Below the pieces are notes generated by a model. That model was not told where the DNA came from. It did not search any database and saw nothing but the letters and a program-made list of their open reading frames with translations. Of a stretch of 64,000 nucleotides of DNA, positions 1-64,000 are shown piece by piece. Within the stretch, counting starts at the first letter, position 1. Every line of letters begins with the position of its first letter. The stretch comes from Tepidimonas alkaliphilus. GTDB taxonomy: Bacteria > Pseudomonadota > Gammaproteobacteria > Burkholderiales > Burkholderiaceae_C. The DNA lies in NCBI RefSeq assembly GCF_007556595.1, contig NZ_VJNB01000012.1, forward strand, positions 1-64,000, given 5' to 3'. The translations under genes and the position numbers were made by a program.

Positions 1-105
1 GGGCAGACGCGCCCGGCGTGGAAGGTGCTGCGGGTGCTGGGCAACCTGCTGCAGCTGAGCGGCTTCGACTTCGAATCGTCGGCGCAGGTGCTGGCTGCGG
101 CGCTG
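1..105 (+). pseudogene. nuoG: NADH-quinone oxidoreductase subunit G, 3' fragment (partial, disrupted)
   Basis: The first codons read GQTRPAWKVLRVLGN, a motif I recognise from the C-terminal half of betaproteobacterial NuoG, the complex I subunit carrying the molybdopterin-like domain. About 30 codons after the motif the likeness stops, and the frame then runs without a stop to 378, through the start of nuoH and across the antisense FAD gene. Known NuoG proteins continue for roughly 100 residues after this motif, so the 3' end appears deleted. The gene enters from outside the window, so its 5' part cannot be judged. The boundary at 105 is approximate. Confidence 0.55.
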
Positions 106-124
106 CCGCTGAAGGAGTGTGCGC

Positions 125-163
125 ATGATCGACGCCATCTACCAAGGGGGCTTGGGTCTGAGT
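125..163 (+). pseudogene. nuoH: NADH-quinone oxidoreductase subunit H, first codons only
   Basis: An ATG at 125 follows AAGGAG at 112-117 with good spacing and begins MIDAIYQGGLGL, which resembles the start of betaproteobacterial NuoH, the membrane subunit of complex I. After about 13 codons the similarity ends and the frame continues as arginine-rich antisense sequence of the neighbouring oxidoreductase. A TGA at 126-128 overlaps the ATG in the ATGA arrangement typical of coupled genes, but it is not in the frame of the nuoG fragment. This looks like a deletion or rearrangement scar. The fragment is short, so the identification is tentative. Confidence 0.4.
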
Positions 164-175
164 CAAGCGGCGCGG

Positions 176-1303
176 TCAGCGCGCGGCGGCCACCGCCAGC
201 GCCAACTCCAGCCCGGAGAGGAAGGCGTGCTCGACGCGGTGGCCCAGGCACCAGTCGCCGCACACGCCCAGCCCCGCCGAGGCATCCCACAGGAACGGCT
301 CGCCGAGCGAGCGCTGCGTCTGCGCGTAGCGCCAGCGGTGCGCCACCGCCAGCGCCGGCTCGGCGCGGATGCCGGTGACCTCGGCCAGCGCGCGCCGCAG
401 CTGGTCGGCCACGCGCGCGGCGTCGTCCTCCAGATGCTCGGCCGACCACGCCGGGCTGGCCTGTGCGACCCAGCGCTCGGGGCCGCCGCGCTGCGGCTTG
501 GAGGGCTCGCGCGCCACCCACGCCAGCCGAGGGTGCAGGCAGCGCGCCGCGTCCCACGCCGGCCCGAGCGGCCCTGCGCGGTGCGGCCAGGCCGCCATCA
601 GCGTCCAGCACGGCGCCACTGCGACTTCCTCGCGCAGGCGCGCCTGCCAGTCGGCGGCGAGGGCGCTTGCCGTCAGCAGCGCCAGCGCCTGCGGGTGCGG
701 CAGCGCCAGCAGCACGGCGTCGAACGGGCCGGCCGGGGCAGGGGTGGTGCCGTCGCCGTCGGCCAGTTGCAGGCGCCAGCCGTCGCGCTCGCGGCGCAGC
801 GCCTGCACCGGCGCGTTCCAGTGTGCGCGCGCGCCGGGGTGGTCGGCCAGCCACTGCGCCACCCACGCCTTCGGCAGCGCGTTCATGCCCGGCACCGGCA
901 CCCAGCGCGTCTCGCCGTCCGGCGGCAGCGCGCCGGTCAGGCGTCCGTCGGCGCTCAGCACGCGCACGAAGGTGGCGCGCCACGGCGCCACCGGCGCCTG
1001 GGTGGCCTGCAGCGCGCGCTCGAAGCGGGCGTCGCGCACGGTGAAGAACTGCGCCCCGTGGTCGAAGCGGCCGGCCTCGGTGTGGCGCGTGGCCATGCGC
1101 CCGCCGGGGCCGCGGCTCTTGTCCAGCAGCGTCACCTCCAGCCCCGCGCGCGCCAGCGTGCGCGCGGCTGTCAGGCCGGCCATGCCGGCGCCGACCACCG
1201 CCACGCGCGCCGCGCGCGCGGCAGCGGAGGGGGCCTCGGCGGGGCGTGGGCGGCGGCGTTGCGGGCGCGGCAGATGGCTGGGCGGGGAGGTCGAGCGCGG
1301 CAT
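176..1303 (-). CDS. FAD-dependent amine oxidase/renalase-like oxidoreductase
   Basis: Predicted flavoprotein of 375 residues. After a basic, proline-rich N-terminus of about 30 residues it has the dinucleotide-binding signature VAVVGAGMAGLTAARTL, followed by an acidic/basic pair and SRGPGGRMATR, the pattern of the NAD(P)-binding Rossmann amine-oxidase family that includes renalase. The C-terminus has GDWCLGHRVEHAFLSG, the usual second FAD-contact segment. The substrate is unknown. The ATG at 1301-1303 is chosen because the open frame upstream runs antisense through the LysR gene. It lies only 5 bases after that gene on the same strand, so the two may be co-transcribed. It ends next to the broken nuo fragments. 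Confidence 0.8.
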   Translation of the reverse strand: MPRSTSPPSHLPRPQRRRPRPAEAPSAAARAARVAVVGAGMAGLTAARTLARAGLEVTLLDKSRGPGGRMATRHTEAGRFDHGAQFFTVRDARFERALQATQAPVAPWRATFVRVLSADGRLTGALPPDGETRWVPVPGMNALPKAWVAQWLADHPGARAHWNAPVQALRRERDGWRLQLADGDGTTPAPAGPFDAVLLALPHPQALALLTASALAADWQARLREEVAVAPCWTLMAAWPHRAGPLGPAWDAARCLHPRLAWVAREPSKPQRGGPERWVAQASPAWSAEHLEDDAARVADQLRRALAEVTGIRAEPALAVAHRWRYAQTQRSLGEPFLWDASAGLGVCGDWCLGHRVEHAFLSGLELALAVAAAR

Positions 1304-1308
1304 GGGCG

Positions 1309-2277
1309 TCAATCTACCAGACCGTCCGGCGCGTCCGCGCGGCGCCGCAGCAGCGCGGCGCGCGTGCGTTCGTCGCCGAGCTGCTGCAGCCACCACGTCA
1401 GCGCCCGCCCCATGCCCGCCGCACGCTGGCGCCAGGCGTAGCCGACGCGGCTGAGGCGCGGCGGCAGCGTCGTGGCGCACGCCACCAGCCGCCCGGCATC
1501 CAGGTGCGGCTGCACCAGCGGCTGCGGCAGCCAGCCGCAGCCGAGCCCGCGCAGCTGCGCCGCCAGCTTCATCTCCATCGTCGGCACGGTCAGCACGTCC
1601 TGCCCCGGCAGGATGCCGACGCTCAAGCCCCCGCCGGCGCCGCTGTCGGCCACCGCGACGATGCGGTGCGCGCGGATCTGCGCCGGCGTCAGCGGCTGCG
1701 GCGCGCGCGCCAGCGGGTGCCGTGGCGCGACGACGAACACGAACGCGACGTCGCCCAGCGTCGCGGTGGCCACATCCCCGCGGCCGGCCAGCTCCAGCTG
1801 CACGCCCAGCGCCAGGTCGGCGCGGCCGGCCTGCAGCGCCTGCAGCGTGCCCGACAGCGTCTCGCTGCGCAGCCGCAGCCGCGTCGGTGCGCCCAGGGCG
1901 TCGAAGCGCTCGCACAGATCCAGAAGCGTGCGCGGGCAGATGACGGCGTCGGCGGCCAGCGTCAGCTCGGCTTCCCAGCCGGTGGCGATGCGCCGCACGC
2001 GCTGCGCCAGCGCCTGCCATTCCTGCAGCAGCTCCGCGCCGCCGCGCAGCAGCTCCTCGCACGCCGGGGTCGGGCGCGCGCGGCCGCCGCGGCGGTCGAA
2101 CAGCAGCACGTCCAGCGCCTCCTCCAGCCGGCGCAGGCGGTAGCTCAGGGCGCTCGGCACGAGGTCGAGCTCGCGCGCGGCGGCGCTCAGGCTCCCTTGG
2201 CGTGCGATGGCGGACAGCCACGCCAGCTGCGCCGGGCCGAGCGCGGCGTCCGGGGTCGGGTCGGGCGGGGTGGTCAT
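1309..2277 (-). CDS. LysR-family transcriptional regulator
   Basis: A 322-residue regulator. The N-terminal winged helix-turn-helix is visible as LAWLSAIARQGSLSAAAREL followed by SALSYRLRRLEEALDVLLFDR, the LysR signature. The C-terminal part is the usual periplasmic-binding-like effector domain. It is transcribed away from the pirin remnant and the flavodoxin-like gene, the common arrangement in which a LysR protein controls its divergent neighbours. ATG at 2275-2277 is preferred; a TTG at 2290-2292 would add five residues. The inducer cannot be told from sequence. Confidence 0.85.
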   Translation of the reverse strand: MTTPPDPTPDAALGPAQLAWLSAIARQGSLSAAARELDLVPSALSYRLRRLEEALDVLLFDRRGGRARPTPACEELLRGGAELLQEWQALAQRVRRIATGWEAELTLAADAVICPRTLLDLCERFDALGAPTRLRLRSETLSGTLQALQAGRADLALGVQLELAGRGDVATATLGDVAFVFVVAPRHPLARAPQPLTPAQIRAHRIVAVADSGAGGGLSVGILPGQDVLTVPTMEMKLAAQLRGLGCGWLPQPLVQPHLDAGRLVACATTLPPRLSRVGYAWRQRAAGMGRALTWWLQQLGDERTRAALLRRRADAPDGLVD

Positions 2278-2386
2278 CGGGTCAGTCTTCAAGATTTTTG
2301 CACGCTGGCGCCGCTTCGGATTGCAACAAAAACGTGGCCTTGGCGTCTAAAGTGCGGGCATGGTCACCCTGACCCGACACCCGCCG
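2278..2386. promoter_or_regulatory. Divergent LysR/pirin intergenic control region
   Basis: The spacer between the LysR gene and the pirin remnant must hold both promoters and probably the LysR operator. It contains the self-complementary TTGCAA at 2321-2326, usable as a -35 in either direction, and a TCTAAAGT stretch at 2346-2353 that could be a weak -10 for the plus strand. Spacing is poor, so no exact promoter is asserted. Confidence 0.3.
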
Positions 2387-2644
2387 ATGATCACCGTCCG
2401 ACCCGCGCACGAACGCGGCTACGCCGATGCGACGCTGCTGCCGGTGCGGCTGGACAGCGCCCAGTGGGCTGAGCGCACGCTGGCGCCGGGCCGGCTGGCC
2501 TGTGCGCACGTGGCGCGTGGCCGCTTCACGGTCAACGACGTGGCGCTCGGCCCCGGCGACGCCGCGCTGGTGCACGACGGGTCGCGCCTAGCGCTGGCCG
2601 ACGGCTTTGATGCCGAGGCGCTCGCGTTCGACCTGGCGCCGTGA
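2387..2644 (+). pseudogene. Pirin (YhaK-type) family gene with internal deletion
   Basis: The 85-residue frame starts with MITVRPAHERGYAD, which matches the N-terminal end of YhaK-type pirins. It then jumps directly to APGRLACAHVARGRFTVN and ALGPGDAALV, which match the second cupin domain at the pirin C-terminus. Pirins of this type have about 230 residues, so around 140 including the metal-binding first cupin are missing while the frame is kept. It is probably a non-functional remnant; a small single-cupin protein is possible. An ATG at 2360 in the same frame would add nine residues. Its usual partners, a divergent LysR gene and a flavodoxin-like gene, are still beside it. Confidence 0.6.
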
Positions 2645-2696
2645 CGCGCCGTCCTTTCCGTCTCGTCCCTCAACCCACCCCTCGAGGAGTCATCCC

Positions 2697-3251
2697 ATGC
2701 CCGACATCGTCGTTGTTTATCACTCCGGCTACGGTCACACCCAGCGCATGGCGCAGGCGGTCGCCGAAGGCGCCGGCGCGCAGCTGCTGGCCATCGATGC
2801 CGACGGCAACCTGCCCGAAGGCGGCTGGGAGCGGCTCGACGCCGCCGACGCCATCGTCATGGGCAGCCCGACCTACATGGGCGGCGTCAGCTGGCAGTTC
2901 AAGAAGTTCGCCGACGCCTCCAGCAAGCGCTGGTTCGCGCAGGCGTGGAAGGACAAGCTGTTCGCCGGCTTCACCAACAGCGCGACGATGAACGGCGACA
3001 AGCTCTCCACGCTGCACTACCTGTTCACGCTGGCGATGCAGCACGGCGGCGTGTGGGTCGGCACCGGCATGATGCCGTCCAACACCAAGGCCGCGCAGCG
3101 CAACGACGTCAACTACGTCGGCTCCTCCGCCGGCGCGATGGCCAGCACCCCGGCGGACGCCAGCCCCGCCGAGATGCTGCCGGGCGACCTGGAGACCGCG
3201 CGCCGCTTCGGCCAGCGCATCGCCGAGGTGGCCGCGCGCTGGGCGCGCTGA
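2697..3251 (+). CDS. Flavodoxin-family NAD(P)H:quinone/FMN reductase
   Basis: A 184-residue protein of the flavodoxin-like fold. IVVVYHSGYGHTQRMAQAV is the FMN-phosphate loop, VMGSPTYMGGVSWQFKKF the second FMN contact, and FAGFTNSATMNGDKLST the third. It is related to WrbA but shorter than E. coli WrbA and not clearly an orthologue, so no symbol is given. It probably reduces quinones by two electrons for oxidative-stress protection. The ATG at 2697 follows a GAGGAG site. It lies 52 bases after the pirin remnant and is probably controlled by the divergent LysR protein. Confidence 0.82.
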   Translation: MPDIVVVYHSGYGHTQRMAQAVAEGAGAQLLAIDADGNLPEGGWERLDAADAIVMGSPTYMGGVSWQFKKFADASSKRWFAQAWKDKLFAGFTNSATMNGDKLSTLHYLFTLAMQHGGVWVGTGMMPSNTKAAQRNDVNYVGSSAGAMASTPADASPAEMLPGDLETARRFGQRIAEVAARWAR

Positions 3252-3291
3252 CTGCGGCCTTGCCGGGGCGGCCCGCGCGCAGGGGCCCGCC

Positions 3292-3297
3292 TACAAT
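3292..3297 (+). promoter_or_regulatory. Possible -10 element upstream of dnaE
   Basis: TACAAT lies 8 bases before the dnaE ATG. It matches the sigma-70 -10 consensus at five of six positions. No -35 at proper spacing was found, and transcription would give an almost leaderless mRNA, so this is only a candidate. Confidence 0.3.
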
Positions 3298-3305
3298 GCG
3301 GGCGC

Positions 3306-6300
3306 ATGTTCGTCCACCTGCGCCTGCACAGCGAGTTCTCGATCGTTGATGGCACCACTCGGGTTGATGAGGCTGTGGCCCGCGCGGCAGCCGACGGCCA
3401 GCCGGCGCTGGCGCTGACCGATTTGGCCAACCTGTTTGGCGCGATCAAGTTTTACAAGGCTGCGCGCGCCGCTGGCGTCAAGCCGATTCTGGGTGCGGAA
3501 GTCTGGCTGGCCGGTCTGCCGGGGGCCGACGGCGCAGCAGCGCCGGGCGGCGCGCTGCCGCGCGTGCTGCTGCTGGTGCAGAGCCACCGCGGCTATCTGA
3601 ACCTGTGCGAGCTGCTCACGCGCGCCTGGACGCGCGGCGTGGTGCGCGAGCAGGCGCGCGTGCAGTGGCCATGGTTGCAAGAGCTGCAGGAGGGCCTGAT
3701 CCTGCTGTGCGGGGCGGCGGCGGGGCCGGTCGGCCAGGCGCTGCTGGCTGGCGACGAGGCACGCGCCGAGGCGCTGGCGCGCCTGCTGGCGCAGACCTTC
3801 CCGCGCCGCTTCTACCTCGAGCTGCAACGCGCCGGCCGAGTGGACGACGAGCGCCACGTGCAGGCGGCGGTGCCGCTGGCGGCGCGGCTCGGCCTGCCGG
3901 TGGTGGCCACGCACCCGATCCAGTTCCTGGCGCCGCAGGACTTCGACGCCCACGAGGCGCGCGTCTGCATCGCCGAAGGCGAGATCCTGGCCAACCCGCG
4001 CCGCGTGCGCCGCTTCACCCGTGAGCAGTACTTCAAGTCCGCCGCCGAGATGCAGGCGCTGTTTGCGGACGTGCCGGCGGCGCTGGCCAACGCGGTGGCC
4101 GTCGCGCAGCGCTGCAACCTGACGCTGACGCTGGGCAAGCCGCGCCTGCCGGATTTCCCGATCCCGCCGGTGGACGGCCGCCAGCTCGACACCGAGGCGT
4201 ACTTCCGCCACGTCGCGCGCCAGGGGCTGGAGGAGCGCCTGGCGCAGCTCTACCCGGACGAGGCCGAACGCGACCGCCAGCGCCCGCGCTACCTGCAGCG
4301 GCTGGACTTCGAGCTCGACACCATCGTCAAGATGGGCTTTCCGGGCTACTTCCTGATCGTGTCGGACTTCATTCAGTGGGCCAAGACGCACGGCTGCCCG
4401 GTCGGGCCGGGGCGCGGCTCCGGCGCCGGGTCGCTGGTGGCGTATGCGCTCAAGATCACCGACCTCGACCCGCTGCGCTACAACCTGCTGTTCGAGCGCT
4501 TTCTCAACCCCGAGCGGGTGTCGATGCCGGACTTCGACATCGACTTCTGCCAGGAAAACCGCGACCGCGTCATCGAATACGTCAAGGGCAAATATGGGCG
4601 CGACGCGGTCAGCCAGATCGCCACCTTCGGCACCATGGCCGCGCGCGCCGCGATCCGCGACGTCGGCCGCGTGCTGGACTTCGCCTACGGCTTCTGCGAC
4701 GGCATCTCCAAGCTGGTGCCGAACAAGCCGGGCTTGAGCGTCACGCTGCGCTATCCGCCGAACCCCAAACCCGAAGGCGACAAAAACCACTACGCGCTGG
4801 AGATGGAGCCGCTGCTCGCGGAGCGCGTGCAGAAGGAGGAAGAGGTGCGCCAGCTGATCGAGCTGGCGCAAAAGCTCGAGGGCCTGACGCGCAACGTCGG
4901 CATGCACGCTGGCGGCGTGCTGATCGCGCCCGGGAGGCTCACCGACTTCTGTCCGCTCTACCAGCAGCCCGGCAGCGACGCCGCCGTGAGTCAATACGAC
5001 AAGGACGACGTCGAGGCGGTGGGCCTAGTCAAGTTCGACTTCCTGGGCCTGGCGACGCTGACGATCCTGGAGCTGGCCAAGGAGTTCATCGTCGCGCGCC
5101 ACCCGGACCAGCGCGACTTCGCGTTCGAGCGCATCCCGCTGGACGACCCCGCCACCTTCGAGCTGTTCCAGCAGGGCCGCACCGAGGCGGTGTTCCAGTT
5201 CGAATCGCGCGGCATGCAGGCGATGCTGCGCGACGCGCGGCCCACGCGGTTGGAGGATCTGATCGCGCTCAATGCGCTCTACCGCCCGGGGCCGATGGAT
5301 CTGATTCCCAGCTTCATCGCGCGCAAGCACGGGCGCGAGCCGGTGGAGTACCCGCACCCGCTGGTGGAGCCGGTGCTGGCCGAGACCTACGGCATCATGG
5401 TCTATCAGGAGCAGGTGATGCAGGTGGCGCAGGTGCTGGGCGGCTACACGCTCGGCGGCGCCGACCTGCTGCGCCGCGCCATGGGCAAGAAAAAGCCCGA
5501 GGAGATGGCCAAGCACCGCGCGATCTTCCGCGAGGGCGCGGCCAAAAACGGCATCGACCAGGCCAAGGCCGACGAGATTTTCGACCTGATGGAGAAGTTC
5601 GCCGGCTACGGCTTCAACAAGTCGCATGCGGCGGCCTACTCGCTGCTGGCCTACCACACGGCGTGGCTGAAGGTCCACTACACGGCCGAGTTCTTCTGCG
5701 CCAACATGACGATCGAGATCGACGACACCGACAAGCTCAAGGTGCTCGTCGACGACGCGCGCACGTTCGGCATCGCCTTCGAGCCGCCGGACGTCAACAC
5801 CGGCACCTGGCGCTTCGAGCCGGTGGACGACCGCCGCATCCGCTACGGGCTCGGCGCGGTCAAGGGCACCGGCCAGCAGGCCATCGAGGCCATCGTCGCC
5901 GCCCGCGCCGGGCGCGGCGCCGGGGTGCGTGCCGCCAAGGCCGGGCCGTTCGAGAGCCTCTACGACTTCTGCGCCCGCGTCGACCGCGGCAAGGTCAACA
6001 AGCGCACCGTCGAGGCGCTCATCAAGGCCGGTGCGTTCGACGCCCTCGAGCCGAACCGCGCCGCGCTGCTGGCCTCGCTCGACCAGGCGTTCGAGTGGGC
6101 CGCCACGCAGGAGGCGCACGCCGCGCAGGCCGGGCTCTTCGACCTGCTCGGCGAGGCCAGCCCCGACGCCAGCGGGGCGGAGCCGCCGCTGGTGGCCGCC
6201 GAGCCGTGGAGCGTGCGCGAGCGCCTGGCGCACGAGAAGGCGGCGCTGGGCTTTTACCTCTCCGGCCACCTGTTCGACGCCGCCGAGGCCGAGGTGCGCC

Positions 6301-6866
6301 GCTTCGCCAAGGTGCGGCTGGCGGACGTGCAGGACAGCCGTGACCCGTTCATCGTCGCCGGCATCGTCGGCGAGCTGCGCATCGTCAACGGCCAGCGCGG
6401 CAAGGTTGCCATCTTCACGCTCGACGACAAGACGGCGGTGCTGGAAGCCAGCGCCGACGAGGCGCTGATCCAGGCGCACCGCGCGCTGCTGAAGGACGAC
6501 GAGCTCGTCATCGCGCAGGTGACGGCACAGCCGGATCGCTTCTCCGGCGGCCTGCGGCTGCGCGTGCAGCAGCTGTGGGACCTGCCGGCGGCGCGCTGCC
6601 GCTTCGGCCAGCACCTGCGCGTCGTGCACGCGGGCGAGGCCGTGCCGGACATCGCCGCCATCGTGCAGGCCCATCCTCCGCGGCGCGTGGTGGCCGAGGA
6701 GGGCGAGTTCACTCGGGGGCTTGCGGTGCGCATCTGGCGCTGGTTACCCACCACGCGCGTCGAGCTGGAGCTCGACGACCGCGCGCGCTTCTACCCGACC
6801 GATGAAGCGCTCGCGGCCTGGCGCGCGCTGGCGCACGAAGGGCGGGTCGAAGTGGTTTACGCCTGA
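3306..6866 (+). CDS. dnaE: DNA polymerase III subunit alpha
   Basis: Catalytic subunit of the replicative polymerase, 1186 residues, full family length. The N-terminal PHP domain starts FVHLRLHSEFSIVDGTT. The palm carries GPGRGSGAGSLVAY and the aspartate motif PDFDIDFCQENRDR at about residues 408-421. RRAMGKKKPEEM and GYGFNKSHAAAYSLLAYHT belong to the fingers region. QAGLFDLLG near residue 945 fits the internal sliding-clamp-binding motif, and an OB-fold region follows near VAGIVGELRIVNG. The gene stands alone on the plus strand and converges on the DUF4338-NurA-HerA cassette, separated by 111 bases with no obvious terminator. Confidence 0.97.
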   Translation: MFVHLRLHSEFSIVDGTTRVDEAVARAAADGQPALALTDLANLFGAIKFYKAARAAGVKPILGAEVWLAGLPGADGAAAPGGALPRVLLLVQSHRGYLNLCELLTRAWTRGVVREQARVQWPWLQELQEGLILLCGAAAGPVGQALLAGDEARAEALARLLAQTFPRRFYLELQRAGRVDDERHVQAAVPLAARLGLPVVATHPIQFLAPQDFDAHEARVCIAEGEILANPRRVRRFTREQYFKSAAEMQALFADVPAALANAVAVAQRCNLTLTLGKPRLPDFPIPPVDGRQLDTEAYFRHVARQGLEERLAQLYPDEAERDRQRPRYLQRLDFELDTIVKMGFPGYFLIVSDFIQWAKTHGCPVGPGRGSGAGSLVAYALKITDLDPLRYNLLFERFLNPERVSMPDFDIDFCQENRDRVIEYVKGKYGRDAVSQIATFGTMAARAAIRDVGRVLDFAYGFCDGISKLVPNKPGLSVTLRYPPNPKPEGDKNHYALEMEPLLAERVQKEEEVRQLIELAQKLEGLTRNVGMHAGGVLIAPGRLTDFCPLYQQPGSDAAVSQYDKDDVEAVGLVKFDFLGLATLTILELAKEFIVARHPDQRDFAFERIPLDDPATFELFQQGRTEAVFQFESRGMQAMLRDARPTRLEDLIALNALYRPGPMDLIPSFIARKHGREPVEYPHPLVEPVLAETYGIMVYQEQVMQVAQVLGGYTLGGADLLRRAMGKKKPEEMAKHRAIFREGAAKNGIDQAKADEIFDLMEKFAGYGFNKSHAAAYSLLAYHTAWLKVHYTAEFFCANMTIEIDDTDKLKVLVDDARTFGIAFEPPDVNTGTWRFEPVDDRRIRYGLGAVKGTGQQAIEAIVAARAGRGAGVRAAKAGPFESLYDFCARVDRGKVNKRTVEALIKAGAFDALEPNRAALLASLDQAFEWAATQEAHAAQAGLFDLLGEASPDASGAEPPLVAAEPWSVRERLAHEKAALGFYLSGHLFDAAEAEVRRFAKVRLADVQDSRDPFIVAGIVGELRIVNGQRGKVAIFTLDDKTAVLEASADEALIQAHRALLKDDELVIAQVTAQPDRFSGGLRLRVQQLWDLPAARCRFGQHLRVVHAGEAVPDIAAIVQAHPPRRVVAEEGEFTRGLAVRIWRWLPTTRVELELDDRARFYPTDEALAAWRALAHEGRVEVVYA

Positions 6867-6977
6867 CCCCCGCCAAGGGCTGACGACACGGTCGGCTCGG
6901 TTTCGCCCCTTTCTACGGCCTGAGTCGTTGGAGCCAATGAACCCAAGGAAGGCGCCGCAGATCGTTTCAGTCTCGCG

Positions 6978-8723
6978 TTACATCAACCCGTTGGCGGCGA
7001 GAAAATCCTCTTTTCGATTGAAGGCGTTGAGAAACAATGGCGTGCCCGAGAATGATAACGGGCTGACCGGGCCGACGGTCATGAAGCTGTATTGTCGGCT
7101 GCTGATGTCAAATGCAGAATGCGGGTCACGAAACAACTGATAAAGATCCAAGGAGGGGCCTGAGGATCCGACCAATTGTCGCAGCGCTTGAAATTCCTGC
7201 CCAAGACCAAGGCCAAAGCCGAAAAAGAAAATACGAAACTGTTGCAGGATTTCTGAATGGAGGCTGGATAGCGTTTGACTGATGAAAAGCCACCCTAATC
7301 CATACTTTCGGGTGGTGCGAACCGCGTCAATAAGCGCCGAACGGACTTGATGCGCCGCCTCGTCTTCGCGCGGCAATTCACGCGGGGCCAGGCGGTGCGC
7401 CTCATCGATCACGACCAAAGTGTTGAGATACTGATCGTTTTTATAAAAATTTTCAGCAATCTGGGTGAGGCCTTCGAGAAGTCGTTTGATCACCAGGGAC
7501 TGAATTCGGTCATTCCATAGAAGGCCTGAGCCTTGTTCTTTGGAAAGATCAATGACCAAGACGGAACGCTGATGATTCTCTGGCGACAGCAGCCACTGTA
7601 AAGCGCGTTCGACGCTGCGGGCCTGGGGGCGATCCTCGCGAAACAGCTCGGCTGCCGGACTCCAGTATTCGCGGTAAAACTCTTCGATATTGGATTCGGC
7701 AATTGCATCTTGAAAGCGGTTCCGACTGGCTTCGCTGCGATAGAAAACCTTTTGAATTTTTTCGTCCTGAAGTAAGTTCCAGGCTTGATCAAACGATGCT
7801 CTTTTATGTAAATCTGTAAGCTTAATCTTGGCTTTTTGCAGCTTCTCGGACAAAATCGAGCAGGCGGCCTCGCGGTTTTCTCCTTTGGGCATCGTGAGGC
7901 GTTCAAAAAACTTGGACTCATAGAGAATTTTTTCAAACAGCTCCCAGCGATCCAATACAAGGTTGCGCACGGTTAACACCACGGGCTTCTTGCCCAACTT
8001 TCTCATGACGTCGCCCAGCGGCAGTGCGAAGGCGCCGCTGCCAGCGCCGGGCTTCATGTCGCGCGCAAATTCGCCTTGCGGATCGATGACCAGCAACGCC
8101 ATTTGAGGATAGCGGGCGTAAGCGGTAAGGATCATTTTGGCCAGAACGGATTTGCCTGATCCGGTTTTGCCAAAAATGCCGATATGGTAGGCTTCGCCTG
8201 CCCCGTCTGGGCCGCGGCCGAAGTGCTTGAACCAGAGCGGTAGTTTGGGGGTCGATCCATACACATGGCCAAGGTAAAAGATTTGGTCTTGATAAGGCTG
8301 CAGCAGCTCTTGGAGCACCTCGTCGGTCACCACATGGATGGTGGTCCCGGTGGACGGCACCGTGCCGAGAATGCTGGGTTCATAATGTTTGACCCCTGCT
8401 TTGAAGACGGCCGATAGCACCATTTGGCCGAGGTGGGTGTCCTGGCGCTCGCTGACCGCTTCGACGCGTCCTCGCTGTCGAACCAAGCTGCGCATGGTGG
8501 GGTCTTCATGCCAGATGTTGCGCAATTGAACTTCCGTGATTTGTCCAAGCGCAAAATGCGGCGCGCCATCTTGAAGAAACTGAAAAATCGCCAGCTCGCC
8601 AACCAGTTTGCGGCCCACAGCGCAGCCCAGCACATCCATGGCCAGATGGGTGGTAGAGGATGGCGAGCCCACTACACCGAGACGTTCGGTTTGGGCCAGC
8701 ATGGTTTCAAGCGTAAGGGGCAT
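6978..8723 (-). CDS. HerA-like hexameric DNA-translocating ATPase (DUF87)
   Basis: A 581-residue ATPase of the HerA/FtsK class. The N-terminal 150 residues fit a HAS-barrel-like region. The P-loop GKTGSGKS is at residues 185-192, LLVIDPQGEF at about 210-219, the Walker B strand LVVIDEAH at 436-443, and TRKYGLGWLFISQ at 471-483 matches the HerA arginine-finger/sensor region. HerA ATPases form ring motors that push DNA into a NurA nuclease. Its ATG touches the TAA of the NurA-like gene with AGGGAGAAAG just before it, so translation is coupled. The sequence is A/T-richer than the surroundings: 7741-7800 has 22 G+C of 60. This suggests recent horizontal transfer. Confidence 0.88.
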   Translation of the reverse strand: MPLTLETMLAQTERLGVVGSPSSTTHLAMDVLGCAVGRKLVGELAIFQFLQDGAPHFALGQITEVQLRNIWHEDPTMRSLVRQRGRVEAVSERQDTHLGQMVLSAVFKAGVKHYEPSILGTVPSTGTTIHVVTDEVLQELLQPYQDQIFYLGHVYGSTPKLPLWFKHFGRGPDGAGEAYHIGIFGKTGSGKSVLAKMILTAYARYPQMALLVIDPQGEFARDMKPGAGSGAFALPLGDVMRKLGKKPVVLTVRNLVLDRWELFEKILYESKFFERLTMPKGENREAACSILSEKLQKAKIKLTDLHKRASFDQAWNLLQDEKIQKVFYRSEASRNRFQDAIAESNIEEFYREYWSPAAELFREDRPQARSVERALQWLLSPENHQRSVLVIDLSKEQGSGLLWNDRIQSLVIKRLLEGLTQIAENFYKNDQYLNTLVVIDEAHRLAPRELPREDEAAHQVRSALIDAVRTTRKYGLGWLFISQTLSSLHSEILQQFRIFFFGFGLGLGQEFQALRQLVGSSGPSLDLYQLFRDPHSAFDISSRQYSFMTVGPVSPLSFSGTPLFLNAFNRKEDFLAANGLM

Positions 8724-9887
8724 TTACTTTCTCCCTGAATCGGAACGATAGCCGTGCATAGCGAAAAAAACTTCCTCGACGTCGCCTTCAAACCGCTCGG
8801 CGATGTGGTGTGTGGCCACCTGTCGAAACGCGGGCAGCGCTTTGGCCAGTGCTTTAACCATGCGGTCGGCCAAAAAATTAGGGTAGGGCTCCAGCATCGC
8901 GGGGGTGGCGCATTGCATATCGAGCCCTTGCACGACTATGGCCATTCGCTCACGCGAGCGAGCCACGCTTTCGGCCACTTCGATGCGCAGGGCGGGCAGC
9001 CAAGTTTGGGGCTTGTAATAAAACACGTGTACCCGGTTGAGGGCTGCCGTCACGTCCTGCGCCAACCGGTCGATCGCGCCGCGCAAAGGCTGCGGCAGGG
9101 CTGCTGTGCTGAAGTGCCATGGCTGCTCCGGCGCTTGGAGCGGTAGCGGACGCGTGAGCTCGCCGGGGTGCAACACGGCGCTGAGCAAGCCGCGGTCGTC
9201 TTGCTGATCGGGCCAGCCAAGGAGTTGACCGATTTCGCGGCGCGTTGAATACTTAGGCATGGCAACGATTTGCTTGTCGTTGCGCGTCAGCGTCAGCAGT
9301 TCACGGTAAGCGTGAAGATATTGCTCGGCTCCTGCCAAAAAGGTTTGCCCGGTGTGGAGCTGCGGCGCGCGTGGAGCGGCGTTGAGCGCCTGATTGAAGT
9401 AAATGATGGGCAGCGTCAACGTGCCGTCCAGCAGCACCAAATCATGGGGAGCGCATCGGGCCAGTTGCAGCTCTTGCCCCAGCATCATGGCGCGCAGGAT
9501 GGTGGCGGTGGCTTCGTGGTGCGGTTCGGCTTGAACGTAAACGTGATGATGCGGCTGGGCCCAATACCGGGTTTCGCTGGGGGGTGTCAGCCCCTCCACC
9601 GCCACGGCAGCGGCGGCCACCAGGTCGGTGGTCAGCAACCGCTCGATCGCATACGAGCCGTCGGTGGCGCAAACGGTCGGAAACGGCGCAGGGCCAAGTT
9701 CAGATCGGTGCCATAACAGCTTGGCTTCACAGAGTTGACGGCGCAACTCGGTGCGCTGTTCCTTGGCACGTGAAAAGGAACCCAGCAAGCCTTGGGCCAC
9801 GTGTGTGGTGCGATTCAGCACCTCCTCGACCAGAGCCGCGGGCAATCCGACGAAAGGACTGGATGGGTTTACGGAGCTGGGTTCCAC
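8724..9887 (-). CDS. NurA-like nuclease, HerA partner
   Basis: About 387 residues. It shows the NurA nuclease motifs in order: ATDGSYAIERL with Asp76, then GQELQLARC with Glu139, then LVLLDGTLTLP with Asp154. These line up with the metal-binding acids known in archaeal NurA. KYSTRREIGQLLG and a C-terminal EPYPNFLADRMVKALAKAL region also fit the family. NurA degrades DNA ends while HerA translocates; here the HerA gene follows with no gap. The start is uncertain. GTG at 9885-9887 is chosen and overlaps the DUF4338 gene by 19 bases. A TTG at 9965 would overlap by 97, and there is no ATG. No strong ribosome site is seen, so translation may depend on coupling. Confidence 0.8.
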   Translation of the reverse strand: MEPSSVNPSSPFVGLPAALVEEVLNRTTHVAQGLLGSFSRAKEQRTELRRQLCEAKLLWHRSELGPAPFPTVCATDGSYAIERLLTTDLVAAAAVAVEGLTPPSETRYWAQPHHHVYVQAEPHHEATATILRAMMLGQELQLARCAPHDLVLLDGTLTLPIIYFNQALNAAPRAPQLHTGQTFLAGAEQYLHAYRELLTLTRNDKQIVAMPKYSTRREIGQLLGWPDQQDDRGLLSAVLHPGELTRPLPLQAPEQPWHFSTAALPQPLRGAIDRLAQDVTAALNRVHVFYYKPQTWLPALRIEVAESVARSRERMAIVVQGLDMQCATPAMLEPYPNFLADRMVKALAKALPAFRQVATHHIAERFEGDVEEVFFAMHGYRSDSGRK

Positions 9888-11002
9888 AGCCGCCAACTTT
9901 CGCGCACAAAACTTCGGTATCGAGGATCGCGTTGCGCTCGCGGTAGCGCCCAACGCTGCTTCCAATACGCAGCCAGCGTGGCAAAGGGGCGGTCGTAATG
10001 CTGAAGCTGTTGTTCCTCCCCACGCAAAAAGGCTTGGGTGTTGGATGCAAGCGGCACGACAAACACCTCGCGGGCAATGCCATGATAAATGAGATCGCGC
10101 GGCAGACCTAGCAACCCCAAAGCTTTGAGCACGACTTCGCGCCGGTTGCGAAAGCCCGTTCCCCAGTGAATGTGCTTGGCTGTGGCGGCGCTTTCTTCGG
10201 CCACCAGCTGCAGCAGATCGTGGTAGGCGCCGTTGATAAAAGGAAAATCGCCTGAGCCGCGGGTGTAACCCGCCGAATGAAAAAGCCGCTGGCCTTGAAA
10301 AGTCAGCCGGTTGTAAATTGACGACCGCCCCAGCGCCGAGGTGGTGGTGATCAGCGCCAGCGGCCCGGTTTGACGGTTGGCGATCAGCGTGATGCGCTGG
10401 GCGTAGCGGCGCTCAAACGCGTGACGCACTTCGTTGCTGGCGGCTGCCAGCGCCGCCAATTTGCCGCCGAGCAAATGGGTGTAGGGCGGCACGGCGCCCA
10501 GCACGAAAGCGTCCATGACGTTGCCCAGACGTGCGCGGCGCTGCGGCGTTGTCCATCCGATCCAGGCGTCGCGGCTGCCCAGCGCAAAGACGGGATCGGC
10601 CAAACCCAAAATGCCCATCAGCCGGTCGTGCCCGTCGTCCCAGATCAAAAAGCGCAGGCGCCTTCCGTACCCCGCCGAAACCGGAATGCTCCAGTGCAGC
10701 CGGGCGTAACGAAAGAGTTGTTCGTGCGACGTCTGGGGCTGGACTTCGATGAGGCGCGGCGCGATGCGGGCAGGGTCGATCTCGGCGCCGTTGGCAATGT
10801 GCGCCAGCAGTTGCGGCTCGTGACGCTCCAAAGCCTTGCGGGCGCGCTCGATTTGGTGCTGGCACGCCAGCTGGTGAAAGGCGCGCAGTTGCGCTTTGTT
10901 GCGCACCGAGCCGCTCCATCGCAGCCGCCCGTCCTGCAACGAAAAACCTTGTTCATGCAACTGGGCAAGCACCCGCTGGCGCAAGGCGTGGCGATCGATC
11001 AT
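9869..11002 (-). CDS. DUF4338 (DruA-like) domain protein
   Basis: A 377-residue protein that I recognise as DUF4338, the family of DruA from the Druantia anti-phage system. Diagnostic segments are RFLIWDDGHDRLMGILGLAD (about 117-136) with RDAWIGW (144-150), VMDAFVLGAVPPYTHLLGGK (162-181), TSALGRSSIYNRL (221-233), and REVFVVPLASNTQAFLRG near 311-328. The molecular activity of the family is not known to me. It is the first gene of the three-gene operon with NurA and HerA. None of the other Druantia genes, including the large DruE helicase, is present. The ATG at 11000-11002 lies 36 bases after the tolA stop on the same strand. Confidence 0.85.
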   Translation of the reverse strand: MIDRHALRQRVLAQLHEQGFSLQDGRLRWSGSVRNKAQLRAFHQLACQHQIERARKALERHEPQLLAHIANGAEIDPARIAPRLIEVQPQTSHEQLFRYARLHWSIPVSAGYGRRLRFLIWDDGHDRLMGILGLADPVFALGSRDAWIGWTTPQRRARLGNVMDAFVLGAVPPYTHLLGGKLAALAAASNEVRHAFERRYAQRITLIANRQTGPLALITTTSALGRSSIYNRLTFQGQRLFHSAGYTRGSGDFPFINGAYHDLLQLVAEESAATAKHIHWGTGFRNRREVVLKALGLLGLPRDLIYHGIAREVFVVPLASNTQAFLRGEEQQLQHYDRPFATLAAYWKQRWALPRAQRDPRYRSFVRESWRLWNPAP

Positions 11003-11033
11003 GAAGTTGTTCGGGATGCAGAGCGTGGGTGCA

Positions 11034-11060
11034 GACCCCTATTCCTGGGGTCGAAACCCC
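11034..11060 (-). other. Two overlapping, mutually exclusive stem-loops at the tolA stop
   Basis: GACCCC at 11034-11039 pairs with GGGGTC at 11047-11052, while the same GGGG at 11047-11050 can instead pair with CCCC at 11057-11060. The tolA stop codon is in the loop of the first hairpin. The DUF4338 start is 32 bases further on. There is no T-run after either stem, so a simple intrinsic terminator is unlikely. A regulatory or processing role at the tolA/cassette boundary is possible. Confidence 0.4.
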
Positions 11061-11923
11061 AAAATCAACGTGCTGGGCACGCGGCCGTTCTCGTCGCGCG
11101 GCAGGCGGCCGGTGCGCTCGATCGCGCGCAGCACGGCGTCGTCCCAGGCCCGGTGGCCGCTGCTGCGCAGCAGGCGGCTGCTTAGAATCGTGCCGTCCGG
11201 CAGTGTGCGCACCTCCACCTCCGCGCGCGGGTTGCCAGGCACGCTGTCGGTGAAGATGATGTTGGGCCGGATCGCGGCCACCACCCGCCCGGCGTAGCTG
11301 GCCGACGGACCCGCATCGTGCGCGTCGGCGCCGCGCGCCTGCGTGCCGCCACTGGCGGCGGCCTGACCGAGGATGCGCTCCAGGTTGCGTCGGCGCTCGG
11401 CCTCCAGTTGCGCTTGCAGCTCGCGCTCGCGCTGTTGCGCTTCGCGGGCGGCTTTTTCGCGCGCGGCCTGTTCCCGGGCGGCATGCTCGCGCGCCTGGCG
11501 CTCGCGCTCAGCTTGCAGCCGGGCTTGGCGCTCCTGCTCGGCCTTTTGGCGCTCGGCGCGTTCCTGCGCCAGCCGACGCGCTTCTTCTTCGCGGCGACGC
11601 TGCTCCTCGCGCTGGCGCTGCACAGCAATGTCAGCAGGCCGTGCTTGCGTTGCTGCGGGCGGGGGTGGGGCGAGGCGCGGCGACGTCGGCGGGATGGGCG
11701 CAGGTGGATCCGGCGGCGGCTCCGCGGCGCGCGGCGCAGCCACCTTCGGCACGCTGGCCCACAGCTCGGCGCTGGCCACCACCGGCACGTCGTGCTGCCA
11801 CCCGATGCCCCAGGCCAGCGCAGCGATCAGCAGGGCGTGCGCGCCCAACGCCAGCAGCCAGGCGCGCGCGTCCCAGCGCGGCGGCGGGGGGGTGAAGTCC
11901 TGCTCGTCGGCGGTGGCGTGCAT
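11039..11923 (-). CDS. tolA: Tol system envelope protein TolA
   Basis: A 294-residue inner-membrane protein that links the TolQ-TolR motor to the outer membrane. A single transmembrane segment (AWLLALGAHALLIAALAWGI) near residues 21-40 is followed by a proline-rich stretch. A long Glu/Arg/Ala coiled helix runs from about 100 to 190, and the C-terminal globular TonB-like domain carries YAGRVVAAIRPNI and LRSSGHRAWDDAVLRAI. It is the fourth gene of ybgC-tolQ-tolR-tolA, 18 bases after tolR. The expected next genes, tolB and pal, are replaced here by the DUF4338-NurA-HerA cassette. Confidence 0.92.
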   Translation of the reverse strand: MHATADEQDFTPPPPRWDARAWLLALGAHALLIAALAWGIGWQHDVPVVASAELWASVPKVAAPRAAEPPPDPPAPIPPTSPRLAPPPPAATQARPADIAVQRQREEQRRREEEARRLAQERAERQKAEQERQARLQAERERQAREHAAREQAAREKAAREAQQRERELQAQLEAERRRNLERILGQAAASGGTQARGADAHDAGPSASYAGRVVAAIRPNIIFTDSVPGNPRAEVEVRTLPDGTILSSRLLRSSGHRAWDDAVLRAIERTGRLPRDENGRVPSTLILGFRPQE

Positions 11924-11941
11924 GGCTGGCCCCTCGCAGCG

Positions 11942-12388
11942 CTAGCGGGCGCTGTCTTGCCGCACCGCCAGCCCCACGCGGGCGATGCCGGCGCGTTGCA
12001 ACGCATCCATCGCCTGCATCACGTGCTCGTAGGTGGCGCGTCGGTCGGCGCTGATCACCACCGGCACCGCAGGCGCGCCGTCGGCGGGAGGGCCTAGCAA
12101 AGCGCGCACGCGCGCGGGCAGCTCGCGCAGGCTGACCGGCTCGCCCTCGCCGCCTTGGGCGCTGTCGCGCACGCGCAGGGCGCCATCGCGCGCCACGCTA
12201 ACGTGCACGAAGCGCTCCGGCTGGCGCGCCGCCGTCCCGACGCTGGGCAGCTCCACTTGCCCCGGCACGATCAGCGGGGCGGTGACCATGAAGATGATCA
12301 GCAACACCAACATGACGTCGATGAACGGCACCATGTTGATCTCGGTGATCGCGCGGCGTCCGTTTCCTCTGGGGGCGATGGCAGGCAT
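11942..12388 (-). CDS. tolR: Tol system proton-channel protein TolR (ExbD family)
   Basis: A 148-residue ExbD/TolR protein. The membrane segment NMVPFIDVMLVLLIIFMV holds the conserved Asp that takes part in proton flow through the TolQ-TolR motor. The periplasmic domain ends with VVISADRRATYEHVMQAMD, the typical TolR peptidoglycan-binding-like segment. It lies between tolQ and tolA on the same strand in the usual order. Confidence 0.93.
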   Translation of the reverse strand: MPAIAPRGNGRRAITEINMVPFIDVMLVLLIIFMVTAPLIVPGQVELPSVGTAARQPERFVHVSVARDGALRVRDSAQGGEGEPVSLRELPARVRALLGPPADGAPAVPVVISADRRATYEHVMQAMDALQRAGIARVGLAVRQDSAR

Positions 12389-12418
12389 CGGCGCGACTCC
12401 TTCGTCGGCGGGCGGGCC

Positions 12419-13096
12419 TCAGTGGCCGCCAGCGTGGCGATGCAGGATGTTGGAGAATTCTTCGATAAAGGTCTCCAGCCGGTTGGCCAGGCGGTCGATG
12501 TCGTGCGCAAAGCGGTTGTAAGCCACCACCGCCGGGATGGCGGCGAACAGCCCGATGGCGGTGGCCACCAGGGCCTCGGCAATCGCTGGGGCGACGGTGG
12601 CCAACGTCACCTGCGCCATGCCGCCTAGGCCGGTGAACGCGTGCATGATGCCCCACACGGTGCCGAACAGGCCGACGTAGGGCGACACCGAGCCCACCGA
12701 GCCGAGGAACGACAGGTTGACCTCCAGCGCGTCGAGCTCGCGCTGGTAGGCGGCGCGCATCGCGCGGCGGGCGCCATCCAGCAGCGCATCGGGTTGGTGG
12801 ATGCGCCGCTCGCGCAACTTGACAAATTCGCGCATGCCGCTGGCAAAAATGCGCTCCATCGGGCTGCCTTCGCGAGCGCGGTGCAGCGCGGCGTGATACA
12901 GATCCTGCAGGTTGCCGCCCGACCAAAATTCGCGCTCAAAGTCGTCGGTGAGCCGCCGCACGCGCTTGAGCGCAAACAGCTTGCGAAAGATCGCCGCCCA
13001 GCTCATGACCGAGACGCTCACCAGCAGCAACACCACCGCCTGCACCACCCAGGAGGCGTTGAGCATCAGCTCGATGATCGAAAAATCGTGCGTCAT
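12419..13096 (-). CDS. tolQ: Tol system motor protein TolQ (MotA/ExbB family)
   Basis: A 225-residue, three-helix proton-channel protein. The first membrane helix includes VVQAVVLLLVSVSVMSWAAI; the MotA/TolQ signature VGLFGTVWGIMHAFTGLG lies near residue 140; a third helix follows at VATAIGLFAAIPAVVAYN. It works with TolR and TolA to draw in the outer membrane at division. The ATG at 13094-13096 overlaps the ybgC stop (ATGA), so the two are coupled. An earlier in-frame start would run through ybgC and is rejected. Confidence 0.94.
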   Translation of the reverse strand: MTHDFSIIELMLNASWVVQAVVLLLVSVSVMSWAAIFRKLFALKRVRRLTDDFEREFWSGGNLQDLYHAALHRAREGSPMERIFASGMREFVKLRERRIHQPDALLDGARRAMRAAYQRELDALEVNLSFLGSVGSVSPYVGLFGTVWGIMHAFTGLGGMAQVTLATVAPAIAEALVATAIGLFAAIPAVVAYNRFAHDIDRLANRLETFIEEFSNILHRHAGGH

Positions 13097-13512
13097 CGGC
13101 GTTGCGTCGGCGAAGCGGATTCGATCGGGGTCAGGGCGTGCATGACGGCAGGCGGGATGCGCGCCGGGCGCAGCTCGGCGCCTTGCACCCAGCCGAGGCG
13201 CACATGACCTTCGCACAGCGGCGTCAAGCCTTGCGGATCCCGGCGGTGCGCAGTTTGTTCCAGTTCCAACGTGGCGCGGCCCAGTGTGGCGATGCGCGTT
13301 TGCACTTCCAGCTCATCGTCCAGTCGCGCCGGGCAGAGGTAGCGCACCTGCGCCTGGCTGACGACGAACATGCCGCCGGTGGCCTCGCGCAACGCGTGCT
13401 GCTGCAAACCAAGCTGGCGTAGCCACTCGGTGCGGGCGCGCTCGAAGAACTTCAGGTAGTTGGCGTAATAGACGATGCCGCCGGCGTCGGTGTCTTCCCA
13501 GTAGATGCGCAT
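13093..13512 (-). CDS. ybgC: Tol-Pal-associated acyl-CoA thioesterase
   Basis: A 139-residue hotdog-fold thioesterase. It starts MRIYWEDTDAGGIVYYANYLKFFERARTEW; the Asp in DTDAGG is the family's active-site residue. YbgC hydrolyses short-chain acyl-CoA and is nearly always the first gene of the tol operon. The ATG at 13510-13512 has GGAGG directly against it, which is too close, so the TTG at 13525-13527 (adding five residues) may be the true start. It ends in an ATGA overlap with tolQ and begins about 30 bases after nusB. Confidence 0.88.
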   Translation of the reverse strand: MRIYWEDTDAGGIVYYANYLKFFERARTEWLRQLGLQQHALREATGGMFVVSQAQVRYLCPARLDDELEVQTRIATLGRATLELEQTAHRRDPQGLTPLCEGHVRLGWVQGAELRPARIPPAVMHALTPIESASPTQRR

Positions 13513-13540
13513 CCTCCAGCGATGCAACGCGGCGGCAACC

Positions 13541-13996
13541 TCAGGGGCGGCGGGCGGGGTCACGCAACACCTCCTCGCCGCGCACCAGCGGCGCCAAGCG
13601 ATTGAGCACGCCATTGACGAACTTGTGGCCATCGGTGCCACCGAAAACTTTGGCCAGCTCGACGCTTTCGTTGATGACGACGCGCCACGGCACGTCCGGG
13701 CAGTGCAGGAACTCGTAGGCGCCGATCCACAGCGCCGCGTGCTCCACCGGGGAGAGCTCCGCCACTGGCCGGTCCAGCAGCGGTGCCAGACGCTCGTCCA
13801 GCTGCGGGCCTTCGGCGATGCAGCCGTGCAGCAGGGCGTCGTAATGGGCGCTGTCGGCCTTGTGAAAGCCGGTCAGGCCGCGCGTGAAGGCGTCGATGTC
13901 GGCGGGGTCGCCGCGGCCGACGAGATGCTGGTACAGGCCCTGCAGCGCGAACTCACGCGCGCGCGTGCGGGCCGACTTGTCCGATGATTTGGCCAT
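13541..13996 (-). CDS. nusB: Transcription antitermination factor NusB
   Basis: A 151-residue all-helical protein of normal length that binds boxA RNA with NusE to allow antitermination at rRNA operons. [17 protein letters not shown] near the start is the basic RNA-binding helix. [32 protein letters not shown] at the end is the strongly conserved NusB segment (described here in two adjoining parts of the same helix pair). It lies between ribH and ybgC on the same strand, and nusB after ribH is a very common order. Confidence 0.95.
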
Positions 13997-14056
13997 GGCC
14001 CGTATTGTCCCAGAGACCCCAGCTGCGCCGGCGGCCGCGGCGCGCCGGCGGGCGTT

Positions 14057-14527
14057 TCAGTCCAGCGGGTGGCGACGCAGCAGGTGCGCCATCTCCACCG
14101 CCACGCGCGCGGCGTCGCGCGCCTTTTCCTCTTGCCGCGCCACGGCCTGCGAGAGGTTTTCCACCGTCAGGATGGCGTTGGCGATCGGGATGTGGTGGTC
14201 CAGCGCCACGCGCGTGATGCCGGCGGCGGACTCGTTGCACACCAGCTCGAAGTGGTACGTCTCGCCGCGGATGACGCAGCCCAGCGCGATCAGCGCATCG
14301 AAGCGCTCGGTGGCCGCCAGCGCCTGCAGCGCCAGCGGCACCTCCAGCGCGCCAGGCACCTGCTCCAGCACCACGTCGCCGTCGGCCACGCCGAGTGAGG
14401 CCAGCTCCGCGCGACAGGCGGCGGCCAGCGCGTCGGTGATGCCCTGGTTGAAGCGCGCCTGCACGATGCCGATACGCAGCCCGCGGCCGTCCAGCGCCGC
14501 ACCTTCGCCCTTGTGGGCTCCCATCAT
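14057..14527 (-). CDS. ribH: 6,7-dimethyl-8-ribityllumazine synthase
   Basis: A 156-residue lumazine synthase catalysing the penultimate step of riboflavin synthesis. [20 protein letters not shown] begins the substrate-binding region. [14 protein letters not shown] and [20 protein letters not shown] carry the usual phosphate and pyrimidine contacts. The start ATG at 14525-14527 overlaps the ribBA stop (ATGA); a second ATG follows at once. The order on the minus strand is ribE-ribBA-ribH-nusB, so this is a riboflavin operon running into nusB. Confidence 0.95.
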
Positions 14528-15699
14528 GTCGGGGTTCCCTCCGTCGTCGGGGGTTGTTCGAAGCCGACCACCTCCAGCCCGTAACCGGCCATGCTCGGCA
14601 TGCGCCGCGGCGTGCCCAGCAGCCGCATGCGCTGCACGCCGCAGTCGCGCAGGATCTGCGCGCCCACGCCGTAGGTGCGCAGATCCATGCGCCCGCGCTC
14701 CAGCGCCGCCGAGGCGCGCGCCGTACCCTGAAACTGCGCCAGCAGCTGCTCGGCGCTTTCGCCGGCGTTGAGCAGCACCGCCACGCCGCGGCCGGCCTGC
14801 TGCAGGTGGCGCAGGCTCGCCTCCAGGCTCCAGCTGTGCAGCCGGCGGCCCACCTCCAGCGCGTCCAGCACCGACAGCGGCTCGTGCACGCGCACCGGGA
14901 TCGGCTCCTCGGGGCGCCACGCGCCCACCACCAGCGCCAGGTGCACGCCGCCGTCGACGCGGTCGCGGTAGGCGTGCGCGGTGAACGGGCCGAACGCCGT
15001 CAGCAGCGGGCGGCTGGCCACGCGCTGCACCAGGCTTTCGGTGCGGCTGCGGTGCTGGATCAGGTCGGCGATGGTGCCGATCTTGAGCCCGTGCCGCGCC
15101 GCGAAGCGCTGCAGGTCCGGCAGGCGCGCCATCGTGCCGTCGTCGTTCATGATCTCGCAGATCACCGCCGCCGGCGTGCAGCCAGCCATCGCCGCCAGGT
15201 CACAGCCGGCTTCGGTGTGGCCGGCGCGCATCAGCACGCCGCCGTCCACCGCCTGCAGCGGGAACACGTGCCCGGGCTGCACCAGGTCTTCCGGCTTGGC
15301 ATCGGGCGCCACCGCCACGCGGATGGTGTGCGCGCGGTCGGCGGCGGAAATCCCGGTTGTCACCCCCTCGGCGGCTTCGATCGAGACGGTGAACGCCGTG
15401 CCCATGCGCGTGCCGTTGCGGGGCACCATCGGCGGCAGCCGCAGCTGCTCGCAGCGCTGGCGCGTCAGCGTCAGGCAGATCAGCCCGCGGCCATACTTGG
15501 CCATGAAGTTGATCGCCTCCGGCGTCACGTGGTCGGCGGCCAGCACCAAGTCGCCCTCGTTTTCGCGGTCTTCCTCATCGACGAGGATGACCATGCGGCC
15601 GGCACGCAGCTCGGCGACGATCTCCTCCACGCTGGCGACCGGGGCCATGGCGTCTTCAGCAGCCGTGGGAGGAACAGACGGGGATGTGCAGTCGGTCAT
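14524..15699 (-). CDS. ribBA: 3,4-dihydroxy-2-butanone-4-phosphate synthase with degenerate GTP cyclohydrolase II domain
   Basis: A 391-residue two-domain protein. The RibB half (about 20-225) is intact: [13 protein letters not shown], the [12 protein letters not shown] loop and [12 protein letters not shown] are the known catalytic segments. The RibA-like half keeps the fold ([14 protein letters not shown]) but lacks the three zinc-binding cysteines of true GTP cyclohydrolase II, so it is probably inactive. Such proteins are common in betaproteobacteria and need a separate ribA elsewhere. The ATG at 15697-15699 is chosen because the 14 residues upstream show no family likeness. There are 79 bases between it and ribE with no feature that I can see. 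Confidence 0.92.
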
Positions 15700-15778
15700 G
15701 ATCGATCGAACAGGCGCGTCGGCTCCGGCGCCACAGGGCAAGCGCCCGGGACAACCCCTCCAGACGGACGGAGGCCGT

Positions 15779-16423
15779 TCAAGCCCTCAGCGGCTGCGGC
15801 GCGCCCATGCCAAGCGAGAGCATGCGCTCGACATAGCGCGCAATCATATCGACTTCCAGGTTGACCGGATCGCCCGGCGCCAAGCGTCCGAGCGTCGTAT
15901 GGGCCATCGTATGAGGGATCAGGTTGATGGTGGCCACGCAGCCGTCGTGGAGGTCTTCGACCCGGTTGACGGTCAGACTCACGCCGTTGACGGTGAGGGA
16001 TCCTTTGTAGGCCAGGTAGCGCGCCAGCGCTGGCGGCGCCAGCACTTCCAAGCGCCATGATTCGCCCGCCGGCTGCAGCGAGCGCACGGTGCCGATGCCA
16101 TCGACGTGCCCGCTGACCAAGTGTCCGCCGAGCCGGTCGGTGGCGCGCAGCGCCTGCTCCAGGTTGACCGGGCCGGGCCGGTTTAGCCCGGCAGTGCGCG
16201 CCAGCGACTCGGCCGACACGTCCACTGTGAAGCGCCCGCCGGCGACGTCCAGCGTCGTCACGGTCATGCACGCGCCCTGAATCGCGATGCTGTCACCCGG
16301 CTGCACGCCGGCGAGCCAATCCGGCGCCGCCCGCACGGTCAGCCGCACGCCGTGGCCGGGGCCGGCGCCAATAGGTTCCACGCGCTCGATGTGGCCGATG
16401 TGGGTGATGAGGCCGGTGAACAT
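15779..16423 (-). CDS. ribE: Riboflavin synthase alpha subunit
   Basis: A 214-residue enzyme built of two lumazine-binding repeats, each starting with a related strand: [16 protein letters not shown] at 1 and [19 protein letters not shown] near 98. GACMTVTT and GVSLTVNRV are the matching conserved loops of the two repeats. It converts two lumazine molecules to riboflavin. It heads the rib operon here; ribD, often the first gene, is absent, and the pilE stop side lies just 6 bases upstream on the same strand. Confidence 0.95.
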
Positions 16424-16429
16424 GAGGGG

Positions 16430-16870
16430 CTATTGACGCCAGCAGTCGGTAACCGTGACGCCTGGTTGAGCGTTTCGAATGTTTCGTTGACCCATGTGAT
16501 TCAGCGTCAGGTCACCGCAGCGATCTTGAGCTTGCGGTCCAGGCGATTTTCGAACGGCAACCAGGGTGTAAGTGCTCGCGGTGGGTTGGTCAGTATCAAA
16601 GCGGAAATCATAGAACTGGCCGCTTTCACTGCTGTTGGTGCAAGCTGGCGTTGCAGCTGAATTGGCATACGTGAGTGTGGCGGTCCGATGCCGCTCCATG
16701 AGCTGCGCCCACTCCATCAGGCACGCCTGAGCCGCCGCTCGCCGCGTGCTGCGGACGTGCTCCTGATAATTGGGATAGGCGATCGCGGCCAGGATGCCGA
16801 TGATCGCCACCACGATCATCAGTTCCACTAGGGTAAAGCCACGATTGTTCGATGCGCGGCCAGGCAGCAT
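16430..16870 (-). CDS. pilE: Type IV pilin-like protein PilE (minor pilin)
   Basis: A 146-residue prepilin. The class III signal is RG then [21 protein letters not shown], with the peptidase cut after Gly and the conserved Glu at position 5 of the mature protein. Two cysteines near the C-terminus (RCGDL and TDCW) could form the D-region disulfide. It is the last gene of the fimT-pilV-pilW-pilX-pilY1-pilE operon, where PilE is one of the minor pilins that prime pilus assembly. ATG at 16868-16870 follows GGAG with suitable spacing; upstream residues would not fit a prepilin leader. Confidence 0.9.
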
Positions 16871-16908
16871 GGGGCGTTTCTCCAGACGGCGTGAAGGGTT
16901 TATTGATT

Positions 16909-19900
16909 TTATTGATTGAGCACTTCGCGCCAAGCGCTGCGGCAATTGTAGGAGCGAACCAGCAGGTTGGGGCCGTTGGCTTGCACGCCCACGTCCAGTT
17001 GCTCGCAGCGGGCAATTCGGCTGATCGTCGGCGGAGCTAAGTCGGAACCGCTGCTGATGGCGCCGCTGCCAGGCTCTTGTTGCCCTCCGGTGGCGAACAC
17101 GGGGTTGCTGCCCAGGGCAGCTTCGATGGTTTGATAGCCGCCGATGTAGGCGCTCTGTCCGCCGCCGAGGTTGATCTTGTCGTCGTCGAAATTGCGGCTG
17201 CGGTTGAAATCCACAAACCCGAACGTCAGCCTGCCGCCACCAAAAGGATCAAGATAGTTGACGTAGCCCGACAACGCCGGCTCGCACGGATCCTCTTTCG
17301 GGATCAGCGACGACGCTTTCAGCACCATGCGCACGGAGTTTTCAAGCTCGGGCTGCAGGATGAAGCGTTCCCCCGGCTTGGTCGTAAAGTCGATCACCCA
17401 GCCTTGTTTAACAAGGGCGCCGCTGCTGTTGAAATAATCGCTGTAAGAGCTGTCGTTGAAGTAGCGAACGGGCTTGCCATCCACGAGGGTTTCGTTGGGC
17501 GCGCCGCGCGCAAGCAATGCGGCTCGGTTGGGAATGTTGCTGTTGGCATCGATGAGCCCATAAATCGATTGCGTTTGGGTATCGCTGCGATCTTCCGAGC
17601 GGAAATACGAGCCCGTGGCCACAAAAACCATGCGACGACCTTGCAGCCCTGCGCCCGTGTAGGCAGGGGCCACAGCCCAAGCGGGTGCGGCAGTGATCGG
17701 CTGCGGCTGATTGGACGGATCGCGTGCCGTAAACAGCGGCTGGTTGCCGGCGATCGCGTTGCCCCATGCCGTGGGCAGGTTGCTGCGCAAATCAAATTTC
17801 CAAAGGTTGCCTTTGAGGTCACCGGCATACACATAATCAACCACGCCGTCGCCATCTTCGTCAACCGGCGATGGCGGGCCCATGCCGTTGTCGCCGCCGA
17901 CACCGGTGTCGATTTTGCGCAACGTCGCACCCGTTTGCGCATCGATGATGAACAGCACGGCTTTGCCGTTGGGGCTGTTGTAGCCGTTGCCGGTGATGAT
18001 TACCGCGGTCCCATTTTTAAGTCGCGCCACCGCAAACGGGCCCAGCACGTGGCCCATGTCGTTGTCGCTGGGATCCAGCGCTTCCCAAGCCACATGGCTG
18101 GCGTTAAACCCGCGCGGGTTGCTGACGTCCAGCGCGAAGAAGCCGCGCGCGCCCCGGCCTGCCGCTGCGATCAGCATGGTTTTATCTTTGATCTCGTTGT
18201 AAGTCGTCAGGCGCAGATGGCCATCGACATAATAACGATGGCTGTAATTGGGATTGGTCAAATCGCGCAGCGCTGGCCAAAACGCGCGCGGCACGTAAGC
18301 GAAAAGCTCTTGACCGGTGCTGCCGTCAAAGGCGTGCAGCATGCCGCCGTTGCCGCCGACATAGACGACGTCTTTGGCGGCGTGATAGACCGGTTCGGAA
18401 TGGATAAAGTCCGCCAGTGGATGATCGCCGCGGTTGCGCAGGGTGCCGCCGTTGGCGACTTCTTTGGAGCGATCGCCGCGGATGTAGTTAAGAATATCTT
18501 CTGAGCCCACGACCGTGCGTTCCGTCGGCAGAAGGCTGCCCCACAAGAACGGGATACCTGTGCCCGCCGAGTTGCGTGTAAAAATTTTACGTTGAGATGG
18601 TGCCGGCAGCTGTTGCGAGGCTTTCCATTGGGGCAGCGTTTGGACGCCGGAGGCCGTCACTTTGTAGGCGACCAGATCGCCCGACCAGTTGGACGAGTCA
18701 AACCGGCTTTGGTAGACCAAGGTGTTGCCAGTAATGCGCCGCGCGTTGGCCGCAAGGCCAGTGCCGGAGGCGTTGCGGTTGGAGATTTCAGTGAGGGCTT
18801 CGCGGAAGGCGCGTTCCAGCTCATCGGGGTTTTGCGCGTTGACGAAAAGACCGCGCGCGTTGACGGCGGCATGCAGCAAATCGTCGAGTCGTTCGGGATA
18901 GGCCGCGCCGCCGGAGTTGTCGGACGTTTTAGGGTCAGGCCAGTTGATCGTCTCGCCCGTTTGGATGGCGCGAAACGCCGCTTCCGGGGAGACTTGCGCG
19001 CCGCTCAACCCCAAGCTGATGGTCATGGTGACCATGTGTTGCCAGAACGCCGGGTTTTTGGCGTCTGTTGGCACATTGTTGGTTAAATCCGGACGAAGGT
19101 CGTTTTTCCAGTAATACATGGCCACATCGGCCAAGGTGTTGGCGCGACCGTCGCGAAACGGACTGCGTGCGGTGTAAGTGAAGCTGCGTCCGCCAGGGCC
19201 GGTGTGGGTGGGGCCATTGGCGCTGTCGTTGTCGGCGCGGGCTGCAGCAGTATCCGCTTCCCCTTGGTTCCAGTAACCGTCGGTCATCAAGATGGTGTAA
19301 GCGCGGCGGCAACTGATGTCCGTGCCGCCAGTGACGCCCGGCGTGGTGCTCCAAGGCCCGCGGCTATCGGTGCGGGAATAATATTGCCCTACCGCATCCA
19401 AGGCGCGGCGCAATGGCGTGGCTGCCGCAGGAATGTTCCATCCATACAAAAGGTCGAAGAAGTTACGCCGATCGTCTCCGGTGAACGGGCGAACGCCTTG
19501 AATCTGGGTGTGGCTGTAGTTGACGCCATCCACGTTACGAGCAGGCGCGTTGATGGTGGCAAAACCAACCCGCAGGTTGGGACCTTGCGCCGCAAACACC
19601 CGGCCGGTGCCAGCGCGGGTGGCGAAAATCCGCGAGCGGTAGTAGCTATACCAGTTGGCGAAATTTTGAATTTCTTGCTGATAAGTGCAGACGCCGTTGA
19701 CGCAATCGGTGCGGCGCTCACGGCCGTCGCCAGTGTAGGAGGGGGTGGTGGGTCGAATTTCGACCGCGGTGTAAGAGGTGTGTGACCATTTATCGCCGCC
19801 ATTGTAGCGGTAATAGACTGCCGGCCAATAAGTCAGTGAACTGGCTGTCGAGCATGATGTGGTGTTGGTGGCCGGGTTGCTCATTCGGCACGAGACCCAC

Positions 19901-20379
19901 GTGGCGCTTTCGGTGAGCTGCTGGGTGAGGTTGCGGCAGCCAGCGTCGTTGCGAGCCGGATTGTTAGGCGCGCAAGCGGGGTTGGCGTTGGGCCACGATG
20001 AGCCGTCATGTCGAACCCACGGTTTATAGGTGATCGACGGGTCGTAATAGTTGGTGTTGAAAGCGGGGCTGCGGACGATCGCGCCGTAAGGGTTGTTGGC
20101 GTTGACCGCGAAAGATGGGATACGGTTGGCGTAAACGGCGCCGCCGTAGGTGTTGTCGTTGCGCGGATAGAGGTAATAAGTCTGCTGCCTAATTTCCTCT
20201 TCGGGCATGATTTCAAATTGCATCGAGCCCGAATCGTCCAGCAGCAGCATCACGTTCGGATCGACCGAGCTGACCAATTGCAAGGGCACATTCGGGATGT
20301 TGAGCGCTGCCCAAGCGTGGTGATGCAACAAAAATGAACCGAGCGTGACCGCAGACCAGCGACGCCATGAAATTTTCAT
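16909..20379 (-). CDS. pilY1: Type IV pilus tip adhesin/assembly protein PilY1
   Basis: A 1156-residue secreted protein. A Sec signal peptide of about 24 residues ends HHHAWA. The N-terminal half resembles a von Willebrand A domain, with [12 protein letters not shown] as the metal-ion site. The C-terminal third is the PilY1 beta-propeller, with [20 protein letters not shown] as the calcium-binding loop. PilY1 is carried at the pilus tip by the minor pilins, aids adhesion and counters retraction. It lies between pilX and pilE. ATG at 20377-20379 follows AAGGGAG; a GTG nine codons earlier overlaps pilX. Confidence 0.92.
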
Positions 20380-20402
20380 AAGGCCTGCACTCCCTTCGAA
20401 AG

Positions 20403-20897
20403 TCACCGTTGTTCGAGTAACAAAATGGATTCCAGCTTGACAGCCGTTTCGCCGGTATCTGGCTGCGCCAGCACTGTGACGATAAAACTGTCACAGCGGC
20501 GTTGATTGGAGCTGGCCGGACCACAGGGTGTTGACGCCGCGGTGGCTCGCCCCGCGCAGTAACGCAACGTAAATCCGGCGGGCTGAGCGGAATCGTTGAT
20601 AGAGGTTTCGGGCTCGCATGCTTCGATAACGTTATTCGCATCTATGGAGTTGGCGTTATTCCAAACCCACTGTTCAGCCCAACGCAACGCCCATTCGGCG
20701 GCTTGAAACGTGCGCTGACGATCGGCCGAGGAGCCCGCCAACTTTTCCTGAATAATGGCTGTTTGCACCGTGGCCGCGCCGATCAGCGTCAGCATCAGCA
20801 GGATGATCAACGCTACGATCAAGGCGGCCCCCCGTTGCGGCTGGGGCGCCAAGCCGAGGCGCATCTTGACGCGGGGCAATGAGACGAGTGAGCTCAT
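20403..20897 (-). CDS. pilX: Type IV pilus minor pilin PilX
   Basis: A 164-residue minor pilin. QPQRG then AALIVALIILLMLTLIGAA is the prepilin cut site and hydrophobic helix; like other PilX proteins it lacks the Glu at mature position 5. TAIIQEKLAGSSADRQRTFQAAEWALR is the usual PilX stretch after the helix, cited here as one conserved block near residues 47-73. It overlaps the end of pilW by 4 bases (ATGA type) and ends close to the pilY1 start. Confidence 0.88.
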   Translation of the reverse strand: MSSLVSLPRVKMRLGLAPQPQRGAALIVALIILLMLTLIGAATVQTAIIQEKLAGSSADRQRTFQAAEWALRWAEQWVWNNANSIDANNVIEACEPETSINDSAQPAGFTLRYCAGRATAASTPCGPASSNQRRCDSFIVTVLAQPDTGETAVKLESILLLEQR

Positions 20898-21913
20898 AGC
20901 GGGTTGCGGACAGCAATCATCGGTTGACTGGTGAGCTTGACGGCTGGGGGCGCCGCGGTTGTGCTCGGAGCTTCCCTGGCGCCAGAGACCGGTTTCAAGA
21001 TATCCAGCGCGTCAAAGCGAACCGCAGTGAGGTTGGTGTTGTCATTGGGAGGACATAAAACCAAGTCGCCATTTTGATGGCACCAGCGGCTAAGCTTGAT
21101 CGCTTCAACACCCGAAACATATTCCTGGGCTGACTGCCCTGCCACCACGCTGTAGAGCGAGCACTTGCCTTTACCATCACTGCAGTTTGTGGTTCCCAGA
21201 TTTTCCGGGGTTGTTCCGAGGAACCACAAGCGTTCCTCAAGTTTGGCAATGCGGACACGATCGATTTGGCTGTTAAGATTGCCGAGGTCAGCCACTGTTA
21301 AGGTGCCACTGCCCACTGCCGTCACAGTGGTTTGTACGGTATTCCAAAAATTACAAACGACCACCGAATCGCCAACCTTGGGGAGATTAAGCTTGGCGAG
21401 ATTGTAGGGGGTGGCGCTAAGATCAAGGGTTAAAACATTGCCGGAGCGTGTTGCGGATACGATCGAGTCGGTGCGGGCGTAGCGCACGACGATAGCATCG
21501 GTATCCTTCACCCTGCGAATTGCCGCACTGCCGTTGGTGTCGTAGGCTTCAAACGGAGTGGGTAGAGAAGGTGCGGGGAAGTTGCTGTCGGGGCGAGCCA
21601 GAACTTCCAGTGGCGTTTGCCACACCCGTTGCAGCAACGTGCCGTTGACCAGTTGAGCGTTACCGGCGCCGCCGCACGGAAGATAGCGCGCTTCCCGGAT
21701 GTCGCGCGCGAGCAATTCGTAAGCCACACGCAGGCTTTCTTGCTGTTCGGCCAAACGCGTCGTGACTTGAGAGGTTTGACGCTGAGCCAGAAAATAACCC
21801 ACCAGCCCGAGCAAAATCAGCGAGCTGATCGTCAGCGCAACGGCAAGCTCCGGCAACGAGAAGCCACGCTGACGCCGGGGCAGGAAGGATTGGGGCAACA
21901 TCAGGCTGGCCAT
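20894..21913 (-). CDS. pilW: Type IV pilus minor pilin PilW
   Basis: A 339-residue prepilin-like protein. RQRG then FSLPELAVALTISSLILLGL provides the class III cut site with Glu at mature position 5. The long C-terminal part is the variable PilW domain (IRRVKDTDAIVVRYART and YVSGVEAIKLSRW are family-like). It lies between pilV and pilX. Composition here is less GC-rich than in the neighbouring housekeeping genes. Confidence 0.88.
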   Translation of the reverse strand: MASLMLPQSFLPRRQRGFSLPELAVALTISSLILLGLVGYFLAQRQTSQVTTRLAEQQESLRVAYELLARDIREARYLPCGGAGNAQLVNGTLLQRVWQTPLEVLARPDSNFPAPSLPTPFEAYDTNGSAAIRRVKDTDAIVVRYARTDSIVSATRSGNVLTLDLSATPYNLAKLNLPKVGDSVVVCNFWNTVQTTVTAVGSGTLTVADLGNLNSQIDRVRIAKLEERLWFLGTTPENLGTTNCSDGKGKCSLYSVVAGQSAQEYVSGVEAIKLSRWCHQNGDLVLCPPNDNTNLTAVRFDALDILKPVSGAREAPSTTAAPPAVKLTSQPMIAVRNPL

Positions 21914-21931
21914 CGTGATGAACCCTTACGA

Positions 21932-22462
21932 TCAAAAGACGGCTTGGGCTACGTAACGAAAGTTGCGTAGATCGTCTGCGTCGGACGTGCCGCGCTTGCC
22001 GCTGCCGCGCTCGTCGTTCCAGAATATGCTGATGGTGCAGGTGCGGCCCGTGCAGTTGATTTGCGCGCAGGTGGTGGGATCGTTTTTATCGCCGATGGTT
22101 TCTTTGACGCTTTTGATCCATTGCCGCAAGATGGTATTGAGGTTGGCGGCGTCTTGCAGCGAGCAGATTTTGGCGGTGTTGAATCCCTGCAAGATGGCGG
22201 TCGCATCGCGCGCGGCGTCCACGTCGATTGTGGCGCGCATCGTTTCGAACATCGAATACGCCAGCACGCTGGCCTGGGTGCGCTGAGCGCTGCTTTGCGC
22301 GTTGCGCAGCGTTTGCGCTTGCAACGCGGCCATGCCGACCACGCCGACCGCCACCACCAGCACCGCGACCATGACTTCAATCAACGTGGCGCCGCGCTGA
22401 CTTGCGGGCCAGCCCGAACGGTTGGTGCCGCAGCGAGTTGTTACGGTTGTTTTTGGGGACAT
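21932..22462 (-). CDS. pilV: Type IV pilus minor pilin PilV
   Basis: A 176-residue minor pilin. SQRG then ATLIEVMVAVLVVAVGVVGM is the class III cut site with Glu at mature position 5 and the membrane helix. AALQAQTLRNAQSSAQRTQA is typical of PilV after the helix. It overlaps the upstream fimT by 22 bases and precedes pilW by 18, so the genes are co-transcribed. Confidence 0.88.
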   Translation of the reverse strand: MSPKTTVTTRCGTNRSGWPASQRGATLIEVMVAVLVVAVGVVGMAALQAQTLRNAQSSAQRTQASVLAYSMFETMRATIDVDAARDATAILQGFNTAKICSLQDAANLNTILRQWIKSVKETIGDKNDPTTCAQINCTGRTCTISIFWNDERGSGKRGTSDADDLRNFRYVAQAVF

Positions 22463-23016
22463 GGGTTGTCTAATTGAATGATAGTATTTTGCACATCAAT
22501 ACCACAGCTTCGATCCCCGGCCTTTACGATCAGAACCTTAGCCGAGCTTGGCTCGGGCCTCGGCAGGGAATTGGCTAAAAACTGCACGCAACGTTCGTTG
22601 GCGATGCCGTCTGGGGAGGCTTGGGTTCGTTGTGAATTGATTTCAACGGTCAAAGACGATGACCACGTGCCTTGGCGCAGCGCAGTGAACTGCAATGGAT
22701 TGAGCGGACTGGAAGGCGTTTTGATTTCCCACTTGCCAGCGCTGGATCCGTTCGGCGGCGTTACGCAAAAATAGACCGACTGATTGCGGCGAATGGCCTC
22801 GAATTTGGCGTAGGCCAACGCTGACCGCATGCCTTCGGCGGTCGTTTGGATGCGGTGGTGGGTGATGAAGTCGCGCAGGTTGGGCGCGGCCAGGGTGGCC
22901 AAGATGGCCAAGATGGCCACCACCACCAGGGCTTCGATCAGCGTTACCCCCGTGTGCGCAGCGCACAACCGTGCCGCGCGCGGTGGCTGTCCAGCATTTT
23001 GCATACGCAACTTCAT
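22441..23016 (-). CDS. fimT: Type II/IV pseudopilin FimT/GspH
   Basis: A 191-residue pseudopilin of the GspH/FimT family, first gene of the minor-pilin operon. AHTG then VTLIEALVVVAILAILATLA gives the prepilin cut after a 23-residue leader and Glu at mature position 5. FITHHRIQTTAEGMRSALAY is the typical following helix. A disulfide is likely between the late cysteines. The ATG at 23014-23016 is chosen; an ATG three codons upstream (23023-23025) is also possible. It is divergent from a second GspH-like gene across 91 bases. Confidence 0.85.
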   Translation of the reverse strand: MKLRMQNAGQPPRAARLCAAHTGVTLIEALVVVAILAILATLAAPNLRDFITHHRIQTTAEGMRSALAYAKFEAIRRNQSVYFCVTPPNGSSAGKWEIKTPSSPLNPLQFTALRQGTWSSSLTVEINSQRTQASPDGIANERCVQFLANSLPRPEPSSAKVLIVKAGDRSCGIDVQNTIIQLDNPCPQKQP

Positions 23017-23107
23017 GGATCCCATCGTAGCCGAAGGCGCGTTCGGTGGTGGGTTTAGACTCGATGAACGCGCGCATCGAAGCGACGAACGACACAGGGA
23101 GGGGCCG

Positions 23108-23650
23108 ATGGGCATGTGCGGCCGTTCGCACGGTTTGAGTTGGGTGTCGGTGCTGGTGGCGTTGGCGTTGTGGGCGCTGCTGGCGGCGTGGGCGTGGCCG
23201 GCCTGGCAGGCTTGGCTGGCCCGACAGCGGCTGGAGCGTGTGGCCACCATCTTGCAGACCGATCTGGCGCTGGCGCGCTCTGCGGCGCTGCTGCGTCACC
23301 GAGCGGTGACCCTTTGCCCGAGCGTCGATCGGCAACGCTGCACGCCAACCACCGATTGGTCATCGGGTTGGCTGATTTTCGTCGATGGCAACCGGGATGG
23401 TCGCCGGCAGGAGGACGAAGCGATTTTGCGCGTGCAAAACGAGGCTGCGCGGCCGCACCGGTTGCGCTTTGTTGCGACGGATGGCCGCTACGTGCTTTAC
23501 CTTCCCAACGGGCGCGCTTATCTGGCCAGCGGTGCGTTTCAAGCTGGGGCTTGGCTGATCTGCGTCCATGGGCATCCTGATGGCGAGCGGCTGGTGCTCA
23601 ACGCCGTGGGGCGGGTGCGGCGCGAGTGGGCGCCCAACGCATGCGTCTAA
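23108..23650 (+). CDS. GspH/FimT-like pseudopilin lacking the conserved glutamate
   Basis: A 180-residue protein with the layout of FimT/GspH: a short leader, SHG before [20 protein letters not shown], then [20 protein letters not shown] as the usual second half of the helix. The later part has a GspH-like strand pattern ([27 protein letters not shown]). Ser stands where the mature position-5 Glu should be, so processing or assembly may differ. ATG at 23108 follows AGGGAGGGG. It is divergent from the main minor-pilin operon and 49 bases before upp. Confidence 0.75.
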
Positions 23651-23699
23651 GGTCGCCTGCCGCGCCGGCGACGAAGAGGGTGTGGGATACTTTCACCCC

Positions 23700-24347
23700 A
23701 TGAGCCAGCCCTGCAGCCTGCGACGCGTCCATTTGATCGACCACCCGCTGGTGCAGCACAAGCTGACGCTGATGCGTCGCAAGGACACCAGCACCAAGAC
23801 CTTTCGGCAGTTGATCCGCGAGCTCAGCGCCTTGTTGGCCTATGAGGTCACGCGCGACATGCCGACGCACGAGGTCGAGGTGGAAACGCCGCTGGAGACG
23901 ACCACCGGCCGCATGATCGACGGCAAGAAGACGGTGCTGGCCTCGATCCTGCGCGCCGGCAACGGCTTCCTGGACGGCATGCTGGAGGTGCTGCCCAGCG
24001 CCCGCGTCGGCCACATCGGCCTGTACCGCGACCCCGCCACGCTCAAGCCGGTGGAGTATTACTTCAAAATGCCGTCCGGCATGGAGGAGCGCGACGTCAT
24101 CGTGCTCGACCCGATGCTGGCCACCGGCAACTCGGCGGTGGCGGCGGTGGATCTGCTCAAGCGCCTGACGCCGCGCTCCATCCGCTTCGTCTGTCTGGTG
24201 GCGTGCCCGGAAGGCATCGCCAACTTCCACGCCCACCACCCGGACGTGCCGATCTACACCCCGGCGGTGGACCGCGGCCTGAACGACCACGGCTACATCG
24301 TGCCGGGGCTGGGCGACGCCGGCGACCGCATCTTCGGAACCAAATGA
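23700..24347 (+). CDS. upp: Uracil phosphoribosyltransferase
   Basis: A 215-residue salvage enzyme that makes UMP from uracil and PRPP. The PRPP-binding loop is [19 protein letters not shown]. The uracil-binding C-terminus [18 protein letters not shown] is nearly invariant in the family. [11 protein letters not shown] is the other conserved segment. The ATG at 23700 gives normal length. It is followed after about 25 bases by the permease gene on the same strand. Confidence 0.96.
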
Positions 24348-24372
24348 CGGCGTGGCGGATCGGGCCAGCGTG

Positions 24373-26967
24373 ATGAGCTCAGTCCGCAACCTTGCCCACA
24401 GTCCTTCGACTCAGCCGATTGTCGACGATCGCAGCGTGATCCGCGCCGCGCCGTCGGCGTGGGCGCTGGGCTGGCGCGCGCTGGTGCGCGACGCGCGCGC
24501 CGGCGAGCTGACGGTGCTGCTGCTGGCCATCGCGCTGGCGGTGGCGGCGCTGTCGGCGGTGGGCTTCTTCGCCGACCGCCTGCAGGGCGGGCTGCAGCGC
24601 GACGCGCGCCAGCTGCTCGGCGGCGACCTCGTGCTGCGCAGCGACCACGCGCTGCCGCCCGACTACGCCCAGCAGGCGCGCGCGCTGGGGCTGGCGCTGA
24701 CGCAGCACCTGACCTTCCCGACGATGGCGCGCGCCGACGCCGCGCAGGGCGGGGAGGTGCGGCTGGTGTCGCTGAAGGCGGTGCAGGATGGCTACCCGCT
24801 GCGCGGCGAGCTGCGCACCGCCACCGACCCGGCTGACCTGGACGGCGCGCCGGCGGGTGGCGTGCCGCCGCCGGGTGAGGCGTGGGCCGACGCGGCGCTG
24901 CTGGAGGCGCTGGGCCTGCGGTTGGGCGACCGGCTGTGGCTCGGCGAGCAGGCGTTCGTGCTGACGCGGCTGGTGGCGTTCGAGCCGGACCGCGGCGCGG
25001 GCTTCCTGACGTTGGCGCCGCGCGTGTTAATCCACCTGGACGCGCTGCAGGCCACGGGGCTGGTGCAGCCGGCCAGCCGCATCCAGTACCGGCTGGCGGT
25101 GGCCGGCGACGACGAGGCGGTGCGGCGCTTCCAGACCTGGGCGCAGCGGCGGCTGGAGGCCAGCGGCGAGCGCGGCGCCGGCCTCGAGAGCCTGGAGTCG
25201 GGCCGGCCCGAGTTGCAGCAGACGCTGCAGCGCGCCGGGCAGTTCCTGCGCCTGGTGGCGTTGCTGGCGGCGCTGCTGGCGGCGGTGGCCGTGGCCGTGG
25301 CCTCGCGCCAGTACGCGCTGCGGCACCTGGACGACTGCGCGCTGCTGCGGGTGCTGGGGTTGGCGCAGCGCACGATGGCGCGCGCCTACGGGGTGGCGTT
25401 CGGGCTGGCGGGGCTGGCGGCAGCCCTGGCCGGGTTGCTGATCGGCTGGGCGGTGCACTTCGTGTTCGCGTGGTGGCTCGGCGATCTGCTGCAGGTGCAG
25501 CTGCCGGCGCCGGGCTGGACGCCGGTGGCGCTGGGGTTGGGTGTGGGGTTGGCGCTGATGACCACCTTCGGCCTGCCGCCGGTGCTGCAGCTGGCGCGCG
25601 TGCCGCCGCTGCGCGTGATCCGGCGCGACGTCGGCGCGCCGCGCGCGGCCACCGTGCTGGTGGTGGCGGGGGGTGCCGTGGGCCTGGCGGCGCTGCTGGT
25701 GCTGGCGAGCGACGACTGGCGGCTCGGCGGCATCGCCGTGGCGGGGTTCGCGCTGGCGGTCGGACTGTTCGCCGGGGTGGCGTGGCTCGCGCTGCGGCTG
25801 CTGCGGCGCGCGCTGCGCCGCGGCGGGCCGGCGTGGTGGACGCTGGCGACGCGCCAGCTGGCCGCGCGTCCGGGGTTCGCGGTCGTGCAGGTGGCCAGCC
25901 TGGGCGTCGGGCTGATGGCGCTGCTGCTGCTGGTGCTGCTGCGCACCGACCTGATCGACAGCTGGCGCGCCGCCACGCCGCCGGATGCGCCGAACCGCTT
26001 CGTCATCAACATCCAGCCGGATCAGGCCGAGGCGTTCCGCGCGCATCTGGCGCAGGCGGGCGTGCAGCGCTACGACTGGTACCCGATGGTGCGCGGCCGG
26101 CTGGTCGAGGTCAACGGCCGGCCCGTGCGCCCCGAGGACTACGCGGCGGCGCGCGCGCAGCGGCTGGTGGAGCGCGAGTTCAACCTGTCCTACAGCGCCG
26201 AGCGGCCCGCGCACAACCCGATTGCCGCGGGCCGCTGGCAGCCCGACGAGGCCGGCGCGGCCAGCGTCGAGACGGGACTGGCGGAGGAGCTGGGCCTGAA
26301 GCTCGGCGACGAGCTGGCGTTCGACATCGCCGGCGCCGTGCACCACACGCGCATCACCAGCCTGCGCCGCGTGGACTGGGCCTCCATGCACGTCAACTTC
26401 TTCGTGCTGTTTCCGGTGGCGGCGATGCCGCCGCAGGTGCCCTACACCTACATCGCGGCGTTTCGCGCGCCGGCGCAGCCGGGCTTCGACCGTGCGCTGC
26501 TGGCGCGCTTTCCCAACGTGACGAGCGTCGACACCAGCGCCGCGATCGCGCAGGTGCAGCGGGTGCTGGGGCAGGTGATCGGCGCGGTGGAGTTCCTGTT
26601 CCTGTTCACGCTGGCCGCCGGCGTGGTGGTGCTGCTGGCCACCGTCGGCGCCTCGCGCGCGCAGCGCGAACGCGAGGTGGCGGTGCTGCGGGCGCTGGGC
26701 GCGCGCGCGGCGCTGCTGCGGCGCATGCAGCGGGTGGAGCTGGCCGGCGTCGGTGCGCTGGCCGGGGCGCTGGCCGCCGCGGTGGCGCTCATCGTCGGCG
26801 CGGTGCTGGCGCAGCAGGTGTTTGGCTTCGCGTGGCAGCCGGCGTGGTGGCTGCCGGTGGTCGGCGTGGCCGGCGGGGCGGGGCTGGCGCTGCTGGCCGG
26901 CTGGTGGACGCTGCGCGGCGTGCTGCGTGCGCCGGTGGTGCGCACGCTGCGGCAGGCGGCCGAGTAG
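24373..26967 (+). CDS. FtsX-family ABC transporter permease (YbbP-like)
   Basis: An 864-residue inner-membrane protein with the MacB/FtsX layout. It has a first helix near AGELTVLLLAIALAVAALSA, a large periplasmic domain, a three-helix FtsX block from about 280, further helices around 440-520, a second periplasmic domain, and a final FtsX block near FLFLFTLAAGVVVLLATVGA. This matches YbbP-like permeases that work with a YbbA-type ATPase on lysophospholipids or lipoproteins. No ATPase gene is next to it. The start is uncertain: ATG at 24373 or GTG at 24352. Confidence 0.85.
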   Translation: MSSVRNLAHSPSTQPIVDDRSVIRAAPSAWALGWRALVRDARAGELTVLLLAIALAVAALSAVGFFADRLQGGLQRDARQLLGGDLVLRSDHALPPDYAQQARALGLALTQHLTFPTMARADAAQGGEVRLVSLKAVQDGYPLRGELRTATDPADLDGAPAGGVPPPGEAWADAALLEALGLRLGDRLWLGEQAFVLTRLVAFEPDRGAGFLTLAPRVLIHLDALQATGLVQPASRIQYRLAVAGDDEAVRRFQTWAQRRLEASGERGAGLESLESGRPELQQTLQRAGQFLRLVALLAALLAAVAVAVASRQYALRHLDDCALLRVLGLAQRTMARAYGVAFGLAGLAAALAGLLIGWAVHFVFAWWLGDLLQVQLPAPGWTPVALGLGVGLALMTTFGLPPVLQLARVPPLRVIRRDVGAPRAATVLVVAGGAVGLAALLVLASDDWRLGGIAVAGFALAVGLFAGVAWLALRLLRRALRRGGPAWWTLATRQLAARPGFAVVQVASLGVGLMALLLLVLLRTDLIDSWRAATPPDAPNRFVINIQPDQAEAFRAHLAQAGVQRYDWYPMVRGRLVEVNGRPVRPEDYAAARAQRLVEREFNLSYSAERPAHNPIAAGRWQPDEAGAASVETGLAEELGLKLGDELAFDIAGAVHHTRITSLRRVDWASMHVNFFVLFPVAAMPPQVPYTYIAAFRAPAQPGFDRALLARFPNVTSVDTSAAIAQVQRVLGQVIGAVEFLFLFTLAAGVVVLLATVGASRAQREREVAVLRALGARAALLRRMQRVELAGVGALAGALAAAVALIVGAVLAQQVFGFAWQPAWWLPVVGVAGGAGLALLAGWWTLRGVLRAPVVRTLRQAAE

Positions 26968-27012
26968 CGCCGGTTCGCTCAGGCCTTGCGGTCGTCCCTC
27001 GAGCAGCTTTTC

Positions 27013-27675
27013 TTAGGCGCGCCCATGGCTGGTGGCGCGCAGCAGCACGATCAGGGCGCCGGCCCCACCGTCGGCCGGGCGCGCCTGCACGAAGGCCAAC
27101 ACCTCGCTCTTTTGCACCAGCCAGCCGTGCACGCGGCCTTTGAGCACCGGCGTCTTGCCGGGCGAGCCCAGGCCCTTGCCGTGCACCACGCGCACGCAGC
27201 GCAGGCCCTGGCGGTGCGCGTCGCGGATGAAGCCGCCGAGCCGCTCGCGCGCCTCGTCGGTGCGCAGGCCATGCAGGTCCAGCTCGGCCTGGATCGCCCA
27301 CTCACCCCGGCGCAGCCGGCGCACTACGTCCGGCCCCAGGCCCGGGCGGCGAAAGCTCAGGTGCTCGTCGGTGTGCAGCAATGTTTCGGCGTCGAAGGCG
27401 TCGCTGAGCGCCTCGCGCATCACCGCGCGCTCGTCCAGCTGGCGCTGGCGCGGCCACGGCGGCGGCGCCGGCGGTGCATGTTCAATTCGCCCATGCGGAG
27501 GCAGCCGCTGCACCGGGCCGACCGCGCGCTCGAACAGCCGCCGGTCCTGCTCGGCGCGCTCCAGCGCGGCGCGGCGCGCCGCCTCGGCCGCCGCGCGCGC
27601 GGCAGCCTCCTGTTCGGCTCGGCGCTGCATCTCGCGACGCAGCTGCTTCAGGTCGGCCAGCGTCTGCACTTTCAT
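27013..27675 (-). CDS. Smr/MutS2-domain endonuclease-like protein
   Basis: A 220-residue protein. The N-terminal part is a charged Ala/Arg/Glu helix. The C-terminal Smr domain is shown by AELDLHGLRTDEARERLGGF (the LDLHGL motif), CVRVVHGKGLGSPGKTPVLK (the H-G-K-G motif) and VLAFVQARPADGGAGALIVLL. Stand-alone Smr proteins have nicking endonuclease or RNA-cleaving activity, and some act in ribosome rescue. ATG at 27673-27675 is preferred to one four codons earlier. It converges on the permease gene 45 bases away. Confidence 0.88.
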   Translation of the reverse strand: MKVQTLADLKQLRREMQRRAEQEAAARAAAEAARRAALERAEQDRRLFERAVGPVQRLPPHGRIEHAPPAPPPWPRQRQLDERAVMREALSDAFDAETLLHTDEHLSFRRPGLGPDVVRRLRRGEWAIQAELDLHGLRTDEARERLGGFIRDAHRQGLRCVRVVHGKGLGSPGKTPVLKGRVHGWLVQKSEVLAFVQARPADGGAGALIVLLRATSHGRA

Positions 27676-27724
27676 CGCGGCGCGCATCCTAAGGCATCGC
27701 GCCGGTGGGTGCAGGCCATCGGGC

Positions 27725-28396
27725 TTACAGCATGCCGCGCGCCGCCAGGGACGTGCAGCCGCCGCGCGTGACGACGAAGTGATCCAGCACGCGCACGTCC
27801 AGCAGCGCCAGCGCCGCCTGCAGCCGCCGCGTCAGCGCGGCGTCGGCGGCGGAGGGCTCGGCCACGCCGCTTGGGTGGTTGTGCGCGAAGATGACGCTGG
27901 CCGCGCCGTGATGCAGCGCGCGCAGCGCCACTTCGCGCGGATAGACACTCGTCTCCTGCAGCGTGCCGCGGAACAGCTCCTCCAGCGCGATCAGGCGATG
28001 TTGAGCGTCGAGAAACAGCACCGTAAACACCTCGTGGCCGCGGTCGGCCAGCTGCAGCCGCAGCAGCTCGGCCACCGCCTGCGGCGAATCCAGCACCGGG
28101 CGCTCGCGCAGCCGCTCGCTCAACGCGCGGCGCGCCAGCTCGAACACCGCCAGCAGCTCGGCTCTCTTGGCCGGCCCCAGGCCCTTGACGGCGGCCAGCT
28201 GCGCCGGCGTGGCCTGCAGCAGGCCGGAGAGCCCCCCGAAGCGCTCCAGCAGCCCCTGCGCGAACGTCAGCACCGGCTGGCCGCGCAGCCCAGTGCGCAG
28301 CAACAGCGCCAGCAGCTCAGCGTCGGCCAGCGCCTGCGGCCCGCGGCTCAGCAACTTCTCGCGCGGGCGGGCGTCCGGCGGCAGTTCGCGCACCAT
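27725..28396 (-). CDS. radC: RadC family JAMM-domain protein
   Basis: A 223-residue protein. An N-terminal helix-hairpin-helix region ([20 protein letters not shown]) is followed by a JAMM/MPN+ metal site, HNHPSG with a downstream Asp ([13 protein letters not shown]) and an upstream Glu. Despite its name, its role in DNA repair is unproven. Length is normal. It is divergent from fkpB, with 32 bases between the start codons. Confidence 0.93.
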
Positions 28397-28416
28397 CGGG
28401 TTTCCTCCCTGCTCCT

Positions 28417-28422
28417 TACAAT
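28417..28422 (+). promoter_or_regulatory. Possible -10 element for fkpB-ispH
   Basis: TACAAT lies 6 bases before the fkpB ATG in the short radC/fkpB divergent gap. A -35 with a proper match was not found, and the message would be almost leaderless. Similar TACAAT elements occur before dnaE, before miaB (minus strand, 31357-31362) and before ilvE (minus strand, 49784-49789), which suggests a common -10 form here. Confidence 0.35.
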
Positions 28423-28428
28423 CGAACC

Positions 28429-28920
28429 ATGTCTTGCGAGTCTAACGCCGCCGCTGCTGCGGGCGCGCCGTCCGCTCCAGTTGTGGTCGAAGGATCCTTT
28501 CTGACGCTGCACTACCGCCTGGAAGGCGCCGACGGCGCCGTGCTGATCGACACCTTCGGCGCGCAGCCGGCCACGCTGTCGCTGGGCGACGGGCAGTTGG
28601 CCCCGGCGCTGGAGCGGCGGCTGCTCGGCCTGCCGGAAGGGGCCGAGGCGAGCTTCGAGCTCGCCGCCGGCGAGGCGTTCGGCCCGCGCGATCCGGCCAA
28701 GGTGCAGTGGGTGGCGCGCCGGCTGCTCGACGAGCTGGGCGCCGCGGGCCAGACGTTGGCGGTCGGCGATGTGCTGCAGTTTCCGACGCCGGACGGGCAG
28801 GGCAGCTATGCCGGCACCGTGCGCGCGCTGCGCGACGACGGCGCGGTGTGCGTGGACTTCAACCATCCGCTGGCCGGGCAGGCGGTGCGCCTGACGGTGC
28901 GCATCATCGGGGTGCTGTGA
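28429..28920 (+). CDS. fkpB: FKBP-type peptidyl-prolyl isomerase (SlpA type)
   Basis: A 163-residue SlyD/SlpA-like prolyl isomerase. [20 protein letters not shown] is the FKBP start, [21 protein letters not shown] the centre of the active site, and [18 protein letters not shown] the conserved end after the insert-in-flap domain. It is followed by ispH after two bases; fkpB-ispH (slpA-lytB) is a conserved gene pair. It probably helps proteins fold in the cytoplasm. Confidence 0.92.
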
Positions 28921-28922
28921 CG

Positions 28923-29876
28923 ATGGCGCTGCAGCAGGTGGTGCTAGCCGAGCCGCGGGGCTTTTGCGCCGGGGTGGACCGCGCGATCGAGATCGTGGAG
29001 CGGGCGCTGGCGCGCTTCGGCGCGCCGGTGTACGTGCGGCACGAGATCGTGCACAACCGCCACGTGGTGGAGGATCTGCGCCGGCGCGGCGCGGTGTTCG
29101 TGGAGGAGCTGGAGGCGGTGCCGCCGGGCGCGGTGCTGATCTTCAGCGCGCACGGCGTCAGCCGCGCCGTGCAGGCCGAGGCGCAGCGCCGCGGGCTGCG
29201 CATCTTCGATGCGACGTGCCCGCTCGTGACCAAGGTGCACGTCGAGGTGGCCAAGCTGCGCCGTGAGGGCTACGAGTTCTTCCTGATCGGCCACGCCGGG
29301 CACCCGGAGGTCGAGGGCACGATGGGGCAGGTGGACGGCGGCATCCACCTGATCGAGACGCTCGAGGACGTCGAGCGCGTGCAGCCGGCGCAGACCGAGC
29401 GGCTGGCGGTGGTGACGCAGACCACGCTCAGCGTCGATGACACCGCGCAGATGCTGGCGGCGCTCAAGCGGCGCTTTCCGAACCTGCGCGAGCCGAAGCA
29501 GCAAGACATCTGCTACGCGACGCAGAACCGGCAGGACGCCGTCAAGTTGCTGGCGCGCGAGGTCGATGTGGTGATCGTCGTCGGCAGCCCGAGCAGTTCC
29601 AACACCAACCGCCTGCGCGAGCTGGCCGAGCGGCTGGGCGTGCGCACCCACATGGTGGAGGACGCCGACGGCCTGCAGGACGCCTGGTTCGACGGCGCGC
29701 GGCGCGTCGGCGTCACCGCCGGCGCGTCGGCGCCGGAGGCGCTGGTGCAGGGCGTGGTGCGGCGGCTCAAAGCGCTGGGCGCCACCGCGGTGCGGCGGTT
29801 GCAAGGGCCGGTGGAGACGATGCGCTTTCCGCTGCCGAAGGGGCTGAAGGCCGCGCCGGACGGCCAGGCAGACTGA
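28923..29876 (+). CDS. ispH: 4-hydroxy-3-methylbut-2-enyl diphosphate reductase
   Basis: A 317-residue iron-sulfur enzyme, last step of the MEP isoprenoid pathway, forming IPP and DMAPP. The three cluster cysteines are in RGFCAGV (Cys15), DATCPLV (Cys99) and [19 protein letters not shown] and [14 protein letters not shown] hold the substrate-binding histidines, and [13 protein letters not shown] and [11 protein letters not shown] are typical later motifs. ATG at 28923 is preferred; a GTG at 28917 overlapping fkpB would add two residues. Confidence 0.96.
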
Positions 29877-29938
29877 GTCGCCGTCTGGCCGCGGCCTTGA
29901 AGGCATGGCCACGGCGGCGCCGGGGGCCGCCGCACGCT

Positions 29939-29964
29939 GGCGCCCCGGGCTGGCGCCGCGTTTT
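29939..29964 (+). terminator. Possible intrinsic terminator between convergent ispH and miaB
   Basis: GGCGCC at 29939-29944 and again at 29952-29957 can form a 6-bp stem around a 7-base loop, followed by GCG and four T. The stem is short but fully GC, and it lies 62 bases past the ispH stop. The T-run is weak, so this is a moderate candidate. Confidence 0.4.
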
Positions 29965-31301
29965 CAGGCCACGGCCGTCTCGCGCACCACCACCTCCCCG
30001 CGCAGCGAGTGCGGCAGCGCCTGCGTGATGCGCACGTCGATCATCTGGCCGATGAGGCGCTGGCCGTGAGGGCCGCCGTCGAAGTTGACGATGCGGTTGC
30101 AGGCGGTGCGGCCCATCAGCTCCTGCGGGTTCTTCTTCGACGGGCCTTCGACCAGGATGCGCTGCACGGTGCCGACGCGGCTCAAGCTGATGCGCTCGGC
30201 GCTGGCCTGCAGCGCCGCCTGCAGCGTCTGCAGGCGTTTCAGCTTCACCTCGTGCGGCGTGTCGTCCGGCAGGTTGGCCGCCGGCGTGCCGGGGCGCGGG
30301 CTGAAGATGAAGCTGAAGCTCGCGTCAAAGCCCACGTCCTCCACCAGCCGCATCAGCTTGGCGAAGTCCTCCTCCGTCTCGCCGGGAAAGCCGACGATGA
30401 AGTCGCTGGAGAGGCTCAGATCCGGCCGCACCGTGCGCAGCTTGCGCACCGTGCTCTTGTATTCCATCGCGGTGTAGCCGCGCTTCATCGCCATCAGGAT
30501 GCGGTCGCTGCCGTGCTGCACCGGCAGGTGCAGGTGACTGACGAGCTGCGGGATGCGCGCGTAGGCCTCGATCAGGCGCGGCGTGAACTCGTTCGGGTGG
30601 CTGGTGGTGTAGCGGATGCGCTCGATGCCGGGGATCTCGGCCACGCACTCCAGCAGCAGCGCGAAGTCCTCGCCGTCCTCGCCGCGCCAGGCGTTGACGT
30701 TCTGGCCCAAGAGCGTCACCTCCTTGACACCTTGTTCTGCCAGGCCCGCCACCTCCACCAGCACGTCCTGCAGCGGGCGCGAGACCTCCTCGCCGCGCGT
30801 GTACGGCACCACGCAGTAGCTGCAATATTTGCTGCAGCCCTCCATGATGCTGACGAAGGCCGAGGCGCCCTCGACCCGCGCCGGCGGCAGGTGGTCGAAT
30901 TTTTCGATCTCTGGAAAGCTCACGTCCACCTGCGGACGCCCCAGTTGCTGACGCTGGCGCAGCAGCTCCGGCAGGCGGTGCAGCGTCTGCGGTCCGAACA
31001 CCACATCGACGTAAGGCGCGCGCTGGATGATCGCCTCACCTTCCTGGCTGGCAACACAGCCGCCCACCCCGATCAGCACGCCCTTTTTCTTCAGGTGCTT
31101 GACGCGGCCGAGGTCGGAGAAGACCTTTTCCTGCGCCTTCTCGCGCACCGAGCAGGTGTTGAACAGGATCAGGTCGGCCTGCTCGGGGTCGTCGGTTGGC
31201 TCGTAGCCGTCGGCGGCGGCCAGCACGTCGGCCATCTTGGCCGAGTCGTATTCGTTCATCTGGCAGCCGAAGGTGCGGATGTAAACCTTTTTGGTCGTCA
31301 T
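29964..31301 (-). CDS. miaB: tRNA-2-methylthio-N6-dimethylallyladenosine synthase
   Basis: A 445-residue radical-SAM methylthiotransferase that modifies A37 of tRNAs. The N-terminal UPF0004 domain carries cluster cysteines in [24 protein letters not shown] and GGCVASQEG. The radical-SAM site is [15 protein letters not shown], a C-x3-C-x2-C motif. A C-terminal TRAM domain ends the protein. ATG at 31299-31301 gives the canonical start; 18 codons upstream show no likeness. The gene converges on ispH. Confidence 0.96.
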
Positions 31302-31419
31302 GGGGTCGCTCGCAGCGGTTCGTGGTGTGGATCCAGAGGCTGGGCAAAAGCGCTGCATTGTAAGCGGCTGGGGGTAGTCGTTATCATCCCTGCAGCCGCA
31401 ATCCCGAGGAAAGTGTCCG

Positions 31420-31980
31420 ATGACCGCTCTGGCCCGCTCCGAAACCTGGCTGTCGCCCGAGGACTATCTGCAGGACGAGCTCGTCAGCGACGTGCGCCAC
31501 GAATACGTGGCCGGAAAGGTGTATGCCATGGTGGGCGCGAGCCGCACCCACAACCGCATCGCGATGGCCACGGCGCACGCCCTGCTGCCGCGGGCGCGCC
31601 GCTTCGGATGTCAGGTGTTCGTGGCCGACATGAAGGTGCGGATCGACTACGGCGGGGAGGAGGTCTACTACTACCCCGACGTGATGGTGGCGTGCGACCC
31701 GCGTGACCGCGCCGATTACCACGTCGACCGTCCCTGCCTGATCGTCGAGGTGCTGTCGGAGCACACCGAACGCATCGACCGGCGCGAAAAGCTGCTGGCC
31801 TACCAGCGCATCCCGAGCATGGAACTCTACCTGGTGGTGGCGCAGGACCGCCGCTGGGTCGAGGCGTACCGGCGCAGCCGCGACTGGGTGCTGGAAGGCT
31901 ACGCCGACGGCGCGATCGAGCTGCCGTGCCTCGACGGCACGCTGACGCTGGACGAGATCTACGCCGACGTGGAGCTCTGA
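31420..31980 (+). CDS. Uma2 family (DUF820) restriction-endonuclease-fold protein
   Basis: A 186-residue protein of the Uma2/DUF820 family with a PD-(D/E)xK-like fold. [20 protein letters not shown] at the start, [13 protein letters not shown] (metal-binding Asp) and [20 protein letters not shown] (catalytic Glu, then Lys) are all present, so the site looks intact. The biological role of the family is unknown to me; many cyanobacteria and some betaproteobacteria carry copies. It stands alone, divergent from miaB and converging on the ATPase gene. Confidence 0.88.
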
Positions 31981-32070
31981 ACCGCGCCGGGTCTGCCGGC
32001 AGGCGTCTCGGGGCGCCCGCGCACGATTCCCGCGTTGGCGCTTTGGCGCTCCTTCGGCCGGCCTGGCCGC

Positions 32071-34779
32071 TCAGCGCCGATGGCGTCGCAGCAGGGCCTT
32101 TTCCAGCTCCAGCACCAGCAGCACTGCCACGCCCGCCGCGGCGCTGACGGTCAGCCACGGCAGCGGCAGCGGTGCGCTGCCGAACCAGGCGTTCATGAAC
32201 GGCGCGTAGGTGAAGGCGGCCTGCAGCGCGCAGGCGGCGGCCACAGCCGCCAGCACCCGCGGGGTGCCGCGCACGCCGACCCAGGTGAACGACGGCGCCT
32301 TCAGGTAGCGCACGCTGAACAGGTAGAAGATTTCCATCGCCACCAGCGTATTGACCGCCAGCGTCTGGGCCAGCGCTGGCTCGTGTCCGGCCTCGAGCGC
32401 CCGTTGATAGACGCCGAAGATCCCGGCGGCGAACAGCGCCGACACCAGCGCCACGCGCCACAGCACGAAGCCGGTCAGCATCGGCTCGCGCGGCGGCCGC
32501 GGCGGGCGGCGCATCACGTCGGCCTCGGTCGGTTCGAACGCCAGCACCATGGCCAGCGCGATCGAGCTGACCATGTTGACCCACAGGATCTGCACCGGCG
32601 CGATCGGCAGCGCCAGTCCGAACAGCACGGCGATCAGCAGCGAGATCGACTCGCCGCCGTTGATCGGCAGCAGGAAGGTCACCACCTTGCGCAGGTTGTC
32701 ATAGACGGTGCGGCCTTCCTCCACCGCGTGCGCGAGGGTGGCGAAGTTGTCGTCGGTCAGCACCATCGCGGCGGCCTGCTTGGCCGCCTCGGTGCCCTTG
32801 TGGCCCATGGCCACGCCGACGTCGGCGGCCTTGAGCGCCGGGGCGTCGTTGACGCCGTCGCCGGTCATCGCCACCACGTGCCCCTCGGCCTGCAGCGCGC
32901 GCACCAGGCGCAGCTTGTGCTGCGGCGCGGCGCGGGCGAACACGTCCACCTCGCGCACCGCGCGGCGCAGCGCGGCCTCATCCATCGCTTCGATCGCGTG
33001 CCCGGCCAGCGCGCGTGGCTGCGCCCCCAGCCCCAGCTGCGTGGCGATCGCGCGCGCGGTCACGACATGGTCGCCGGTGATCATGATGACGCGGATACCA
33101 GCTTGGCGGCATTGTTCGAGCGCCACAACCGCTTCGGGTCGCGGCGGGTCGATCAGGCCGACCAGCCCGACCAGCGTCAACCCGCGCTCGATCGCCTCGT
33201 GCGTCAGCGGCTGGCCGGCCGGCCACGCCGCGGTGGCCACCGCCAGCACGCGCCGACCCTCGGCAGCCTGCGCCTCGGCCTGCGCGTGCCACCAGGCGCC
33301 GTCCAGCGGCACCGGCGCGCCATCCGGCCCGAGCGCCTGCGCGCAGCGCGCCAGCACCGCCTCCGGCGCGCCCTTGACCCAGACGCGCCACGTGCCATCG
33401 CCGTCGGTGTGCGCGGTGGCCATCAGGCGGCGCTCGGACTCGAACGGCAGCACCGCCACGCGCGGGTGCTCCTCGCGCAGCCGCGCCGGCTCCAGCCCCG
33501 CCTTCATCGCCAGCGTCAGCAGCGCGCCTTCGGTCGGGTCGCCGCTCAGGCGCCAGTCGCCTTCGTCGGTCGGCACCAGCTCGGCGTCGTTGCACAGCGC
33601 CGCGCCTTCCGCCAGCGCCAGCAGCGCCGGCGCCTCGCGCCAGAGTTCGGCCGGCTGCAGCGGCGTGCCGTCGCGCAGCAGCGCGCCCTGCGGCGCGTAG
33701 CCGCTGCCTTCCACCTGCACGACGCCGCCGGCCAGCACCACCGTCTGCGCGGTCATCTCGTTGCGCGTCAGCGTGCCGGTCTTGTCCGAGCCGATCACCG
33801 TGACGCAGCCCAGCGTCTCCACCGCCGGCAGCTGGCGCACGATGGCGCGCCGCTGCGCCATGCGCTGCACGCCGATGGCCAGCGTCACCGACAGGATGGC
33901 CGGCAGCCCTTCCGGGATCGCCGCCACCGCCAGGCCCACCGCCGCCATGAAGGTGTCCATTGCCGGCAGCCCGCGCACGCCCCAGCCGTAGCCAAACAGC
34001 AGGGCCGCCGCCGCCAGCACCGCCAGCGTGATCCAGCGCCCCATCTGCGCCATCTGCCGCACCAGCGGCGTGGTGGTCTCGCCAACGCTTTGCAGCAGGT
34101 GGCCGATGCGGCCCATCTCGGTGCGCATGCCGGTGGCCACGACGACGCCGACGCCCAGGCCCGCCGTCACCAGCGTGCCGGCGTAGCCCATGCTGCGGCG
34201 GTCGCCCAGCTCGGCGCCGGCGTCCACCGGCTCGACGCCCTTGCCGACCGGCACCGACTCGCCGGTCAGCGCCGATTCGTCGATGCGCAGCTCGTGCGCG
34301 CGCAGCCAGCGCACGTCGGCCGGCACGCGGTCGCCGGCGGAGACCTGGACCACGTCGCCCGGTACGAGGTGGGCGGCGTCGGTCTCGACCAGATGGCCGT
34401 CGCGCCAGACCTGCGCGCGCGGATCCAGCAGCGCCCGGATCGCCGCCAGCGCCCGCTCGGCCTTGCCCTCCTGCACCAGGCCGATCGTGACGTTGAGCAG
34501 CACCACCGCCAGGATCACCGCCGCATCCAGGCCGTGCCCGAGCCCGACCGTGATCGCCGCCGCCGCCAGCAGCACCAGGATCAGCAGGTTGTTGAACTGG
34601 CGCGCCACGCGCCGCCACAGCGGCACCGGTGGCGCCTCGGCCAGGCGGTTGGGGCCGTGGCGGCCCAAGCGCGCCTCGGCCTCGGCGGCGCTGAGGCCCC
34701 GCGGCTGGCTCTTCTGGACGGCCAGCACCTCGTCGGCGGGGAGGGTGTGCCAGTCGGGTGGGGGGCTGGGTTTGTCCAT
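32071..34779 (-). CDS. P-type cation-transporting ATPase (P2/Ca2+-type)
   Basis: A 902-residue pump. The actuator loop is DESALTGESVPVGKG, the phosphorylated Asp lies in SDKTGTLTRNEMTAQ, the nucleotide domain has WVKGAPEAVLARCA, and the hinge has MTGDGVNDAPALKAADVGVAMG. Membrane helix 4 reads VAAIPEGLPA, the form seen in SERCA-like Ca2+ and related P2 ATPases, with matching polar residues in NGGESISLL and LWVNMVSSIALA. Ca2+ export is the best guess; the ion is not proven. It is a single gene with its own ATG and no neighbouring regulator. Confidence 0.9.
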   Translation of the reverse strand: MDKPSPPPDWHTLPADEVLAVQKSQPRGLSAAEAEARLGRHGPNRLAEAPPVPLWRRVARQFNNLLILVLLAAAAITVGLGHGLDAAVILAVVLLNVTIGLVQEGKAERALAAIRALLDPRAQVWRDGHLVETDAAHLVPGDVVQVSAGDRVPADVRWLRAHELRIDESALTGESVPVGKGVEPVDAGAELGDRRSMGYAGTLVTAGLGVGVVVATGMRTEMGRIGHLLQSVGETTTPLVRQMAQMGRWITLAVLAAAALLFGYGWGVRGLPAMDTFMAAVGLAVAAIPEGLPAILSVTLAIGVQRMAQRRAIVRQLPAVETLGCVTVIGSDKTGTLTRNEMTAQTVVLAGGVVQVEGSGYAPQGALLRDGTPLQPAELWREAPALLALAEGAALCNDAELVPTDEGDWRLSGDPTEGALLTLAMKAGLEPARLREEHPRVAVLPFESERRLMATAHTDGDGTWRVWVKGAPEAVLARCAQALGPDGAPVPLDGAWWHAQAEAQAAEGRRVLAVATAAWPAGQPLTHEAIERGLTLVGLVGLIDPPRPEAVVALEQCRQAGIRVIMITGDHVVTARAIATQLGLGAQPRALAGHAIEAMDEAALRRAVREVDVFARAAPQHKLRLVRALQAEGHVVAMTGDGVNDAPALKAADVGVAMGHKGTEAAKQAAAMVLTDDNFATLAHAVEEGRTVYDNLRKVVTFLLPINGGESISLLIAVLFGLALPIAPVQILWVNMVSSIALAMVLAFEPTEADVMRRPPRPPREPMLTGFVLWRVALVSALFAAGIFGVYQRALEAGHEPALAQTLAVNTLVAMEIFYLFSVRYLKAPSFTWVGVRGTPRVLAAVAAACALQAAFTYAPFMNAWFGSAPLPLPWLTVSAAAGVAVLLVLELEKALLRRHRR

Positions 34780-34847
34780 GATCGAGGCAGGGTCTTTGCC
34801 GTTGGAGCGGATGGCCGGCCCCGGGGTTCCGTGTGATGCGGGGCGTT

Positions 34848-36368
34848 TCAGTCCGCCGCGCGCAGCGGGTGTGTGGCTGCTGCCACGCCGCGCAGGAAGC
34901 CGATCAGCGCCGCATCGGCCTGCACTTGCTGCAGCAGCTCAGCGGCGCGCGCGGTGTCGCGCCAGCGCCCCAGCCGTTCCTGCCAGCCGCGCGCGCGGCG
35001 CTGCCAGCGCTGGGCGCGTTCGGCTTCGCGTTGGCTAAGCGCGGCGCCGAGGGCCTCAGCGGCGTAACGCAGCCGCTTGGCCAACAGCCGGGCTTCATGC
35101 AGGCTCTCCATGGCTTCGGGGCTGGCGTGGTCGCTGGCGGCCAGCTGGCGCTTCAGCCGCGCATGCCAGCGCCGCAAGCGCGCAAACGCCCAGTCGGGTG
35201 GGGGCTCCGGCGTCGTTGCGGTGGGCAAAGCCACGAGCCACGCCGCCAAAGCGTGCAGCACGCCGACCACGGCGGGGTCGCGCAGGTGCTGGCGCAGCTG
35301 CGCGCGAGCCGCCTGTGCGGCGCGATCCAGCCGTCGCAAGGCCGCGCGCAGCGCCTGCGCGCGGGCGGGCTGGACGGCAGGGTCTTCGACAAACGCCCGG
35401 CCCCAGGCGGGCAGCGTGTCGGTTCGGGCCACATCCCAGTCGCGCAAGACGCCCAGCGTACCCAGCAAGGGCCGCAGAGGGGTGAGGTCCGGGGGCGGAC
35501 TTGGCAGCCATGGCTGCACCAGCCGCATTACGCTGCGCCAGCGCCGCCAGCCAACGCGAGCTTGGTGGATCAGCTCCGGGTTGTCGCTGGCCATCGCCAG
35601 GGCGAGGTTGTCGCACAGCTGGCCCAGGGCGTCGGCCAGCGCCGCGCGCGCCACTTCCAGCGCAGTGGTGCCGGTTGGCATGGCGGGGATCGTCGCCCGC
35701 ACGGGCTCCAGCAGCGTGCCCGCCGCCAGCCGCTGGGCTTGTTCGGCCTTGCTCGGGCGCGCCGGCAGCAGCGGCAAGATCTCCGCCAGCGCATCGGCCA
35801 CCCCGAGCAGCGCTGCCGGCTCGCCGCGCAGCAGTTCCAGTTCCAGCTCCAGTAGCGCCGCGCGCTGCCGTCCGGCGCGCAGCTCGCCATCGTCCAGCGC
35901 GACTTCGACCACCGCCCCGCCGCGCAAATGCAGCACCCAGGTGGTGCGCAGGCTGCGGGTTTGCGCTTGCAGCGTCAACTGCGCCAGGTGCTCGGCGGCG
36001 CGTTCCAACGCGCCCAGCGGCGTGGCCTGTAGCGCGTCCAGTTGCAGTCGCGGGCGGGTCAACGGGGTGGTCCATTCGTTGCGCACGCTCAGCGCGCCGT
36101 TGCCGCTGCCCGCGGTTTTGAGGGTTTGCTCCCAGCGCGCCGCGCCGGGCAACGGCTGTCCCTCGGCGTCGCAATCGACGGTGGCGCGCAAGCGCAGGGC
36201 GCAGCGCTGCTGCCTTAGCCAGCCGTCGGGGGTGTCGTAGTAGCGGTTGAGCAGCTGCATGCGCTGCATGGTTCGGCGGCGCAGCAAAGGGTGCCGACGC
36301 AGCCGTTGCAGCGCGGTGCGGCCATCCAGGCCGGGCAGGCGGTATTTGAGCTCGATCTCTTGCGGCAC
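34848..36368 (-). CDS. CYTH and CHAD domain-containing protein
   Basis: A 506-residue protein. It starts PQEIELKYRL, the CYTH ExExK triphosphate-tunnel motif, with LRLRATVDC and WEQTLKTAG as further tunnel strands up to about residue 200. The second half is a CHAD helical domain (ELIHQARVGWRRWRSVMRLV and SLHEARLLAKRLRYAAEALG hold the conserved His/Arg/Lys). CYTH-CHAD proteins bind or hydrolyse inorganic polyphosphate or triphosphate. It is divergent from argB across 49 bases. Confidence 0.9.
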   Translation of the reverse strand: MPQEIELKYRLPGLDGRTALQRLRRHPLLRRRTMQRMQLLNRYYDTPDGWLRQQRCALRLRATVDCDAEGQPLPGAARWEQTLKTAGSGNGALSVRNEWTTPLTRPRLQLDALQATPLGALERAAEHLAQLTLQAQTRSLRTTWVLHLRGGAVVEVALDDGELRAGRQRAALLELELELLRGEPAALLGVADALAEILPLLPARPSKAEQAQRLAAGTLLEPVRATIPAMPTGTTALEVARAALADALGQLCDNLALAMASDNPELIHQARVGWRRWRSVMRLVQPWLPSPPPDLTPLRPLLGTLGVLRDWDVARTDTLPAWGRAFVEDPAVQPARAQALRAALRRLDRAAQAARAQLRQHLRDPAVVGVLHALAAWLVALPTATTPEPPPDWAFARLRRWHARLKRQLAASDHASPEAMESLHEARLLAKRLRYAAEALGAALSQREAERAQRWQRRARGWQERLGRWRDTARAAELLQQVQADAALIGFLRGVAAATHPLRAAD

Positions 36369-36417
36369 AATGACCTCCGCGAACGCATCACCACGATCCT
36401 AACCATTGCATTCCACC

Positions 36418-37320
36418 ATGATCCACCCCGCGCGCGATCTCTCGCACCTGGAGCCCCGCGACCGCGCCGAAGTGCTGGCGCAGGCGCTGCCCTACATCCG
36501 CCGCTACCACGGCAAGACGATGGTCATCAAGTACGGCGGCAACGCCATGACCGACCCCGAGCTGCAGGCAGCGTTTGCCGAGGACGTGGTGCTGCTCAAG
36601 CTCGTCGGCATCAACCCGGTGGTGGTGCACGGCGGCGGCCCGCAGATCGAGACGCTGCTGAAACGCCTGGGCAAGGAGGGCCGCTTCGTGCAGGGCATGC
36701 GCGTGACCGATGCCGAGACGATGGAGGTGGTCGAGTGGGTGCTGGCCGGCGAGGTGCAGCAGGACATCGTCGGCCTCATCAACCGCGCCGGCGGCAAGGC
36801 GGTCGGCCTGACCGGGCGCGACGGCGCGATGATCCGCGCGCGCAAGCTGCGCATGGTGGACGCCAATGATCCCAGCGTCGAGCACGACATCGGCCAGGTC
36901 GGTGACATCGTCTCGATCGATCCCAGCGTCGTGCGCGCGCTGCAGGAGGACCAGTTCATCCCGGTGGTCAGCCCGATCGGCTTTGGCGAGCACAACGAGA
37001 GCTACAACATCAACGCCGACGTCGTGGCGGCCAAGCTCGCCACCGTGCTGCAGGCGGAAAAGCTGCTGATGCTGACCAACATCCGCGGCGTGCTGGACAA
37101 GCAGGGGCAGCTGCTGGCGGAGCTCACCCCGCGGCGCATCGACGAGCTGGTGGCCGACGGCACCATCAGCGGCGGCATGATCCCCAAGATCGCCGGCGCG
37201 CTGGACGCAGCCAAGAGCGGCGTCAAGGCGGTGCATATCATCGATGGGCGCGTGCCGCACGCGATCCTGCTGGAGGTGCTGGGCGACCAGCCGTTTGGCA
37301 CGATGATCCGCTCGCACTAA
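36418..37320 (+). CDS. argB: Acetylglutamate kinase
   Basis: A 300-residue amino-acid kinase, second step of arginine synthesis. [16 protein letters not shown] is the ATP-phosphate loop, [14 protein letters not shown] the acetylglutamate site, and [20 protein letters not shown] the conserved late segment. The N-terminal extension is consistent with the arginine-inhibited hexameric form. ATG at 36418 is preferred to an in-frame TTG at 36406. No other arg gene is next to it. Confidence 0.96.
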
Positions 37321-37337
37321 TCGGCGCGCCGAGGCCA

Positions 37338-37384
37338 GCGCCGGCGGCGTTTGCGCTCGGCCCTGCGGGCAGCCCCGCCGGCGC
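37338..37384 (+). repeat. 10-bp perfect inverted repeat after argB
   Basis: GCGCCGGCGG at 37338-37347 is matched by CCGCCGGCGC at 37375-37384, giving a 10-bp GC stem around 27 bases, which themselves can fold. It is 18 bases after the argB stop. There is no T-run, so a Rho-independent terminator is not claimed; an mRNA-end stabiliser is possible. Confidence 0.45.
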
Positions 37385-37426
37385 GTTGGCGATGGGTGGC
37401 TGACCGATCGCCAGGGTTGGCAGGGG

Positions 37427-37472
37427 TTGACAGCGCAGCTAGGCACTCTAGAATAAAACGAACGTTCGTTTT
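37427..37472 (+). promoter_or_regulatory. Sigma-70 promoter with TetR palindromic operator
   Basis: TTGACA at 37427-37432 is a perfect -35. TAGAAT at 37449-37454 is a five-of-six -10, with a 16-base spacer. An exact 18-bp palindrome, AAAACGAACGTTCGTTTT, spans 37455-37472 over the expected start point, and the tetR ATG is at 37487. A repressor bound there would block transcription. The placement implies autoregulation by the TetR protein and control of the following beta-oxidation genes. Confidence 0.85.
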
Positions 37473-37486
37473 TTCTGGAGATCAGC

Positions 37487-38140
37487 ATGGCCGAAACCCT
37501 AGCGGCTCGCCCCGCGTCGGCTCGCACGCGTGCGCGAAGTGCCGCCCGCGCCCCGCACAAAGGGCAGCAGACCAAGGCCGCCATCATCGACGTGGCGCTC
37601 GGGCTGGCCGCGCACGTCGGACTGGAGGGCCTGAGCATCGGCGCCATCGCCGAGCTGATGGGCATGAGCAAGTCCGGCGTCTTCGCGCACTTCGGTTCGC
37701 GCGAGGAGCTGCAGATCGCCGTCGTGCGCGAATACCACGCGCGCTTCGAGCGCGACGTGTTCCGGCCCGCGTTGAGCGCGCCGCGCGGGCTGCCGCGGCT
37801 GCGCGCGCTGTTCGACCATTGGATGCGCCAGACGTCGCTGGAGATCGACTCGGGCTGCATCTACATCAGCGGTGCGGTGGAGTTCGACGACCGCCCGGGC
37901 GCGGTGCGCGACGCGCTGGTGGACACCGTCAACACCTGGCAGGCCGCCGTGCGCAAGGCGGTGCAGCTGGCCATCGACGAGGGCCACCTGCGCGCTGACG
38001 CCGACCCGGCGCAGGTGGCGTTCGAGATCCACGGCCTGATCCTGGCGCTGCATTACGAAGCGCGTTTTTTGCGGCATCCCGACAGCTTGCAGCGAGCCCG
38101 CACCGGCTTTGACAACCTGATCGCGCGCTACCAGGCTTAA
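37487..38140 (+). CDS. TetR-family transcriptional repressor
   Basis: A 217-residue regulator. After a basic N-terminus, the helix-turn-helix region is KAAIIDVALGLAAHVGLEGL followed by IAELMGMSKSGVFAHFGSRE, and the rest is the helical ligand domain, of the FadR/PsrA-like general type. The gene sits directly behind a strong promoter with an 18-bp palindrome and directly before a beta-oxidation operon. It most likely senses an acyl-CoA and controls these genes and itself. ATG at 37487 has GGAG at 37477-37480. Confidence 0.9.
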   Translation: MAETLAARPASARTRARSAARAPHKGQQTKAAIIDVALGLAAHVGLEGLSIGAIAELMGMSKSGVFAHFGSREELQIAVVREYHARFERDVFRPALSAPRGLPRLRALFDHWMRQTSLEIDSGCIYISGAVEFDDRPGAVRDALVDTVNTWQAAVRKAVQLAIDEGHLRADADPAQVAFEIHGLILALHYEARFLRHPDSLQRARTGFDNLIARYQA

Positions 38141-38197
38141 GTCTTGGCGCAACCCGCCTGCCATCCGAACAACCCCTTTGCCACAAGGAGACCCGCG

Positions 38198-40006
<1,809 letters not shown>

Positions 40007-40041
40007 GGCGATCCGCGCCTGTCACGATGAGGAGACGACCG

Positions 40042-40479
40042 ATGTCCATCCGCACCGCCGTGGCCAGCGCGCTGCTGGCCTCCGTCCTGCCCGCCTGGGC
40101 CCAGATGACCCCCGTGGGCCGCTGGCACACCATCGACGACGAGACCAAGGAGGTCAAGAGCGAGGTCGTCATCACCGAGCAGGACGGCGTGCTGACCGGG
40201 CGCGTCGAGAAGCTGCTGCGCAAGGGCGCCGATCCCAACCGCCGCTGCACCGCCTGCACCGACGATCGCAAGGACCAGCCCATCGTCGGGCTGGAGATCA
40301 TCCGCGGCGTGCGGCAGGTGCCGGGCAAGGCGGTCTGGGAGGGCGGCACCATTCTCGACCCCGAAAGCGGCAAGACCTACCACGTGCGCCTGACCCCGGT
40401 GGAGGGCGGGGCCAAGCTGGAGGTGCGCGGCTCCATCCTGTTCATCGGCCGCACGCAGACCTGGGTGCGCGTGCCCTGA
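40042..40479 (+). CDS. DUF2147 secreted protein
   Basis: A 145-residue protein with an N-terminal Sec signal peptide (cut after about residue 20, near PAWAQ) and then a DUF2147 domain: GRWHTIDDETKEVKSEVVIT, the CTACTDDRKDQPIVGLEI cysteine motif, and GGTILDPESGKTYHVRLT. It is probably a lipocalin-like periplasmic protein. The function is unknown. It sits inside the beta-oxidation operon between the dehydrogenase and the HAD/ECH fusion, so it may bind or handle fatty acids or related envelope material. ATG at 40042 follows GAGGAG; an ATG at 40027 is less likely. Confidence 0.85.
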   Translation: MSIRTAVASALLASVLPAWAQMTPVGRWHTIDDETKEVKSEVVITEQDGVLTGRVEKLLRKGADPNRRCTACTDDRKDQPIVGLEIIRGVRQVPGKAVWEGGTILDPESGKTYHVRLTPVEGGAKLEVRGSILFIGRTQTWVRVP

Positions 40480-40523
40480 GCGCGCCTCACCCCGTTTCCG
40501 AATTCCGCGAAGGAAAACCCACC

Positions 40524-42935
40524 ATGTCCCGATTCCTGATCCGCCGCGTGGCCGTGCTCGGCGCCGGCGTCATGGGGGCGCAGATCGCCGCCCATCTCGT
40601 CAACGTGCGCGTGCCGGTGGTGCTGTTCGACCTGCCGAAGGACGGCGCCGACAAGAGCGCGATCGCCCGCCAGGCGATTGCCAACCTGAAGAAAATGAAG
40701 CCGAGCCCGCTGGGCGTGGCCGACGAGGCCGACCTGATCCGGCCGGCCAACTACGACGAGCACCTGGGGCTGCTCGCGGAGTGCGACCTCGTCATCGAGG
40801 CGATCGCCGAGCGCATGGACTGGAAGCACCAGCTCTACGCGCGCGTGGCGCCGCACCTGGCCGCGCACGCCATCCTGGCCACCAACACCTCCGGCCTGCC
40901 GATCCGGCAGCTCGCCGAGCCGCTGCCGGCGGCGCTGCGGCCGCGCTTTTGCGGCATCCACTTCTTCAACCCGCCGCGCTACATGCCGCTGGTGGAGCTG
41001 ATCGCCGCGCCCGAGACGCGCGCCGACGTGCTCGACGCGCTGGAGGCGTTCGTCACGACGACGCTGGGCAAGAACGTCGTGCGCGCCAAGGACACGCCCA
41101 ACTTCGTCGCCAACCGCATCGGGATTGCCGGGATGCTCTCGACGATGATCGAGGCCGAGCGGCATAGCCTGACCTTCGACGTCGTCGATGACCTGACCGG
41201 CAAGCGGCTCGGGCGCGCCTCCAGCGGCACCTTCCGCACCGCCGACGTGGTGGGGCTGGACACGCTGGCGCACGTCATCCGCACGATGCAGACCCAGCTC
41301 AGCCCCGAGACGGATCCGTTCTATCCGACGTTCGAGACGCCCAGGGTGCTGCAGGCGCTGCTCGACAAAGGTCACCTGGGGCAGAAGACCAAGGCGGGCT
41401 TCTACAAAAAGGTCGGGCGCGACGTGCTGCGCTTCGATCTGGCCAGCGGCGACTACGTGCCCGCCGGGGCCAAGGCCGACGAAGTCTATGGCCGCATGCT
41501 CAAGAAACCCGCGCCCGAGCGGCTGAAGCTGCTGCGCCACGCCGAGGGGCCGCAGGGGCGCTTCCTGTGGGCGATCCTGCGCAACGGCTTTCACTACGCG
41601 GCGCTGCACCTGCAGTCGATCGCCGAGACGGCGCGCGACGTCGATCAGGCGATGCGCTGGGGCTTTGGCATGCAGCAGGGCCCGTTCGAGCTGTGGCAGC
41701 AGGCCGGCTGGCTGGAGGTGGCGCGCATGGTGCAGGAGGACATCGACGCCGGGCGCGCGCTGTGTTCCGCGCCGCTGCCGGCCTGGGTGTTCGAAGGCCC
41801 GGTGGCCGAACGCGGCGGCGTGCACCAGCCGGAAGGCTCGTGGAATCCGGCCACGGGCCGCTTCGAGCCGCCGCGCACGCTGCCGGTGCACGCGCGCCAG
41901 CTCTACCGCGAGCGCGTCTTCGGTGAAGGCGGGCCGGACTGGCGCACCGACGGCGCGACGATCTACGAGGACGACGCGATCCGCCTCTGGACGCTGCCGC
42001 GCCCCGGGCTGGACGACGTGCTGATCGCCAGCCTCAAGACCAAGATGCACGCCATCAGCCCGGCGGTGGTGGAGGGGCTGGACCGCGCGGTCGAGGAAGC
42101 GGAGGCGCGCTTTGCGGGCCTGGTGGTGTGGTCGGGCGACGAGCCGTTTTCGGTCGGTGCCGACCTGCAGGCCACGCTGCCGGCCTTTGCCGCCATGGGC
42201 GTGCAGGCGATCGAGTCGGTGGAGGCGGAGATGCAGCGCGTCATGCTGCGGCTGCGCTACGCCCAGGTGCCCACCGTGGCGGCGGTGCGCGGCATGGCGC
42301 TGGGGGGCGGCTGCGAGCTGGCGGTGCACTGCGCGCGTCGCGTCGCGCACATGGAAAGCTACATGGGCCTGGTGGAGGTCGGCGTGGGCCTGATCCCGGG
42401 CGCGGGGGGGCTGACCTACCTCGCCCGCCGCGCGGCGGAAAACGCCCGCGCCAGCACCGGCACCGACCTGCTGCCGTTCCTGACCGAGGGCTTCAAGGCC
42501 GCGGCGATGGCCACGGTGGGCACCAGCGCGCTGGAAAGCCGCAAGCTCGGCTACCTGCTGGACAGCGACGTGATCGTGCCGCACCGCGACGAGCTGCTGT
42601 TCGTGGCCGTGCGCACGGCGCAGGCGATGCACGAGGCCGGCTACCGCCCGCCGCTGAAGCAGCCGTTTGCGGTGGCGGGCCGCAGCGGCAAGGCCACCAT
42701 CCTCGGCCAGCTGGTCAACCTGCGCGACGGCGGCTTCATCACCGCCTACGACTTCGAAATCGCGCAGCGCATCGCCCACGTGGTCACCGGCGGCGAGGTC
42801 GAAGCCGGCACGCGCGTGACCGAGGACTACCTGATGAAACTGGAGCGCGAGGCGTTTTGCGCGCTCATCGTGCAGCCCAAGACGCAGGCGCGCATCCTGG
42901 CGCTGCTCAACGACGGCAAGCCCCTGCGCAACTGA
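40524..42935 (+). CDS. Bifunctional 3-hydroxyacyl-CoA dehydrogenase/enoyl-CoA hydratase
   Basis: An 803-residue FadB/FadJ-type enzyme with the dehydrogenase first. VAVLGAGVMGAQIAAHLVN is the NAD-binding loop, GIHFFNPPRYMPLVELI and DTPNFVANRIG are HAD motifs, and GHLGQKTKAGFYKK ends the first part. The hydratase domain covers about 480-690 (GADLQATLPAF, ALGGGCELAVHCARR, VGVGLIPGAGG). In E. coli FadB the hydratase comes first, so the order is reversed here. It catalyses steps 2 and 3 of beta-oxidation. ATG at 40524 follows AAGGA. Confidence 0.93.
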   Translation: MSRFLIRRVAVLGAGVMGAQIAAHLVNVRVPVVLFDLPKDGADKSAIARQAIANLKKMKPSPLGVADEADLIRPANYDEHLGLLAECDLVIEAIAERMDWKHQLYARVAPHLAAHAILATNTSGLPIRQLAEPLPAALRPRFCGIHFFNPPRYMPLVELIAAPETRADVLDALEAFVTTTLGKNVVRAKDTPNFVANRIGIAGMLSTMIEAERHSLTFDVVDDLTGKRLGRASSGTFRTADVVGLDTLAHVIRTMQTQLSPETDPFYPTFETPRVLQALLDKGHLGQKTKAGFYKKVGRDVLRFDLASGDYVPAGAKADEVYGRMLKKPAPERLKLLRHAEGPQGRFLWAILRNGFHYAALHLQSIAETARDVDQAMRWGFGMQQGPFELWQQAGWLEVARMVQEDIDAGRALCSAPLPAWVFEGPVAERGGVHQPEGSWNPATGRFEPPRTLPVHARQLYRERVFGEGGPDWRTDGATIYEDDAIRLWTLPRPGLDDVLIASLKTKMHAISPAVVEGLDRAVEEAEARFAGLVVWSGDEPFSVGADLQATLPAFAAMGVQAIESVEAEMQRVMLRLRYAQVPTVAAVRGMALGGGCELAVHCARRVAHMESYMGLVEVGVGLIPGAGGLTYLARRAAENARASTGTDLLPFLTEGFKAAAMATVGTSALESRKLGYLLDSDVIVPHRDELLFVAVRTAQAMHEAGYRPPLKQPFAVAGRSGKATILGQLVNLRDGGFITAYDFEIAQRIAHVVTGGEVEAGTRVTEDYLMKLEREAFCALIVQPKTQARILALLNDGKPLRN

Positions 42936-42953
42936 CCGCGGAGACGATCGGAC

Positions 42954-44189
42954 ATGAAGACCCTTCGAGACGCCTACATCGTGGCGGCCACGCGCACGCC
43001 GATCGGCAAGTCCCACAAAGGCAGCCTGCGCCAGGTGCGCCCCGACGACCTGCTGGCGCACGTGCTGCGTGCGGCGCTGGCCCAAGTGCCGTCGCTCGAC
43101 CCCGCCGCCATCGAGGACGTGATCTGCGGCTGCGCCATCCCCGAGGCGCAGCAGGGCTTGAACGTCGCGCGCGTCGGCGCGGTGCTGGCCGGCCTGCCCA
43201 AGAGCGTGGGCGGTATCACCGTCAACCGCTTCTGCGCCTCGGGCCTGTCGGCGGTGCAGATGGCGGCCGACCGCATCCGCGTCGGCGAGGCCGACGTGAT
43301 GATCGCCGCCGGCGTGGAGAGCATGAGCATGGTGCCGATGATGGGCAACACGCCCAGCCTCAACCCGCGCATCTTCGCCAACCTCGGCAACGTCGAGGAC
43401 TACGGCATCGCCTACGGCATGGGCCTGACCGCCGAGAAGGTGGCCCAGCAGTGGAAGGTCTCGCGCCAGGCCCAGGACGAATTCGCGCTGCAGTCGCACC
43501 AGCGCGCCATCCGTGCGCAGCAGGCCGGCGAGTTCCGCGACGAGATCACCCCGGTGGAGGTGGAGGAGCGCCACTTCGACGCCGAGGCGGGTGAGGTGCG
43601 CGTCACGCGCCGCGTGCTGGAGCTCGACGAAGGCCCGCGCGCCGACACGAGCCTGGAGGCGCTGGCCAAGCTCAAGCCGGTGTTTGCCACGCCGATGCGC
43701 CCCGACCGGATCGCCACCGGCCTGGGCAGCGTCACCGCCGGCAACAGCTCGCAAACCTCCGACGGCGCTGGCGCGCTGATCCTGGCCAGCGAGGCGGCCA
43801 TCCAGCGCTTCGGCCTCAAGCCGCTGGCGCGCTTCGTCGCCTACGCCAGCCGCGGGGTGCCGCCGCACATCATGGGCATCGGGCCGGTGGAGGCCATCCC
43901 GGCGGCGCTTAAGCTCGCCGGCCTCAGGCAAGACGACCTCGACTGGATCGAGCTCAACGAGGCGTTTGCTGCGCAGTCGCTGGCAGTGATGAACCAGCTC
44001 GGCCTCGACCCGGCCAAGGTCAACCCGATCGGCGGCGCCATCGCGCTGGGCCACCCGCTGGGCGCCACCGGCGCGATCCGCTCCGCCACCGTCGTGCACG
44101 CGCTGCGCCGCCACGACCTGCGCTACGGCATGGTGACAATGTGCGTCGGCATGGGGCAGGGCGCGGCCGGCATCTTCGAGCGCGTATGA
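42954..44189 (+). CDS. fadA: Acetyl-CoA C-acyltransferase (thiolase)
   Basis: A 411-residue thiolase, last step of beta-oxidation. The nucleophilic Cys is in NRFCASGLSAVQMA near residue 93; the His sites are in NEAFAAQ and GGAIALGHPLGATGA; the second Cys is in TMCVGMGQGAAGIF. All catalytic residues are intact. It lies 18 bases after the HAD/ECH gene; together they form a FadB-FadA type complex. Confidence 0.94.
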   Translation: MKTLRDAYIVAATRTPIGKSHKGSLRQVRPDDLLAHVLRAALAQVPSLDPAAIEDVICGCAIPEAQQGLNVARVGAVLAGLPKSVGGITVNRFCASGLSAVQMAADRIRVGEADVMIAAGVESMSMVPMMGNTPSLNPRIFANLGNVEDYGIAYGMGLTAEKVAQQWKVSRQAQDEFALQSHQRAIRAQQAGEFRDEITPVEVEERHFDAEAGEVRVTRRVLELDEGPRADTSLEALAKLKPVFATPMRPDRIATGLGSVTAGNSSQTSDGAGALILASEAAIQRFGLKPLARFVAYASRGVPPHIMGIGPVEAIPAALKLAGLRQDDLDWIELNEAFAAQSLAVMNQLGLDPAKVNPIGGAIALGHPLGATGAIRSATVVHALRRHDLRYGMVTMCVGMGQGAAGIFERV

Positions 44190-44211
44190 TGGCGCGCCGA
44201 GGAGAGCGCCA

Positions 44212-44985
44212 ATGAACGCCAACGCCGAGATCCTGCAGCACACCGAGGACGGGGTGCTGACGCTGACGCTCAACCGCCCGCAGCGCAAGAACGCGCTGAC
44301 CAGCGCGATGTACGCGACGCTGGCCGACGCGCTGGAGCGCGCGGTGGACGCCGCTGCCGTGCGGGTGGCGGTGATCCAGGGCCAGGAGGGGATGTTTTCC
44401 GCCGGCAACGACATCGAGGAGTTCCTGCAGGCCCCGCCGGCGGGCACCGACAGCCCCGTGTTTCGCTTCCTGCGCGCGATCGCCACGTTCCCCAAGCCGC
44501 TCGTGGCGGCGGTCTGCGGCCCGGCGGTCGGCATCGGCACCACGCTGCTGTTTCACTGCGATCTGGTTTACGCCGGCGACAACGCGGCGTTTTCGATGCC
44601 GTTCGTCAACCTTGGCCTGTGCGCCGAAGGGGCCTCCAGCCTGCTGGCGCCGCAGATGTTCGGCTACCACCGCGCCGCCGAGGCGCTGCTGCTGGGCGAG
44701 CCGATCTACGCCGAGACGGCGCTGGAACTGGGGCTGGTCAACCGCGTGCTGCCGCCGCGCGAGGTCAATGCCCACGCGCAGCAGGTGGCGCGCAAGCTCG
44801 CGGCCAAGCCGCTGACCTCGCTGGTGGAGACCAAGCGCCTGATGAAGGGGGCGCAGCAGCCGGCGGTGCTGCAGCGTATGGCCGAGGAGGGAGCGGTCTT
44901 CGCCCGCATGCTGCGCGAACCCGCGGCCAAGGAGGCGTTCGCGGCGTTCCTCGAAAAGCGCACCCCCGACTTCAGCCGCTGCTGA
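44212..44985 (+). CDS. Enoyl-CoA hydratase/isomerase family protein
   Basis: A 257-residue crotonase-fold protein. LTLNRPQRKNALTSAMYATL starts the family pattern. FSAGNDIEEFL and AAVCGPAVGIGTTLLFHCDL form the oxyanion hole and CoA site. FSMPFVNLGLCAEGASSLLA carries the second conserved loop. It hydrates or isomerises enoyl-CoA, perhaps of unsaturated fatty acids. It lies 22 bases after the thiolase gene and is part of the same operon. Confidence 0.9.
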   Translation: MNANAEILQHTEDGVLTLTLNRPQRKNALTSAMYATLADALERAVDAAAVRVAVIQGQEGMFSAGNDIEEFLQAPPAGTDSPVFRFLRAIATFPKPLVAAVCGPAVGIGTTLLFHCDLVYAGDNAAFSMPFVNLGLCAEGASSLLAPQMFGYHRAAEALLLGEPIYAETALELGLVNRVLPPREVNAHAQQVARKLAAKPLTSLVETKRLMKGAQQPAVLQRMAEEGAVFARMLREPAAKEAFAAFLEKRTPDFSRC

Positions 44986-45073
44986 AACCGGCGCCCGACC
45001 GGCCGCGCGCCCGGCGCCGCCCGCTGGCGCCGAGGGGCCGGGAGCCGGAGCCCTCGACGATGGAGCCGAGCCG

Positions 45074-45565
45074 ATGACGCGCCACCCCCATCCCCCCGCC
45101 GAGCCGGTGACGTTCGAGCCCGAGTTCGTCGCCGGCGTGCGCGAGATCTTCGAGGAGCGCATCGTCTTCAACCGCGTGCTGGGCCTGCAGGTCACCGACA
45201 TCGCGGCCGAACGCGTCACCGCCCGCATCGCGATGCGCCCCGAACTGGTCGGCCACTTCGCCTACAACCGCCTGCACGGCGGCGTCATCAGCGCCGCGCT
45301 GGACGCGATGGGCGGGCTGGCGGTGATGGCCGCCATCGGCGCGCGCCACCTCGACGAGCCGGTGCCGCAGCGCCTGCAGCGCTTCGCCAAGCTCGGCACC
45401 ATCGATCTGCGCATCGACTACCTGCGCCCGGCCATCGGCGAGGGCTTTTTGCTGGAGGCCGAGGTGCTGCGCCTGGGCTCGCGCGTGGCCTCCACCCGCA
45501 TGGCGTTTTCGGGGACGGATGGCAAGCTGCTGGCCACCGGGGCGGCGGCTTACATCGTGTCGTGA
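45074..45565 (+). CDS. PaaI/YigI-like hotdog thioesterase
   Basis: A 163-residue protein with a single hotdog fold. RLHGGVISAALDAMGGLAVM is the typical central helix with HGG, and IDLRIDYLRPAIGEGFLLEA is the core beta strand. It is expected to hydrolyse acyl-CoA. It is the last gene of the beta-oxidation operon, 88 bases after the hydratase. Its final 16 bases overlap the end of the convergent O-antigen ligase gene. Confidence 0.87.
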   Translation: MTRHPHPPAEPVTFEPEFVAGVREIFEERIVFNRVLGLQVTDIAAERVTARIAMRPELVGHFAYNRLHGGVISAALDAMGGLAVMAAIGARHLDEPVPQRLQRFAKLGTIDLRIDYLRPAIGEGFLLEAEVLRLGSRVASTRMAFSGTDGKLLATGAAAYIVS

Positions 45566-46848
45566 CGCGGCGCAGCGGCAGCGCGTGGCTGACCGTCGGT
45601 CAGGCTGGGGCTCGCGGCTGAACGCCCGAGGTTGGGTTGCAGCTGCAGCATCGCCAGCAGCAGCCACAGCAGGCATATTCCGCTGGTGTAGTAGTTGTGG
45701 GCCGTGTTCACATTGGTCAGGCCGCCGACGCCGACCACCACGGCCCAGCCGACAAGCGTCCAGCGCGTGGCTGGATCCATAGGTCGGCTCCTGAACGCCA
45801 ACGCCAGCGGCACCGCCACCATGGCCAACGCCACCCCGAGTCCGGCCAAGCCATGATCGAGCCAGGCGTGCAGGTATTCATGATGCACATGCCCCAGCGC
45901 GCGCAGCGTGGCGGAGTCGTGCAGATCGGCCCACTGGCGAATCAAGGCCCGCCGCCCCTCGATGCCGACTCCCCACCAAGGCTCGCTTTGCACGGCCGTC
46001 CAGGCGTGTTGCCATAGAAGCACCCGCGCGCCCACCGAGGTTTCCGAGGCGGTCGGAGCTTGCTGGTGAACGGCGCGCCATTCTTCGACGCTTTGCAGCC
46101 AGCGGTGCTGGACGGCTTCTTGCATCCATGGGGTTGAGCTCATCGCAAAAACCAAAGCAGCAACCCCCAGCAGCGCCCCCCAACGCGCCTGATGCAAGAC
46201 CCGTTGCCACAGCAGCCAGCTCCAGGCCAGCAGCGTCAGCACCACTGCTGTGTAAGCCCCTCGCGTGTGCGAAGCCATGATTGCGACGCTGGCGCAAGTG
46301 GCTCCCCATCCGGCGCACCAGCGCAGGCGTGAAGTGGGGCTGTGCAGCGCTTGGGCCACCAACGCCACGGCCACCAGACCCATCACATTTGCCCAAGGGA
46401 TGGCGTTGGTGACCAAATTCCCGCGCTCCACCACCAGCGCCACCGTCATGCCCACGCTCGCCATGGCGGTCAGCGTGCCGACCCAAAGCGTCGCGGCGTG
46501 CCGCAAGAGCCACTCGGGCCCGCCAGGTCGACGCAGCACGACTGCGAGGGCTAGCGACGTGATCAGCCACTTCAGCTCCCAGTGCCGCTCAGCCAAGCCA
46601 TCGCCGTGCCAGGCCGCCGCCAGCAACCGCAGCCCGATCAATAGGGCGGCTGCGGCCAAAGCCTGCCGCCAGGCTGAAGGCGGTGAGGAGCTCGCAGGCT
46701 GGCGCCTGGCTTGCACCCAAGCCAGCAACCAGGCCAGCAACAAGGCCAAGCCCATCATCTTGGGCACCGCAGGCGCCAGCGCGGTGGCGGTCAACAGCGG
46801 CAGCCACAGCAGCGCCTCAGCGCTTGGCCAACGTTTCCAGGTGATCAC
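45550..46848 (-). CDS. O-antigen ligase/polymerase-like membrane protein (Wzy/WaaL family)
   Basis: A 432-residue, very hydrophobic protein with about 10-12 predicted helices and one larger periplasmic loop near residues 220-310 (WWGVGIEGRRALIRQWADLH, then HVHHEYLHAWLDHGLAGLG). The H-x-E-Y-L-H motif fits the O-antigen ligase family. It would join O-antigen to lipid A core or polymerise a glycan. The start is GTG at 46848, overlapping the glycosyltransferase gene upstream by 32 bases. No ATG in a better position was seen. Confidence 0.85.
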   Translation of the reverse strand: MITWKRWPSAEALLWLPLLTATALAPAVPKMMGLALLLAWLLAWVQARRQPASSSPPSAWRQALAAAALLIGLRLLAAAWHGDGLAERHWELKWLITSLALAVVLRRPGGPEWLLRHAATLWVGTLTAMASVGMTVALVVERGNLVTNAIPWANVMGLVAVALVAQALHSPTSRLRWCAGWGATCASVAIMASHTRGAYTAVVLTLLAWSWLLWQRVLHQARWGALLGVAALVFAMSSTPWMQEAVQHRWLQSVEEWRAVHQQAPTASETSVGARVLLWQHAWTAVQSEPWWGVGIEGRRALIRQWADLHDSATLRALGHVHHEYLHAWLDHGLAGLGVALAMVAVPLALAFRSRPMDPATRWTLVGWAVVVGVGGLTNVNTAHNYYTSGICLLWLLLAMLQLQPNLGRSAASPSLTDGQPRAAAAPRHDTM

Positions 46849-47614
46849 GGTCGTAAGCCAGGGCAGCGTAGCGGAACAGGCACTCCAGCGCGATCAGCAG
46901 GCAGAACAAGAAGCCCGCCCCCCCTCCGGTAAAGCCACGCCGAAACACATACAAGCGAATGAACATCGCGCTGGCCGAAGCGAGACCCCGCAGCACTCCG
47001 CCGCGTTGGCCGCGCTGGGCCCGCTTGGCGGCACCCAGTTGCGTGTACTGCGCCAGCTTGCGCAGGCTGTCGTAGACCGTCTCGCGCGAGTGGTGGTGCA
47101 GCGGGGCGCGCAGCTCCACCACCGGCAGCCGGCGCTTCAACAGCGGGCCCTCGTGCACCACCCCTTCGAATCCGACCAGTTCGGCAACGGGAAACAGCCG
47201 CGGCAGCCCACGGCGCTGAAAATGCGTCAGGGGTCGCCCAAACGCATGTTCAAGCCAAGCGATGCGTCCGACAAAAGGTTCTGGACGGGTTTGCAGCAAC
47301 GCCAGGATCTCATCCCGCAGCGTGTCAGGAATCACTTCATCGGCGTCAAGCCACAGCACGTAATCGGTGCGGATGAAGGGCAGCAGCCGGTTGCGCTGCT
47401 GGGCAAAGCCTTGCCAGTCGGCAAACACATGCACTTCTGCGCCCAGCGCGGCGGCACGCTGGCAGGTGTCGTCGGTGCTGCCACTGTCGGCCACCAGCCA
47501 TTGATCGGCGAAAGTGGCGCTGCGCAGACAGCGCTCGATGCGCGCGGCCTCATTGAGGGTCAGCACGGCCACGCACAAGGTGGGCCGACCGGTTGGGGTG
47601 GAGGAGGTCGTCAT
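46817..47614 (-). CDS. Glycosyltransferase family 2 (WaaE/KdtX-like)
   Basis: A 265-residue GT-A enzyme. LCVAVLTLNEAARIERCLRS begins the nucleotide-sugar fold, VADSGSTDDTC follows, and DYVLWLDADEVIPDTLRDEI is the DxD metal site. LTHFQRRGLPRLFPV and FEGVVHEGPLLKR resemble WaaE-like lipopolysaccharide core glucosyltransferases. The C-terminus has a hydrophobic pair that may contact the membrane. It overlaps genes on both sides, so translation is coupled. ATG at 47612-47614 preferred. Confidence 0.88.
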   Translation of the reverse strand: MTTSSTPTGRPTLCVAVLTLNEAARIERCLRSATFADQWLVADSGSTDDTCQRAAALGAEVHVFADWQGFAQQRNRLLPFIRTDYVLWLDADEVIPDTLRDEILALLQTRPEPFVGRIAWLEHAFGRPLTHFQRRGLPRLFPVAELVGFEGVVHEGPLLKRRLPVVELRAPLHHHSRETVYDSLRKLAQYTQLGAAKRAQRGQRGGVLRGLASASAMFIRLYVFRRGFTGGGAGFLFCLLIALECLFRYAALAYDRDHLETLAKR

Positions 47615-48476
47615 GAGGTTGCCACTGCCAAAGCCCACGCAGCCGCCCCCACGCTCGTGCCATCCCCTTAGGATGCAGCAACAGCAAACGCAGCGGCAGG
47701 CTTAGCACTGTCGCCAACAGCAGCCTGCGGCGTCCCCGTCGGGCCGCAGCCAATCCGCGATGTTTGGCGGTGAAGGTCAGTTTGGACTGAACATGATGGT
47801 AGCCGCGGCGCATTTCCGCCCGCCACGGCCAGCGCGTGCGCACCGAGCCGCGCGAGCGGTGCTGGGCGCGGCAGTCAGGGACGACGATGATCGGCAAGCG
47901 CCGTTGAAACAGCCGCAGGCACAGATCGTCGTCTTCGTAGTAGAGAAAAAAGCGTTCGTCAAACAGCGGCTGCGGCACCGCCGAGCGGCGCAGCAGCAGC
48001 GCCGCGCCGCACGCAAACCCGACGCAGACGGGGCCTTCAGCCGGCCCGCCGCGGCCAGGCCAGCTCAGCGGCGCCCAGCGGTAGTTCACCTGAGGCCGCC
48101 CGCGGGCGTCCACCAGTTGGGGCGCCAGCACAGCGGCTTCGGGCCAGACCTGCGACCAGTGCAGCAGCCGTTCAAGGCAGGCTGCTTCCAGCGTGCAATC
48201 GGGGTTCAGCAACAGCGCCCATTCGGTTTGGACGCGCTGCAGCGCCCGGTTGTTGGCCGCGCCGAAACCGAGGTTGCGCGGCAGCGCCAGCACCTGGGCG
48301 TGCGGCCATAAGCCCCGTGCCCGTTCCACGGTGTCGTCCTCGCTGGCGTTGTCAACCACAATCACGTGAGGACAGGCATCCAGCAGTGGCTGTTGCGCCG
48401 GCAGGCAATGACGGCTGTTGTGCGTGACGAGCACAACCGTGACCTGCGAGAGCTTGGGGCTGACGTCGGCAAGCAT
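47550..48476 (-). CDS. Glycosyltransferase family 2 (WbbL/rhamnosyltransferase-like)
   Basis: A 308-residue GT2 enzyme. VTVVLVTHNSRHCLPAQQPL starts the fold, VVDNASEDDTVERARGL follows, NLGFGAANNRALQ and WALLLNPDCTLEAACLERLL contain the donor-binding residues, and FFLYYEDDDLCLRLFQRRLP is the acceptor motif of WbbL-type rhamnosyltransferases. It starts at ATG 48474-48476; the longer open frame reads antisense sequence of the zinc-finger gene. It overlaps the next glycosyltransferase by 65 bases. Role: surface polysaccharide. Confidence 0.86.
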   Translation of the reverse strand: MLADVSPKLSQVTVVLVTHNSRHCLPAQQPLLDACPHVIVVDNASEDDTVERARGLWPHAQVLALPRNLGFGAANNRALQRVQTEWALLLNPDCTLEAACLERLLHWSQVWPEAAVLAPQLVDARGRPQVNYRWAPLSWPGRGGPAEGPVCVGFACGAALLLRRSAVPQPLFDERFFLYYEDDDLCLRLFQRRLPIIVVPDCRAQHRSRGSVRTRWPWRAEMRRGYHHVQSKLTFTAKHRGLAAARRGRRRLLLATVLSLPLRLLLLHPKGMARAWGRLRGLWQWQPHDDLLHPNRSAHLVRGRADPQ

Positions 48477-48516
48477 CAGGCGCTTGGCGGGCGGCGCGAC
48501 CGCGCGCCGCGGCGGC

Positions 48517-48744
48517 TCAATGGCTCCGTCCAGAAGCGCCCGCGGCCTCGCACAGCCGATACACCGTCCCGCAGTACGGACACTGCGCCTCCCCGGTCTT
48601 GCTGACGTCGAGAAAGACGCGCGGGTGGCTGTTCCAAAGCTCCATGCCGGCCTTGGGGTGGGGGCAGTGGATGCCGCCATGGGCGTTGAGGTCGCTGGCG
48701 GTCAGCTCAACGACCGCGGGGGCGTGCGTGGCGGTGGCGCTCAT
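48517..48744 (-). CDS. CHCC-type zinc-finger protein (zf-CHCC, NDUFS6-like)
   Basis: A 75-residue protein. The metal site is formed by IHCPHP (Cys/His), and CPYCGTVYRL near the C-terminus, with SHPRVFLDVSKTGEAQ between. This zf-CHCC domain is the one in mitochondrial complex I subunit NDUFS6; the role in bacteria is unclear. ilvE followed by this gene is common in Comamonadaceae-type genomes. ATG at 48742-48744 chosen over one three codons earlier. It is 24 bases after ilvE. Confidence 0.9.
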   Translation of the reverse strand: MSATATHAPAVVELTASDLNAHGGIHCPHPKAGMELWNSHPRVFLDVSKTGEAQCPYCGTVYRLCEAAGASGRSH

Positions 48745-48768
48745 GGTGACCAAGGTGGAAAAAAGACC

Positions 48769-49704
48769 TCACACCGGCGTAAGCCAGTGGGCGTACTTCG
48801 GGTTGCGGCCGTTGACGATGTCGAAGAAGGCGCTCTGGATGCGCTCGGTGACGGGGCCGCGCTGGCCGGCGCCGATCTGGATGCGGTCGAGTTCGCGGAT
48901 CGGTGTCACCTCGGCGGCGGTGCCGGTGAAGAAGGCCTCGTCGGCGATGTAGACCTCGTCGCGCGTGATGCGTTTCTGCACCACTTCCAGACCCAGATCT
49001 TTGGCGATGTGCAGCACGGTGTTGCGCGTGATGCCGTTGAGCGCGCCGGCTGAAAGATCCGGCGTGTAAATCACGCCGTTCTTGACGATGAAGAGGTTCT
49101 CGCCGGCGCCTTCAGAGACGAAGCCGGCCGGATCCAGCAGCAGCGCCTCGTCGTAGCCGTCGTCGGTGGCCTCCATGTTGGCCAGGATGGAGTTGGTGTA
49201 GTTGGACACCGTCTTGGCCTGCGTCATCGTGATGTTGACGTGGTGGCGCGTGTAGCTGGAGGTCTTGACGCGGATGCCGCGCTTCATGCCCTCTTCGCCC
49301 AGGTAGGCGCCCCACGCCCAGGCCGCCACCATCAGGTGCACGCGGTTACCCTTGGGGCTGACGCCGAGCTTTTCCGACCCGATCCAGGTCAGCGGGCGAA
49401 TGTAGCCGCTTTCCAGCCCGTTGGCGCGGATGACGGCGCGCTGCGCCTCGTTGACCTCCTCCATGCTGAAGGGGATCTTCATGCGCAGGATCTTGGCGCT
49501 GTTGAACAGGCGCTCGGTGTGCTCCTGCAGACGGAAGATCGCCGTGCCGCGCTCGGTCTTGTAGGCGCGCACCCCCTCGAAGGCGCCGCAGCCGTAGTGC
49601 AGCGTGTGCGTCAGCACGTGCACCTTGGCGTCGCGCCAATCGACAAGTTCGCCGTCCATCCAGATCTTGCCGTCGCGGTCGTGCAGCGGGAGCGGGGGTG
49701 TCAT
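48769..49704 (-). CDS. ilvE: Branched-chain amino acid aminotransferase
   Basis: A 311-residue fold-type IV PLP enzyme, last step of Leu, Ile and Val synthesis. GCGAFEGVRAYKT is the substrate/PLP-side loop, TQAKTVSNYTNS contains the PLP-binding Lys, FVSEGAGENLF the conserved Glu, and FFTGTAAEVTPI the phosphate-binding loop. Length is normal. It leads the cluster of the zinc-finger and glycosyltransferase genes. A minus-strand TACAAT at 49784-49789 could be its -10. Confidence 0.96.
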   Translation of the reverse strand: MTPPLPLHDRDGKIWMDGELVDWRDAKVHVLTHTLHYGCGAFEGVRAYKTERGTAIFRLQEHTERLFNSAKILRMKIPFSMEEVNEAQRAVIRANGLESGYIRPLTWIGSEKLGVSPKGNRVHLMVAAWAWGAYLGEEGMKRGIRVKTSSYTRHHVNITMTQAKTVSNYTNSILANMEATDDGYDEALLLDPAGFVSEGAGENLFIVKNGVIYTPDLSAGALNGITRNTVLHIAKDLGLEVVQKRITRDEVYIADEAFFTGTAAEVTPIRELDRIQIGAGQRGPVTERIQSAFFDIVNGRNPKYAHWLTPV

Positions 49705-49825
49705 GCGGAATCCTGAACGATGAGGATGGCGGCGTTTCAGCGCGGGCGCCGCGGAAGAACGTTGTCACCGAAACTAGCACCCGATTGTAGGCCAGGCTTA
49801 GCCCCAAAAAAGCCGCATCAGACCC

Positions 49826-49852
49826 TAAAGTCGGGCTCAAGCCTGCCGATAA
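49826..49852 (+). promoter_or_regulatory. Sigma-28 (FliA) flagellar promoter
   Basis: TAAAGTCG at 49826-49833 and GCCGATAA at 49845-49852 are separated by 11 bases. The FliA consensus is TAAAGTTT, 11 bases, GCCGATAA, so the -10 is perfect and the -35 differs at the last two bases only. The following gene starts at 49911, leaving a leader of about 50 bases. This marks the next gene as a late flagellar gene. Confidence 0.85.
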
Positions 49853-49910
49853 CGCGGATGAGACCAGGGCGTGTGCCCCTTGGTTTGGTTTTGCAGCCGA
49901 GGATTGCGCC

Positions 49911-50648
49911 ATGTTGACCCTCTCATCCATCTCTGTGGCCCCGTCGCCGCAACAAACGTCGCCAGTGGTGCGCGCGCAGCCGCTGCTGCCGGCTCGCGCC
50001 GGGCAGGCGGCGGTGCGCGAGGCGGTGGCGCCCGCTCAGGTCGCTCCGCAAGGGGATGCGGCGCGCGTGCAGGCGTCGGCGGCGCCCGTGCGCGCGCCGG
50101 TGCTGCCCGCCCAGGAAGCTCAGGCGGCGGACAGCCAGAGCAACGCCGCCGCGCCCGAGCGGGCAGGGCTGCCTCCGCCCACAGTGGCTCAGGGCGCGGT
50201 AGCGCGTGCGTTGCCAGAAAATCGCGATGCGGCTCCCCGGCAGGCCGACAGGGGCGTTTTCTCGGGCGATCCAAGCCGCGCCGCCGAAGCGTCCAACGCG
50301 CCAGCGTCCGATCCGCAACGGGCGGCGCGCGATGGGGGCGTGTCGTCGGAGGACGAGGCTGGCTTTCCGCCGGTCAAAAATCCGGCGTTGGAGGCATGGG
50401 ATACCCAAATTAAAGAGCTGCTGCCCAACCTCTGGAAAGCCAGCCGGTTTGCGGTGGACATGGTGATTGGCGAGGAAGCCCGTCAAGCGGCTGCCGAGCG
50501 CGCGCAAAAGTTGGAAGAGCTGCATCGGCGGCTCAGCGCCCGTCCGCTGGCCAGCCTGCCCCCTGGCGAGCCGCAGCAAAGCTACGGCTCGGTGCTCAAA
50601 TCGGCTCAGAGCGCGCCCCCCGCACCGCGCGTGGATCGGCTGATCTGA
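49911..50648 (+). CDS. Unknown Ala/Pro/Gln-rich protein under a flagellar promoter
   Basis: I do not recognise this 245-residue protein. The first 150 residues are low-complexity, rich in Ala, Pro, Gln and Arg, and probably disordered. Residues about 160-215 (LEAWDTQIKELLPNLWKASR then FAVDMVIGEEARQAAAERAQ) look like two amphipathic helices. There is no signal peptide or membrane helix. The sigma-28 promoter upstream and the cheB gene converging from the other side place it with motility. It may be a chaperone-like, filament-related or chemotaxis accessory protein, but no function can be assigned. Confidence 0.75.
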   Translation: MLTLSSISVAPSPQQTSPVVRAQPLLPARAGQAAVREAVAPAQVAPQGDAARVQASAAPVRAPVLPAQEAQAADSQSNAAAPERAGLPPPTVAQGAVARALPENRDAAPRQADRGVFSGDPSRAAEASNAPASDPQRAARDGGVSSEDEAGFPPVKNPALEAWDTQIKELLPNLWKASRFAVDMVIGEEARQAAAERAQKLEELHRRLSARPLASLPPGEPQQSYGSVLKSAQSAPPAPRVDRLI

Positions 50649-50672
50649 GCCGTCTTGCCCAGCCGACCCGCT

Positions 50673-51770
50673 TTAGATGCGATGCCGCACTCCGGCGACG
50701 GAGACGCGCTCCATGATGGCGCGCGCGATTTGCTTGAGCGGCAGCACCTCGTGCACCGCGCCGGCCTGGATGGCCATCTTCGGCATGCCGAAGACGACGC
50801 AGCTGGCCTCATCCTGCGCGATGTTGTAGGCGCCGGCGTCGCGCATCTCTTTCATCGCCTGCGCGCCGTCGCCGCCCATGCCGGTCAGCATCACGCCGAT
50901 GGCGTTGGGGCCCAGCACCCGCGCGCAGGAGCGAAACAGCACCTCCACCGACGGCTTGTGCCGGTTGACCGGCGGTGAGTCGTCCACCACCGCGACGTAG
51001 TTGGCGCCGCTGCGCGCGATCGAGAACTGCTTGCCTCCGGGCGCGACGTAGGCGTGGCCGGGCAGGATGCGCTCGCCGTCGCGCGCCTCGGCCACGCGGA
51101 TGCGGCACAGGCTGTCGAGCCGGGCGGCAAAGCTTGCCGTGAAGCCTGGCGGCATGTGCTGCGTGATGACCACCGCCGGCGCATCGGCCGGCAGCTCCAT
51201 CAGAATTTCCTTGATCGCTTCGGTGCCGCCGGTGGAGGCGCCGATGCAGATGACCTTTTCGGTGGAGAGGCGAATCGGTGTGGGGGCAGCCGCAGCTGGC
51301 GCCGCAGGGCCGCTGGCGGCGCTGCCGCGCACGGCGGGCGTCGGCGGGGGGGCGGCCAAGCGGCGCACATGCGCCTTGGCAGCGATGCGGATTTTTTCAA
51401 CAATGTCGTCGGCCAGCTCCTGCAGCCCGGCGCTGACCCCGATGCGCGGCTTGGCGACGAAGTCCACCGCGCCGAGCTCCAACGCTTTGAGGGTGGTTTC
51501 GGCCCCCTGCTCCGTAAGGGTGGAGACCATCACCACCGGCATCGGCCGCAGCCGCATCAGGCGTGCCAGAAACTCCAGCCCGTCCATCTTCGGCATTTCG
51601 ACGTCAAGCGTGATGACGTCGGGGTTGCGCTCGCGGATGATTTCGCGCGCCTGCAGCGGGTCGGCGGCGGTGCCGACGCACTCCATGTCCGGCTGCCGAT
51701 TGATGATCTCGGCCAGCAGGCTGCGCACCAGCGCCGAGTCATCGACCACGACCACCTTGATCTTCGCCAT
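50673..51770 (-). CDS. cheB: Protein-glutamate methylesterase/glutamine deamidase CheB
   Basis: A 365-residue chemotaxis adaptation enzyme. The receiver domain has [17 protein letters not shown] and the phosphorylated Asp56 in [13 protein letters not shown] linker near 145-165 is followed by the esterase domain, with the Ser nucleophile in [10 protein letters not shown], His in [12 protein letters not shown] and Asp in [10 protein letters not shown]. It removes methyl groups from chemoreceptors. It is the last gene of the che operon, 21 bases after cheD. Confidence 0.96.
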
Positions 51771-51791
51771 GGCGTGGAGGATAGCGGGGTT

Positions 51792-52427
51792 TCAGAACAA
51801 ATCGACCGTGCCGCCGGCGCGCGCCTGCGCCAGCCGCGCGGCGGTGCCCTGGCGCTCCTGCTGCTCCAACACATCCGGATGCGCATGCGCCAGCCGTTTG
51901 ACCATCGCTTTGCCGGTGACGGGGAAAAACACCACCTTGCGAGGGTAGATGTCCATCACGTCTTTGGATACCACCGGGATGCGCTCGGTGGCCAGGTAGT
52001 CGAGCACGAACTGGGTGTTGCGCTCGCCGACGTTCATCGTGGTCATGCCGGCGATCACCGCGCCGCCGCCGAATACCTTGGCCTGCATGTATTCGCGCGT
52101 GGAGCCGCGCTTGATCAGCTCGTTGATCAGCAGCTCCATCGCATACGAGCCATAGCGCCCGGACGTATCAGCGCCGCCTTCCGGCAGCATGAAGTGGTTC
52201 ATGCCGCCGATGCGCAGCCGTGAATCCCAAATACAGGCCGCGATACAGGAGCCGAGCACCGTCATGATGATGATGTCTTCATCCGAGACGTAGTATTCGC
52301 CCGGCAGCACCTTGGCGGCGGCGTAGCGAAAGTGCTGGTCGAAGAAGAAGAACGACGCCTCGCCAGGCTTGCGGGGGCGGGATTTGAGCACCTGCACGTG
52401 CGCGGGTGAATGCACGGACGACGTCAT
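51792..52427 (-). CDS. cheD: Chemoreceptor glutamine deamidase CheD
   Basis: A 211-residue CheD. The catalytic Cys lies in TVLGSCIAACIWD and the His in RIGGMNHFMLPEG; KVFGGGAVIAGM is also typical. It deamidates Gln on chemoreceptors. The N-terminus is about 40 residues longer than in Thermotoga, as usual in proteobacteria. It starts 4 bases inside cheR (ATGA overlap). Confidence 0.95.
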   Translation of the reverse strand: MTSSVHSPAHVQVLKSRPRKPGEASFFFFDQHFRYAAAKVLPGEYYVSDEDIIIMTVLGSCIAACIWDSRLRIGGMNHFMLPEGGADTSGRYGSYAMELLINELIKRGSTREYMQAKVFGGGAVIAGMTTMNVGERNTQFVLDYLATERIPVVSKDVMDIYPRKVVFFPVTGKAMVKRLAHAHPDVLEQQERQGTAARLAQARAGGTVDLF

Positions 52428-53260
52428 AATCTTTCGTAAATGGTTTTGCCGCGCAGGCGAAACAGGTCGCGCACGTCGGAGAAATTCTCCGCGTGGCCGA
52501 CAAACAGCGTGCCATGGGGCTTGAGCACGCGGTGGATGCGCGCCAGCACCTTGCGCTGCGTCGCATGATCGAAATAAATCATGACATTGCGGCAGAACAC
52601 GACGTCAAACGTTTCCTGCAGCGGCCAGTGCTCGTCGATCAGGTTCAGCGTGAGGAACTGCAGGTGGCGCTGCAACTCCGGCTTGACGCGCGCCAGCCCT
52701 TCGTTGGCGCCCTTGCCGCGCAAAAAATAGCGGCGCAGTTGCTCCGGCGACAGCGGCTTGAGCTGCTCGAGCTTATAAATGCCGCGCTGAGCGACCTGCA
52801 GCACGCGCGTGTCGATGTCGCTGGCCCAGATGCGGAAGCGCCCGCCTACGCCCAGTGCATCGGCCATCGTGATGGCGATCGAATACGGTTCCTCGCCGGT
52901 GGAGGCGGCGCTGCACCAGATTTTCCATTCTTGCGCGGGCTGCTCGCGCACCAGCCGCGCGAGCTCGACAAAATGGTGCTGTTCTCGGAAAAAAGAGGTC
53001 AGGTTGGTGGTCAGCGCGTTGATGAATTCTTGCCACTCTGTCGGATCACGGCTGCTTTCCAGCCAGTCCAAGTAGGCGCGAAAGCTGTCGTGGCCGGTTT
53101 CGCGCAGCCGCCGCGCAATGCGGCTGTAGACCATGGCCTGCTTGCCTTCGTGCAAGCTGATGCCGGCGTGCCGGTAGATCAACTGGCGGATGCGCTCGAA
53201 GTCGGCCGGCGTCCACGCGAACTCGCGCGCCTGCAGCTGGGCGACGGCCTCCGGCTTCAT
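52424..53260 (-). CDS. cheR: Chemotaxis protein methyltransferase CheR
   Basis: A 278-residue SAM-dependent methylase of receptor glutamates. The N-terminal helical domain includes ISLHEGKQAMVYSRIARRLR. The SAM-binding region is IWCSAASTGEEPYSIAITMA, and DVVFCRNVMIYFDHATQRKV is the later conserved motif. It overlaps cheA and cheD by 4 bases each, giving a translationally coupled run. Confidence 0.96.
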   Translation of the reverse strand: MKPEAVAQLQAREFAWTPADFERIRQLIYRHAGISLHEGKQAMVYSRIARRLRETGHDSFRAYLDWLESSRDPTEWQEFINALTTNLTSFFREQHHFVELARLVREQPAQEWKIWCSAASTGEEPYSIAITMADALGVGGRFRIWASDIDTRVLQVAQRGIYKLEQLKPLSPEQLRRYFLRGKGANEGLARVKPELQRHLQFLTLNLIDEHWPLQETFDVVFCRNVMIYFDHATQRKVLARIHRVLKPHGTLFVGHAENFSDVRDLFRLRGKTIYERL

Positions 53261-55539
53261 GTGCGCACGCGCCGCACCAGGGCCGAGGTGTCCAGGATCA
53301 GCGAGACGCTGCCGTCGCCCAAGATGGTGGCGCCCGAAACGTTGGGTACTTTGCGGTAGTTGGCCTCCAGGTTCTTGATGACGACCTGCTGTTGTCCCAG
53401 CAGCTCATCGACCATCAAGGCCACGCGCGCCCCGTCGGACTCGATCACCACCATGATGCCGTTGGCGCCGTCGTGGCTCTTGCGCGGCACCTGAAACAGC
53501 TCATCCAGCGCGATCACCGGCATGTATTCATCGCGCACCTTAACCAGCTGGGCGCTTTGCGCCACGGTGTTGATGCTGGTCGATTCGACTTGGAACGACT
53601 CCACCACCGACGACAGCGGCAGGATATAGACCTCATCGGCCACGCGCACCGTCATGCCGTCCATGATGGCCAGCGTCAGCGGCAGCCGCACCTTGACGCT
53701 CATGCCGTAGCCCTCGGCGGAGTCAAGCTCCACCGTGCCGCCCAGCGCGGCGATGTTTTTCTTGACCACGTCCATGCCGACGCCGCGGCCCGACACGTCG
53801 GTGACGACCTCGGCGGTGGAGAAGCCCGGCGCGAAGATCAGCTGCCAGACTTCCTGATCGCTCATGTCGTCGGAGCAGGGAATGCCTTTCTCGCGCGCTT
53901 TGCGCAGCAGTTTTTCGCGCGACAGACCGCGGCCGTCGTCGCGCACTTCAATCAGAATCGAGCCGCCCTGGTGCGCCGCCGACAGCGTGATCGTGCCCAC
54001 TTCGGGCTTGCCCTTGGCGATGCGCTCCGCGGGCGGCTCGATGCCGTGGTCGCAGCTGTTGCGCACCAAGTGCGTCAGCGGATCGGTGATTTTTTCGATC
54101 AGGCCCTTGTCGAGCTCGGTGGCCTCGCCGTGCGTGACCAGCTCCACTTTTTTTCCCAGCTTGGTGGCCAGATCGCGCAGCATGCGCGGGAAGCGGCTGA
54201 AGACGACCGACATCGGAATCATGCGGATCGACATCACCGATTCCTGCAAGTCGCGCGTGTTGCGTTCCAGATCCGCCAGGCCCGCCAGCAGCTGTTGGTG
54301 CAGCGTGGCGTCGAGGTTGCGGCTGTACTGCGCCAGCATGGCTTGCGTGATGACGAGCTCGCCCACCTGGTTGATGAGCTGGTCAATCTTGCTGACCGAC
54401 ACCCGCAGCGTGGTGGTTTCCAGCTGCGCGCTGGCGGCCTGGCGCGCCTGCTTGGCCGCCTCGCGCGCGCGTGCATCGGCGCTGGCTGCCGCTGAGCTGG
54501 GCTGGCCAGCCTGACCGGCGTGCGCCATGGCTGCCTGAGCCTCCGCTTGCAGCGCGGCGGCGTGCTCAGCCGGCGTGACCGGGTTGCCCGGGGCCCCTGA
54601 AAACAACCCGTAGCCGTGCACCTCATCCGGCGCAGGGGCCAACGCGCCGCTGGCATCCGGTCGCATGCCGGCCACCGGGCTGCCCGGCGCGCCAGCAAAC
54701 AGGCCGTAGCCCTCTTCGATCACGTCGCGGCTGTGTTCGGGCGCCTCGCGCCGCGCTTCGGCAGGGGCCGCTGGCGCGGCGCCGCCGTCGAGCGGCTCCA
54801 GGCGGATCTGCTCGCGCGCGACGTGGAACGAGAACAGGTCGAGCAGCTCGTCGTCGCTGCTGGAGGTGTCGATTTCGTAGATGCGCAGCTGGCCTTCGGT
54901 GCGCTCGGCCAAAATGGCGCCCAGGCCGGCGATGTCGCGGAACAAATCCTTGATTGGATCGGCCAATTCCAACCGATCCAAGGGGCCGATCACCGCGCGC
55001 AGCCGCCGCGGCGCGCCGGGCGGGCTGGCGGCGGGCATGCCGCCAGCGGCCAGAGGCGTGGGCGTGGGTTCTGGGGCCGGCGCCGGCGCGGGCGATGGGG
55101 GCGTCGCTGGCGCCGGCGACGCAGCCGGCGCAGCCTCGCCGCTGGCCAGCGCGCGGATGCGCGCCACCAGGCCGGAGGTTTCCGGCGGCTCGCCGCCCAA
55201 CCCCTGGTGGCGCGCCAGCAGGCCCTTGAGCGCGTCGCTGGACTCCAGCAGCACGTCCACCATCGGCGCGGTCGGCTTGAGCTCGTGGCGGCGCAGCTTG
55301 TCCAGCAGCGACTCCATCTGGTGCGTCAGCTCGGCCACGTCCTCAAAGCCAAACGTGGCCGCGCCGCCCTTGATCGAGTGCGCGCAGCGGAAGATGGCGT
55401 TGAGCGTCTCATCATCGACCGTCTCCACATCGAGGTTGAGCAGCAGCTGCTCCATGTGCTCGAGGTTTTCCCCAGCCTCCTCGAAGAAGATCTGGTAGAA
55501 CTGGGTCAGGTCGAAGCCGTCGGTGGCGGTGTCAGCCAT
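53257..55539 (-). CDS. cheA: Chemotaxis histidine kinase CheA
   Basis: A 760-residue kinase. The HPt domain carries the phosphorylated His54 in CAHSIKGGAATFG. A proline/alanine-rich linker, a P2-like region (about 205-265) and a second linker follow. The dimerisation helix is VGELVITQAMLAQYSR, the N box HLVRNSCDHGIE, the G1 box EVRDDGRGLSREKL, and ISGRGVGMDVV-type G2 is seen as DVSGRGVGMDVVKKNI. The C-terminal CheW-like domain ends the protein. No cheW or receptor gene is in the window. Confidence 0.96.
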   Translation of the reverse strand: MADTATDGFDLTQFYQIFFEEAGENLEHMEQLLLNLDVETVDDETLNAIFRCAHSIKGGAATFGFEDVAELTHQMESLLDKLRRHELKPTAPMVDVLLESSDALKGLLARHQGLGGEPPETSGLVARIRALASGEAAPAASPAPATPPSPAPAPAPEPTPTPLAAGGMPAASPPGAPRRLRAVIGPLDRLELADPIKDLFRDIAGLGAILAERTEGQLRIYEIDTSSSDDELLDLFSFHVAREQIRLEPLDGGAAPAAPAEARREAPEHSRDVIEEGYGLFAGAPGSPVAGMRPDASGALAPAPDEVHGYGLFSGAPGNPVTPAEHAAALQAEAQAAMAHAGQAGQPSSAAASADARAREAAKQARQAASAQLETTTLRVSVSKIDQLINQVGELVITQAMLAQYSRNLDATLHQQLLAGLADLERNTRDLQESVMSIRMIPMSVVFSRFPRMLRDLATKLGKKVELVTHGEATELDKGLIEKITDPLTHLVRNSCDHGIEPPAERIAKGKPEVGTITLSAAHQGGSILIEVRDDGRGLSREKLLRKAREKGIPCSDDMSDQEVWQLIFAPGFSTAEVVTDVSGRGVGMDVVKKNIAALGGTVELDSAEGYGMSVKVRLPLTLAIMDGMTVRVADEVYILPLSSVVESFQVESTSINTVAQSAQLVKVRDEYMPVIALDELFQVPRKSHDGANGIMVVIESDGARVALMVDELLGQQQVVIKNLEANYRKVPNVSGATILGDGSVSLILDTSALVRRVRT

Positions 55540-55572
55540 GATCGTGCTGCCGAGGATGAGGGTTGACGAGGC

Positions 55573-55935
55573 TTAACGGATCACCTTGCGGATGACCTCG
55601 ATGAGCCGGTTGGGGTCGAAGGGCTTGACCAGCCAGCCCGTGGCCCCAGCGGCGCGGCCAGCCTGCTTCATTTGGTCGCTGGATTCGGTGGTCAGAATCA
55701 GAATGGGCGTTTGCGCATACGCCGGCTGCTCGCGCAGCTTGCGCACCAGCCCGATGCCGTCCAGCCGCGGCATGTTCTGGTCGGTCAACACCAGGTCGAA
55801 GCGTTGCTTTTGGGCTTTCTCAAAGGCATCGATGCCGTCCACCGCTTCGACCACCTGAAACCCTGCCCCCACCAAAGTGAACGAAACCATCTTGCGCATG
55901 GAGGCGGAGTCATCGACGGCCAGAATCGTGTGCAT
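55573..55935 (-). CDS. cheY: Chemotaxis response regulator CheY
   Basis: A 120-residue single receiver domain. Asp8/Asp9 and phosphorylated Asp52 (LVLTDQNMPRLDG) form the acidic site, with Thr82/83 and Lys104 (LVKPF) completing it. It binds the flagellar switch (FliM/FliN, at 60595-62044). The ATG at 55933-55935 gives the standard start; the longer open frame runs antisense-like through the upstream gene. It is 33 bases before cheA. Confidence 0.95.
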   Translation of the reverse strand: MHTILAVDDSASMRKMVSFTLVGAGFQVVEAVDGIDAFEKAQKQRFDLVLTDQNMPRLDGIGLVRKLREQPAYAQTPILILTTESSDQMKQAGRAAGATGWLVKPFDPNRLIEVIRKVIR

Positions 55936-55966
55936 GGTGAGCCAACCTTTTCGGGGAAGATGCTTC

Positions 55967-56485
55967 TTAAAACAGTTCAACGGAGCCGGCGTCCATCTCG
56001 CTTTGCGTAACCGGATTGGGTCGCTGCGGCAGGTGCGTGACCACCACGCCAACTTCGTCTTCTTCGGGTTCCATGACCTGCTCGGCCAGCATGTAGGCGC
56101 AGCCGCGCAGCACTTTGCCGACATGCGCCAGCAGCTGGGTGGACATATCGTGAAATTGCAGCTCCAGCAGCGCCAGCCGCACCGCGTCGCGCAACTCGGC
56201 CACCGTGGCGGGCGCCGTGTCGGCTGGCAACGCGTCGGCGGCGGCCACGGCGCGGTTGAGCCGATCGAGCAGGTTGTTGGTGGCGTGGTCCAGCAGGCCC
56301 TCCAGACGCTTGAGGTCGTTCATCGCCACCAGCAGCGAATCCTGCAAGTCGGCCACCGCCGCCAGCCGAATCGGCACGGTCGGCTCGTTGTCATCCGGCG
56401 CGGGCGAACGGGGCTGCACCAGGGAAGTCTCCTCCTGGGGCCAACGTTGCGAGGCGGGCGCAGAAGACGGATCCGAAGCTTCCAT
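55967..56485 (-). CDS. CheZ-like chemotaxis phosphatase candidate
   Basis: A 172-residue, mainly helical protein. Residues 107-121 (LLELQFHDMSTQLLA) match the core of the CheZ active-site helix, whose FQDLTGQ motif gives Asp and Gln four residues apart; here Asp113 and Gln117 keep that spacing. The acidic C-terminal tail ends with a hydrophobic pair, as in CheZ tails that hold CheY. It is shorter than typical CheZ (about 210) and the N-terminal half is a poor match. It lies directly before cheY, which supports the role. A different CheY-related helper remains possible. Confidence 0.6.
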   Translation of the reverse strand: MEASDPSSAPASQRWPQEETSLVQPRSPAPDDNEPTVPIRLAAVADLQDSLLVAMNDLKRLEGLLDHATNNLLDRLNRAVAAADALPADTAPATVAELRDAVRLALLELQFHDMSTQLLAHVGKVLRGCAYMLAEQVMEPEEDEVGVVVTHLPQRPNPVTQSEMDAGSVELF

Positions 56486-56592
56486 GATGGTGTGGAGGCG
56501 GACGCGAACCGCCTGTGTGCACGGTTCCCAAATATACTGGCTCCGTGCGCGCTGCGGTATGGCAAGCGTGGCGCGAATGCATCGATGTCACC

Positions 56593-57702
56593 GTGAACGT
56601 GCTCGGTTTGGCCCCGTTGCGCTTGCTGCATCTGGAAGACAACCCCGTGGATCACGGGCTGTTGCGGCGCGCGCTGCGCCGCGCCGAGCTGGAGGCCGAG
56701 GTGACTTTGGTGGAGACGCTGGCGGCCTTCCAGCAGGCGCTGGCCGATCCGGCCGCGTTCGACGCCGTGCTGGCGGACTACCACCTGGCGGGCTTTTCGG
56801 GGCTGGACGCGTGGGCGTGGATGCGGCAGCAGGGCATCGAGCTGCCGTTCATCCTCGTCTCCGGCGCCATCGGCGAGGCCACGGTGGCCGACGCCATGGT
56901 GCGGGGGGTGAGCGACTATGTGGACAAGCAGCACCTCGGGCGGCTGCCGCATGTGTTGCAGCGCGCGCTGGAGCTGCACGCCACGCGCCGCCGCGAGGCC
57001 GAGGCCGCGCGGGCGCTGACCGAATCGCGCCAGCGGCTGCTGGAGCTGACCGAGCACCTGCAGACCAGCATCGACCGCGAGCGCGCCGACATCGCGCGCG
57101 AGATCCACGATGACATCGGCGGCGCGCTGGCGGCGGTCAAGCTCGACCTGGCGTGGCTGCAGCGCCGCCTCAGCGACGCCGAGGAGCTGGCGCACGTGGC
57201 CTCGGCGCTGGCGATGGTCGAGCAGGCGCTGGGCGCCAGCCAGCGCATCATGCGCAACCTGCGCCCGGCCGTGCTGGATCAGGGGCTGATGGCGGCGCTG
57301 CAGTGGCTGACGCGCACCTTTGCCGAGCGCACCGGGCTGGAGGTGACGCTGCACGGAGCGCTGCGCAGCGCGGCCCTGCCAGCGCGCGTGGAGATGGCGG
57401 CCTACCGCACCGTGCAGGAGGCGCTGACCAATGTGCTCAAGCACGCGCAGGCCAGCCGCGTGCGGGTGGAGGTCAGCGACCTGGAGGAGCACCTGACGAT
57501 CGAGATCGCCGACGATGGCCGCGGCGCCGCGCCCGAAGAGTTGCGCAAGGAGCGCTCGTTCGGCCTGCTGGGCTTGCGCGAGCGCGCGCAGTCCGTTGGC
57601 GGCTGGCTCGATATCGTCACTGCGCCGGGGCAGGGCATGACGCTGATCCTGTCCGTTCCCTTGAGCGAGGCAGCGCGCCACGCTGCCGTCGAGGAGGAGT
57701 GA
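56593..57702 (+). CDS. Hybrid sensor kinase: receiver domain plus NarX-type histidine kinase
   Basis: A protein of about 369 residues. A receiver domain at the N-terminus (LRLLHLEDNPVDHGLL, phosphorylated Asp62 in LADYHL, SDYVDKQHL) precedes a HisKA_3 kinase with His172 in REIHDDIGGALAAVKLDL. The HATPase has EALTNVLKHAQASRV, EIADDGRGAAPEELR and GLLGLRERAQSVGG. There is no membrane helix, so it is soluble and takes its input through the receiver, perhaps from another kinase. The start is uncertain: GTG at 56593 is chosen, and another GTG at 56515 is possible. The response regulator gene follows by 4 bases. Confidence 0.85.
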   Translation: MNVLGLAPLRLLHLEDNPVDHGLLRRALRRAELEAEVTLVETLAAFQQALADPAAFDAVLADYHLAGFSGLDAWAWMRQQGIELPFILVSGAIGEATVADAMVRGVSDYVDKQHLGRLPHVLQRALELHATRRREAEAARALTESRQRLLELTEHLQTSIDRERADIAREIHDDIGGALAAVKLDLAWLQRRLSDAEELAHVASALAMVEQALGASQRIMRNLRPAVLDQGLMAALQWLTRTFAERTGLEVTLHGALRSAALPARVEMAAYRTVQEALTNVLKHAQASRVRVEVSDLEEHLTIEIADDGRGAAPEELRKERSFGLLGLRERAQSVGGWLDIVTAPGQGMTLILSVPLSEAARHAAVEEE

Positions 57703-57706
57703 GCCG

Positions 57707-58336
57707 ATGATCCGAGTGGTGTTGTGCGACGACCACGCCGTGGTGCGCCGCGGCATCCGCGACACGCTGCAAGAGGCCACCGACATCCGCGTCGTGGCCG
57801 AAGCTGGCAGCTACCCCGAGCTGCGCGAGGCGCTGCGGCGCGAGCAGCCCGACGTGCTGGTGCTGGACGTCGATCTGCCTGGCCGCAGCGGGCTGGAGGT
57901 GCTATCGGTGTTGCAGAGCGAGGGCAGCCCGGTGCGCACGCTGATGGTCAGCATGTACCCGGAAGACCAATACGCGATCCGCTGCCTGCGCGCCGGCGCC
58001 ATGGGCTACCTCAACAAGGGCGGCGACCCGCAGGCGCTGGTGGCTGCGGTGCGCACGGTGGCGCAAGGGCGCAAATACATCACGCCGGAGATCGCCGAGC
58101 TGCTGGCCAACCATCTGCAGTCGCCCGAGGGCGGCGAGCCGCACGACGCGCTGTCGCAGCGCGAGCTGCAGACGCTGAAGATGATCGCCTCCGGCAAGAA
58201 GCTGTCGCAGATTGCCGAGGCGCTGATGATCAGCCCCAAGACCGTCAGCGTCTATCGTGCGCGCGTGCTGGAAAAACTGGGGCTGTCGAACAACGCCGAG
58301 CTGACCGTCTATGCGATTCGCAACAAGCTGGTGTAG
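57707..58336 (+). CDS. NarL/FixJ-family response regulator
   Basis: A 209-residue regulator: a receiver domain with VVLCDDHAVVRRGIRD and Asp54 (VLVLDVDLPGRSG), Lys in GYLNKGG, then a LuxR-type helix-turn-helix (LSQRELQTLKMIASGKKLSQ and IAEALMISPKTVSVYRARVL). It is the partner of the preceding kinase. Its place between the che and fli clusters suggests control of motility or attachment, but the targets are unknown. Confidence 0.92.
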   Translation: MIRVVLCDDHAVVRRGIRDTLQEATDIRVVAEAGSYPELREALRREQPDVLVLDVDLPGRSGLEVLSVLQSEGSPVRTLMVSMYPEDQYAIRCLRAGAMGYLNKGGDPQALVAAVRTVAQGRKYITPEIAELLANHLQSPEGGEPHDALSQRELQTLKMIASGKKLSQIAEALMISPKTVSVYRARVLEKLGLSNNAELTVYAIRNKLV

Positions 58337-58354
58337 GCGCCGCCGGCTGCGCCA

Positions 58355-59122
58355 TCAGCCGATGCCGTAGAGGGCGGCCAGCCGCTGCATCAGCTGGCGC
58401 ACCGGCTCGGCCAGCAGCGGCAGGGTGGCGGTGATGCCGACCAGCCCCACCGACAGCGTCAGCGGAAAGCCGATCGCGAACACGTTCATCTGCGGTGCGA
58501 TGCGCGAGATGATGCCCAGCACCACGTTGACGAACAGCAGCAGCACCACCAGCGGCAGCGCGATCCACAGCCCGTAGCCGAACACCAGCCCGCCGAGCTC
58601 GTGCAGCGGCATGCGGCGCAGCGCCACCCACGCGCCGTCGCCCACCGGCAGCGTGGCAAAGCTTGCCGCCACCGCCTGGATCAGCAGCAGGTGGCCGTTG
58701 AGCACGATGAACAGCAGCATCACCGCGTTGCCGTAGAAGCGCCCGACGGTGCTGGCCTGCCCGCCGGTGGCGGGGTCGAAAAAGCCAGCGAAGTTAAGCC
58801 CCATCTGCAAGCCGATGATCTCGCCGGCCATCTCCACCGCGGCGAAGACGATGCGCGCGGCCAGCCCGATGGAAAGGCCGATCGCCAGCTGCTGCGCCAC
58901 CGCGCCCAACGCCCGCGGGTCGTTGAGCGACAGCGTCGGCGGCTCGGGCAGCGCCGGCTGGATGCACACCGCGATGACCAGCGCCAGCCCGATGCGCGTG
59001 CGCATCGGCACCGAGCGCGCCGAAAACACCGGCGCGGCGGACAGCACGCCGAGGATGCGCAGGAACGGCCAGAACACCGGTGCCAGCCACGCCATCAGCT
59101 GCGCTTCGGTGAACGTGACCAT
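58355..59122 (-). CDS. fliR: Flagellar export-gate protein FliR
   Basis: A 255-residue membrane protein with about six helices. WLAPVFWPFLRILGVLSAAP starts the protein and RIGLALVIAVCIQPALPEP follows. GLQMGLNFAGFFDPATGGQA is the conserved FliR segment, and the end is LPLLAEPVRQLMQRLAALYG. It is part of the FliP5-FliQ4-FliR1 export gate. It is the last gene of the fliK-fliR set and converges on the response-regulator gene. Confidence 0.94.
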   Translation of the reverse strand: MVTFTEAQLMAWLAPVFWPFLRILGVLSAAPVFSARSVPMRTRIGLALVIAVCIQPALPEPPTLSLNDPRALGAVAQQLAIGLSIGLAARIVFAAVEMAGEIIGLQMGLNFAGFFDPATGGQASTVGRFYGNAVMLLFIVLNGHLLLIQAVAASFATLPVGDGAWVALRRMPLHELGGLVFGYGLWIALPLVVLLLFVNVVLGIISRIAPQMNVFAIGFPLTLSVGLVGITATLPLLAEPVRQLMQRLAALYGIG

Positions 59123-59150
59123 CGCCGCTGGGCCAGCAGGGCGGGGCGGA

Positions 59151-59420
59151 TCAGACCGCGTAGCTTGGCAGCGCCAGCAGCACGCGGCGGATGAACTCCA
59201 CCAGCGTCGTCAGCATCCACGGCCCCGCCAACACCAGCACCGCCACCGCCGCCACGAGCTTGGGCACGAACGACAGCGTGGCCTCGTTGATCTGCGTCAG
59301 CGCCTGGAACAGGCTGATCAGCAAGCCCACCCCCAGCACCGCGCCGAGCACCGGTGCCGAAACCGCCAGCATCGTGAACATCGCCTGTTGCGCCAGTGTC
59401 AGGACGGCCTGCGGATCCAT
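59151..59420 (-). CDS. fliQ: Flagellar export-gate protein FliQ
   Basis: An 89-residue, two-helix protein. LTLAQQAMFTMLAVSAPVLG and VGLLISLFQALTQINEATLSFVPK (cited in two short parts of one conserved block) are typical of FliQ. Normal length and position between fliP and fliR. Confidence 0.95.
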   Translation of the reverse strand: MDPQAVLTLAQQAMFTMLAVSAPVLGAVLGVGLLISLFQALTQINEATLSFVPKLVAAVAVLVLAGPWMLTTLVEFIRRVLLALPSYAV

Positions 59421-59442
59421 GGGGGGCCTCGCGTTCTCGGGG

Positions 59443-60228
59443 TCAGGGGGTGGGCAGGAAGCTCGCCGCCAGCGAGCCGATCAGCAGGTTCCAGCCGTCG
59501 GCCAGCACGAACAGCATCAGCTTGAACGGCAGCGCCACCAGCACCGGCGACAGCATCATCATGCCCAGCGACATCAGCACGCTGGCCACGATCAAGTCGA
59601 TCACCAAAAACGGGATGAAGATCATGAAGCCAATCTGAAACGCCGTTTTCAACTCGCTGATGACGAAGGCCGGCACCAGCACGCGCAGCGGCGCCTCGTC
59701 CACCGTGGTGCCGGGCGGCAGCTTGGCCAGGTTGGCAAACAACTGAAAGTCTGCTTGGCGCGTCTGCGTCTTCATGAACGCGCGCATCGGCGCTTCGGCA
59801 GCGGCCACCGCCTGCTCGAAGCTGGCGCGACCCTCGACGTAGGGTTTGTAGGCGTCTTCATAGACGCGATCGAGCGTCGGGCCCATGATGAACAGCGTCA
59901 GGAACAGCGACAGGCCGATCAACACCTGGTTCGGCGGCGACGCCTGCGTGCCCAGCGCCTGGCGCAGCAGCGACAGCACGATGATGACGCGCGTAAACGC
60001 CGTCATCATCAGGAGCACCGCCGGCAGGAACGACAGCGCCGTGAAGAACAGCAGCGTCTGAATCGGCACCGAGTAACTCGTGCCCTGCGGACCCTGCGCG
60101 ATAACAAGCGGCAGCTGCCCGGGCGGCGTGGCGGTCTGCGCCGCGGCGATGGTCGTTGTCAGCAGCAGCGCGGCCAGCGCCGCGCCACGCGCCCCTATCC
60201 GGTTGCCGAGACCTCGGCGGGACGTCAT
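59443..60228 (-). CDS. fliP: Flagellar export-gate protein FliP
   Basis: A 261-residue protein with a cleavable N-terminal signal, as in other FliP (AALLLTTTIAAAQ). QTLLFFTALSFLPAVLLMMT, FTRVIIVLSLLRQALGTQ, PPNQVLIGLSLFLTLFIMGP and IPFLVIDLIVASVLMSLGMM are family signatures. ATG at 60226-60228 overlaps the fliO stop (ATGA). It forms the core of the export gate with FliQ and FliR. Confidence 0.96.
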   Translation of the reverse strand: MTSRRGLGNRIGARGAALAALLLTTTIAAAQTATPPGQLPLVIAQGPQGTSYSVPIQTLLFFTALSFLPAVLLMMTAFTRVIIVLSLLRQALGTQASPPNQVLIGLSLFLTLFIMGPTLDRVYEDAYKPYVEGRASFEQAVAAAEAPMRAFMKTQTRQADFQLFANLAKLPPGTTVDEAPLRVLVPAFVISELKTAFQIGFMIFIPFLVIDLIVASVLMSLGMMMLSPVLVALPFKLMLFVLADGWNLLIGSLAASFLPTP

Positions 60229-60587
60229 GGCTGAGGCTCCCGCCGCGCGTCGGCGTCGGCCGGCGCGCGCACCACCTCGGCGTAGCGCGGCGTGGCGGCC
60301 CCCGGCGCGGCTGACGTGCGGCCAAGCGGCGCCACATGCAGCGTGCGCACGTGCTGCGGCGTGACGCCTAGCGTCAGCTGCACCGCGCCGGCTGGGCCGT
60401 CCAGTTCCACCACCACCACGCGCTGCTGCGGGCCGACCATCAGCTGCGAGGTCACGCGCAACGAAGCCCCGCCACCGCTCGAGGCCAGCTGCCGCCGACG
60501 CAGCCACTGCACGCCCCACGCCAGCGCCGCCAGCGTCGCCAGCAACGCCAATGCGGGCAGCCATGCCGTCCAGTCGGTGGCGACCAT
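60225..60587 (-). CDS. fliO: Flagellar biosynthesis protein FliO
   Basis: A 120-residue protein with a single membrane helix (WLPALALLATLAALAWGVQW). The cytoplasmic part has SLRVTSQLMVGPQQRVVVVEL and LTLGVTPQHVRTLH, typical of FliO. It helps FliP assemble. It lies between fliN and fliP. Confidence 0.9.
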   Translation of the reverse strand: MVATDWTAWLPALALLATLAALAWGVQWLRRRQLASSGGGASLRVTSQLMVGPQQRVVVVELDGPAGAVQLTLGVTPQHVRTLHVAPLGRTSAAPGAATPRYAEVVRAPADADARREPQP

Positions 60588-60594
60588 GGGGCTC

Positions 60595-61041
60595 TCAGTG
60601 GTGCTTGCTCAGCCGGCGCAGCCGCTCCGACGGGGTGACGATGTCGGTCAAGCGGATGCCGAACTTTTCGTTGACGACCACCACCTCGCCTTGGGCGATC
60701 AGGTAGCCGTTGACCAGCACATCCATCGGCTCGCCGGCCAGCGCGTCGAGCTCGACGATGGAACCCTGGGCCAACTGCAGGATGTATTTGATCGGCACCC
60801 GCGTGCGGCCCAACTCCACCGACAGCGTGACCGGGATGTCCAGCACCATGCTGATGTCGTTTTGAGCCGCCGGCGCCGGTGGCGCTTGGTCAAAACTGGG
60901 CGCGCCGCTGAAGGGATCCTCTGGGTTCGAAGCCGAACTGGCAGCCGCCTGCTCCTGCAGGGCTTGGGCCCATTCGTCGGCCAGCGCCTGCTCATCCACC
61001 GGGGCAGGGGCGGGCTGCTGCGGCTCATTCTCATTTGTCAT
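60595..61041 (-). CDS. fliN: Flagellar motor switch protein FliN
   Basis: A 148-residue protein. The N-terminal 60 residues are acidic and Gln/Pro/Ala-rich. The C-terminal SpoA domain is clear: LDIPVTLSVELGRTRVPIKY, GSIVELDALAGEPMDVLVNG and GEVVVVNEKFGIRLTDIV. It is part of the C-ring and export ATPase docking. It overlaps fliM by 11 bases. Confidence 0.96.
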   Translation of the reverse strand: MTNENEPQQPAPAPVDEQALADEWAQALQEQAAASSASNPEDPFSGAPSFDQAPPAPAAQNDISMVLDIPVTLSVELGRTRVPIKYILQLAQGSIVELDALAGEPMDVLVNGYLIAQGEVVVVNEKFGIRLTDIVTPSERLRRLSKHH

Positions 61042-62044
61042 AGCTCATTCCTCCGTGGGCGTGCCAGCTGGTGTCGGAGCTGCGCAACACGCGCACCACT
61101 TTCAACGCGTATTTACCATTGTGCGTGCCGTATTCGCACTCCAGCACCGGCACCCCGCCCACCTTGGCCTGAATGATGCGCTGGCGTTCCAGCTCGATGA
61201 AGTCGCCGGGCTTCATCGCCAGCAGCTGTTCGACGGTGGCGTCGGCGGTGGCCAGCTCGGCCACCAACTCAACCTCAGCCGCTTGAATTTCTTGGCTCAG
61301 CAGCTTGACCCAGCGCCGATCCACCTCCATCGAGTCGCCCTGCGTGTTGGAATACAGCAGGTCGCGGATCGGCTCCAGCGTCGAATACGGAATGCAGATG
61401 TGCAGCGAGCCGCTGATGTCGCCGATTTCCAGCGCAAAGCTGGTGGATACCACGATTTCGCTCGGCGTGGCGATGTTGGCAAATTGCGGCTGCATTTCGG
61501 AGCGCTGGTAAGCCAGCTCCAGTGGGTAGATGCCTTTCCAGGCCTTTTTGTATTCTTCGGCCACGACATCCACCAGCCGGTTGATGACGCGCTGCTCGGT
61601 CGGCGAAAAGTCGCGTCCCTCGATGCGGGTGTGAAATTTGCCGGTACCGCCAAACAGGCTGTCGATGACGCCAAACAGCAGCGTCGGCTCGCACACCACC
61701 AGCCCGCTGCCGCGCAGCGGGCGCACCGCCATGATATTGAAGTTGGTCGGCACCACCAGGTCACGCAAAAACATGCTGTATTTCTGCACCTGCACCGGGC
61801 CGACCGAAATCTCGGGGCTGCGGCGGATGAAGTTGAACAGGCCGACGCGCAGGTTGCGGGCGAAACGCTCGTTGATGACCTCCATCGTGGGCATGCGCCC
61901 ACGCACGATGCGCTCCTGCCGCGAAAGATCGTATTGGCGGATGCCGCCGGTCTGAACCTCTTCTTTGGCCAGCTTTTGGCTTTCGCCGGTGACGCCCTCC
62001 AGCAGGGCGTCAATTTCGTCCTGAGACAGGAATGCGTCGCTCAT
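61031..62044 (-). CDS. fliM: Flagellar motor switch protein FliM
   Basis: A 337-residue C-ring protein. The N-terminal CheY-binding peptide is LSQDEIDALLEGV. The middle domain has VRGRMPTMEVINERFARNLR and VKLLSQEIQAAEVELVAELA. The C-terminal SpoA domain includes MKPGDFIELERQRIIQAKVG. It binds phosphorylated CheY to switch rotation. Normal length; it lies 39 bases after fliL. Confidence 0.97.
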   Translation of the reverse strand: MSDAFLSQDEIDALLEGVTGESQKLAKEEVQTGGIRQYDLSRQERIVRGRMPTMEVINERFARNLRVGLFNFIRRSPEISVGPVQVQKYSMFLRDLVVPTNFNIMAVRPLRGSGLVVCEPTLLFGVIDSLFGGTGKFHTRIEGRDFSPTEQRVINRLVDVVAEEYKKAWKGIYPLELAYQRSEMQPQFANIATPSEIVVSTSFALEIGDISGSLHICIPYSTLEPIRDLLYSNTQGDSMEVDRRWVKLLSQEIQAAEVELVAELATADATVEQLLAMKPGDFIELERQRIIQAKVGGVPVLECEYGTHNGKYALKVVRVLRSSDTSWHAHGGMSYDK

Positions 62045-62083
62045 GGCTTGACCCTCCGCTGCGCGTGCGCAACTGGCATGCCA

Positions 62084-62611
62084 TCACTGCACGATGATGC
62101 TGGAAAACAGCACCGCTTCCACCGGGCTGTAGCCTTTGTAGGGCTCCATGTCAGCGGTTTTTTGCACGAGCTCCAGAATTTCGGCGGCGAGCTTTTCCTT
62201 GCCTTCGGCGCTGAGCAGCTCATCAGCCGTACGCCGTGAAATGGCCATCAGAATGCCGCTGCGAATGGCCGGCATGAATTTTTTAACTTCTTCGGCGGTT
62301 TTGGCGTCTTCCACCTGCAAGGTGATGCCCACCTGCGCGTAGCGGGTCACGCCGGGGTCGGCCAGGTTAACCACCACCGCTTCGAGCGGCATGAAGGTCG
62401 GCGGGGTGGCGGCGTCTTTTTTCTTGGGTTTGGGTTTTTCAGCTTTGGCGGCCGGCGCTTCCCCATCGCCTTCCTCAGGATTGGAGGATTTCAGCATGAA
62501 CGCTACGCCAGCGCCAATAGCGGCCAGCGCCACCACCACGATAGCGATGATGAGCAGCTTCTTGCTTTTGGGGGGGGCGGGCTCTGTGCCAGGTGCTTCG
62601 GCTTTGGCCAT
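62084..62611 (-). CDS. fliL: Flagellar basal-body-associated protein FliL
   Basis: A 175-residue protein with one membrane helix (LLIIAIVVVALAAIGAGVAFML) near residues 18-39. A Lys/Glu-rich linker follows, then a periplasmic stomatin-like domain (VVNLADPGVTRYAQVGITLQ, RSGILMAISRRTADELLSAE). It supports the stator in the motor. A 10-bp perfect inverted repeat precedes the gene. Confidence 0.93.
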   Translation of the reverse strand: MAKAEAPGTEPAPPKSKKLLIIAIVVVALAAIGAGVAFMLKSSNPEEGDGEAPAAKAEKPKPKKKDAATPPTFMPLEAVVVNLADPGVTRYAQVGITLQVEDAKTAEEVKKFMPAIRSGILMAISRRTADELLSAEGKEKLAAEILELVQKTADMEPYKGYSPVEAVLFSSIIVQ

Positions 62612-62633
62612 GGTGTCAGGACCCCTATGTGAC

Positions 62634-62661
62634 GACGGTGAGGGACACGCGCCTCACCGTC
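62634..62661 (-). promoter_or_regulatory. Perfect 10-bp inverted repeat upstream of fliL
   Basis: GACGGTGAGG at 62634-62643 pairs exactly with CCTCACCGTC at 62652-62661 around an 8-base loop. It lies 22 bases upstream of the fliL start, in the fliK-fliL gap of 142 bases. No T-run follows on either strand, so it is not a classic terminator. It may be an operator or an mRNA structure that affects fliL expression. Confidence 0.55.
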
Positions 62662-62753
62662 AAAGTCAAGTTTGAAGCTATTTTGGCACGGAAGACTTGC
62701 GATGGAGGTCAGCCTGTGCGATCCAAGCGGTCCGATTTCACAACCTCGGCGAG

Positions 62754-63959
62754 TTAGGCATACACATCCACAGCGCCTCGCGCCAAGACTCCGCTGGCAA
62801 CCCGCGTGGCCGCGGCAGCGGGCTCTGTCGGGACCTGAACGCTCCAACGCCGACCGGAGCGCGCCGAGCCCTCGGAGCCTCCATCGCTCTGGCCGCGCGC
62901 GCCCACATCCAGCTGACCCAGCGCCAAACCCGCGCGGGCCAACGCCTCGGCCAACGCTTGCGGGGCTTGGGCCTGAATAAGCTGTCGGGCTGCCGCATCA
63001 TCGGTTCGGAAGGCCAGATGAGCCACGCCTTGTTCGACCTTCACTTCAACGGCGAGCGGATCGTCGCCCGCTGCGTCAAATGTCAGGCTGGCGTGGTGGC
63101 TCTGACCCGCCTGCCACATGGTGACCTGAGCGCTCAGGGTTTCCAGCGTTTGGCGCACCGCCAACTGCAAATGCTCGCCAAACGTTGGAGCGGTCAGAGA
63201 AGCGCTCCCCGGCGCGGCGGGGCGAGCGGCCCCCGAGGCATGTCCTGCGCCTGCATCATGCTGCGGTGCGGTGCCGCTGTAGGACGTTTCCAGCCGTGCG
63301 AAGGTGGTCGTGTCAGAGGAGCGCAGGGTTAGCGTCGGATGACTCGACGTGGGGTCGCTGCGCGAGGCAGCTGCAAGCCCAAGCGGGCTGCGCTCACTGT
63401 TGTGATGCAAACCATTTGTGAGCTCGCGCTGCGCGGTCGATTCGATATCGGCGAGGGGCTGCGTGTCGCCACGCCCCGGTGCATTGGGGCGCGCATTTTT
63501 GTCGCGTGCCTTCGAAATTCGACCAGGGCCGACTCGCAGCGGGTCGGCGGAGCTTGCGTCCTGGCCCTGCAGCGCAGGATGGATGCGCTGTTCGGCTTCG
63601 AGCGGCGCTGCAGGGGTTCCCACAAGTCCTTGGGAGCCAATGGAGAGCCCCGTCCCTTCGCCTTGAGTTTCAGTGCTGGCAGGCTGCGCCGACCCGGGCG
63701 GTTGAAGCGCCCATGCCAGAAGGGCGTTCCAGGAAGCATCCCCGCTAAGAGGGTCTTGATCTCGGGATGAGCCCCGGGAGGGTTGGCCGTTCGATCCTTC
63801 GCTGGCAGCAGCCTCGCTGCCGTCGAGGGTTTGCCAATCGGTTAGCAACAGCGCAAACAGGTCAGCCGGCTGCTTGACCGATTCCCCGGCAGATGGCCTC
63901 GATGGCGTCGTGAGAGCGGTTGGGGTTTGGGGTTGGGCTGCGGATTGCACAGTGCTCAT
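62754..63959 (-). CDS. fliK: Flagellar hook-length control protein FliK
   Basis: A 401-residue protein. The first 260 residues are low-complexity and Ser/Pro/Gln/Ala-rich, the length-measuring N-terminal part. The C-terminal domain has LAVRQTLETLSAQVTMWQAG and ASLTFDAAGDDPLAVEVKVE, HLAFRTDDAAARQLIQAQAP and ALAEALARAGLALGQLDVGA, the Flg_hook substrate-switch domain; the end is GAVDVYA. It precedes fliL on the same strand. The remaining 41 bases of the window upstream hold no visible gene. Confidence 0.9.
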   Translation of the reverse strand: MSTVQSAAQPQTPTALTTPSRPSAGESVKQPADLFALLLTDWQTLDGSEAAASEGSNGQPSRGSSRDQDPLSGDASWNALLAWALQPPGSAQPASTETQGEGTGLSIGSQGLVGTPAAPLEAEQRIHPALQGQDASSADPLRVGPGRISKARDKNARPNAPGRGDTQPLADIESTAQRELTNGLHHNSERSPLGLAAASRSDPTSSHPTLTLRSSDTTTFARLETSYSGTAPQHDAGAGHASGAARPAAPGSASLTAPTFGEHLQLAVRQTLETLSAQVTMWQAGQSHHASLTFDAAGDDPLAVEVKVEQGVAHLAFRTDDAAARQLIQAQAPQALAEALARAGLALGQLDVGARGQSDGGSEGSARSGRRWSVQVPTEPAAAATRVASGVLARGAVDVYA

Positions 63960-64000
63960 CGGGCATCCTCCTTCACGGGGTGGGGTGGTGCTGGCGGCGG

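Follow-up and report, generated by a model that had tools for sequence, protein, structure and literature searches.

A compact set of three genes, encoding a DruA-family protein, a NurA nuclease and a HerA motor ATPase, is found together in widely separated bacteria and archaea, and we consider it a candidate defense system, not described so far in the sources we searched, by which cells may destroy invading DNA. The set was examined in a 64,000-nucleotide stretch of Tepidimonas alkaliphilus DNA (contig NZ_VJNB01000012.1, positions 1 to 64,000, hereafter the window), where the original prediction had proposed that a minus-strand operon of DUF4338 (DruA-like), NurA and HerA genes constitutes an undescribed defense system. 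The genes, their operon arrangement and their catalytic motifs are as predicted, and this observation is confirmed. The accompanying interpretation, that DruA recognizes or marks foreign DNA which HerA-NurA then degrades, is only partly supported, as the family assignments and the conserved operon hold while defense and mechanism are inferred rather than shown.

Results

Three genes with conserved catalytic residues

The open reading frames and the limits of the inserted DNA are listed in Table 1. The NurA stop codon TAA is followed directly by the HerA ATG. Failure of profile searches to assign the genes to these families had been named beforehand as an outcome that would count against the prediction, yet Pfam places the three proteins in PF14236 DruA (E = 2.7e-104), PF09376 NurA (E = 8e-7; 29.2 bits against a cut-off of 21) and PF01935, the HerA central domain (DUF87; E = 2e-13). 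A PADLOC profile search, likewise suggested in advance, returned DruA1 (E = 3.9e-106) and HerA (E = 9.2e-16) but nothing for NurA at E<=1. At this threshold DruA and NurA match only the DruA and NurA families in Pfam and PADLOC, and neither matches a DUF4297 or SIR2 effector.

Table 1. Coordinates of the cassette in the window
Feature	Position	Strand	Description
druA	9869..11002	-	DUF4338/PF14236 protein, 377 aa from ATG; predicted GNAT-like fold at residues about 77-339
nurA	8724..9887	-	RNase H-like nuclease, 387 aa from GTG; the frame also allows a TTG at 9965
druA/nurA overlap	9869-9887	-	19 bases
herA	6978..8723	-	HerA/FtsK-type motor ATPase, 581 aa; Walker A 185-192, DEAH 440-443
Limits of inserted DNA	6862..11047		4186 bases

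Across 52 loci with full-length genes (the window included; the degraded locus L115 and incomplete loci were left out), the NurA acidic residues Asp76, Glu139 and Asp154 are each conserved in 52 of 52. Of the Walker residues tested in HerA, G185, G188, S189, G190, K191, D440, E441 and A442 are conserved in 52 of 52, T187 in 46, S192 in 44 (8 have Thr) and H443 in 49, while K186 and residues 436-439 were not counted. NurA D76-G77 aligns with the DG motif of the solved structure 3tai.

The three-gene grouping is conserved across phyla

A scan of genome contigs with NurA alone found no relatives, whereas an alignment of HerA yielded 76 related loci. Among these, 71 have NurA and 64 have DruA. Conservation of the gene order had been put forward as a test of the prediction, and the grouping proved to be far beyond chance: 53 of the 76 loci have room on both sides, and 49 of these carry both NurA and DruA, with DruA upstream (38), downstream and co-oriented (8, one of them L115) or downstream and opposed (3). 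The 52 complete sets bear 20 phylum labels, archaea included. Cassettes occur, for example, in Methylococcus capsulatus (L051) and Tepidiphilus olei (L042). Four of the 76 loci (L079, L100, L103 and L105) also belong to the class-level genome sample used below (genomes G316, G282, G141 and G279, respectively), and some loci are near-copies (L093/L095, L061/L088). Three loci with room (L063, L066 and L073, of which L063 and L073 are MAGs) have NurA-HerA but no DruA beside the pair, and none was found elsewhere in their genomes. At a Rhizobium locus (L013), the gene next to NurA (9737-10897) was considered as a diverged DruA, but we found no support for this.

The association also holds when the search starts from DruA. 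Six full-length DruA hits (over 200 bits) in 274 genomes of the class comprise five beside NurA-HerA and one in a Druantia I-like locus, and four hits in 398 genomes of the phylum comprise three beside NurA-HerA and one Druantia I-like; the genome containing the window is in both samples. All three related viral contigs, from IMG/VR, carry all three genes. No match to this HerA or NurA was found in 50,697 phage records. Over the 52 loci the genes have co-diversified, with Mantel r of 0.75 for DruA-NurA, 0.71 for DruA-HerA and 0.94 for NurA-HerA, none of which was reached in 2000 permutations; DruA thus follows the NurA-HerA pair less tightly than the two follow each other. An apparent HerA-DruA fusion in L115 at first looked like proof of contact between the two proteins, but the frame matches HerA only to about residue 273 and DruA from about residue 95 on, and we read it as an internal deletion, not a functional fusion.

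The cassette is an insertion at a site nearly empty in one genus-mate

In the window the cassette lies between dnaE and a tolA/tonB-like gene. Its limits were judged from two genus-mates (L040 and L041), in which homology runs to window position 6861 and resumes at 11048. L040 has only 85 bases between the flanks, while L041 has 752 bases holding a different two-gene insert. The 4.2-kb insertion has room for the three genes only, hence no integrase or transposase. No clear target-site duplication was seen, only an 8-base match near the edges whose chance level was not computed. Among the 100 nearest genomes, a NurA relative was found in one, that of the window itself. The GC3 of the three genes is 0.61-0.73, against 0.93 for dnaE and 0.85 for the tolA-like gene, although pilY1 in the window is as low (0.72).

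Genes flanking the cassette

Enrichment in defense islands, also proposed as a check on the prediction, is only weakly supported. Flanking genes of other loci were collected as 140 proteins of 150-900 aa (longer ones were excluded), of which 129 were scanned; the 11 left out to stay within the residue limit of the scan included all four of L105, such that 38 of 39 loci contributed. These proteins match 242 PADLOC families, DNA methyltransferases above all, against 73 for a control of 129 proteins drawn at random from 148 under the same size limit. By Pfam, 8 of the 129 neighbors are N6/N4 DNA methylases. The control comes from one class while the test loci come from many phyla, and Pfam was not run on the control. 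In the window, the eight neighbors scanned with Pfam look like housekeeping or pilus genes, and no other defense gene was seen among them. A DNA methyltransferase as a fixed fourth gene is not supported, as relatives of one such gene lie at varied distances in a few loci.

Predicted structures

The NurA model (pLDDT 94) matches solved NurA, with Z of 22.1 to the Thermococcus kodakarensis protein (9x1m_G) and 21.8 to 2ygk_A, and more distantly matches chain G of TdpAB (8wfd_G; Z 13.9, rmsd 6.7), which we infer to be TdpB, the smaller subunit. The HerA profile matches solved HerA-type proteins including 8wiv, 9c1m, TdpA (8wet_A; E = 1.7e-9), 8xau and 4d2i. No complex was predicted, and the docking of NurA on a hexameric HerA ring was not examined.

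The AlphaFold model of DruA (pLDDT 91, pTM 0.90) is predicted to be GNAT-like. Its first structural match is Mom of phage Mu, a DNA-modifying enzyme (8bv8; Z 10.0 over 184 residues), but Mom leads ordinary GNAT acetyltransferases (Z 9.5-8.7) by only 0.5 Z, a tie by the rule of the method. The top matches (Z 8.7-10) are Mom, acetyltransferases and one 90S pre-ribosome chain, and families absent from among them prove nothing. On the weaker side, Foldseek gave no PDB match at E<=0.001, although DUF4338 has also been called a GNAT domain in published work (PMC10853773). Conserved residues (P173, Y174, G180 and K181) follow the strand where GNATs hold CoA; this placing is ours, and binding of acyl-CoA was not assayed. 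Invariant residues of DruA include R114, D122, K181, Y230 and R232; the model was not overlaid on Mom (8bv8) residue by residue to see whether they fall on the Mom active site. No sequence-level kinship of DruA with Mom was found, as a Pfam search at E<=10 gives only DruA and not the Mom family (PF25680), and a comparison of the DruA and Mom profiles was not significant (hhalign probability 1.7, E = 0.03).

Discussion

We favor, tentatively and at a probability of roughly 0.45, a horizontally moving three-gene defense cassette. In this view HerA forms a ring motor that threads DNA into the NurA nuclease, which shreds it, as inferred from homology to solved HerA-NurA and TdpAB, and DruA is a GNAT-fold protein that gives the pair its self/non-self control. 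In our preferred version DruA chemically modifies host DNA, as Mom modifies phage Mu DNA, so that HerA-NurA attacks only unmodified DNA, a restriction-modification logic like that of the Tdp system. While the three families, their conserved linkage, the invariant catalytic residues, the co-diversification and the insertion at a site nearly empty in a relative rest directly on our data, complex formation, DNA degradation in the cell and defense are inferences, and the modification of DNA by DruA is the least certain element. The predicted GNAT-like fold, whose first (tied) match is the DNA-modifying Mom, offers one new hint on the proposed recognition or marking of foreign DNA; it would favor marking of self DNA instead, but proves neither. 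No phage or plasmid assay exists, and the effect on phage that the original prediction called for was not measured here. The DruA-less loci speak against DruA as an obligatory antidote, and DruA also serves Druantia I, for which we know of no DNA modification.

Taken further, these data do not rule out a new class of restriction-modification, in which DruA is a Mom-like acyltransferase-fold enzyme that puts a new modification on host DNA and HerA-NurA destroys DNA without it; DruA would then be a DNA modifier in Druantia I as well. We regard this as unlikely, although of considerable interest if true. Machines combining HerA with a nuclease are a growing kind of anti-phage system. This one is small, is spread over bacteria and archaea, and places DruA, whose role in Druantia I is to our knowledge unexplained, in a simple three-gene setting where it can be tested. 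If DruA modifies DNA, it would add acyl-type modification to restriction systems.

The strongest alternative, possible but less likely than our main reading, retains defense but makes DruA a sensor or licensing factor that binds invader DNA or acylates a protein (HerA, NurA or a phage protein) and so switches HerA-NurA on, as a recruiter rather than an antidote. The existence of DruA-less NurA-HerA loci is easier to explain if DruA is an activator, generic GNAT acetyltransferases match its model as well as Mom does, GNAT domains annotated as DUF4338 are fused to some DndF proteins and read as possible effectors (PMC10853773), and DruA also sits with a different motor, a DEAD/DEAH helicase. However, nothing here shows a protein target, and the first fold match, though tied, is a DNA modifier.

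Two further readings without a primary role in defense appear improbable. HerA-NurA is an established end-resection pair in archaea and Deinococcus (PMC9960219), and the close match of the NurA model to the T. kodakarensis protein would suit a DNA-repair or end-resection module with DruA as an accessory. This is countered by the patchy distribution, with HerA up to 78% identical in another phylum (L043) and NurA found in none of 99 other genomes around the host, by the variable occupancy of the insertion site among genus-mates, and by the absence of Mre11 or Rad50 among the eight window flank proteins scanned. Least likely is that the cassette is cargo or part of a mobile element whose own maintenance it serves (plasmid or integrated element stability), with defense as a by-product. 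Related HerA and NurA genes without a DruA in the stretch retrieved sit on large plasmids, and the three IMG/VR contigs point the same way, but the lack of room for an integrase or transposase, of a clear target-site duplication and of matches to this HerA or NurA in 50,697 phage records argues otherwise.

No joint description of the three genes turned up in the open-licence literature, which was searched only in part, in keeping with the original prediction, which knew of no described system joining them. Compared with archaeal and Deinococcus HerA-NurA, with which it shares the NurA fold and DG motif, the HerA Walker motifs and gene adjacency, the present pair is diverged, accessory, spread over many phyla and usually accompanied by DruA. 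TdpAB likewise combines a HerA-like motor with a subunit resembling NurA and works with the DNA-modifying TdpC, which makes phosphorothioate; the profile and fold similarities to TdpA and TdpB, set against the closer match to true NurA, leave a Tdp affiliation undecided, and TdpC was not sought nor its relation to DruA examined. DUF4297-HerA (PMC11291478) and SIR2-HerA defense also pair a HerA motor with an effector enzyme, but the effector here is the RNase H-like NurA, and there is a third gene.

The possibility that the cassette is a piece of Druantia was rejected. Four loci (L177-L180) hold a DruA with 36-38% identity to that of the window together with a DruE-like DEAD/DEAH helicase, and we label them Druantia type I (DruABCDE) from their gene order and from background knowledge of that system. 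No homologue of the DruB, DruC or DruE queries (from L179 and L180) was found in the window or the 76 loci (tblastn, E<=1e-4), and the motor here is HerA and the nuclease NurA. Very diverged DruB or DruC could be missed, since those of L179 and L180 do not find each other either, but the insertion in the window holds no other gene. The MZB domain, part of DruE, was not found in the genome containing the window. In the tree, the DruA proteins of the four Druantia I-like loci form one side of a branch (98/96).

Gene assignments and genomic grouping

The three minus-strand genes were found to be as the original prediction had described them. Assignment to families by profile search, which had been named in advance as a point on which the idea could fail, was upheld for each gene: Pfam assigns DruA, NurA and HerA with E-values of 2.7e-104, 8e-7 and 2e-13, respectively. 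PADLOC matches DruA and HerA but has nothing for this NurA at E<=1, while no NCBIfam model matches DruA or NurA at E<=1, and for HerA none comes near its cut-off. The genome contains this one DruA match.

Conservation of the gene order in other genomes, a second condition set beforehand, was examined starting from HerA. Among 274 genomes of the class we found, besides the HerA of the genome itself, five strong hits (E<=9e-84) and three genomes with short, weak ones. Four of the five loci are complete, and all four have DruA-NurA-HerA in order; in the fifth (class genome G304), HerA begins at the contig edge. An alignment of HerA then drew 76 loci from a collection of 84,980 species genomes, and profile searches of these gave NurA in 71 of 76 and DruA in 64 of 76. 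Of 53 loci with at least 3 kb before and 1.5 kb after HerA, 38 have DruA upstream, 8 have it after HerA in the same direction (six cyanobacteria, including the degraded locus L115, a Thermoplasmata archaeon, and a Bacillota), 3 have it after HerA in the opposite direction, 3 have NurA but no DruA (loci L063, L066, and L073), and 1 has neither (locus L090). The genomes of these four exceptions show no DruA at E<=0.001. Of the other 23 loci, which are cut by contig ends, 8 lack DruA, and the genome of one of these (L072) has a DruA on another contig, 512 bases from its start.

To avoid choosing on HerA, we also sought DruA by itself. In the 274 class genomes, 16 have a Pfam match, and six of these hits are full-length and over 200 bits: five lie beside NurA-HerA, and that of genome G254 sits in a Druantia I-like locus. 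The other ten genomes have weaker or partial hits (up to six per genome) of other DUF4338 kinds, the contexts of which were not looked at, although none of these genomes has a HerA match in the class search. In 398 genomes of the phylum, the DruA profile at E<=1e-40 gives four: that of the genome itself, those of G608 and G582 beside NurA and HerA, and that of G719 in a Druantia I-like locus. The NurA of G582 is weak (3.1e-27), and the DruA match of G608 is flagged with one TGA, although a stop-free frame of it scores 5e-151. Full-length DruA was thus seen in two settings, with no orphan among them.

Co-diversification and distribution

Over 52 loci, the distances of the three proteins go together (Mantel r of 0.75 for DruA-NurA, 0.71 for DruA-HerA, and 0.94 for NurA-HerA, with 0 of 2000 permutations as high). 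NurA and HerA are the tighter pair, and DruA is perhaps exchanged more. In a tree of 56 DruA proteins, the four Druantia I-like ones form one side of a branch (98/96), while the 52 others carry 20 phylum labels, bacteria and archaea, with supported sister rows from different phyla, such as L065 (Acidobacteriota) with L081 (Nitrospirota). Nearest to the window are Methylococcus capsulatus and Tepidiphilus olei. All three viral contigs found with HerA carry all three genes. No homologue of the DruB, DruC or DruE queries occurs in the window or the 76 loci at E<=1e-4, and the genome itself has no MZB domain.

Related HerA and NurA also occur on plasmids of Rhizobium, Natribaculum, Euzebya, Corynebacterium and Rhodococcus (L013, L014, L016, L015, and L017), without DruA in the stretch examined; the Natribaculum plasmid has a DruA-like gene elsewhere, and in L015 and L017 the two genes are about 2.5 kb apart, near an SMC ATPase. 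GHKL-type ATPase genes lie near the DruA-less NurA-HerA pairs of L066 and L013, in L066 with a DNA methylase and, on the other side, a type I R-M set. Long DruA-domain proteins, near an FtsK translocase and a DEAD helicase on a haloarchaeal plasmid or beside an ATP-binding protein in Roseivivax, perhaps represent further DruA-based systems (see table).

Coordinates of features at the window insertion site and in related loci
Locus	Position	Feature
Window	6861	End of homology to genus-mates G008 and G009, at the end of dnaE
Window	11048	Resumption of homology to G008 and G009, at the end of the tolA/tonB-like gene
L041 (G009)	6588-7339	Two-gene insert at the same dnaE / tolA-like site, resembling by eye an antitoxin plus PIN-type toxin
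L065 (Pyrinomonas methylaliphatogenes)	10783-11268	Second, truncated HerA fragment directly downstream of the intact HerA
L115 (Argonema antarcticum)	8944-10593	HerA N-terminal part and DruA C-terminal part in one frame, probably by internal deletion
L181	3666-5783	Long DruA-domain protein, 705 aa
L182	2756-4744	Long DruA-domain protein, 662 aa
L066	3753-7501	GHKL-type ATPase gene (HATPase_c_3)
L013	13931-15964	GHKL-type ATPase gene (HATPase_c_3)

Insertion site and neighboring genes

Among the 100 nearest genomes, NurA has a relative in 1, the genome itself. Between the two points at which homology to the genus-mates ends and resumes, G008 has 85 bases, whereas G009 has 752 bases with two genes that we read by eye as a toxin-antitoxin pair, without a database search, so the site may be a small integration hotspot. 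The HerA fragment of L065 by eye looks more like the type of locus L034, as if one cassette had replaced another. GC3 of the three genes is 0.61-0.73, against 0.93 for dnaE and 0.85 for the tolA-like gene; pilY1, further off, has 0.72, so low GC3 alone is not decisive.

The eight window neighbors scanned with Pfam are dnaE, TonB/TolA-like, ExbB-like, three riboflavin genes, pilY1, and a pilin-type protein, giving no defense island here. In 38 other loci, however, 8 of 129 neighbors are N6/N4 DNA methylases by Pfam, which was not run on the control set. By PADLOC at 1e-10, 242 families match these neighbors, with methyltransferase families leading at up to 8 members each, while 129 control proteins from arbitrary regions of class genomes match 73 families with at most 2 members each, and no methyltransferase is present among the 25 of these families that were inspected. 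These counts are of families; the number of proteins with any PADLOC hit was not obtained.

Predicted structures

The NurA model (pLDDT 94) best matches the solved NurA of T. kodakarensis (Z 22.1, rmsd 3.7, 308 aligned) and S. solfataricus (Z 21.8, rmsd 4.0, 299), followed by chain G of TdpAB (Z 13.9, rmsd 6.7, 280). For the DruA model (pLDDT 91, pTM 0.90), Foldseek gives no PDB match at E<=0.001; its first row is an axonemal chain (E 0.014), and acetyltransferases fill most of the rest. A second structural alignment puts Mu Mom first (Z 10.0, rmsd 4.2, 184 aligned of 222) and GNAT acetyltransferases next (Z 9.5 downwards, 133-173 aligned), although by the rule of the alignment program these are tied. 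A domain annotated as DUF4338 is called GCN5-like acetyltransferase in PMC10853773. Residues conserved in at least 50 of 52 sequences gather after the strand that in GNATs leads into the CoA loop (P173, Y174, G180, K181) and after the next strand (T220, A223, G225, S227, Y230, R232); this placement is our own, made without an overlay on Mom. In a library of viral structures, the DruA model matches giant-virus proteins, the best at E 1.1e-16 (BFVD A0A3G4ZXG3 and A0A5K0UAJ3, E 1.1e-16 and 7.7e-14), and a phage fragment (7.1e-8), and one of 50,697 phage records has a DUF4338 gene at E<=0.001.

Possible mechanism and relation to earlier work

The original prediction's interpretation, that DruA recognizes or marks foreign DNA which HerA-NurA then degrades, is partly supported: the families and their grouping are seen directly, while defense and mechanism are inferred. 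The HerA-NurA part is the safest, a motor ring threading DNA into a nuclease, as reported for relatives (PMC9960219) and for DUF4297-HerA (PMC11291478). What would tell invader from host is an open question, for which two roles of DruA can be weighed. DruA as a DNA modifier fits the hint from the predicted fold and the Tdp system, which joins a DNA modification to a HerA-like motor with a nuclease-like partner, while DruA as a sensor or activator fits the DruA-less loci. Within the defense reading we hold the former somewhat more likely than the latter, with little margin.

No paper joining DruA with NurA-HerA was seen in the literature searched, which being restricted to open-licence papers is no proof. 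PMC12458937 holds no mention of DruA, DUF4338, HerA or NurA as whole words. NurA and HerA are named in PMC10910872, in a figure legend on putative CRISPR auxiliary genes.
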